NCBI GenBank assembly: GCA_002385665.1
Contig: DGDX01000093.1
Span: 1-30,868, forward strand
Length of the DNA stretch: 30,868 bases
Direction: 5' to 3'
Origin: Firmicutes bacterium UBA3941
GTDB taxonomy: Bacteria; Bacillota; Clostridia; Caldicoprobacterales; UBA3941
Every line of letters begins with the position of its first letter. The first letter of the stretch is position 1. The translations under genes were made by a program, and so were the position numbers. Under the pieces are notes generated by a model. The model searched no databases. It was not told the origin of the DNA and saw nothing but the letters and a program-made list of their open reading frames with translations. Positions 1-30,868 of this stretch are shown here, piece by piece.

Positions 1-155
<155 letters not shown>

Positions 156-222
156 TTAGATTGTTAGAGAAAACAGGTGTTCTTACTATTAATTAACATA
201 GTGTAAACATAGCAAAACACCT

Positions 223-250
223 TGCATTTATATAATAGTTTTAGTAGAAT
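223..250 (+). promoter_or_regulatory. Possible promoter of the surface-modification operon
   Basis: TTGCAT (223-228) and TAGAAT (245-250) are separated by 16 bases. The -10 matches the consensus at five of six positions, the -35 at only three. A separate TATAAT at 231-236 lacks a good -35. The promoter sits 30 bases before the ATG at 281, which has a purine-rich ribosome binding site (around 267-272). Confidence 0.4.
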
Positions 251-280
251 GTTAACAGTTAAGATAAGGGGTATCAGAAC

Positions 281-1903
281 ATGCGTATAGGCAGCAGAAG
301 GGTTAGTAAAAGGTTTTTCATTATTTTGCTTGTTGTTATATTATTGATTGCAACCAGGATCTATGCATCAAACAAGGTTTATCGTAGTGTGACATTGGAG
401 GCGGGGATAGATGTCATCGATCTATCTCATTTTATAAAGAGCGATAATGTAGAAGGCACTTTTGTAACGGACATGTCAACCGTTGATACGACTAAGCCGG
501 GTCAATATGAGATAAAAATACGCATTGGGAGAAGGGTATACACATCAACTCTCAATATAGTGGATACCATCCCTCCTACAGCTGAGGTGGTTTATCAGAA
601 AATACCCTTTGGGAAGACTGTTGAGGCAAGTTCCTTTGTAAAAAATATAGTTGATGCAACAACGGTTGAGATTAGTTATTTGGAAAAGCCCGATTTCGAA
701 TTTATAGGAGATCAGGATATTATTATAGTTTTAAAAGATTCAGGGGGTAATGAGACCCAATTAACAGCCAAGCTTTCTATAGGGATGGTACATGAACTGG
801 TAGAAGTTGGTGTCGGCACAGAATTACTGGATATTGGACTATTCTTAATGGATGAAAAATTTACGGGCGACTTCGTTACCGATGTCTCCGACATAGATCT
901 GAACCATCCGGGTGAGTATGACATTGTGATCAATTGTGATGGAAGGAAATTTACATCGAGACTACAAATAGTTGATGACATACCACCCAAGGCCGATGTT
1001 GTGCAGCAGGAAATATGGCTTGGCGATGAGTTGGATGCTCAAAGCTTCGTAGAGAATATCGAGGATCACTCTGAAGTGACAGTTTCCTATAAAGAAAAAC
1101 CCAATTTCAACAAGGTGGGTTCTCAGGAAGTATCCATTCTTCTGGTTGATACTAGTGGCAATCAAACAGAACTAAAAGCACCTCTTGTAATAGTGGAGGA
1201 TACAGAACCACCGGTAATCGTAGGGGACAACGAAAAGCTGGTTTATGTAGGAGAAAAGGTTTCATACAGAAAACACGTCACCGTCACCGATAATAGAGAT
1301 GAAAATGTGGACCTAAATATAGATAGCAGTGCAGTAAATCTTAAGAAGCCGGGCACTTATCCGGTCACATACAAAGCAACGGATTCCTCAGGCAATACTG
1401 CAACAAAGACTATTAACTTTATAGTAAAGGAAAAGCCCAAAAATTATGTGAGTGAAGATGAAGTTAATGTTTTAGCGGACCAAATTTTGGCAAACATTAT
1501 TAAAGAGGGTATGTCACAAAGGGAAAAGGCAAGGGCAATATATGATTGGACTAGAGCCCATATAAAATATGTTAACGACTATGAGAATAATACAGATTGG
1601 GTAAGGGCTGCCTACGATGGGATAAAGAATGCTAAAGGAGATTGTTATGCCTTTTTCGGAACTGCTAAGGCACTTTTAACCAGAGCAGGAATAGATAATT
1701 TGGACATCGTTAAAAAGGGTGGTGGGCATTACTGGAGTATGGTCAATCTGGGGAACGGTTGGTATCACTACGATACAACTCCTCGAAGAACCGGCGGAGA
1801 ATTCTTTATGTTAACCGATGCCCAGCTTGAAGCATATTCCAAAAAGAACAAGAACAGTCATGTATGGGATAGAAACAAATATCCCGCTACCCCAGAAGAA
1901 TAG
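281..1903 (+). CDS. Membrane-anchored transglutaminase-like protein with repeated extracellular modules
   Basis: 540 residues. A hydrophobic segment at about residues 11-28 after a basic N-terminus is a signal anchor or uncleaved signal peptide, so the rest lies outside the cell. Two copies of a roughly 138-residue module follow (about 34-170 and 173-308), each with FVTD..., PG.Y...I, D.IPP and VSYxEKPxF-type blocks. Next is a DUF5011/Ig-like repeat (about 310-385, with the typical PGTYPVTYKATDSSGN block). The C-terminal transglutaminase-like domain (about 400-540) has a candidate triad of C455 (GDCYAFF), H483 (GGHYWSMV) and D498 (WYHYDTTP). Such domains can crosslink, transfer to, or cleave amide bonds; which applies here is not visible. 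It opens a probable operon, 34 bases before the racemase gene. The domain call is firm; the substrate is unknown. Confidence 0.85.
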   Translation: MRIGSRRVSKRFFIILLVVILLIATRIYASNKVYRSVTLEAGIDVIDLSHFIKSDNVEGTFVTDMSTVDTTKPGQYEIKIRIGRRVYTSTLNIVDTIPPTAEVVYQKIPFGKTVEASSFVKNIVDATTVEISYLEKPDFEFIGDQDIIIVLKDSGGNETQLTAKLSIGMVHELVEVGVGTELLDIGLFLMDEKFTGDFVTDVSDIDLNHPGEYDIVINCDGRKFTSRLQIVDDIPPKADVVQQEIWLGDELDAQSFVENIEDHSEVTVSYKEKPNFNKVGSQEVSILLVDTSGNQTELKAPLVIVEDTEPPVIVGDNEKLVYVGEKVSYRKHVTVTDNRDENVDLNIDSSAVNLKKPGTYPVTYKATDSSGNTATKTINFIVKEKPKNYVSEDEVNVLADQILANIIKEGMSQREKARAIYDWTRAHIKYVNDYENNTDWVRAAYDGIKNAKGDCYAFFGTAKALLTRAGIDNLDIVKKGGGHYWSMVNLGNGWYHYDTTPRRTGGEFFMLTDAQLEAYSKKNKNSHVWDRNKYPATPEE

Positions 1904-1937
1904 CTATTAAATTCCTGACGAAAGAGTTGATCAATAA

Positions 1938-2654
1938 ATGAAACTAGGGGTTATTGGCGGGTTAGGGCCTATGGCAACGGCATATTTTATGGAACTCATA
2001 GTAAATATGACAGATGTACAAAATGACCAGGAACACCTGGAGATGATAATATTCAATTGCCCTTCTATACCCGACAGGACAAAATATATATTAGGAAAAA
2101 GTAATGAAAACCCTGTTGAAGCCATGGCATTAATAGGAAAACAGCTTGCGGAGCTGGGAGCAGATTATATTTCTATTCCATGTATAACAGCACATTATTT
2201 TTATAATGATCTGGCCAGGCTTATTGATGTCCCCGTTGTAGATGCTGTGACTGAGACGGCGAATCATTTAAAGGAGCTAGGTGTAAAAAAAGTGGGGATT
2301 CTTGCCACCGATGGGACTTTAGCTGGTGGCTTATTTCAAGGCAGCTTATCCACTGTCGGAATTGACTATATCATTCCCTCCAACTGTGCACAAAGGGGAG
2401 TGATGAAGATTATTTACGATGATATCAAGGCGGGACGCCCTGTCGATATAGCACTGTTTAACCAAATCTCCAAGGGATTACGGGACAGCGGTGCAGAGAT
2501 TATTATTTTGGGTTGTACTGAATTGTCACTAATAAAAAGAGACTTTTCTATAGGCGCAGGCTATATAGATGTGATGGAGGTACTGGCCAAGGCATCTATA
2601 CTTTACTGCCATAGGCCATTAAAAAAACAATACTATAGTTTGATTTCAAATTGA
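1938..2654 (+). CDS. Aspartate/glutamate racemase family protein
   Basis: 238 residues, the usual length for the cofactor-independent Asp/Glu/hydantoin racemase superfamily. The N-terminus MKLGVIGGLGPMAT is the family signature. The two catalytic cysteines are in place: C82 in SIPCITAHYF and C193 in LGCTELSL. The family interconverts L- and D-amino acids, most often aspartate or glutamate, by a two-base mechanism in the cytoplasm. The sequence resembles the YgeA/RacX-type broad-specificity group more than MurI. The gene starts 34 bases after the transglutaminase gene and ends 10 bases before the adenylation gene. It probably supplies a D-amino acid to that enzyme, which is an inference from position. 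The ribosome binding site is weak. Confidence 0.85.
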   Translation: MKLGVIGGLGPMATAYFMELIVNMTDVQNDQEHLEMIIFNCPSIPDRTKYILGKSNENPVEAMALIGKQLAELGADYISIPCITAHYFYNDLARLIDVPVVDAVTETANHLKELGVKKVGILATDGTLAGGLFQGSLSTVGIDYIIPSNCAQRGVMKIIYDDIKAGRPVDIALFNQISKGLRDSGAEIIILGCTELSLIKRDFSIGAGYIDVMEVLAKASILYCHRPLKKQYYSLISN

Positions 2655-2664
2655 GGGTGAGGAC

Positions 2665-4191
2665 ATGCAAACTAATATACTGGAATATCTGGATTATACC
2701 GTAAAGCGGGTTCCTGATAAGATCGCATATTCCAATGGTGAGACTGGGATAAGTTTTCGGGAGGTTTACGATCAGGCAAGGGCTATAGGTACCTTTTTGA
2801 ATCGCCAAGGCGTTTACAAAGAACCAGTGGTTGTCTTTATGAACAGGCATCCCAAAGCCATCGTAGCTTTTTATGGGGTAGTCTATGGCGGTAACTTTTA
2901 TGTGCCAATTGATGAGGAAATGCCCCGTTTTCGTATCGAGCTAATTTTAAAAAATCTAAATCCCAGGGCAATAATATGCGATGAAACAACCAGAAATATC
3001 GTAGAAACCTTCCAATATGACGGGGGAATATATCTCTATGACGATATTGTCAAAACCCCTATAGACGAAGAAGTTATTGGTAGGATACGACAAGCTTCAA
3101 TAGATACAGATCCTATTTATGTAGTATTTACATCTGGATCGACGGGAATACCAAAGGGGGTTGTAGCTTGTCACCGCTCAGTAATTGACTATATTGAGAA
3201 CTTATCCGAAGTCTTGGGTTTTAATGAGGATACGGTCTTTGGGAATCAAACGCCTTTGTATTTTGATGCCTGTTTAAAGGAACTATATCCCACCCTAAAG
3301 TTTGGTTCAACCGCCTATATTATTCCAAAGAACTTGTTTATGTTCCCCATTAGGCTTGTTGAATACTTGAATGAACATAAGATCAACACCATATGCTGGG
3401 TGGTTTCCGCTTTGACAATGATATCGGCCTTTGGTGTGCTGGACAAGACAGTCCCTAAGTATCTCCATACTGTTGCCTTTGGTAGCGAAGTCTTTCCAAT
3501 GAAGCAGTTTAATCTTTGGAGAAAGGCCTTACCAAATGCTAAGTTTATTAACCTTTACGGGCCTACGGAAGCTACGGGTATGAGCTGTTATTTTATAGTG
3601 GACCGTGAGTTTAATGATGATGAGGTTCTACCCATAGGCAGACCCTTTAAAAACACCGATATTATATTGCTGGATGATAATAATCGGATACCTCCCAAGG
3701 GTGAGGCAGGAGAAATATGTATAAGGGGGACATCCCTAACCCTGGGTTATTACAACGATCCGGAAAGGACCAAGGAGGTATTTGTACAGAATCCGCTAAA
3801 CGATGCTTATCCTGAGCTCATATACCGGACAGGGGATCTAGGCAGATATAACGAAAGAGGAGAATTAATGTTTATATCCCGCAAGGATCACCAGATTAAA
3901 CATATGGGTCATCGTATCGAATTAGGAGAAATTGAATATAACGTTAATTTGATAGAAGGCATTAAGAGTGCCTGTTGTATTTATCGGGAAGAAACCGAAA
4001 AGATAGAACTCTATTATGTTGGTGATATAGATTCGAAGGACTTGGCCACTGCCTTAAAACAACGGCTTCCTAGGTATATGGTTCCAAACATTATAAGAGC
4101 CTTGGATGAGATGCCTTTAACCGCCAACAAGAAGATAGATCGAGTTTTCTTAAAAGAACATTATGCAAAGAACAAAAGGGGGACCAAATAA
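2665..4191 (+). CDS. Stand-alone amino acid adenylation enzyme (DltA-like)
   Basis: 508 residues, the size of a free-standing adenylation domain such as DltA. Core motifs appear in order: A3 FTSGSTGIPKG (about 152-165), A5 NLYGPTEAT, A7 YRTGDLGR, A8 (GHRIELGEIE) and A10 LTANKKID with catalytic lysine K490. The enzyme should activate an amino acid with ATP and load it on the carrier protein encoded just downstream. In DltA a cysteine before GEV in the pocket is tied to D-alanine choice; here the block reads AFGSEVF, so G273 stands in its place. The pocket also has D201 (the usual amino-group anchor) and K205. Substrate is therefore probably not D-alanine; an acidic amino acid is possible. Start is ATG with a GAGG site upstream. 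Confidence 0.87.
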   Translation: MQTNILEYLDYTVKRVPDKIAYSNGETGISFREVYDQARAIGTFLNRQGVYKEPVVVFMNRHPKAIVAFYGVVYGGNFYVPIDEEMPRFRIELILKNLNPRAIICDETTRNIVETFQYDGGIYLYDDIVKTPIDEEVIGRIRQASIDTDPIYVVFTSGSTGIPKGVVACHRSVIDYIENLSEVLGFNEDTVFGNQTPLYFDACLKELYPTLKFGSTAYIIPKNLFMFPIRLVEYLNEHKINTICWVVSALTMISAFGVLDKTVPKYLHTVAFGSEVFPMKQFNLWRKALPNAKFINLYGPTEATGMSCYFIVDREFNDDEVLPIGRPFKNTDIILLDDNNRIPPKGEAGEICIRGTSLTLGYYNDPERTKEVFVQNPLNDAYPELIYRTGDLGRYNERGELMFISRKDHQIKHMGHRIELGEIEYNVNLIEGIKSACCIYREETEKIELYYVGDIDSKDLATALKQRLPRYMVPNIIRALDEMPLTANKKIDRVFLKEHYAKNKRGTK

Positions 4192-4192
4192 A

Positions 4193-4417
4193 ATGGAAGA
4201 ATTATTAGAAATTTTAGAGGAAATGCATCCCGATGTGGATTTTAGAACTTGTGATACTTTAATTGATAGTAACATACTGGATTCCTTTGATATAATTGCT
4301 TTGATATCAGAGATCAAGATGGAATTTGGAGTTACCATACCACCGGACGAAATAATACCGGAGAACTTTAATTCCGCCAAGGCAATGTATGAACTAATTG
4401 AGCGTCTGTCGGATTAG
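4193..4417 (+). CDS. Acyl/aminoacyl carrier protein (DltC-like)
   Basis: 74 residues, close to the length of DltC. S31 in the LDSFD motif is the likely phosphopantetheine attachment site, within a small acidic helical protein. I start it at the ATG at 4193, which has a GGGGG-containing binding site 8-12 bases upstream, instead of the longer in-frame ATG at 4163 that overlaps the previous gene and adds a basic peptide unlike carrier proteins. It should carry the amino acid activated by the upstream enzyme to the membrane acyltransferase encoded downstream. It could in principle carry another acyl group, but its position next to an adenylation gene makes the aminoacyl role most likely. Confidence 0.85.
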   Translation: MEELLEILEEMHPDVDFRTCDTLIDSNILDSFDIIALISEIKMEFGVTIPPDEIIPENFNSAKAMYELIERLSD

Positions 4418-4435
4418 GATTAACAGGGGGATAAT

Positions 4436-6028
4436 ATGCTGTTTGCATCTTATGGTTTTATAGCTTTTATAGCAATTTTATTCATAGTATATTACCTTAT
4501 TCCCAAAAAATATCAGTGGATGTTGCTTCTATTAGCCAGCTATGTTTTTTATTTGTTTGCCGGCCCTAAATATATACTTTATATTGTATTTACAACCGTT
4601 TCCACCTATATAATTAGCTTAAGGATTGATAAGCTGAATCAAACTCAAGCCCAGTATTTGGCCAAGTACAAGGAGGATCTGTCGAGGGCTGATAAAAGGG
4701 CATACAGGGATATGATGAAAGGTAGGATGCGGAGATGGCTAGTGGCTTGTCTGCTATTGAACTTTGGGATTTTGGCCGTAGTAAAATACTCTAACTTTGC
4801 CATAGCTAACTTGAATGCTATATTTCAAGCCTTCGGAGGGCAAGGCCAGTTATCGTTTTTAGATATAGCCCTGCCTATGGGTATTTCTTTCTATACCTTT
4901 CAAACAATGGGCTATATTATAGACGTATATAGGGGTAAGTACCCACCGGAGAAGAACATTTTCAAACTCGCTTTGTTTGTATCCTTTTTTCCCCAGCTCG
5001 TGCAAGGGCCAATTAGTAGATTTGATGACCTATCCAGAACGCTCTTCAAAGAGCATAGCTTTGAGCATAGGAATTTCAGCTTTGGCATGCAGAGGATAAT
5101 GTGGGGATATTTTAAGAAATTGGTCATAGCGGACCGTATACTGGTTGCTGTCAATACCATAATACGTGATCCGGAAGTATACCAAGGGGCTTTTGCTTTG
5201 GTAGGGATGCTATTTTATGCATTCCAACTTTATGCCGATTTCACGGGTGGAATCGATATTACCATAGGTATAGCCCAGGTGTTGGGTATAGAGGTTAAGG
5301 AGAACTTTAACAGACCTTATTTTTCGAAATCCATAGCGGAGTATTGGAGAAGGTGGCATATTACTCTGGGCACATGGTTTAGGGATTATTTATTTTACCC
5401 TATCTCCGTCAGTAAGCCTATGATGAAGGTGTTTAAGTTCACAAGGGAACGTTTTGGCGGTGCAATAGGTAGGCGTATACCTGTATATATATCTACTATT
5501 ACCGTCTGGTTTGTAACCGGTATTTGGCATGGTGCCAGTTGGAACTTTATAGCCTGGGGTATGGCAAATTGCGTGGTAATTATTATATCCCAGGAATTGG
5601 AACCATTTTATACTTGGTTCCACAGCAAGTTTAAAGTCGGGAATACCTTTGGCTTTCGATTGTTCCAAGTGTTACGCACTGTACTTCTCATGAGCTCAAT
5701 AAGAATGTTTGATTGTTATAGGGATGTACCTACCACCTTTAGAATGTTTGGCTCAATGTTTACGGTTTTCAATTACCGTGAGTTGTTCGGGGGAGCGCTT
5801 TTAGAACTTGGGCTGAGCATGGCAGACTATTGGGTCCTATTCATGGGACTTATTGCACTCCTTGGCGTAAGTCTTGCCCAGAGAAAGGGAAGTGTGAGAT
5901 TAAAGCTTGCCCAGGGATCTGATCTGCTTCGATATGCGGTATATTCTTTTATGTTCATTATAATTCTTATTTTTGGAGCCTATGGCGTAGGTTATGATTC
6001 CAGTCAGTTTATTTACAATCAGTTCTAG
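4436..6028 (+). CDS. MBOAT-family membrane O-acyltransferase (AlgI type)
   Basis: 530 residues with many hydrophobic segments. It carries the MBOAT landmarks: LPMGISFYTFQTMGYIIDVYRG, FPQLVQGPI, YADFTGG, an RRWHITLGTWFRDYLFYP block with H308, and GIWHGASWNFIAWG with the presumed catalytic H365. This is the family of AlgI, PatA/PatB and DltB, which pass an acyl group from a cytoplasmic donor to an acceptor outside the membrane. Its length and wording are closer to AlgI-type proteins than to DltB, which is near 400 residues. It starts 18 bases after the carrier gene with a GGGGG site and likely uses that carrier as donor. The acceptor, such as a wall or envelope polymer, cannot be read from sequence. 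Confidence 0.9.
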   Translation: MLFASYGFIAFIAILFIVYYLIPKKYQWMLLLLASYVFYLFAGPKYILYIVFTTVSTYIISLRIDKLNQTQAQYLAKYKEDLSRADKRAYRDMMKGRMRRWLVACLLLNFGILAVVKYSNFAIANLNAIFQAFGGQGQLSFLDIALPMGISFYTFQTMGYIIDVYRGKYPPEKNIFKLALFVSFFPQLVQGPISRFDDLSRTLFKEHSFEHRNFSFGMQRIMWGYFKKLVIADRILVAVNTIIRDPEVYQGAFALVGMLFYAFQLYADFTGGIDITIGIAQVLGIEVKENFNRPYFSKSIAEYWRRWHITLGTWFRDYLFYPISVSKPMMKVFKFTRERFGGAIGRRIPVYISTITVWFVTGIWHGASWNFIAWGMANCVVIIISQELEPFYTWFHSKFKVGNTFGFRLFQVLRTVLLMSSIRMFDCYRDVPTTFRMFGSMFTVFNYRELFGGALLELGLSMADYWVLFMGLIALLGVSLAQRKGSVRLKLAQGSDLLRYAVYSFMFIIILIFGAYGVGYDSSQFIYNQF

Positions 6029-6037
6029 GAGGGTGTT

Positions 6038-7111
6038 ATGAATAAAAAGGGGATAGGACTTAAAATTGGGACGGTTTGTTTTTTATTTATAACATTATGG
6101 TTTTTACAAAAGCTGCTGGTACCAAAGTATGTCACTGCCATAGTCGAAGGCTCCTTAATTGAAGAATATTATCATGAGAAGACAGACCATGATGTGATTT
6201 TTATTGGGGATTGTGAGGTTTACGAAAACATTTCACCTATTACCTTATGGGAGGAATATGGAATTACCAGCTTTATACGTGGGGGTGCTCAACAGCTCAT
6301 ATGGCAATCATATTACCTGTTAGAGGAAACATTAAAGTATGAGAAGCCAAAAGTGGTTGTATTCAACGTATTGGCTATGAAATATGATGAACCCCAGAAG
6401 GAAGCCTATAATCGTCTAAATCTGGACGGAATGAAGCTTTCTAAGGAAAAAATAAAAGCTGTAAAGGCTTCTATGATGGATGATGAGAATTTGATTGAGT
6501 ATATATTTCCATTGCTTAGGTATCATTCCAGATGGAGTGAGCTGACTAGTGAGGATTTCAAGTACCTCTTCAAAAAGGACAAGATTTCCCATAATGGTTA
6601 CTACATGAGGGTAGATGTTGAACCCGTGAAATCTATACCCAAAGGGAGAAAGCTCTCAAATTACCAGTTCGGGGAAAGATCCTATTACTATTTAGACCGT
6701 ATGGTAGAGCTATGTAAAGAAAACGACATAGATTTGGTATTGATGAAAGCTCCTAGCATATATCCCTATTGGTATGATGAATGGGATGAGCAAATGCGCG
6801 AGTATGCCAATAAACATGATCTCATGTATATAAACTTCCTGGATTTGATCGATGAGATAGGTATTGATTATAATGTAGATACTTATGATGCCGGTCTCCA
6901 TCTGAACTTATATGGGGCAGAGAAGATGGCAGTATATTTCGGTGACATCTTAAGGAAGACTTATGGTTTGGAAGACAGAAGAGGGGACGAGGAGATAAAA
7001 AAAGTATGGGATGAGAAGGTAGAATTTTATTATAGTATGAAAGAAAAGCAGTTGAGGGAGCTCGAGGAATACGGCTATCTCAAGAGTCTGGGTGTAGAAA
7101 AACGGGAATAG
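6038..7111 (+). CDS. Membrane-anchored SGNH-like protein, AlgJ/DltD-like partner of the MBOAT
   Basis: 357 residues. A single N-terminal hydrophobic segment (about residues 8-27) anchors it, leaving an extracellular SGNH-like domain. Block I reads FIGDCEVYENIS, with C59 where the family usually has the nucleophilic serine. The C-terminal block reads YDAGLHLNLYGAEK, giving D284 and H288. The tail (about 315-357) is charged and probably helical. Proteins of this class (AlgJ, AlgX, DltD, PatB) work with an MBOAT to finish acyl transfer to the polymer. It begins 9 bases after the MBOAT gene with an AGGAGGG site, so the two are very likely co-translated. The Cys for Ser change may keep activity through a thioester or mark a different chemistry. 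Confidence 0.78.
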   Translation: MNKKGIGLKIGTVCFLFITLWFLQKLLVPKYVTAIVEGSLIEEYYHEKTDHDVIFIGDCEVYENISPITLWEEYGITSFIRGGAQQLIWQSYYLLEETLKYEKPKVVVFNVLAMKYDEPQKEAYNRLNLDGMKLSKEKIKAVKASMMDDENLIEYIFPLLRYHSRWSELTSEDFKYLFKKDKISHNGYYMRVDVEPVKSIPKGRKLSNYQFGERSYYYLDRMVELCKENDIDLVLMKAPSIYPYWYDEWDEQMREYANKHDLMYINFLDLIDEIGIDYNVDTYDAGLHLNLYGAEKMAVYFGDILRKTYGLEDRRGDEEIKKVWDEKVEFYYSMKEKQLRELEEYGYLKSLGVEKRE

Positions 7112-7190
7112 GTTAAGGCTAAAAACCTAATACGGTTAAGCGTGATGATATTGTGGTATCTCATTATGGAATTTAAGGGAGAGAATAGAG

Positions 7191-7778
7191 ATGAAAAGGT
7201 TTTTTATTTTATCAATGGTATTGCTCTTGTTACTAGCTGCCTGTAGTAAGGGTGGGAATACATCCGGTGATGCTGCTGGGGATATGCCTGTAGATGGTAC
7301 TAAGGGAAATTCACAGGATATTCAAGAGGGTCAGAACCCAGCGGACAGCCAGGAAAATCAGGAAGTTGATCAAGAGAAGGGATATGAATTTGTATTTAAC
7401 GGTGTAACCATAGCGATGCATTCTAAAATGGAACCCATCCTTGAGAAATTGGGTGAGCCCATGGAATACTTCGAAGCGGAAAGTTGCGCATTACCTGGTA
7501 TGGAAAAAATTTATACCTACAGTGGTTTTGAAATACTCACCTATGAGAAAGAAGGAGTCGATTACGTATTGTCAGTGGTAATTCTTGACGATAGCGTTTC
7601 AACCAAGGAGGGTATCTACCTATATTCCGATCTGGATAGCCTGATAGAAAAGTATGGTGATGATTATACCAAAGAACTCAACACCTATAAATACGAATCA
7701 GGGCAATCCCAACTGGTATTTTTAGTGGAGGATGATGAGATAACTTCCATTGAGTATTTAGCAACTATGGAACAATAA
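7191..7778 (+). CDS. Lipoprotein of unknown function, end of the surface-modification operon
   Basis: 195 residues. The N-terminus MKRFFILSMVLLLLLAAC is a lipoprotein signal with lipobox LAAC and the modified cysteine at about residue 19. A low-complexity linker rich in Gly, Asp, Gln and Asn follows (to about residue 62), then a compact domain of about 130 residues that starts GYEFVFNGVTIAMHSKMEPIL and ends SIEYLATMEQ. I do not recognise a named family. It lies 79 bases after the SGNH gene with no terminator between, and a terminator follows, so it is probably the last gene of the operon. A role as an outer-surface partner of the modification machinery is an inference from place only. Confidence 0.75.
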   Translation: MKRFFILSMVLLLLLAACSKGGNTSGDAAGDMPVDGTKGNSQDIQEGQNPADSQENQEVDQEKGYEFVFNGVTIAMHSKMEPILEKLGEPMEYFEAESCALPGMEKIYTYSGFEILTYEKEGVDYVLSVVILDDSVSTKEGIYLYSDLDSLIEKYGDDYTKELNTYKYESGQSQLVFLVEDDEITSIEYLATMEQ

Positions 7779-7811
7779 GTCGTCAGACATAACTATAATA
7801 AATATCAGATC

Positions 7812-7842
7812 AACCCCTATCTATGGAAAAGGGGTTTTTTTT
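7812..7842 (+). terminator. Intrinsic terminator after the lipoprotein gene
   Basis: AACCCC (7812-7817) pairs with GGGGTT (7831-7836) and is followed at once by a run of eight T. It closes the operon that began at 281. Confidence 0.8.
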
Positions 7843-7850
7843 GGTTAAAC

Positions 7851-7879
7851 TTGATTATTTCGACAAAATGTGTTTTAAT
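7851..7879 (+). promoter_or_regulatory. Candidate promoter of the amidase gene
   Basis: TTGATT (7851-7856) and TTTAAT (7874-7879) are 17 bases apart. Both boxes are imperfect. The region downstream to 7930 is filled with repeated TGTTTT/TGTAAA-like elements and a palindrome, so regulation is likely. Confidence 0.4.
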
Positions 7880-7897
7880 TATGTAAAGTGCTTTACA
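7871..7897 (+). promoter_or_regulatory. Operator-like region: WalR-like box overlapping a palindrome
   Basis: TGTTTT-N5-TGTAAA (7871-7887) matches the B. subtilis WalR consensus TGTWAH-N5-TGTWAH at all but one position. The second half overlaps a palindrome with 7-base arms, TGTAAAG (7882-7888) and CTTTACA (7891-7897). Both lie at or just after the expected transcription start of a cell-wall hydrolase gene. Confidence 0.4.
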
Positions 7898-7960
7898 ATC
7901 CTACAAAGTGTTTTAATAGAATTGTAATAGCAGCTAAACAATTGCAAAGGGGGTGAAGAA

Positions 7961-10762
7961 GTGTCAAGGAAAATGACAACAAGGATGTTCATTTTTGGTT
8001 TAGTAACCTTGATATTCTTAGGGCAAGTATTTATATTTACTGATCAACTAAATGCCGCATCCTCTACTATTACCCAAACCTTACGCCAGGGCAGCAAAGG
8101 CGCCCAGGTAAAAATCCTACAAGAGAAACTAAATTCCCTAGGTTTTAATGCAGGTAAAGTGGACGGCTCCTTTGGGCCAAAAACAAAGGCGGCGGTGCTT
8201 GCATTTCAGAAGGCTCATGGTTTGGCGAGGGATGGAGTGGTAGGTCCGGCAACAAGGGCAAAGCTCAATTCAATTACACCAGCTAAATCCAAACCACAGG
8301 ATCCAAAACCAGAGTCACAAGATTCGGACTCATCACGTGCTAATAATATCCCACCTGTTACACAAACCCTTCGCAGAGGCAGTAAAGGAACGCAGGTAAA
8401 ATATCTGCAACAGAAACTCAATGCGCTAGGTTTTAACGTTGGAGGGGTGGATGGTTCCTTTGGTCCAAAGACACTGGCAGGGGTCCGCGCATTTCAGAAG
8501 ACCAATGGTCTTGCCGTAGATGGGGTAGTAGGTCCCGCTACCAGGGCAAAGTTGAATTCAGCAACCCCATCACAATCCAAACCCAGCGATCCTAAACCAG
8601 AGAACCCCAAGCCAGAAGATCCAAAACCGAAGAATCCACCTACGAAGGAAATACCACCTGTTACTCAGACCCTAAGGCGGGGCAGTAAGGGAACGCAGGT
8701 AAAGTATTTGCAACAGAAACTCAATGCGCTAGGTTTTAACGTTGGAGAGGTGGATGGTTCCTTTGGTCCAAAGACACTGGCAGGGGTCCGCGCATTTCAG
8801 AAGGCCAATGGTCTTGCCGTAGATGGAGTAGTAGGTCCCGCTACCAGGGCAAAGCTTAATTCAATTTCACCGACTAAACCAAAGCCCGAAGACCCGAAGC
8901 CAGAAAATCCAAAACCGGAAGACCCAAAACCGGAGAATCCAAAGCCGGAAACTCCACCTACAAAGGAAATACCGCCTGTTACCCAGACCCTACGGAGGGG
9001 TGACAAGGGTACCCAGGTGAGATACTTGCAGGAAAAACTGAATTATTTAGGATTTGATGTGGGCGAAGTAGATGGGTCCTTTGGTCCAAAAACATTGGCC
9101 GGGGTCCTTGCTTTTCAAGGGGCTTATGGATTAGCCAGAGACGGAGTAGTTGGCCCCGCTACAAGGGCAAAACTTAACTCGGCAACGCCGGGAACGGTTC
9201 CAAAAGAACCTGAGTATAAAGAGTTTGTACCGGAAAAAGGTCAACTTTCGGGTAAAACCATTATCCTGGATCCCGGACACGGGGGCATGGATTCTGGGGC
9301 AGCCTGGAACGGTAACCTGGAAAAGACATTTAACCTTGATATGGCCTTGAGGCTCAAACGAATGCTGGAACAAGCCGGTGCCAAGGTCCTTATGACCAGA
9401 ACAAAGGATGAGTATTCATATCTCTACTATAGAACTGCCTTTGTTAATAAATACATAGTGGATCTGGAAATAAAGGATCAGGAAGCCCAAAAGAAGGCAT
9501 TGATGGATGAAAAGAATGCTAAGACTGCTGAATCCCTAACTAAGGGTGAAGAACTGGATGCTAAGAAGAACGAATATATAGCTGTCCAAACCGCTATTAT
9601 CCAGCTTCAACCAAAGATACAAGCGAAAGAGGACGACCTCTCAGGTGCAGTGGCCAATTTAGAACAGCTAAATAGTAAATTAAATGCCTTGATTTTACAA
9701 ATGAATAACATGGGATATGAGTCCCTACAGGATTTAAAAAATACTATAGCCGGAATTGAAGTCCTTCTTAATACAATAAATGAGCTTAAAGGTGAGATAT
9801 CCGGTCTTAAAGCACAGATTGAATCCTGTGAAGAGGGATCAGAGGAATACTATATCCTGAAAGAATCCTTAGCAGAAAAGGAAAAAGACTTAAAGGATGC
9901 AGAAGGAGAACTATTCGAGTTGGCCAACGGAAGCTCATCCATTGACGAAGTAATAGCACTGTTAGGTGACCTTAAGAAGCTTAGCGATGACATTGAGAAA
10001 CAGGATGAAACCGTAACGGAGGCTGAAAAGGATGTTTCCAAAAAGCAATCCGAGCTGGATGTACTGAATAAGGATTTGAACAACCTTAAATCCAGCGAGA
10101 AGGCTATAGAGGATGAAATATCCAGGTTGGAAGACGAGATACCTAAGCTGGCGAAGGATATTGCCAATCTTGAATTAGAAATATCTGGAATTGAAATTCA
10201 GATTACTGACCTAAAGGATAAGGCAAGGCTATTGCAGAATAATCTAAACAATCCGACATTAAAATCCAGAACTGGTATCTATGTACCCTCCAGCACCAGC
10301 GGCGGTAAGAACATCATTAACAAAAAGCTCAAGGAAATCTTTGATCTTACCAGGGCAAAATACGATAATGATATGATTTTTATCGCTATACACTGTAATG
10401 CAATGGGTGGCGGCGGAACAACTACAGCTTCCGGAGTCCAAGTATATTATAGGGACAGCAGCTCCGACAACGGCTATGCAACAAATCAGAACTACTACAC
10501 GAACTATAACGATAACAAGCGCTTAAAGTTAGCCAAGGCTATGTTGAAGAATACCCGGGATAATACGGATTTCAAGGGAAGGTGGACTACACCCTTTAAG
10601 AAGGATTTTCATGTACTTAGGGAACAAAATCTACCGTCTGTCTTGATGGAGATTGGGTTTGTTAACAACCCAGACGATGTGAGACTATTAAATCAAGAAC
10701 GGACCCGAGAAAACGCTGCAAAGGGTATGTACTTGGGTATAGTAGAATATTTTACAAAATGA
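7961..10762 (+). CDS. Secreted N-acetylmuramoyl-L-alanine amidase with four peptidoglycan-binding repeats and a coiled-coil insert
   Basis: 933 residues from a GTG start with an AAAGGGGGTG site 5-8 bases before it. A signal peptide covers about residues 1-32. Four PG_binding_1 repeats follow (about 37-104, 133-200, 234-301, 340-407), joined by Pro/Lys/Glu-rich linkers. The Amidase_3 domain begins near residue 430: H440 (DPGHGG), E454 (NLEKTFNL), H811 (IAIHCNA) and catalytic E897 (MEIGFVNNP) form the zinc site. Between E454 and H811 lie 356 residues, far more than usual; about 500-765 is a charged heptad-like coiled coil. The enzyme should cleave the amide between muramic acid and L-alanine in the wall. 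It is flanked by terminators, so it is probably monocistronic. Confidence 0.92.
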   Translation: MSRKMTTRMFIFGLVTLIFLGQVFIFTDQLNAASSTITQTLRQGSKGAQVKILQEKLNSLGFNAGKVDGSFGPKTKAAVLAFQKAHGLARDGVVGPATRAKLNSITPAKSKPQDPKPESQDSDSSRANNIPPVTQTLRRGSKGTQVKYLQQKLNALGFNVGGVDGSFGPKTLAGVRAFQKTNGLAVDGVVGPATRAKLNSATPSQSKPSDPKPENPKPEDPKPKNPPTKEIPPVTQTLRRGSKGTQVKYLQQKLNALGFNVGEVDGSFGPKTLAGVRAFQKANGLAVDGVVGPATRAKLNSISPTKPKPEDPKPENPKPEDPKPENPKPETPPTKEIPPVTQTLRRGDKGTQVRYLQEKLNYLGFDVGEVDGSFGPKTLAGVLAFQGAYGLARDGVVGPATRAKLNSATPGTVPKEPEYKEFVPEKGQLSGKTIILDPGHGGMDSGAAWNGNLEKTFNLDMALRLKRMLEQAGAKVLMTRTKDEYSYLYYRTAFVNKYIVDLEIKDQEAQKKALMDEKNAKTAESLTKGEELDAKKNEYIAVQTAIIQLQPKIQAKEDDLSGAVANLEQLNSKLNALILQMNNMGYESLQDLKNTIAGIEVLLNTINELKGEISGLKAQIESCEEGSEEYYILKESLAEKEKDLKDAEGELFELANGSSSIDEVIALLGDLKKLSDDIEKQDETVTEAEKDVSKKQSELDVLNKDLNNLKSSEKAIEDEISRLEDEIPKLAKDIANLELEISGIEIQITDLKDKARLLQNNLNNPTLKSRTGIYVPSSTSGGKNIINKKLKEIFDLTRAKYDNDMIFIAIHCNAMGGGGTTTASGVQVYYRDSSSDNGYATNQNYYTNYNDNKRLKLAKAMLKNTRDNTDFKGRWTTPFKKDFHVLREQNLPSVLMEIGFVNNPDDVRLLNQERTRENAAKGMYLGIVEYFTK
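8406..8854 (+). repeat. Near-identical duplicated unit inside the amidase gene
   Basis: Bases 8406-8551 and 8709-8854 (offset 303) encode the second and third peptidoglycan-binding repeats and differ at only three positions by my reading. The first and fourth repeats are much more diverged at DNA level. This suggests a recent duplication or gene conversion. Confidence 0.85.
8885..8959 (+). repeat. 15-base tandem repeat coding a Pro-rich linker
   Basis: Five in-frame 15-base units encode PEDPK/PENPK-type pentapeptides between the third and fourth peptidoglycan-binding repeats. Shorter versions of the same linker lie near 8565-8640. Confidence 0.8.
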
Positions 10763-10783
10763 ATTGAACCAATAAGGCTACCT

Positions 10784-10822
10784 AAAAGGTTGGGGGTATC
10801 GATCCCCCAATCTTTTATCTTT
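10784..10822 (+). terminator. Intrinsic terminator after the amidase gene
   Basis: TTGGGGG (10790-10796) pairs with CCCCCAA (10804-10810), extended outward by AAAAG with CTTTT, and is followed by a T-rich tract. Confidence 0.8.
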
Positions 10823-10889
10823 TATTGGTACCTATAACTGAAATAGTATCCCCATCAAGAAAAGATAAGTTTTAAATAGTAAGGCTTTG

Positions 10890-10898
10890 TGCTATAAT
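10890..10898 (+). promoter_or_regulatory. Extended -10 promoter of the yicC-remA-gmk cluster
   Basis: TG-C-TATAAT: a perfect TATAAT (10893-10898) preceded by the TGN extension. The -35 region (around 10870) is poor, as is common with extended -10 promoters. It sits about 60 bases before the yicC start and after the amidase terminator. Confidence 0.6.
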
Positions 10899-10958
10899 AC
10901 AAGGAAAAGGTCCCCTGGTATAAAGGGATTATTGCAGATTGTGGAGAGGAAGAGGACC

Positions 10959-11837
10959 ATGGCAAGGAGTATGACCGGGTTTGGAAGGGCCAAGGTTGAG
11001 AATCAGGGCCTAGGGTTTACTGTTGAGATAAAGACCTTAAATCACAGATATTTGGATATCAATATAAGACTTCCAAAAGTCATTAGTTTTTTAGAGGAGG
11101 ATTTAAGAAAGCGCATTCAGGATAGACTCGAGAGAGGTAGGGTTGAGGTATACATACAGGGATCATCTCAAGCCAACGACAAAATCGAAGTACAACTAAA
11201 TAAGCCTCTAGTTGAGTCCTACATAGACTGTTTTGAATATCTTACCGAGAACTATAATATAAAATCAGATATCTCTTTATCTACCTTAACTGGAATCCAG
11301 GATTTGTTTCAAGTAGTAGAAAAGGAGCAAGATGAAGATGTTGTAAAGGAAATGGTGCTTATGGCTTTGGATGAAGCCCTTGGTAAGGTTTTGGAAATGC
11401 GGGATATAGAAGGATGTAGGCTGGAGAAAGACATAATAATGCGTGGTCATTTGATAAAGGATATGGTAGGCGCCATAGAGGACAGAGCTCCGGCAGTAAT
11501 AGAGGAATACAGAATAAAACTAAAAAATAGAATTACAGAACTTATTCAAGGAACTGATTTGGACGAGAATAGGTTTAACATGGAGGTAGCCCTCTTTGCT
11601 GACAGATCTAACATAACCGAGGAAATCATAAGGTTAAGGAGTCATCTGGATCAACTGGATGAGATTTTAAAACAAAAGGGTTCCATCGGGAGGAAATTGG
11701 ATTTTCTAGTCCAAGAGATGAATAGAGAAGCTAATACTATAGGCTCAAAGGCTAACGACCTAAATATTATTAATCTTGTAGTTGATATAAAAAGCGAGAT
11801 AGAAAAGATTAGAGAACAAGTACAAAACATTGAATGA
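10959..11837 (+). CDS. yicC: YicC/YloC family endoribonuclease
   Basis: 292 residues starting [12 protein letters not shown], the invariant N-terminus of the family. I chose the ATG at 10959 over the upstream in-frame ATG at 10887 because family members start at this motif and the -10 box overlaps the upstream one. The C-terminus also fits, with [20 protein letters not shown] and [15 protein letters not shown]. coli YicC has been described as an endoribonuclease; its cellular targets in Firmicutes are less clear. It is the first gene of the conserved cluster and is followed 14 bases later by remA, as in Bacillus (yloC-remA). Confidence 0.9.
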
Positions 11838-11851
11838 AAGGCGGTACCAAA

Positions 11852-12127
11852 ATGAACATAAAGTTGATCAATATAGGTTTTGGAAACATCGTTTCTGCCA
11901 ACCGGCTAATTGCCATTGTAAGCCCTGAATCAGCACCTATAAAACGGATTATACAGGATGCCAGGGATAGAGGCATGTTAATAGATGCTACCTATGGAAG
12001 AAGAACCCGTGCGGTAATAATCACCGATAGTGACCATATAATATTGTCTGCTGTTCAGCCTGAGACTGTAGCCCACAGACTGACTACAAAGGATAACCAA
12101 TCCGTAACGGTTTCAGAGGACGAGTGA
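11852..12127 (+). CDS. remA: RemA-type extracellular matrix regulator (DUF370)
   Basis: 91 residues; [27 protein letters not shown] with [19 protein letters not shown] is characteristic of RemA. I start at the ATG at 11852, preceded by AAAGGCGG, not at 11834, which overlaps yicC. In B. subtilis RemA is a DNA-binding protein that activates biofilm matrix and osmoprotection genes. In Clostridia it is usually kept in this cluster between yicC and gmk, though its targets there are less well known. The conserved arginines in GRRTRAV are consistent with DNA binding. Confidence 0.92.
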
Positions 12128-12137
12128 AGGGGGATCT

Positions 12138-12776
12138 ATGATGGGGGGAAAAGGCCTGCTGATTGTAATATCCGGACCATCGGGAGCTGGTAAGGGCACA
12201 GTATGTCAAGAGTACTTAAAAAGGCACCCAGAAACCCTTCTTTCCATATCTATGACTACCCGGGCTCCTCGAAAAGGAGAAATCGATGGGGTTAATTATT
12301 ATTTTAGGGATGTAGAAACCTTCGAAAAATTGATTGAAGAAGATTGTTTTTTGGAGTATGCAAAGGTTTATGGTAACTACTATGGAACTCCCAAAGGTTT
12401 TGTAAAGCAAAAGCTGTTATCTGGTAGGGATGTAATATTGGAAATTGATATCCAAGGTGCTTTACAAGTAAAAGAAAAATTCCATGAGGGGGTATTTATC
12501 TTTATTGTACCGCCTACAATGGAAGAATTGAAGAAGAGGATAGAAGGACGGGGCAGTGAAACAGCGGAAGAATTGCAAAGAAGATTCAATAGTTCCTTTA
12601 AGGAACTACAATTCATAACTAGGTATAATTATATGGTAATTAACGATAGAGTAGAAGATGCTGTAATGAAAATTGAATCAATTGTTACTGCAGAAAAATG
12701 TAGGGTAGAAAGGAATATGAGCTTTTATTCTGAGTTAAAAGGAGGGATAGATAATGATTTATCCATCTTTAGATGA
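12138..12776 (+). CDS. gmk: Guanylate kinase
   Basis: 212 residues, the normal size. The P-loop GPSGAGKGT (about 12-20), the GMP-binding SMTTRAPRKGEIDGVNYYF block, and the DVILEIDIQGA and IFIVPPTMEEL blocks are all present. The enzyme phosphorylates GMP to GDP with ATP in the cytoplasm. Two adjacent ATG codons (12138 and 12141) follow an AAGGGGG site; either could be used. The end of the gene overlaps rpoZ by 23 bases, so the two are likely translationally linked. Confidence 0.96.
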   Translation: MMGGKGLLIVISGPSGAGKGTVCQEYLKRHPETLLSISMTTRAPRKGEIDGVNYYFRDVETFEKLIEEDCFLEYAKVYGNYYGTPKGFVKQKLLSGRDVILEIDIQGALQVKEKFHEGVFIFIVPPTMEELKKRIEGRGSETAEELQRRFNSSFKELQFITRYNYMVINDRVEDAVMKIESIVTAEKCRVERNMSFYSELKGGIDNDLSIFR

Positions 12777-12960
12777 ATTAATAGACAAGGTGGACAGCAG
12801 GTATACCTTGGTAGTTCAAGTTGCCAAGAGGGCGAGACAACTAGTTGACGGACAAAAGTCTCTGATATCAACCGATTCTGATAAGCCAGTTACCATTGCT
12901 ATACATGAAGTAAGGGCGGGTAAGGTCCACTACAAAAAAACAAAAGAGGGTATCAAATAA
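12754..12960 (+). CDS. rpoZ: RNA polymerase omega subunit
   Basis: 68 residues. MIYPSLDELIDKVDSRYTLV followed by KRARQL matches the omega signature, in which this helix wraps the end of the beta-prime subunit and aids polymerase assembly. The start lies inside the end of gmk, with an AAAGGAGGG site in that gene. It is directly followed by coaBC, whose ATG touches the rpoZ stop codon. The gmk-rpoZ-coaBC order is standard in Firmicutes. Confidence 0.94.
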   Translation: MIYPSLDELIDKVDSRYTLVVQVAKRARQLVDGQKSLISTDSDKPVTIAIHEVRAGKVHYKKTKEGIK

Positions 12961-14160
12961 ATGAATAACGCGTTTGCAGGAAAAAATATATTAATTGGGA
13001 TATCCGGTGGCATAGCAGCCTATAAAGCGGCTGATTTAACCAGTAGATTGATAAAGCTTGGATCCAATGTAAAGGTAGTCATGACTAAGAATGCTACCAA
13101 ATTTATACATCCGTTAACCTTGGAGAGTTTATCGGGAAATCAGGTATACCACGATACATTTCAGACTACGGAACGTTATGATATAGAGCATATTGCCCTG
13201 GCTAAATGGGCGGATATCTTTGTCATAGTCCCAGCGACTGCTAATGTTATTGGGAAAGCTGCTTGCGGTATTGCAGACGATCTTTTGTCGACGACGATCT
13301 TGGCAACAGAGGCAAAGACTATAATTGCGCCTGCCATGAATACCGTAATGTATCAAAAAAAAGTAGTTCAGGACAATCTAAGTAAACTTGAGGATCTAGG
13401 TTACATCATTATCCCACCTGGTAAGGGTAGATTAGCCTGCGGGGATTGGGGAGAAGGAAAACTAGCCGATGTGGATGATATAATAAAAATATTGGAGGCA
13501 AATCTTTGGCAAAAAAAAGATTTGCAGGGTAAAAGAGTATTGGTCACCGCCGGTCCTACTATAGAGCCTATAGATCCTGTTAGATTTATCAGTAATCGGT
13601 CTTCTGGGAAGATGGGCTATGCCATTGCAAAAGCTTGTGCTTTAAGAGGGGCTGTAGTAGACCTGGTGACAGGGCCTACACACTTAGAGCCCCCAACAGG
13701 TGTTAACATACACTCAGTGGAATCTGCGAAGGAGATGTATGATACCACTATCAAACTCTACGAAAATGTAGATATAGTATTTAAAACCGCAGCCGTGTCG
13801 GATTATCGGGTGCAGGAAGTGGCTACCAACAAGATTAAAAAAGGATCCGAACCCATAACCCTAAAGTTGGAACGTAATCCGGATATTTTACTGGAATTGG
13901 GTAGAACAAAAAAACATCAGATTCTAGTGGGCTTTGCTGCTGAAACCCAAGAATTGGAGCAATATGCTCTAAAGAAGCTAAAAGATAAGAATCTGGACTT
14001 TATTCTAGCTAATGATGTTAGCACTAAAATTTCTGGCTTTCAAAGTGATTTCAATCAAGGCACCCTATTTTGCGAAAATGGAGAAGCAGTAACTATACCC
14101 TTGATGGACAAAGAGGAATTTGCACACAGGATAGTTGATGAAGTAATAAAGCATATATAG
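12961..14160 (+). CDS. coaBC: Bifunctional phosphopantothenoylcysteine decarboxylase / phosphopantothenate-cysteine ligase
   Basis: 399 residues, the usual length for the fusion. The N-terminal flavoprotein half (CoaC) has GISGGIAAYKAADL, a histidine in the EHIALAKWAD block, PATANVIGKAACGIADDLLS, PAMN and the ACGDWGEGKLAD loop. The C-terminal half (CoaB) begins near residue 190 with KRVLVTAGPTIEPID, followed by SSGKMGYAIA, KTAAVSDYR and LVGFAAET. Together they convert phosphopantothenate and cysteine to phosphopantetheine for coenzyme A. The product also feeds carrier proteins such as the one encoded at 4193. The start codon directly follows the rpoZ stop. Confidence 0.96.
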   Translation: MNNAFAGKNILIGISGGIAAYKAADLTSRLIKLGSNVKVVMTKNATKFIHPLTLESLSGNQVYHDTFQTTERYDIEHIALAKWADIFVIVPATANVIGKAACGIADDLLSTTILATEAKTIIAPAMNTVMYQKKVVQDNLSKLEDLGYIIIPPGKGRLACGDWGEGKLADVDDIIKILEANLWQKKDLQGKRVLVTAGPTIEPIDPVRFISNRSSGKMGYAIAKACALRGAVVDLVTGPTHLEPPTGVNIHSVESAKEMYDTTIKLYENVDIVFKTAAVSDYRVQEVATNKIKKGSEPITLKLERNPDILLELGRTKKHQILVGFAAETQELEQYALKKLKDKNLDFILANDVSTKISGFQSDFNQGTLFCENGEAVTIPLMDKEEFAHRIVDEVIKHI

Positions 14161-14230
14161 GTTTTACTTTTAGTGTAACCGGTTATTTCAGGTAAGGGCG
14201 AGGATCTTGAGTAAGGAGGTTGGGAAGGCT

Positions 14231-16492
14231 ATGTCAGATATACTTTATGCAGGAGTTATAATAGACCAGGCCCATCCGGCCTTGGACAAAGTCTTCCACT
14301 ACCGAATTCCAGAGGATCTTAAGGCCGATATACAAATAGGAATGAGGGTGTTAGTGCCGTTTGGGGCAGGAAATAGGAGTATAGACGCATATATCGTGAG
14401 CCTGGATAAGGAAATCTCTATTCCCCCAAATAGGATTAAAACCATAAAAAAAATATGTGACGAGTTTCCTGTTCTTCTTCCCGAATTGATTCCCCTTATC
14501 TGGTGGATGAAAAAGGAATATCACTGTCTCACCATAGAGGCCATCAGATGCTTTATTCCTCCAGGTCTTCGCAGAAATATGGATGGAAAAGTGGAAAAGC
14601 TGGTCTTTCTCAAGGTAGAAACCGATATAAATGAAAAAATAGCTCAGGTAGAAGGTCGCTCCAGATATATGGGTGAGATTCTAAGAATCCTAAATGAGGG
14701 AGATGGTATTCTATTGCCTGAGCTAGCGGATATGGCGGGCGGTGCCCCCCTTTCCAGTTTCAAAAGCCTTGAAAAAAGAGGATGGATTTATCTAGAGGAT
14801 CAGGAAGTATATAGGAACCCTTGGGACCAGCCACTGGATGTCTTAGAGACAGATCTGGAACTCACCCAGGAGCAGGCTGCAGCTATCGAGACCATTGGCG
14901 AAGGTATAACAAGATCCCAGGGGATTTATCTTTTGCATGGGGTTACGGGGAGTGGAAAAACAGAGGTATATATGCATCTGGTGGAAAGAACATTGAAATA
15001 TAAAAAAAAGGCTATTATCCTAGTTCCGGAGATTTCTTTGACTCCACAAACTGTAGAGCGCTTTAAGATGAGGTTTGGTGAGGATGTAGCGATTCTTCAT
15101 AGCAGATTATCCCCAGGTGAGAGATTTGATGAATGGAGAAGGATTTATAACGGTCAGGTCAATATTGTTGTGGGGGCTAGATCGGCTATTTTTGCACCCA
15201 TACAAGAATTAGGTCTTATTGTTATCGATGAGGCGCATGAGGATAGTTATAAATCCGAATCCAGACCCAGGTACCATACTGTGGGATTAGCTATCCAAAG
15301 ATGCAAGGAACAGGGAGCTGTTCTGGTGCTTGGCAGTGCAACCCCTTCATTGGATGATTTCTACTATAGTCAAAAGGGTCACTATACTAGAGTTACGATA
15401 GATCATCGGATAAACCAGAGACCATTACCCAAGGTTAAAATTATTGATATGCGCCAGGAAATAAAAAAAGGCAACCGTAGTATCTTTAGTCAAATCCTAT
15501 ATGATGAACTCAAAGGGACCTTGTCGAGAGGGGAACAGGCCATAATCCTGTTAAATAGGAGAGGTTACGCTCAGTTTGTATCCTGCAGATCTTGTGGATA
15601 TTTGGTAAAATGTGACAATTGCGATATATCTTTAACCTATCATTCAAAAAGCAACACTTTAAAATGTCATTATTGTGGAAACACAAAGCCTTACCCCAGA
15701 GTTTGTCCGGAATGTAGAAGTACCTATATTAAACACTTTGGGATAGGTACGCAAAGGGTGGAGCAGGAAATAAGCAGGCTTATACCATCGGCCAGGATAA
15801 TACGAATGGACATGGATACTACATCCAGGAAAGGTGCTCACCAAAAAATTATTGATGCCTTCAGACAAAAGGATTATGATATCTTATTGGGGACCCAAAT
15901 GGTTGCTAAAGGACTGGATTTTCCCAACGTAACCCTGGTGGGCGTTGTTACAGCGGATACTTCCCTAAACCTGCCTGATTACCGCAGTAGTGAAAAGACC
16001 TTCCAACTTATAACCCAGGTGGCAGGGAGGGCTGGAAGAGGTGATAGGGAGGGAAGGGTTATTATACAAACCTATCATCCAGAACATTTTGCCATACAAT
16101 ACTCTGCAAAACATGATTATTTGGGATTTTATAATGAAGAAATACGAATAAGGGAAAAATTCAAATACCCACCTTTTTGTCATATAGTTAGGGTCTTAAT
16201 AACCGGAGAGAAAGAGGATTGCGTTATAAAAACTGCCATGGACATAAAAAGATGGTTGGAGCATAGGCTGGCAGAGGACCCTATTATTAAGTCGGGTACT
16301 TTAGAGTTAGGTGTTTATCCTGCACCCCTTGAAAAAATCAAGAATAGGTTTAGATGGCATGTTTTGATCCGTATTCGAAATGAGAGAATCTTTAGGGAGC
16401 GATATCATGAAATAATGGATGATTGCCTAAAAGAATTATATAACGCCGTCAGCACAATCGTGGTTGACTTCTACCCAACAAGTTTATTATAA
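14231..16492 (+). CDS. priA: Primosomal replication restart helicase PriA
   Basis: 753 residues from the ATG at 14231, which has AAGGAGG 11 bases upstream; a TTG at 14207 would add eight residues but lacks such a site. Order: N-terminal DNA-binding domain, Walker A GVTGSGKT (about 237-244), DEAH box (about 333-336), the paired zinc-binding cysteines (CRSCGYLVKCDNC and CHYCG...CPEC), helicase motifs including GTQMVAKGLDFPNV and QVAGRAGRG, and a C-terminal domain. PriA restarts replication at stalled forks by recognising branched DNA and loading the helicase machinery. It lies 70 bases after coaBC, as in Bacillus. Confidence 0.96.
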   Translation: MSDILYAGVIIDQAHPALDKVFHYRIPEDLKADIQIGMRVLVPFGAGNRSIDAYIVSLDKEISIPPNRIKTIKKICDEFPVLLPELIPLIWWMKKEYHCLTIEAIRCFIPPGLRRNMDGKVEKLVFLKVETDINEKIAQVEGRSRYMGEILRILNEGDGILLPELADMAGGAPLSSFKSLEKRGWIYLEDQEVYRNPWDQPLDVLETDLELTQEQAAAIETIGEGITRSQGIYLLHGVTGSGKTEVYMHLVERTLKYKKKAIILVPEISLTPQTVERFKMRFGEDVAILHSRLSPGERFDEWRRIYNGQVNIVVGARSAIFAPIQELGLIVIDEAHEDSYKSESRPRYHTVGLAIQRCKEQGAVLVLGSATPSLDDFYYSQKGHYTRVTIDHRINQRPLPKVKIIDMRQEIKKGNRSIFSQILYDELKGTLSRGEQAIILLNRRGYAQFVSCRSCGYLVKCDNCDISLTYHSKSNTLKCHYCGNTKPYPRVCPECRSTYIKHFGIGTQRVEQEISRLIPSARIIRMDMDTTSRKGAHQKIIDAFRQKDYDILLGTQMVAKGLDFPNVTLVGVVTADTSLNLPDYRSSEKTFQLITQVAGRAGRGDREGRVIIQTYHPEHFAIQYSAKHDYLGFYNEEIRIREKFKYPPFCHIVRVLITGEKEDCVIKTAMDIKRWLEHRLAEDPIIKSGTLELGVYPAPLEKIKNRFRWHVLIRIRNERIFRERYHEIMDDCLKELYNAVSTIVVDFYPTSLL

Positions 16493-16553
16493 TTGTTGGA
16501 ATGTCATAATGATAAAGATATGGAGAATCTTTGATTTTTGCATGAAACGCTTA

Positions 16554-16582
16554 TTGATGTTTAGCATCATGTAACTTATATG
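16554..16582 (+). promoter_or_regulatory. Possible internal promoter before def
   Basis: TTGATG (16554-16559) and TATATG (16577-16582) are 17 bases apart in the 167-base gap between priA and def, the largest gap in the first half of the cluster. The match is moderate, and no terminator is visible in the gap. Confidence 0.35.
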
Positions 16583-16659
16583 TACCAATTGTTACTATTC
16601 TTCTTTATCTTTTGTGAGATTCGTTAAATATTTGGGCGATCCAGACAAGAGGTGATAAA

Positions 16660-17154
16660 ATGGCGCTAAGAGAAATCAAGCATTATGAAAGAGACGAAGT
16701 ATTAAGAAAGAAAGCAAGACCGGTAGATAAAATAGATAATAGGATACTGCTTCTGTTGGACGATATGGCTGAAACTATGTATAATGCGGAAGGTGTAGGA
16801 TTGGCTGCGCCTCAAGTAGGAGTTTTAAGGCGTATTGTCGTAATAGATATAGGAGAAGGAATTATAGAGCTAATAAATCCCGAGATAGTGGAGGAACAGG
16901 GTGAACAGATGGATATGGAGGGTTGTTTAAGTATTCCCGGTATTACCGGATTAGTAAAGCGACCCGCTAAGGTCAAGGTTGTTGGACTCAATCGTTATGG
17001 TGAAAAAATAGAGCTGGAAGGTGAGAATCTTCTAGCCAGAGCCCTTTGTCACGAGATTGACCACCTGAATGGTATTTTATATTTAGATAGGGTAGAGCCG
17101 GGAACCCTAAGAAGGGTGGACCAGGAACAGAAAATAGGGGATGAGTTAGATTGA
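16660..17154 (+). CDS. def: Peptide deformylase
   Basis: 164 residues. All three motifs are present: [10 protein letters not shown] (near 45), EGCLSIPG with C89, and HEIDH with H131 and H135. C89 and the two histidines bind the catalytic metal, and the glutamate between them is the catalytic base. The enzyme removes the formyl group from the N-terminal methionine of new proteins. Its start follows an AGAGGTGA site. The stop codon overlaps the start of fmt, which encodes the enzyme that adds the formyl group, so the two opposite steps are made together. Confidence 0.96.
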
Positions 17155-18104
17155 AAATAATATTTATGGGGACACCGGACTTTTCAGTTCCTTCATTAAA
17201 AACTATTTTTTCAGAAGAATACGAATTGATTGGAGTTGTGACCCAGCCTGATAGACCAAGAGGTAGGGGTAAACGCCTGTTACCCTCGCCTGTAAAAAAA
17301 TGGGCTCTAGAAAAAGGTATTAATATATATCAGCCGTTGAGAGCCAGGGATGAAGAATTTATTACTCAAATTGAAGATTTGGCTCCAGATCTTATAGTTA
17401 CTGCTGCTTATGGGCAGATCCTTCCCAAGAAAATTTTGGACATTCCGCCTCTTGGCTGTATCAATGTACATGCTTCCCTTTTACCGAAATATCGGGGTGC
17501 TTCACCTATACAACAAGCCATTCTGGATGGAGAAACCAAAACGGGAATAACTATTATGTATATGGATGAAGGTATGGATACCGGTGATATTATATTGCAA
17601 AAGGAAACACCCATACACCCGGATGAAAATTCTGGAGACCTTCACGATCGGCTTGCAGATTTGGGCGCTAAGGCTCTTAGAGAAAGTCTTAAACTTTTTA
17701 CAGTTGAAAAACCTGTAGGAATACCGCAAGCCCATGAAGACGCCACTTATTGTCAAAAAATAGACAAAGCTATGGGCAGAATTAATTGGGGTATGAATAT
17801 AGATAGGATAAGAAATCATATTAGGGCCCTGACACCATGGCCTGGGGCTTACACTTATATTGGGAGTATGCGTCTAAAAGTATGGGAAGCATATCAGGTG
17901 GAATACTGTAATTTAAAGAATATTTCTTCGGGACAAATTGTCTATGCTGATGAGCAGCATGGACTGGTGGTATCCGGGTCAGATGGGTTAATTAGATTAT
18001 CCAAAGTACAGGCACCTGGTAAGCGGGTCATGGAAGATGTAGAATTCTTACGGGGGAACCGGATAAAGGTGAATACTTTTTTAGATGACGGGGATGAAGT
18101 GTAA
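17151..18104 (+). CDS. fmt: Methionyl-tRNA formyltransferase
   Basis: 317 residues, the normal size. [16 protein letters not shown] at the N-terminus, [11 protein letters not shown], and the catalytic block [16 protein letters not shown] with DEGMDTGDI mark the hydrolase-like formyltransferase fold; the C-terminal domain (about 205-317, starting [20 protein letters not shown]) binds tRNA. It formylates Met-tRNA for translation start using formyl-tetrahydrofolate. The start codon is TTG at 17151, overlapping the def TGA as TTGA, which suggests coupling by ribosome re-initiation. No better ATG lies nearby in frame before the conserved N-terminus. Confidence 0.95.
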
Positions 18105-18186
18105 TGCATCAACTGTTTATATAAATTGAAGACTTTTTTCATACCATATTAAGTATTGATCAAACTAATTTGGGAGGTGGGATAAA

Positions 18187-18876
18187 ATGCCTTTTCTTTT
18201 CTACGATTCTACTATGTTGATTTTATTACCCGCCCTTATTCTGTCCTTTTATGCGCAATACAAGGTTCAAAGCACATTTAACAGGTATATCAGCATAGCT
18301 AATTACGGTGGATATACCGGTGCAGAGGTAGCAAAAAAAATTTTAGACGCTATGGGTCTGGGAGATATACCCATTGATAGGATAGGAGGATATCTATCGG
18401 ATCATTACGATCCCAGAAAAAAGGTTCTTAGATTATCAGATGCGGTATATAATGGAAGATCAATAGCAGCTATTGGGGTAGCTGCTCATGAGGCAGGTCA
18501 TGCTATACAACATGCCAATGGATATGTACCCCTTAGCATTCGGAACGCAATCGTACCCATAGCTAATTTTGGCTCTCAAGCAGCCTTCCTGTTTATTTTT
18601 CTAGGTCTTATTATGGGTGCTATGACTATGTTGGATATAGGTATATATCTCTTCCTGGCCGTTGTAGCTTTCCAATTAATCACTCTACCCGTAGAATTTA
18701 ACGCAAGTAGTCGAGCTGTTGAGCTTCTCAGTGTCCAGGGATTTGTTACCAGAGATGAAGAAAAAAGCGTTAAGAAGGTTTTAAACGCTGCAGCTCTAAC
18801 CTATGTAGCAGCAGCGGCATCGGCCGTTGCCCAATTATTAAGGTTGTTACTGTTACGGGACAGAAGAAGGCGATAG
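18187..18876 (+). CDS. yugP: Neutral zinc metallopeptidase, YugP family
   Basis: 229 residues. An N-terminal membrane segment (about 7-23) is followed by the zinc-binding HEAGHAIQH motif (near 102) and two further hydrophobic segments (about 122-170), then an Ala-rich C-terminus. This is the arrangement of the YugP/DUF2268-like neutral zinc metallopeptidases, which are membrane proteins with unknown natural substrates. It has a strong GGGAGGTGGG site. In B. subtilis yugP is elsewhere, so here it interrupts the fmt-rsmB order. A terminator hairpin follows directly, so part of the transcript may end here. Confidence 0.88.
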   Translation: MPFLFYDSTMLILLPALILSFYAQYKVQSTFNRYISIANYGGYTGAEVAKKILDAMGLGDIPIDRIGGYLSDHYDPRKKVLRLSDAVYNGRSIAAIGVAAHEAGHAIQHANGYVPLSIRNAIVPIANFGSQAAFLFIFLGLIMGAMTMLDIGIYLFLAVVAFQLITLPVEFNASSRAVELLSVQGFVTRDEEKSVKKVLNAAALTYVAAAASAVAQLLRLLLLRDRRRR

Positions 18877-18883
18877 CAAAAAG

Positions 18884-18906
18884 AAGGGCTTATAGGCCCT
18901 TTTTTG
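18884..18906 (+). terminator. Short intrinsic terminator between yugP and rsmB
   Basis: AAGGGC (18884-18889) pairs with GCCCTT (18896-18901), followed by TTTT. It is small and lies just before the rsmB binding site, so it may reduce, not stop, read-through. Confidence 0.6.
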
Positions 18907-18923
18907 AATGTAATGGAGGGTTT

Positions 18924-20267
18924 ATGGATAAAGTTCGAAAGACTGCCTTAATTATTTTAAAACAAGTCAATGAAGATAGGAAATACGCCAATATCAGTCT
19001 CAAGGAGAATCTGGATAAGTTTAGATTTCAAGAGCGGGATGCCTCCTTTATCACTCAATTGGTATACGGTACGCTGGAGAATCAAGCTTTTATTGATAAT
19101 GTTCTAAGAAGGTACGCTAAAATGAAGGGGGTCAACCCATGGGTGGAGAACATCCTTAGGCTTGGATGTTATCAGATACTTTATTTGGACAGGGTGCCTG
19201 ACTCGGCTGCCTGTAACGAATCCGTAAAATTATGTACTGGATTTGGATTTAATGCTTTGAAGGGCTTTGTAAATGGAGTTTTAAGAAACATATCACGGAA
19301 CAAGGAGGAATTGAAAGCTTCAAAACAATCTCCCGTTGACACAGGATCCTTGTCATCTCTATTCGGGATCCCATTGTGGCTGGTGGAGTTATGGGTGGAG
19401 GAATATGGGATACAGTCAGTCAGGGATATAGTGAAATCCACTATGGACACCAACTTTACCACCATTAGGGTAAATGGGGTTAAGATGACAAGGGACGAAT
19501 TGGTAGATGCTCTTGAACAACAAGGAATAGATAGTACTAAGAGCCCATATTTTGATAACGCTTTAAGGGTGAATGGAATAGGAAATATACAATTAAATCC
19601 CTTGTATAAAAAGGGCATGTTTACCGTACAAGGAGAGAGCTCTATACTTGTTTGTAAAATTCTGGCGCCAAAGCCGGGAGAACGGATTTTAGATGCATGC
19701 AGTGCCCCCGGGGGCAAGGCTATCTATATAGCAGAACTTATGAACATGAGTGGTAAGGTATATGCCCATGACATACATGATCATAGAGTAGAACTAATTA
19801 ATAAAAATGTAGAGAGAATGGGTATGAAAAATATCGAGACCCGGGTGCAGGATGCAACCATATTTAATCCAAAGATGGAGGACAGTATGGATAGGGTATT
19901 GATTGATGCTCCTTGTTCCGGTTGGGGAGTACTTCATAAAAAACCGGATATTAGGCTGAGAATCGAGAAAAAAAGTATGGAATCCCTATATCGGCTTCAA
20001 TGGGATATTTTGGATAATTGTAGAAGGTATGTTAAACCGGGAGGGATTTTGGTTTATAGCACATGCACAATAAACCCATGGGAGAATCATAAGGTTATTG
20101 AAAAGTTTATAAGGAAATATCCCGAGTTTGTTATGGAGGATTTAAGTCGAGAATTGCCTCAGAACCTTCGCGATGCCTTAATGGGAGAAGGAATGATTCA
20201 ATTATTTCCCGGTCGCCATGGAGTAGATGGATTTTTTATTGCTAAGATGAGGAGGACCGTACTATAG
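18924..20267 (+). CDS. rsmB: 16S rRNA (cytosine-967-C5)-methyltransferase RsmB
   Basis: 447 residues. The N-terminal NusB-like RNA-binding domain covers about 1-135 (RKTALIILKQVNEDRKYANI, FITQLVYGTLENQ). The SAM-dependent domain has DACSAPGGKA, then APCSGWGVLHKKPDIR with C331, and YSTCTINPWEN with C381. By family knowledge C381 is the nucleophile and C331 helps release the product. The enzyme methylates C967 of 16S rRNA in the decoding region. Start ATG follows a TGGAGGG site. The stop overlaps the GTG start of rlmN by one base, pairing two rRNA methylases. Confidence 0.95.
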   Translation: MDKVRKTALIILKQVNEDRKYANISLKENLDKFRFQERDASFITQLVYGTLENQAFIDNVLRRYAKMKGVNPWVENILRLGCYQILYLDRVPDSAACNESVKLCTGFGFNALKGFVNGVLRNISRNKEELKASKQSPVDTGSLSSLFGIPLWLVELWVEEYGIQSVRDIVKSTMDTNFTTIRVNGVKMTRDELVDALEQQGIDSTKSPYFDNALRVNGIGNIQLNPLYKKGMFTVQGESSILVCKILAPKPGERILDACSAPGGKAIYIAELMNMSGKVYAHDIHDHRVELINKNVERMGMKNIETRVQDATIFNPKMEDSMDRVLIDAPCSGWGVLHKKPDIRLRIEKKSMESLYRLQWDILDNCRRYVKPGGILVYSTCTINPWENHKVIEKFIRKYPEFVMEDLSRELPQNLRDALMGEGMIQLFPGRHGVDGFFIAKMRRTVL

Positions 20268-21322
20268 TGGTAATGAAAGATGACATACTGGATAAATCCC
20301 CGACAGAAATCATGGATATATTAAAACAATTAGGGGAACCCAGCTTTAGGGTCAAGCAGCTTCTTGGCTGGGTATATAAAGGAAAAAGAAGTTTTGATGA
20401 GATGACTAACCTACCCAAGACTACCAGGATAAGATTAAAAGAAAGATATATGATCGGAAACGTTAAGCAGATTAAAAAGATAACTTCCGATAAAGGAGAT
20501 ACGATTAAATATTTGTGTTTACTCCATGATGGTAATATAATAGAATGTGTTGTGATGAGGTATGATTATGGGAATACTTTGTGCCTATCCACCCAAGTTG
20601 GGTGTAGGATGGGCTGCAGCTTTTGCGAATCCACCAGACAGGGCCTTATACGTAACTTAAAGGTAGGGGAGATGGTAGCCCAGGTTTTGATGGTGAATGC
20701 TGACCTGGGAGAAACCGGAGAACGCAACATTCGCAATATAGTTCTTATGGGTAGCGGTGAGCCCTTAGATAATTTTGACAATGTCGTTAAATTCCTGGGT
20801 CTGATACATGACCCCAATACTCTAAATATAAGTTATAGAAACATAACCCTTTCTACCTGTGGTCTGGTGTCCAAGATAAGGGAATTGGCTAATATGGATA
20901 TACCCATTACCCTGGCTATATCCCTACATGCCCCTAATGATGCATTGAGGCGTAGGATTATGCCGGTGGCCTCGGCTTATAGTGTACGAGAAATAGTAGA
21001 AGCCGCAAAATACTATTTTAATAGGACCGGGAGAAGGGTGAGCTTTGAATATTCCCTTATAGATGGTATAAACGATGGAGTGGAACAAGCGGAGGAATTG
21101 GGTCGGTTGCTTGCAGATTTTCCCTGTCATGTGAACATCATTCCCATAAATTCTATTGAAGGTGCCCCATATAGGCGGAGCTCGGCAGCCAGGATCCAGC
21201 TTTTTGAAAAAACTCTCAGATCTACAGGTATCCAGGTGACGAGACGAAGAGAGCTGGGGCATGATATAGGTGGAGCATGTGGTCAATTAAAAAGAGGATA
21301 TTTAAACAACTCGGAAGGATAA
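20267..21322 (+). CDS. rlmN: 23S rRNA (adenine-2503-C2) / tRNA methyltransferase RlmN
   Basis: 351 residues. The radical SAM motif CRMGCSFC gives C113, C117 and C120 as iron-sulfur ligands; the C-terminal GHDIGGACGQL provides C338, the cysteine that resolves the methyl intermediate. GSGEPLDN and ISLHAPND are further family blocks. It methylates A2503 in the peptidyl transferase centre and A37 of some tRNAs. The GTG at 20267 fits a GGAGG at 20251-20255 with 11 bases between; the ATG at 20273 would be 17 away, so GTG is favoured. This is RlmN, not the resistance enzyme Cfr, judging by its gene context. Confidence 0.95.
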   Translation: MVMKDDILDKSPTEIMDILKQLGEPSFRVKQLLGWVYKGKRSFDEMTNLPKTTRIRLKERYMIGNVKQIKKITSDKGDTIKYLCLLHDGNIIECVVMRYDYGNTLCLSTQVGCRMGCSFCESTRQGLIRNLKVGEMVAQVLMVNADLGETGERNIRNIVLMGSGEPLDNFDNVVKFLGLIHDPNTLNISYRNITLSTCGLVSKIRELANMDIPITLAISLHAPNDALRRRIMPVASAYSVREIVEAAKYYFNRTGRRVSFEYSLIDGINDGVEQAEELGRLLADFPCHVNIIPINSIEGAPYRRSSAARIQLFEKTLRSTGIQVTRRRELGHDIGGACGQLKRGYLNNSEG

Positions 21323-21486
21323 ACCTGCATCTTGTTCATATTGGACATTAAAGGGTTAGTTCGTTCTATATCCGTTAGTAGATTCAACCGCCGTTATCAA
21401 ACTATCTATCTGTATTGCTAGGTGAATCATTGATTAGAGGATGGTAAAGCCATCGGTTAAAGGAGCAACAAGGTGAGGTGGGGTAA

Positions 21487-22245
21487 ATGTTATTAGAATA
21501 TGGTGGATATAGTCATAAAGGTATGGTTAGAAAATCCAATGAAGATTATTACTATATTCCCAGCACCAATAAAATCCAAAACCTGGCTATGATAGCCGAT
21601 GGAATGGGGGGACATAATGCCGGGGAGCTGGCAAGTCGAATGGCTGTGGAAACTGTAATAGACTACTTGTCCCAAAGGATGGACAAGGATGAATATATAC
21701 AAGACCCTATAGAGCTCATTGAAGAGGCCATTAAGGTTTCCAACAATAAGATATTTAAAGTATCCTTGTCCAATGAATCATACAATGGGATGGGGACAAC
21801 CTTGGTTTCGGCATATTTTTCCCAGGGAATCCTCTACTTGGGGCATGTTGGTGACAGTCGGGGGTATTTAATTAGAAAGGGCCAAATAAAGCAATTAACC
21901 AAGGATCATTCCTTGGTACAGGAATTATTGGATAACGGCACCATTACACCGGATGAGGTTGACAAGCATCCTCAAAAAAATATTATTACCAGAGCCCTAG
22001 GTACCGAGTATGATATAGATATAGATTGTCATAAAATCCCGCTGGAAGAGGATGATATCATTCTTCTGTGCACTGACGGATTAATCCTTCATGTAGATTT
22101 ACAAGAAAACATTGATTTAGTGGAATCGGCTCATTCTATGCAAGAGCTTGCTTCTAGCCTGGTTCATCAGGCTGTGGACAGAGGTGGCTTGGACAACGTT
22201 ACTGTTGTAGCCATTAAATATACTAACATGAAGAAAGAGGGGTGA
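21487..22245 (+). CDS. prpC: PP2C-type Ser/Thr protein phosphatase (PrpC)
   Basis: 252 residues. The PP2C metal-binding aspartates lie in MIADGMGGHNAGE, VGDSRGYLI, CTDGL and GGLDNVTVV; RKSNEDYY near the N-terminus is the usual RxxNED motif. The enzyme removes phosphate from Ser/Thr residues, opposing the kinase encoded next. Its stop codon overlaps the start region of prkC, so the pair is probably produced together. A 164-base gap separates it from rlmN; I see no clear promoter or terminator there, only a short GATGG/CCATC hairpin near 21440-21454. Confidence 0.95.
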   Translation: MLLEYGGYSHKGMVRKSNEDYYYIPSTNKIQNLAMIADGMGGHNAGELASRMAVETVIDYLSQRMDKDEYIQDPIELIEEAIKVSNNKIFKVSLSNESYNGMGTTLVSAYFSQGILYLGHVGDSRGYLIRKGQIKQLTKDHSLVQELLDNGTITPDEVDKHPQKNIITRALGTEYDIDIDCHKIPLEEDDIILLCTDGLILHVDLQENIDLVESAHSMQELASSLVHQAVDRGGLDNVTVVAIKYTNMKKEG

Positions 22246-22250
22246 TGCTG

Positions 22251-24179
22251 TTGCTGGGTAAAATACTTGGCGGGAGATACGAACTGATTGAAAAAATAGG
22301 CGCCGGGGGAATGGCGATTGTATACAAAGCCAAGTGCCGTCTCCTAAATAGATTTGTTGCTGTAAAGATACTTAGACCGGAATTGGTGGAAGATGAAGAG
22401 TTTGTATATCGCTTTAAAAGGGAGTCCCAAGCAGCAGCGAGTCTATCCCACCATAACATTGTTAATGTCTATGATGTCGGTCAAGAGGACGGAATATACT
22501 ATATAGTAATGGAATATGTATGGGGCAAAACCCTTAAAGACTTCATAAGAGAAAAAGGAAACCTTGAATCCAGAGAAGCGATTAAAATAGCCTTACAAAT
22601 AGCTGCAGCACTGGAACATGCTCATGAAAACGGGATAATTCATAGGGATATCAAGCCTCAAAACATATTGATCGGCAACGATTATACTGTTAAGGTAGCG
22701 GATTTTGGGATAGCCAGGGCTGTGACCTCAGCCACCGTTACCTTAGCGGGCCCAAGTGTAATAGGGTCTGTCCACTATTTTTCACCGGAGCAAGCCAGAG
22801 GGGGTTATATAGATGCGAAATCTGACCTATACTCCCTGGGCATAGTTCTCTATGAGATGGTTACCGGGACTCTGCCCTTTGAAGGTGACACCGCCGTCTC
22901 GATTGCCATTAAGCACATTCAGGAAAGGGTAAAGCCCCCTGGAGAGATTAATCCTAAGATTTACAAGAGTCTCCAGGCTGTGATCCAAAAAGCCATTAGT
23001 AAGTTACCCGAGGAACGCTACCAGAACGCAGGGGAGATGATTAAGGATCTGAGGCGAGCCCTTGAGGAACCCAACGGTGATTTTGTTGTAACAAATTATA
23101 ACAGTGATGCACCGACCCAAGTTTTAAAGCCAATTAATATAGAAGCGAACAGGGAAGCCGATGATGCTTTATCCGAGGACGAAGATATCAAAAACCCGAA
23201 AAAGAGGCCCTGGATAAGGGCAGTCGTGATGATATTTATTTTTACCTTTATAATGGGATTAGCATTTTATATTGGTATGCGTGTATACAATAACAACTTT
23301 ACATCAAAGGAAATTGAGGTTCCCAATGTAGTTGATTGGACCTATGATGATGCGTATGAGTATTTAAGGGAGCTTGGTTTGTACCTTAAGGAGGATGGAA
23401 GTGTCTTTGATAATAATGTGGAAGCCGGTCGTATAATTTCCCAGGATCCGGATGTGAGTACTAAGGTTAAACCGGATTCTACCGTAAAAGTGATCCTAAG
23501 CCTGGGACCTGAGACCGTGGTTGTTCCAGATGTTGAACAAAGGACCATTCGCGAGGCAGAGATCATCCTGGAAAACGAAGGTTTTATAATAGGTGAGCAT
23601 CAATATGTAAATAGCGAATTCCCAAGTGATACAGTTATAGGTCAATCCCTGGAGGCTAATACCGAAGTACCAAAAAACTCAGAGATCTGGTTGACCGTAA
23701 GTCTGGGCCCAGAGGAAAAAGTAGTAATCGTAGGGAATTATGTCGGACAGAAACTCGATGTCGCAAAGCAGATGATCGAAGGGGATAAGCTGAAATTTGG
23801 AAAGGTGAAGGAGGAGAGGTACCACGAAACAGCCAGCAAGGGTACTGTAATTGAACAGAGCTTAAAGCATGGTGAAGTTGTTTCGGAATACAGGGTAATT
23901 GATCTTGTTGTGAGTTTGGGACCTCAGCCTACCTATCCAAAGGAAATAAGTATCGACCTTTCCACCATTACTGATAGGTTAACAGTAAATATTGTTGTTA
24001 AAAAGACCCAAAATGGTAAGACTACAGAGGTCTATAATAGATTTCACACAGTAAGTGACGAAGAGCTGATTATTCCGCTGGTAGGCACAGGTGTGGCAGA
24101 ATATAAAGTTTATATAGATGATGAGTTGTCCTTTGAGACAACAGTAGATTTCACAAAAAAAGGGGGAGATGCTGGTTAA
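22251..24179 (+). CDS. prkC: Membrane Ser/Thr protein kinase with PASTA domains (PrkC)
   Basis: About 642 residues. Kinase domain (about 1-265): glycine loop IGAGGMAIVYKA, AVKIL lysine, HRDIKPQNIL catalytic loop, DFGIARA. A basic stretch and one membrane segment (about 322-343) lead to three extracellular PASTA domains (about 356-557), each ending in a SLGP-type edge, and a C-terminal Ig-like tail. PASTA domains bind muropeptides, so the kinase senses the cell wall and spores' germination signals in Bacillus. Start is uncertain: GTG 22242, ATG 22245 or TTG 22251. I favour TTG, because the AGGGGTGA element at 22238-22245 then lies at correct distance; at the other two it overlaps or is too close. 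Confidence 0.93.
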   Translation: MLGKILGGRYELIEKIGAGGMAIVYKAKCRLLNRFVAVKILRPELVEDEEFVYRFKRESQAAASLSHHNIVNVYDVGQEDGIYYIVMEYVWGKTLKDFIREKGNLESREAIKIALQIAAALEHAHENGIIHRDIKPQNILIGNDYTVKVADFGIARAVTSATVTLAGPSVIGSVHYFSPEQARGGYIDAKSDLYSLGIVLYEMVTGTLPFEGDTAVSIAIKHIQERVKPPGEINPKIYKSLQAVIQKAISKLPEERYQNAGEMIKDLRRALEEPNGDFVVTNYNSDAPTQVLKPINIEANREADDALSEDEDIKNPKKRPWIRAVVMIFIFTFIMGLAFYIGMRVYNNNFTSKEIEVPNVVDWTYDDAYEYLRELGLYLKEDGSVFDNNVEAGRIISQDPDVSTKVKPDSTVKVILSLGPETVVVPDVEQRTIREAEIILENEGFIIGEHQYVNSEFPSDTVIGQSLEANTEVPKNSEIWLTVSLGPEEKVVIVGNYVGQKLDVAKQMIEGDKLKFGKVKEERYHETASKGTVIEQSLKHGEVVSEYRVIDLVVSLGPQPTYPKEISIDLSTITDRLTVNIVVKKTQNGKTTEVYNRFHTVSDEELIIPLVGTGVAEYKVYIDDELSFETTVDFTKKGGDAG

Positions 24180-25048
24180 TGGAAAAGGGTATTATAACAA
24201 AGGGTGTAGGTGGTTTCTATGATGTTTTGATTAACGATAAGATTCTACGATGTAGGGCTAGGGGCATATTCAGAAAGGATAATATCGTACCAATGGTAGG
24301 GGATAATGTCGTAGTGTCAATAGCTGATAGGGCTATTACAGAAATACTGCCTCGAAAAAATCAACTGCTTCGTCCGGCCGTGTCCAATATAGATATTTTA
24401 GGAATCGTTATTGCGCCCACCCATCCAATGCCCGATTATTATTTAGTGGATAAACTCATGGTAAATGCCGAATATAATGGTGTGGAGATACTCCTACTAA
24501 TAAACAAAACAGATCTGGTGGGGGATAGTACCATAGATGGAATTATAGATATATATAAGCCTACCGGTTATCCTATTATAACTCTATCCTGCAAGCAAAG
24601 AATTGGATTTGAACCGCTTCTTGAAATCATCAAGGGAAAGGTTGTTAGCTTAGCAGGTCAATCAGGTGTAGGAAAGTCATCTATTATTAATATACTATAT
24701 CCAGAGAAGCAGTTGGAAACCGGGGACCTTAGCTATAAAATCAACAGGGGTAAACATACCACCCGCCACACCAAACTTTTAACCCTGCCTTCGGGAGCTA
24801 TGATAGTTGACACTCCCGGATTTAGCACTATGAATATGGATGAACTGGAACCCCAGGACTTGGCTTATCTGTATCCTGATTTTCTAGATTATAATCATGG
24901 GTGCAGGTACAATGGTTGTGTACATGACCAAGAACCCGGATGTAGGGTAAAGGAAGCAGTATCCGATGGAATGATATCGGAAGGTCGTTACCAGAGATAT
25001 GTAAGAATACTAAACGAACTAAGGGAGCTTAGGAGGAATATATGGTGA
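24179..25048 (+). CDS. rsgA: Ribosome small subunit-dependent GTPase RsgA
   Basis: 289 residues with the circularly permuted GTPase order: NKTD (G4) comes first, then GQSGVGKSS (G1, about 160-168) and DTPGF (G3). An N-terminal OB fold (about 1-70) and a C-terminal zinc motif (CRYNGCVHDQEPGC) complete the RsgA (YloQ/CpgA) layout. It helps mature the 30S subunit by releasing assembly factors and checking the decoding site. Its ATG overlaps the prkC stop by one base (TAATG), and its own end overlaps rpe by 7 bases, so all three are tightly coupled. In B. subtilis CpgA is also a target of PrkC. Confidence 0.95.
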   Translation: MEKGIITKGVGGFYDVLINDKILRCRARGIFRKDNIVPMVGDNVVVSIADRAITEILPRKNQLLRPAVSNIDILGIVIAPTHPMPDYYLVDKLMVNAEYNGVEILLLINKTDLVGDSTIDGIIDIYKPTGYPIITLSCKQRIGFEPLLEIIKGKVVSLAGQSGVGKSSIINILYPEKQLETGDLSYKINRGKHTTRHTKLLTLPSGAMIVDTPGFSTMNMDELEPQDLAYLYPDFLDYNHGCRYNGCVHDQEPGCRVKEAVSDGMISEGRYQRYVRILNELRELRRNIW

Positions 25049-25704
25049 TAAAGATAGCACCGTCAATTCTTTCGGCTGATTTTTCCAGGCTGGGAGACCA
25101 GGTAGAAATGTTGGATGATGGAGGGGCTGACTACATTCATATAGACGTTATGGATGGGCATTTTGTGCCTAATCTTACAATTGGGCCTATTGTAATAAAA
25201 GCCTTAAGGGATCGGACGCGTCTTCCTTTTGATGTTCATCTTATGATGAATAATCCTATGGATTATATTGACGATTTTGTGGATGCCGGAGCCGATATAA
25301 TAACTGTCCATGCAGAGGTGTTACCACATTTACACGGAGCTATCCAACAGATTAAGCGAAGGGGTGTTAAGGCAGCGGTATCCTTAAACCCATCAACTCC
25401 CCTGGAGGTTTTGAATTATGTACTGGCCGATTTGGATATGGTCTTGTTGATGAGTGTTAATCCCGGCTTTGGAGGGCAGGAGTTTATACCTGCCGTTATG
25501 GGAAAAATTAAAGAACTTAACAGGAGAATCTGCGAATCGGGTTTGGATATTGATATCCAGGTAGACGGGGGTATATCCATTGATAATATAAGAGAAATAA
25601 GATTGGCCGGAGCCAATGTTTTTGTAGCGGGATCAGCCATATTCAAATCCCAGAATCCAAAGGACATGATAAAGAGATTAAGGGAAGAAGCAGAGAGTGT
25701 ATAA
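25042..25704 (+). CDS. rpe: Ribulose-phosphate 3-epimerase
   Basis: 220 residues, the usual TIM-barrel size. IAPSILSADFSRLGDQV, HIDVMDGHFVPNLTIGP, DVHLMM, MSVNPGFGGQ and VDGGI are the family signatures, holding the metal-binding histidines and the two aspartates that act as acid and base. It interconverts ribulose 5-phosphate and xylulose 5-phosphate in the pentose phosphate path. The ATG at 25042 has AGGAGG at 25031-25036 inside the end of rsgA. It is followed by a 108-base gap and a small membrane gene where thiN would stand in Bacillus. Confidence 0.96.
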   Translation: MVIKIAPSILSADFSRLGDQVEMLDDGGADYIHIDVMDGHFVPNLTIGPIVIKALRDRTRLPFDVHLMMNNPMDYIDDFVDAGADIITVHAEVLPHLHGAIQQIKRRGVKAAVSLNPSTPLEVLNYVLADLDMVLLMSVNPGFGGQEFIPAVMGKIKELNRRICESGLDIDIQVDGGISIDNIREIRLAGANVFVAGSAIFKSQNPKDMIKRLREEAESV

Positions 25705-25812
25705 CGATACTTAATATTGCTCGCATGGTAGCTCCGCCTATACCTCGCTGTCACACAAGTTATGATTCATGCATAGAATAAAACATATGTACTATGGCGG
25801 GGAAGTGAAACT

Positions 25813-25989
25813 ATGGTAAACCGGTTTTTCAAAAGAAAGACCCCTTTTTGGGATAGAGTAATCGCTGTTGTTTTGATCTCAGGCGGAGTGTTGTTAGTAC
25901 TTATTTATATTCCCATATGGGCTTGGATGGTATTATTTGGTCTTTTTCTGATAGGTTTGGGAGTTTTACTTCTGATGGGGCGGAGGTGA
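25813..25989 (+). CDS. Small membrane protein of unknown function in the thiN position
   Basis: 58 residues, too short for many gene finders. The start ATG at 25813 follows a GGGGAAGTGA site. The peptide has a basic N-terminus (MVNRFFKRKTPFWDR), two hydrophobic stretches (about 17-32 and 35-54) split only by a WAW, and an RR end. It would form a small helical-hairpin or single-span membrane protein. Its stop codon lies inside the GGAGGTGA ribosome binding site of spoVM, only 5 bases before that gene, so the two are likely translated together. I do not recognise the family. A role in sporulation is a guess from place alone. Confidence 0.65.
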   Translation: MVNRFFKRKTPFWDRVIAVVLISGGVLLVLIYIPIWAWMVLFGLFLIGLGVLLLMGRR

Positions 25990-25994
25990 GCCCT

Positions 25995-26072
25995 ATGAGA
26001 ATCTATGTTATAAAACTACCGTGGTTTCTAGGTAGATTGATAAGAATGTTTCGCCGCAAAGATTATAGATAG
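25995..26072 (+). CDS. spoVM: Stage V sporulation protein M
   Basis: 25 residues: MRIYVIKLPWFLGRLIRMFR then RKDYR. It lines up without gaps over its first 17 residues with B. subtilis SpoVM (26 residues, from memory), keeping the IKLP core, proline 9, FLG at 11-13 and arginine 17. SpoVM is an amphipathic helix that binds the curved forespore membrane and recruits the coat ATPase SpoIVA. The site GGAGGTGA (25982-25989) is 5 bases from the ATG. The position between the rpe region and rpmB is that of spoVM in Bacillus. It is the best evidence that this organism forms spores. No clear sigma-E promoter is visible. Confidence 0.9.
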   Translation: MRIYVIKLPWFLGRLIRMFRRKDYR

Positions 26073-26074
26073 AC

Positions 26075-26103
26075 AAAAAACGTGCTGTTACGCACGTTTT
26101 TTT
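26075..26103. terminator. Bidirectional terminator between spoVM and rpmB
   Basis: AAAAAACGTGC (26075-26085) pairs with GCACGTTTTTTT (26092-26103) across a six-base loop. The A run on one side and T run on the other let it end both the + strand cluster and the - strand rpmB transcript. Confidence 0.85.
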
Positions 26104-26113
26104 ATGCCCACGA

Positions 26114-26305
26114 TTAAAGGGCCCTTTCTATTCTTCCTGACTTGATGCACTGAGTGCATACCTTGACAGTTTTAGGGCTGCCGTTGACTATGGCCTTTAC
26201 TTTTTTTATGTTTGGTTGCCAAAATCTATTGGTTTTTCTGTTAGAGTGACTAATGGTTTTGCCGGATATTTTTCCTTTTTCACATATATCACATACTCTT
26301 GCCAT
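26114..26305 (-). CDS. rpmB: 50S ribosomal protein L28
   Basis: 63 residues on the minus strand, the only gene in this direction. MARVCDICEKG, SHSNRKTNRFWQPNI and VCTQCIKSGRI are typical L28 blocks. Two CxxC pairs (CDIC and CTQC) suggest the zinc-binding form of L28. It is a component of the large ribosomal subunit. A strong AAGGAGG site lies just upstream (in minus direction, 26312-26318), and a near-consensus promoter about 70 bases further. The opposite orientation next to spoVM matches B. subtilis. Confidence 0.96.
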   Translation of the reverse strand: MARVCDICEKGKISGKTISHSNRKTNRFWQPNIKKVKAIVNGSPKTVKVCTQCIKSGRIERAL

Positions 26306-26377
26306 TTCCTACACCTCCTTAAAAAAACAATGGCGTATAAGATTCATGTGGACTACTTAAACTAAGCAAACACAAAC

Positions 26378-26406
26378 ATTGTACCACTAAGAAGATAATT
26401 TGACAA
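26378..26406 (-). promoter_or_regulatory. Promoter of rpmB
   Basis: On the minus strand TTGTCA (26406-26401) and TACAAT (26383-26378) are exactly 17 bases apart, with TGG just before the -10. Each box is one base from consensus. The leader to rpmB would be about 65 bases. Confidence 0.8.
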
Positions 26407-26563
26407 GAAAAAGTGGAATATAAACTGGGAATTTAGGCGGTAACAAATTCATTAGTTCGCAGGAATTGCAGTTTAATATGGCCCGGGGCTTTGTTTGTAG
26501 GATTCGGAAGTTCTTATTATGTTATAACTGTATCCATAAAGTAGTACTCGAGTTTATTTATGC
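26407..26563. other. Intergenic stretch without recognisable genes
   Basis: The 407-base gap between rpmB and the permease genes holds two divergent promoters at its sides. This middle part shows no credible short gene, RNA gene or strong repeat by eye. It marks the end of gene-order conservation with Bacillus. Confidence 0.5.
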
Positions 26564-26592
26564 TTGCCAAAATGAGTCAATGGGTATATAAT
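26564..26592 (+). promoter_or_regulatory. Promoter of the saccharide ABC transporter operon
   Basis: TTGCCA (26564-26569) and a perfect TATAAT (26587-26592) are 17 bases apart, a near-consensus sigma-A promoter. Transcription should start near 26599, giving a leader of about 115 bases. Confidence 0.75.
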
Positions 26593-26603
26593 TAATTCAC
26601 TGA

Positions 26604-26616
26604 GTAAGCTGCTTAC
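26604..26616 (+). promoter_or_regulatory. Palindrome at the transcription start, possible operator
   Basis: GTAAGC-T-GCTTAC is a perfect 13-base inverted repeat placed just after the expected start site of the transporter promoter, a usual place for a repressor site. No regulator gene is visible nearby. Confidence 0.45.
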
Positions 26617-26712
26617 CATTTTTTATGACTTGTAATAGTTATCAGTTTTGATAAAGCAATATAATTGACAATCCATACGTACTAGGCAGAGAACAAGGGG
26701 GAATTGTAGATT

Positions 26713-27669
26713 ATGGCTACAAATCGATCACTAAGTAGGCCTCATGGCAGAACTGACCTAAAAAAGGAGATATGGCGTAATAGATATTTTTATCTTATGC
26801 TTCTGTTACCAATGGCTTTTTTTATAATCTTTAAATACCTTCCCCTCTACGGTTTACAACTTGCTTTTAAGGAATATATGCTAAATAAAGGGATTACGGG
26901 AAGCCCCTGGATAGGTTTTGACCATTTCAAGCGTATGACTGTTGAACCGGAATTCTTTGTTGCTTTTAAGAATACCATCATAATATCCCTTTATAGAATC
27001 ATTTTTGGCTTTCCAGTACCGATAATATTAGCCTTGATGATCAACGAAGTATATTTCAATCGTTTCCGTAGATTTACTCAAACCATTCTAACCTTTCCTC
27101 ACTTTTTATCCTGGGTTATAGTTTCAGGCCTTGTCCTTAATATGTTTGGGGATAGTGGTGTTATCAAGAAGCTTGTTGCTCTTTATTCTCCCGAAATGGC
27201 AACGAACTGGAACATGCTTTATTCCAAGGCCTCTTTTAGATCCTTCCTCATCATAACGGATATATGGAAAGAGGCAGGCTGGGGAACAATCATATATCTT
27301 GCTGCAATAGCAGGAATAGATCCTTCGTATTATGAAGCAGCTACCATTGATGGATGCAATAGGCTGCAGAAGGTATGGCATATAACCATTCCAGGAATTA
27401 TGGGGATTATTGTGATTCAACTTCTACTCCGTGTCGGTTGGGTAATGGAGGCAGGTTTTGACCAGATCTTTAATCTATATACACCACCAGTATATCCCGT
27501 GGCTGATATCCTAGATACATATGTTTATCGTATTACCTTTGGACGTGGTGTTTCAATGGATATGGGATTCCCTACTGCAGTAGGTTTGTTTAAAAACGTT
27601 ATCAATTTTGCGCTTATAATGACCGCAAACGCAATTGCCAGGCGTGCAGGTCATGACGGTATAATTTAA
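26713..27669 (+). CDS. Saccharide ABC transporter permease, LplB/YtcP type
   Basis: 318 residues with about six membrane segments. The start of the hydrophobic part (YLMLLLPMAFFIIFKYLPLYG, near 27-47) and the line GLQLAFKEYM are typical of LplB-like permeases. The EAA loop reads YYEAATIDGCNRLQKVWHITIPG (about 210-232) and would contact the ATPase. It forms the membrane channel together with the second permease encoded 14 bases downstream. This subfamily usually handles complex saccharides; the exact sugar cannot be read from sequence. The ATG follows an AAGGGGG site. Confidence 0.92.
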   Translation: MATNRSLSRPHGRTDLKKEIWRNRYFYLMLLLPMAFFIIFKYLPLYGLQLAFKEYMLNKGITGSPWIGFDHFKRMTVEPEFFVAFKNTIIISLYRIIFGFPVPIILALMINEVYFNRFRRFTQTILTFPHFLSWVIVSGLVLNMFGDSGVIKKLVALYSPEMATNWNMLYSKASFRSFLIITDIWKEAGWGTIIYLAAIAGIDPSYYEAATIDGCNRLQKVWHITIPGIMGIIVIQLLLRVGWVMEAGFDQIFNLYTPPVYPVADILDTYVYRITFGRGVSMDMGFPTAVGLFKNVINFALIMTANAIARRAGHDGII

Positions 27670-27683
27670 GGAGGTGACGTGAG

Positions 27684-28601
27684 GTGGCTGATGCAACACA
27701 TAAATCTTCCTTGGATATAAAAGTTCCAAAAAGGAATCGCATTCGCAGGTTTAGTATTGGGGATGCAATACTAATTATTATAATGTCGCTTCTCTCATTG
27801 TCAGTTATATTACCTTTTTATAACGCTGTTTTGGTATCAATGGTACCCCAAACAGTTTATGTTAGATCACCTTTACTTCTGTGGCCTAAAGAGGTTATTT
27901 GGGACAACTATAGGTTTATTTTTGATTTTCGTTTGATATGGTACGGTATAGGGAATTCAGTATTTATAACTGTGGCAGGTACATTATACAGTATGCTGCT
28001 TACGGTTCTGTGTGCATATGCCTTAACTAAGGATATACCGGGAAGACGATTTGTTAGATTCTTAATAGTCTTTACCATGTATTTCTCAGGTGGTATCATT
28101 CCCTACTTCTTAATTATTAACGGCCTGGGATTAACTAACAGTCTTTGGTCAATGATCTTACCTACAGGAATAAATGTTTTTTATATGCTGATTGTTTCAA
28201 ACTTTTTTACCGGAATACCTCCATCTCTTGAAGAATCAGCGAAAATAGATGGGGCAGGAGATTTTACTATCTTGATTCGTATCATTCTTCCCCTTTCCCT
28301 GCCGATACTAGCTACTTTTGCACTTTATTATGCGGTAGATAAATGGAATGAGTGGTGGCATGGACTTTTGTTCATAAGAAAGGTAGAAAAACAGCCCCTT
28401 CAATTGATACTAAGGCAAATAATTCAGGATGCACAGTTTCTAAGCCAACAGCTATTACCAGGACAAGAAAAGCCTGATGTATACGGAGATTCCATTAAAA
28501 TGGCTGCTGTTGTGGTTACTATGTTTCCTATAATGATGCTATATCCCTTCCTACAACGATATTTTCTTTCAGGTTTAACGCTGGGAGCAGTTAAGGAATA
28601 A
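27684..28601 (+). CDS. Carbohydrate ABC transporter permease, LplC type
   Basis: 305 residues, about six membrane segments. The GTG start at 27684 has a perfect AAGGAGGTGA site 6 bases upstream. The EAA loop reads EESAKIDGAGDFTILIRIILPLSLP (about 187-211). The C-terminus ends LQRYFLSGLTLGAVKE, a very common ending of this permease family (YF..G...GAVKG type). It pairs with the upstream permease as the second half of the channel. No ATP-binding protein gene is in view, so it probably relies on a shared MsmX-type ATPase encoded elsewhere. Confidence 0.93.
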   Translation: MADATHKSSLDIKVPKRNRIRRFSIGDAILIIIMSLLSLSVILPFYNAVLVSMVPQTVYVRSPLLLWPKEVIWDNYRFIFDFRLIWYGIGNSVFITVAGTLYSMLLTVLCAYALTKDIPGRRFVRFLIVFTMYFSGGIIPYFLIINGLGLTNSLWSMILPTGINVFYMLIVSNFFTGIPPSLEESAKIDGAGDFTILIRIILPLSLPILATFALYYAVDKWNEWWHGLLFIRKVEKQPLQLILRQIIQDAQFLSQQLLPGQEKPDVYGDSIKMAAVVVTMFPIMMLYPFLQRYFLSGLTLGAVKE

Positions 28602-28612
28602 CCGGATCTTGT

Positions 28613-28643
28613 GTAAAACCCGGTGTTATAGCACCGGATTTAC
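28613..28643 (+). other. Hairpin between permease and solute-binding protein genes
   Basis: GTAAA-AC-CCGGTG pairs with CACCGG-A-TTTAC around a six-base loop. No T run follows, so it is not an intrinsic terminator. It may protect or set the ends of processed mRNA, raising the level of the binding protein relative to the permeases. Confidence 0.6.
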
Positions 28644-28692
28644 AATATATAACTATATATGGTGACAAAAATGAAAGGAGTGTCTCAAAATT

Positions 28693-30345
28693 ATGTCAAC
28701 TAAAAGGCTATTTTGTTTAATAGTTGCAATGGTTTTATTGTTGGGTATCATTGCTGGTTGTGGAACAGGCAAGGAACCTGACAAGACTGATCCTGCAGAT
28801 CCTGGTGATAAAGAAGTAGTAGATAAGGATAAGGACAAGGAAGATGAGGATGAACCCTCAACTTCAGATCGGGAAATTATTACTGTTTCAATGAACGTAA
28901 TGGATGCCGAGAAGAACGGCAATAACCCAAAAATGGATTACGTTAAGGAAAAATTCGGTCTCGAGTTCGAGTATTGGCCTGTAAACTGGGGTGATTGGAA
29001 CGAAAAGATCAATAACTGGATAAGTGTTAACGATACCCCAGACCTTATATGGTGGGATCTAAAGGGTGCCCAGTCCAACCAGTACAAGACCTGGGCAAAA
29101 CAAGGCGCCTTCAAGCCTATACCATATGATCTGATAGCCAAGTATCCCAATCTCCAAGACCGGGTTGACAACATGGAATCATTCAAGCACCTGGAGGTTG
29201 ATGGTGAATTGTATGCTTGGCCTTCCTCAAGAAGGTACGATCCAATGGTTAAGAATACATATTCCTCTGTTTGGATCTACCGCAGGGATTGGGCTAAAGC
29301 TGTTGGACTCTACAATGAGGACGATATCTATGAATGGGAAGAATGGAAGAATCTCATTAAGACAGTTATAGAAAAAGATCCAGGTGGCAATGGTGCCGGA
29401 AATACAGCTGGTCTGGTTATGCCTCCATGGGCATTCCCACATGCACCGGTACTCTTCATAGGATCTGTTCCTGCAGAAGGTAATGAAACCTGTGCATATA
29501 TCAAGGTAGATGGCGAGTGGGTATGGCCACCGACCTTGGACAGCTATAAAGAAGAAGTTGTTGAAACCTGGCAGATGTACCAGGATGGCCTCATCTGGAA
29601 GGACAATATGGGCTTTAGCGGTGGTGAAGATGAAGAACTGTTTAAGGCCGGACGCGCCTTTGCCAGATACCAGGGCGGTGTAGGTGTATATAATAACTTC
29701 AGTAAGGAAATGTTAGAAAATGGAGTTATTGAAAAAGATACAGATATGGGTCCCGCTATTGTTAAGGATCGAAATGGCGATGTTTGGTTGACCCAAACCG
29801 AGGATTATTGGACAGTTACCGCATTTTCCAATAAGGTTGACGATGAAAAGATGGATCGTATCCTTGAATTCTGGGATTTCCTGAACTCTGAGGAAGGATT
29901 ACTTTTCAACGAATTGGGATTTGAAGGTAAAGACTATGAAATCGATGCCAACGGTGAAGTTAAGGTGCTATGGGAAATCGATCCAGAAACCAACAGATAT
30001 GTAAGCCCATATGCAGATTATGCCTTTGGTGCATTTACACCTGCTACCTTAGTACCTGAGATCAATCATACCGCCATGGAATTTGGTATCAATGAACATA
30101 TAAGCTTGTATGAGAAATTGAACAAGCTGAACTTTAAGGTTAAGCCTGTAAATTACGATATGGCTTTCTTCTCCGCTCCTGAAAAGGATAAATACGGCAA
30201 CTTTGGTATGGATGCGAAAACTAAACTATCAGAGATAATCGCTAATCCAAATGCTGATCCTGCTGCTGAGTGGGAAGCATGGGTAGAATCCATGATGCCA
30301 AGAGTTCAGCCAATATTGGATGAATTAAACGAAGGTCTCAAGTAA
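28693..30345 (+). CDS. Saccharide-binding lipoprotein of the ABC transporter (LplA/YtcQ type)
   Basis: 550 residues. A lipoprotein signal (lipobox IAGC, modified Cys near residue 23) is followed by a very acidic, Asp/Glu/Lys-rich linker (about 27-58) that holds the domain off the membrane. The remainder is a large cluster-type extracellular solute-binding domain (about 60-550), rich in tryptophan and tyrosine, with VDGELYAWP and TPDLIWWD-type blocks common to LplA-like proteins. It should capture an oligosaccharide outside the cell and hand it to the two permeases. The start has AAAGGAG 10-15 bases upstream. The gene is closed by a strong terminator. Confidence 0.92.
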   Translation: MSTKRLFCLIVAMVLLLGIIAGCGTGKEPDKTDPADPGDKEVVDKDKDKEDEDEPSTSDREIITVSMNVMDAEKNGNNPKMDYVKEKFGLEFEYWPVNWGDWNEKINNWISVNDTPDLIWWDLKGAQSNQYKTWAKQGAFKPIPYDLIAKYPNLQDRVDNMESFKHLEVDGELYAWPSSRRYDPMVKNTYSSVWIYRRDWAKAVGLYNEDDIYEWEEWKNLIKTVIEKDPGGNGAGNTAGLVMPPWAFPHAPVLFIGSVPAEGNETCAYIKVDGEWVWPPTLDSYKEEVVETWQMYQDGLIWKDNMGFSGGEDEELFKAGRAFARYQGGVGVYNNFSKEMLENGVIEKDTDMGPAIVKDRNGDVWLTQTEDYWTVTAFSNKVDDEKMDRILEFWDFLNSEEGLLFNELGFEGKDYEIDANGEVKVLWEIDPETNRYVSPYADYAFGAFTPATLVPEINHTAMEFGINEHISLYEKLNKLNFKVKPVNYDMAFFSAPEKDKYGNFGMDAKTKLSEIIANPNADPAAEWEAWVESMMPRVQPILDELNEGLK

Positions 30346-30359
30346 ATATTACTTAACTC

Positions 30360-30393
30360 AAAAAACCTGGTAGAATTTCTACCAGGTTTTTTT
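30360..30393 (+). terminator. Strong intrinsic terminator after the transporter operon
   Basis: AAAACCTGGTAG (30362-30373) pairs with CTACCAGGTTTT (30379-30390) around a tiny loop and is followed by TTT. The symmetric A and T runs could also let it work from the other side, but no gene converges here. Confidence 0.9.
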
Positions 30394-30590
30394 GGAGTAT
30401 TTTATTCTATAATTTAAGGTAAAAATGTTGCATAGAATCCTATTACAAATACTCCACATTCAATAATACTAACAAAGGATGTGGGGTTCATAGATAATTT
30501 ATCTCCTAACAAAATAGTAAATAAACGAAAGATGCCTGTTTTTCCTTGTTATATTTGGATAAATATTTTAAGATAAATAATACAGAGCAG
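30394..30590. other. Intergenic stretch before the glycoside hydrolase gene
   Basis: AT-rich, with no credible short gene. It holds one inverted repeat, ACTCCACAT (30451-30459) with ATGTGGGGT (30479-30487), a nine-pair stem with one G-T pair and a 19-base loop, of unknown meaning. A weak promoter-like TTGGAT lies at 30555. Confidence 0.4.
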
Positions 30591-30604
30591 TGGAAACGCT
30601 AAAA
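30591..30604 (+). promoter_or_regulatory. Catabolite-response-element-like site
   Basis: The 14 bases starting TGGAAACGCT fit the cre consensus TGNAANCGNWNNCW at all but one fixed position (A for C near the end). It lies 70 bases before a sugar-related gene, where CcpA control would make sense. Confidence 0.4.
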
Positions 30605-30674
30605 TATTATTTTATCATGAAAGATTTTCCTTTAGAGCGTGTTAGGCTTTGAAGAGATTGGGAGGGTAAAGCTA

Positions 30675-30868
30675 ATGGTAGATTATAAACGCTTTAGAGA
30701 TTGTCCTATGGAATATCGTTCTGCACCGTTCTGGTCATGGAACCACAAAATGGGAAAGGATGAAATCATTCGACAAATTCATCAGATGTACAAGCAAGGC
30801 ATAGGCGGGTTTTATATGCATCCCAGAGGCGGGCTCATGGATGAATACCTTGGTGAGGACTTTATGAA
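30675..30868 (+). CDS. Glycoside hydrolase-like protein, N-terminal part (runs off the window)
   Basis: 64 codons are visible. The ATG follows a GGGAGGG site (30659-30666). The peptide has FRDCPMEYRSAPFWSWNHKM, then a helix EIIRQIHQMYKQGIGGFYMH and PRGGLMDEYLGEDFM. The PFWSWN opening with a QGIGGFYMHPRGGL-type block is typical of the N-terminal region of large glycoside hydrolases related to the GH106 alpha-L-rhamnosidases. Catalytic residues lie beyond the window. It has no signal peptide, so it probably acts in the cytoplasm on imported oligosaccharides from the transporter upstream. The exact family and substrate remain open. Confidence 0.7.
   Translation, partial: MVDYKRFRDCPMEYRSAPFWSWNHKMGKDEIIRQIHQMYKQGIGGFYMHPRGGLMDEYLGEDFM

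Follow-up and report, generated by a model that had tools for sequence, protein, structure and literature searches.

A Dlt-like operon of Clostridia that may load the cell envelope with another amino acid through a cysteine-type SGNH protein

We describe a seven-gene operon within a 30,868-nucleotide stretch of DNA from Firmicutes bacterium UBA3941 (the window, meaning the whole stretch analyzed) that very probably serves aminoacyl transfer to the cell envelope. With moderate confidence we further propose that it is carrier-fed and works like the Dlt system, with another cargo and a final step that relies on a thiol. Resistance to cationic peptides, the binding of enzymes and contact with the host all depend on surface charge and wall acylation, which have been studied mostly via D-alanine. 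The acidic cargo proposed here would be opposite in character to that of the D-alanine system. The first-pass annotation of this DNA had read the genes as a dlt-like pathway built from non-canonical parts, a view that our results uphold: two of the enzymes fall short of the cut-offs for DltA and DltB, the adenylation enzymes form a clade of their own, and a cysteine replaces the DltD serine. That annotation did not contain the cysteine nucleophile, the fused tyrosine motif, the pocket lysine or the lipoprotein as a partner of the SGNH protein.

An ORF check of the window recovered all seven ORFs on the forward (+) strand at the positions given previously, so the single direction stands, as do the small gaps (1 to 79 bases, with the carrier start taken as 4193). 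The genes encode, in order, a transglutaminase-like (TG-like) surface protein (281..1903), an Asp/Glu-type amino acid racemase (1938..2654), a stand-alone amino acid adenylation (A) enzyme (2665..4191), a carrier protein (4193..4417), an MBOAT acyltransferase (4436..6028), an SGNH-fold transferase (6038..7111) and a lipoprotein (7191..7778). The rho-independent terminator on the same strand (about 7812..7842; AACCCCT, an 11-nt loop, AGGGGTT and a T-run) was recognized by eye only. Our simple terminator scan covered loops of at most 8, and this hairpin is absent from its output; it listed 5 terminators against 5.4 expected, hence no excess.

The first-pass annotation had suggested a search for this neighborhood across Clostridia, and the neighborhood proved to be conserved far beyond close relatives; restriction to these had been named as an argument against the original reading. 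The exact order TG-racemase-A-carrier-MBOAT-SGNH-lipoprotein occurs in 31 of 50 well-flanked loci, and 12 further loci show the same order with only the racemase missing at a threshold of 200 bits, which brings the count to 43 of 50. A profile search of 391 genomes of the class gave strong SGNH matches in 48 genomes from 23 genera. With recurrence in by far most of the well-flanked loci that were read, and strong SGNH matches spread this widely, the arrangement is beyond chance. In a sample of the phylum, the SGNH marker was found at E 1e-100 in 3 of 398 genomes, namely the source genome and two more from the same class, so the system seems to be centered in the class Clostridia. The named loci include members of Paenibacillus, Gottfriedia, Longibaculum and Stoquefichus, and their record titles mention gut and sludge-digester sources. 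Culturable carriers of the genes among them are Paenibacillus glycanilyticus and Herbinix hemicellulosilytica. Of the 391 class genomes sampled, 48 carry the SGNH marker, more than the 17 with a DltA-like enzyme, and none carries both. Mutual exclusion with dlt was nevertheless rejected as a result, since the expected overlap is only 2.1 (P 0.10, not significant).

The racemase passes the cut-offs of two curated models, TIGR00035 (217 bits, cut-off 93) and the cysteate racemase CuyB (195 bits, cut-off 190); it also matches PF01177 and aligns with the aspartate racemase 1jfl (E 3e-54). Cys82 (codon 2181-2183) and Cys193 (2514-2516), which we take to be the catalytic pair, are each at least 97% conserved over 48 aligned rows. 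The earlier assignment of an Asp/Glu-type racemase to the unit is therefore confirmed, and the gene lies inside the unit in 38 of the 50 well-flanked loci. Among the 12 loci where it is missing at 200 bits, five hold weaker racemase-family ORFs (139-151 bits). Eight genomes of the class have the A enzyme with no racemase in the unit; a TIGR00035 racemase lies elsewhere in five of these eight (in one case interrupted by a stop codon), and none was found genome-wide at E 1e-10 in G105, G014 and G325, which have the A enzyme and no racemase in the unit. Asparagine synthetase was considered as a substrate clue and rejected, being inside the cluster at one locus only (L135). The sole other match, at L097, is on the opposite strand.

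The A enzyme matches the general adenylation model TIGR01733 (327 bits, cut-off 317), falls far below the cut-off of the DltA equivalog TIGR01734 (269 bits against 559.85) and finds its best PDB relatives among NRPS adenylation domains. Its pocket, DAKCAGLGMK, is shared by 55 of 61 aligned A enzymes, as compared with DLMTLCTVAK in the DltA of B. cereus. Position 239 is Lys in 59 of the 61 and Arg in the other two; at GrsA position 301, where we regard Cys as the mark of a D-Ala pocket, there is Gly (56/61) or Val (5/61) and no D-Ala-type Cys. The pocket thus differs from dlt as first claimed, and the recommended phylogeny against DltA places the operon enzymes in a separate clade. Use of D-alanine in a genome that lacks another dlt operon had been named as evidence against the original reading; so far, the pocket does not look D-Ala-like and the source genome, whose assembly is 83% complete, has no DltA above cut-off. 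The carrier ORF opens at 4163, and the protein probably begins with the ATG at 4193, directly after the A-enzyme stop. It matches PF00550 (25.1 bits, cut-off 20.8) and stays below the DltC equivalog cut-off (28.8 bits against 68); the phosphopantetheine Ser41 (DSFD; codon 4283-4285) is at least 97% conserved over 69 rows. Because the pocket contains a lysine and the operon an Asp/Glu-type racemase, we favor an acidic amino acid as the cargo, a reading of the pocket that presumably follows NRPS specificity codes; the code for a glutamate pocket was looked for in the openly accessible literature and not found. That the cargo is in the D form seems slightly better than an even guess.

The MBOAT matches PF03062 (49.6 bits, cut-off 27) and remains below the DltB equivalog TIGR04091 (140.8 bits, cut-off 375), and its two PDB matches are DltB. 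It ends in FIYNQF (6008-6025), and FIY[NS][QR]F is the C-terminal end of all 93 aligned MBOATs, in which His365 is at least 97% conserved. No second MBOAT was found in the 83% complete source genome.

The SGNH protein, with a membrane anchor recognized by eye, has a GDSL match as its only family match, at 18.3 bits (below the cut-off of 32.9), and carries GDC where GDS is usual. Its AlphaFold model (pLDDT 92.8) has the SGNH fold, and the structure matches include PatB and DltD. Cys59 (codon 6212-6214) occupies the nucleophile position in 110 of 110 aligned SGNH proteins. One of the peptide patterns used to collect the named loci contains GDC, so the 80 loci from that pattern search lean to Cys. 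The profile-only search is free of this bias, and there all 48 strong matches have Cys (30 from the main alignment, 18 from reading of the loci), while all 17 weak relatives that carry the site have Ser at the aligned position; L134 (G212), cut by a contig end so that only a C-terminal piece lacking the site remains, was left out of the Ser count. A simple motif search left one of 120 proteins without a match. When 53 Cys forms and 7 Ser forms are aligned, all of them show Asp281 and His288. We consider it likely that Cys59 is an acyl carrier, which would hold its cargo as a thioester. Because Cys stands naturally in place of Ser in this SGNH transferase, its acyl-enzyme step can be tested directly.

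The lipoprotein has a lipobox by eye and matched no Pfam family; its Cys99 (codon 7485-7487) is kept in 76 of 76 aligned sequences. In three genomes of one genus (L137, L138 and L141) the lipoprotein domain is fused to the SGNH protein with this Cys kept, and because of this fusion the two proteins probably act together. The TG-like protein combines Ig-like and transglutaminase-like domains (PF16403, 43.3 bits, cut-off 27; PF01841, 35.2 bits, cut-off 23) with a membrane anchor seen by eye. Cys455 (codon 1643-1645), His483 and Asp498 are at least 97% conserved over 61 rows. The transglutaminase-like superfamily includes proteases too.

Taken together, these parts suggest a pathway in which the racemase would supply the D form of an acidic amino acid (Asp or Glu), and the A enzyme, judging from its conserved motifs, would adenylate it and load it onto the carrier. 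The MBOAT would carry the residue across the membrane onto the Tyr of its own FIY[NS][QR]F end, in line with the published PatA/DltX mechanism. Cys59 of the SGNH protein would accept the residue as a thioester, replacing the usual Ser ester, and the lipoprotein with Cys99 may serve as adaptor, acceptor or next carrier alongside it. The residue would finally reach a surface polymer or protein, and the TG-like protein would work on the modified surface. A bolder version, which we think unlikely, is a full thiol relay: the acidic D-amino acid would pass from the carrier thioester to the MBOAT Tyr ester, the Cys59 thioester, Cys99 and then an amine, giving an amide (N-acylation) and not an ester; the TG-like protein would cross-link via the free side-chain carboxyl or amine, and the route would be the main one for envelope aminoacylation in many dlt-less Clostridia. 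Flanking genes were rejected as a clue to the acceptor: after clustering of 942 flanking ORFs from 120 loci, the commonest family (an ABC ATPase) lies beside only 15 of the 120, and thus there is no recurrent flanking partner. Among acceptor-type genes, the source genome has two LCP proteins and four sulfatase-family ORFs, one of them in a 680-aa frame and possibly LtaS-like; PF04464 was not found in this 83% complete assembly. This gene set is compatible with a teichoic-type polymer and decides nothing.

The one-for-one match of gene functions with Dlt raises the question of whether the operon is simply a diverged Dlt, with an A enzyme that has kept D-Ala (or some other small neutral D-amino acid) as its substrate, and stands in for dlt in Clostridia. 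The lack of a DltA above cut-off in the 83% complete source genome and the lack of co-occurrence across the 391 genomes, though within chance, would fit this. We nevertheless hold it to be improbable, as it is opposed by the altered pocket, with Gly for the Cys at 301 and Lys at 239, by the Asp/Glu-type racemase and by the separate clade of A enzymes. The NRPS relatives of the A enzyme could also hint at a small peptide-like or amino-acid-containing metabolite, with no envelope modification. This is very improbable: the seven proteins gave no match to a condensation or release domain, and three of them (the MBOAT with its Tyr motif, the SGNH protein and the lipoprotein) belong to the envelope.

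More serious, although we give it a lower probability than the Dlt-like aminoacylation operon, is the idea that the Cys-type SGNH protein, the lipoprotein and the TG-like protein form a general surface acyl-transfer module, for which A-carrier-MBOAT is merely the commonest donor and which elsewhere handles glyceryl or other acyl groups. Ten genomes keep these three genes without a neighboring A enzyme or carrier. Seven of them, all of one genus, hold SGNH-lipoprotein-TG with no A enzyme, carrier or MBOAT alongside, and a related A enzyme was found at E 1e-30 in just one of the seven; all three of the seven that were read (L185-L187) have elsewhere a cluster in which an MBOAT is joined by an FkbH-type protein (by eye), with no adjoining SGNH gene. 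The other three of the ten have only an MBOAT beside the module, and two of these lack a related A enzyme. Because such genomes keep the module without A enzyme and carrier, it may accept other cargo. (At L159 and at L050, which shares a contig with L161, the A enzyme was not found although carrier and MBOAT are present.) Against this idea, most loci by far keep all parts together, and the A pocket hardly varies, which suggests a single fixed cargo in full operons. The two readings are compatible for the full operon and do not exclude each other. A further alternative concerns the SGNH protein alone, which might be a degenerate scaffold whose Cys59 is no carrier nucleophile, with the MBOAT Tyr passing the residue directly to the acceptor. 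The Ser nucleophile is indeed lost, and activity is not readable from sequence. This too seems improbable, since a dead site would be expected to drift, whereas Cys59 is kept in every aligned SGNH protein and Asp281 and His288 do not vary between Cys and Ser forms; moreover, a thiol is a competent nucleophile.

Among titles and opening abstract lines from the openly accessible literature we found no description of this operon, of a Cys-type SGNH transferase or of MBOAT transfer of an acidic amino acid. The closest known system is Dlt (DltA, DltC, DltB, DltX and DltD), which shares the adenylation enzyme, carrier, MBOAT, Tyr shuttle motif, SGNH-fold transferase and single-operon layout. The present operon differs in its A pocket, in A enzyme and MBOAT scores under the DltA and DltB cut-offs, in a shuttle motif fused to the MBOAT and not on a separate DltX microprotein, in Cys and not Ser at the SGNH nucleophile, and in its additional racemase, lipoprotein and TG-like protein. 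PatA-PatB and other MBOAT-SGNH O-acylation pairs likewise combine an MBOAT bearing a fused C-terminal Tyr hexapeptide with a separate SGNH protein, but here an adenylation enzyme and carrier feed the MBOAT and Cys replaces Ser. For PatAB and Dlt, the MBOAT-Tyr-SGNH mechanism has been described in a 2025 paper (PMC12148441), in which PatB was supplied with an acetyl-Tyr peptide. The non-Dlt pairs are described there as without a carrier protein; carrier plus fused shuttle motif is a combination outside that description. The racemase shares both Cys and its overall sequence with the TIGR00035 aspartate racemase family, which includes CuyB, and differs in genomic role, lying inside an envelope acylation operon. 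The nearest A-enzyme relatives in the tree belong to A-carrier-MBOAT-SGNH clusters (L117, L120 and L131) of the same four-part layout. These clusters carry the Ser nucleophile, gave no TG or lipoprotein match in the stretch read, and include the pockets DSKDMCIVDK and SMLYLALDIK, the latter without Asp at 235.

The first-pass annotation described a seven-gene, dlt-like operon at 281..7842, and we recovered its seven open reading frames, all on the + strand and separated by gaps of 1 to 79 bases. Family searches assigned a transglutaminase-like domain and Ig-like domains to the first protein (TG), and identified an Asp/Glu racemase (RAC), an amino acid adenylation enzyme (A), a carrier protein (CP) and an MBOAT. 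The only family matched by the SGNH-like protein was GDSL, below threshold, and the lipoprotein (LIPO) matched no family in this search. The SGNH-like protein adopts an SGNH fold in a predicted model, and Cys59 occupies the usual position of the Ser nucleophile. PF27429, a precomputed label on some SGNH homologues, was not reported by the Pfam search of the window protein. The operon is preceded by the tail of a gene resembling ligA (by eye). Downstream, the gene at 7961-10762 encodes a PG-binding amidase with four PG-binding domains and an Amidase_3 domain (matches at about 432-502 and 808-932) split by a ~300-residue insertion that matches coiled-coil models; by eye, the genes beyond it appear to have routine housekeeping functions.

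We ran an SGNH-like profile of 20 rows (A1) against 391 genomes of the class. It matched 64 at E 1e-30; 48 of these genomes, spread over 23 genera, scored at least 450 bits. Named relatives with this marker are mostly Clostridia. Named genomes held at least 581 confirmed SGNH stretches, and gene order was counted in the 50 well-flanked loci among the best 80 of these. All 50 contain the MBOAT, carrier and lipoprotein genes, 49 contain A, 49 TG and 38 the racemase. The order TG-RAC-A-CP-MBOAT-SGNH-LIPO occurs at 31 of the 50 and the same order minus the racemase at 12. Flanking genes showed no conservation across the loci. Among 40 loci read in the class sample (L135-L174), which overlaps the named set in some genomes, 37 had enough flank: TG was found at 36, the lipoprotein at 31, MBOAT at 30, the carrier at 27, A at 24 and the racemase at 18. 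Three of the six lipoprotein misses are gene fusions, L135 has its lipoprotein farther off, and none was found at L142 and L153. At L135 only, an asparagine-synthase-type gene (PF00733, 10081-11922) is part of the cluster, with the SGNH gene on one side and the racemase gene on the other.

The ten pocket positions of the adenylation enzyme (GrsA numbering) read DAKCAGLGMK in 55 of 61 enzymes and in 24 of 26 strong class-sample enzymes, the remaining two having DARCAVLGIK. Asp235, which holds the alpha-amino group, is present in 60 of 61 (the other is an unread X), and position 239 is Lys in 59 and Arg in 2. Glutamate-activating NRPS domains probably carry DAK at 235, 236 and 239 (DAKDLGVVDK). 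The window racemase passes the cut-offs of both the Asp-racemase subfamily and cysteate racemase. The side chain is acidic in cysteate, Asp and Glu alike, in agreement with the pocket Lys, and we infer an acidic cargo, probably in the D form. Residues 3-221 of the racemase align to aspartate racemase 1jfl, and Cys82, Cys193, Arg47 and Lys164 are each at least 97% conserved in 48 rows. Five of the 12 racemase-free named loci (L062, L083, L098, L099, L103) hold weaker racemase-family frames (139-151 bits). In eight class genomes the A enzyme stands in a unit lacking the racemase; five of them (G157, G098, G285, G140, G083) encode a TIGR00035 (Asp-racemase subfamily) protein over cut-off elsewhere, its gene split by a stop in G083; at E 1e-10, no such protein turned up in G105, G014 or G325. 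If the residue is D-Glu, the peptidoglycan glutamate racemase could provide it.

All 93 MBOATs long enough to align end in FIY[NS][QR]F. Three class-sample units (L136, L139, L140) vary at the fifth or sixth letter (FIYTRF, FIYVQF) and keep the Tyr. At L190 (1445-7707), a single MBOAT gene is followed by four tandem SGNH-like genes. In the window's operon, the cargo would form a thioester on Cys59. Cys99 of the lipoprotein is invariant (76/76) and is the sole Cys beyond residue 35 in 49 of these; 71 of the 76 have Cys in the lipobox column. In three genomes of one genus (L137, L138, L141), the SGNH protein ends in the lipoprotein domain (E 1e-39 to 1e-42), whose Cys is kept. This fusion links the two proteins and makes transfer from one Cys to the other conceivable, in which Cys99 would play a part. 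In its fold, the lipoprotein is similar to CAP-associated and DUF4309 proteins and, to a lesser degree, to the C-terminal part of TagH. Delivery would be to an envelope acceptor, and the transglutaminase-like protein might act on the modified surface.

Some loci lack the usual donor genes. In seven genomes of one genus (L144-L149, L151), A, carrier and MBOAT are absent beside the SGNH gene; all seven loci share one GT2-like ORF family. At L144 (3631-13699), the locus of the seven whose genes were scanned, a GT87 and three GT2 genes replace A, carrier and MBOAT beside an SGNH(Cys)-lipoprotein module, with three TG-like genes. At E 1e-30, six of these genomes yielded no related A enzyme, and in the seventh, G085, a related A gene elsewhere contains a stop. 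At L143 (MBOAT in two pieces), L150 and L152, an MBOAT adjoins the SGNH gene without A or carrier, and a related A enzyme is missing from two of these three genomes. L050 (on one contig with L161) and L159 do have carrier and MBOAT, but no A enzyme was found there. Because such loci lack donor genes, the last module (SGNH-lipoprotein-TG) may take other cargo. In the three of the seven genomes read (G085, G058, G135), an MBOAT ending in FIYA[RT]I lies elsewhere beside an FkbH-type frame (by eye). These clusters (L185:4096-7706, L186:6435-10055, L187:6694-10293) have no SGNH gene beside them, list a carrier-like frame in L185 and L187, and are possibly a glyceryl-type acylation system.

The operon works like Dlt, the D-alanylation pathway of teichoic acid, as a variant of the MBOAT-SGNH relay, and is not a member of Dlt by the features tested. 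The B. cereus DltA pocket is DLMTLCTVAK, as opposed to DAKCAGLGMK. In a tree of 51 hand-picked A enzymes, all 35 from the operon group in a single clade (100/100), with ten DltA-like enzymes in a separate one (99/99). The enzymes nearest the operon clade belong to Ser-type A-carrier-MBOAT-SGNH clusters with other pockets (L117:4794-10000, L120:4065-8556, L131:5249-9566). The L117 pocket, DSKDMCIVDK, is close to the putative glutamate code and its SGNH partner has Ser, so an acidic cargo, if any, does not alone require Cys. Two of the three clusters have SMLYLALDIK, without the Asp that binds the alpha-amino group, and their cargo may therefore not be an amino acid. In the window's own genome (83% complete), no protein passes the DltA cut-off, and the only MBOAT is that of the window. 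Seventeen class genomes match the DltA model above 480 bits; only three pass the curated cut-off of 560, but the next match reaches only 356 bits and we took all 17 as DltA-like. None of the 391 class genomes combines DltA-like (17) with the SGNH marker (48; chance P 0.10). In the phylum sample, the marker occurs in 3 of 398 genomes (the window's own and two others of its class) and DltA-like enzymes in 10 of 398 at E 1e-130. In PatA (of the PatA-PatB O-acylation pair) and Dlt, the MBOAT transfers the acyl group to the hexapeptide Tyr, which passes it on to an SGNH protein, according to PMC12148441. That paper describes non-Dlt MBOAT-SGNH pairs as lacking a carrier protein, whereas this operon combines a carrier with a fused Tyr motif.
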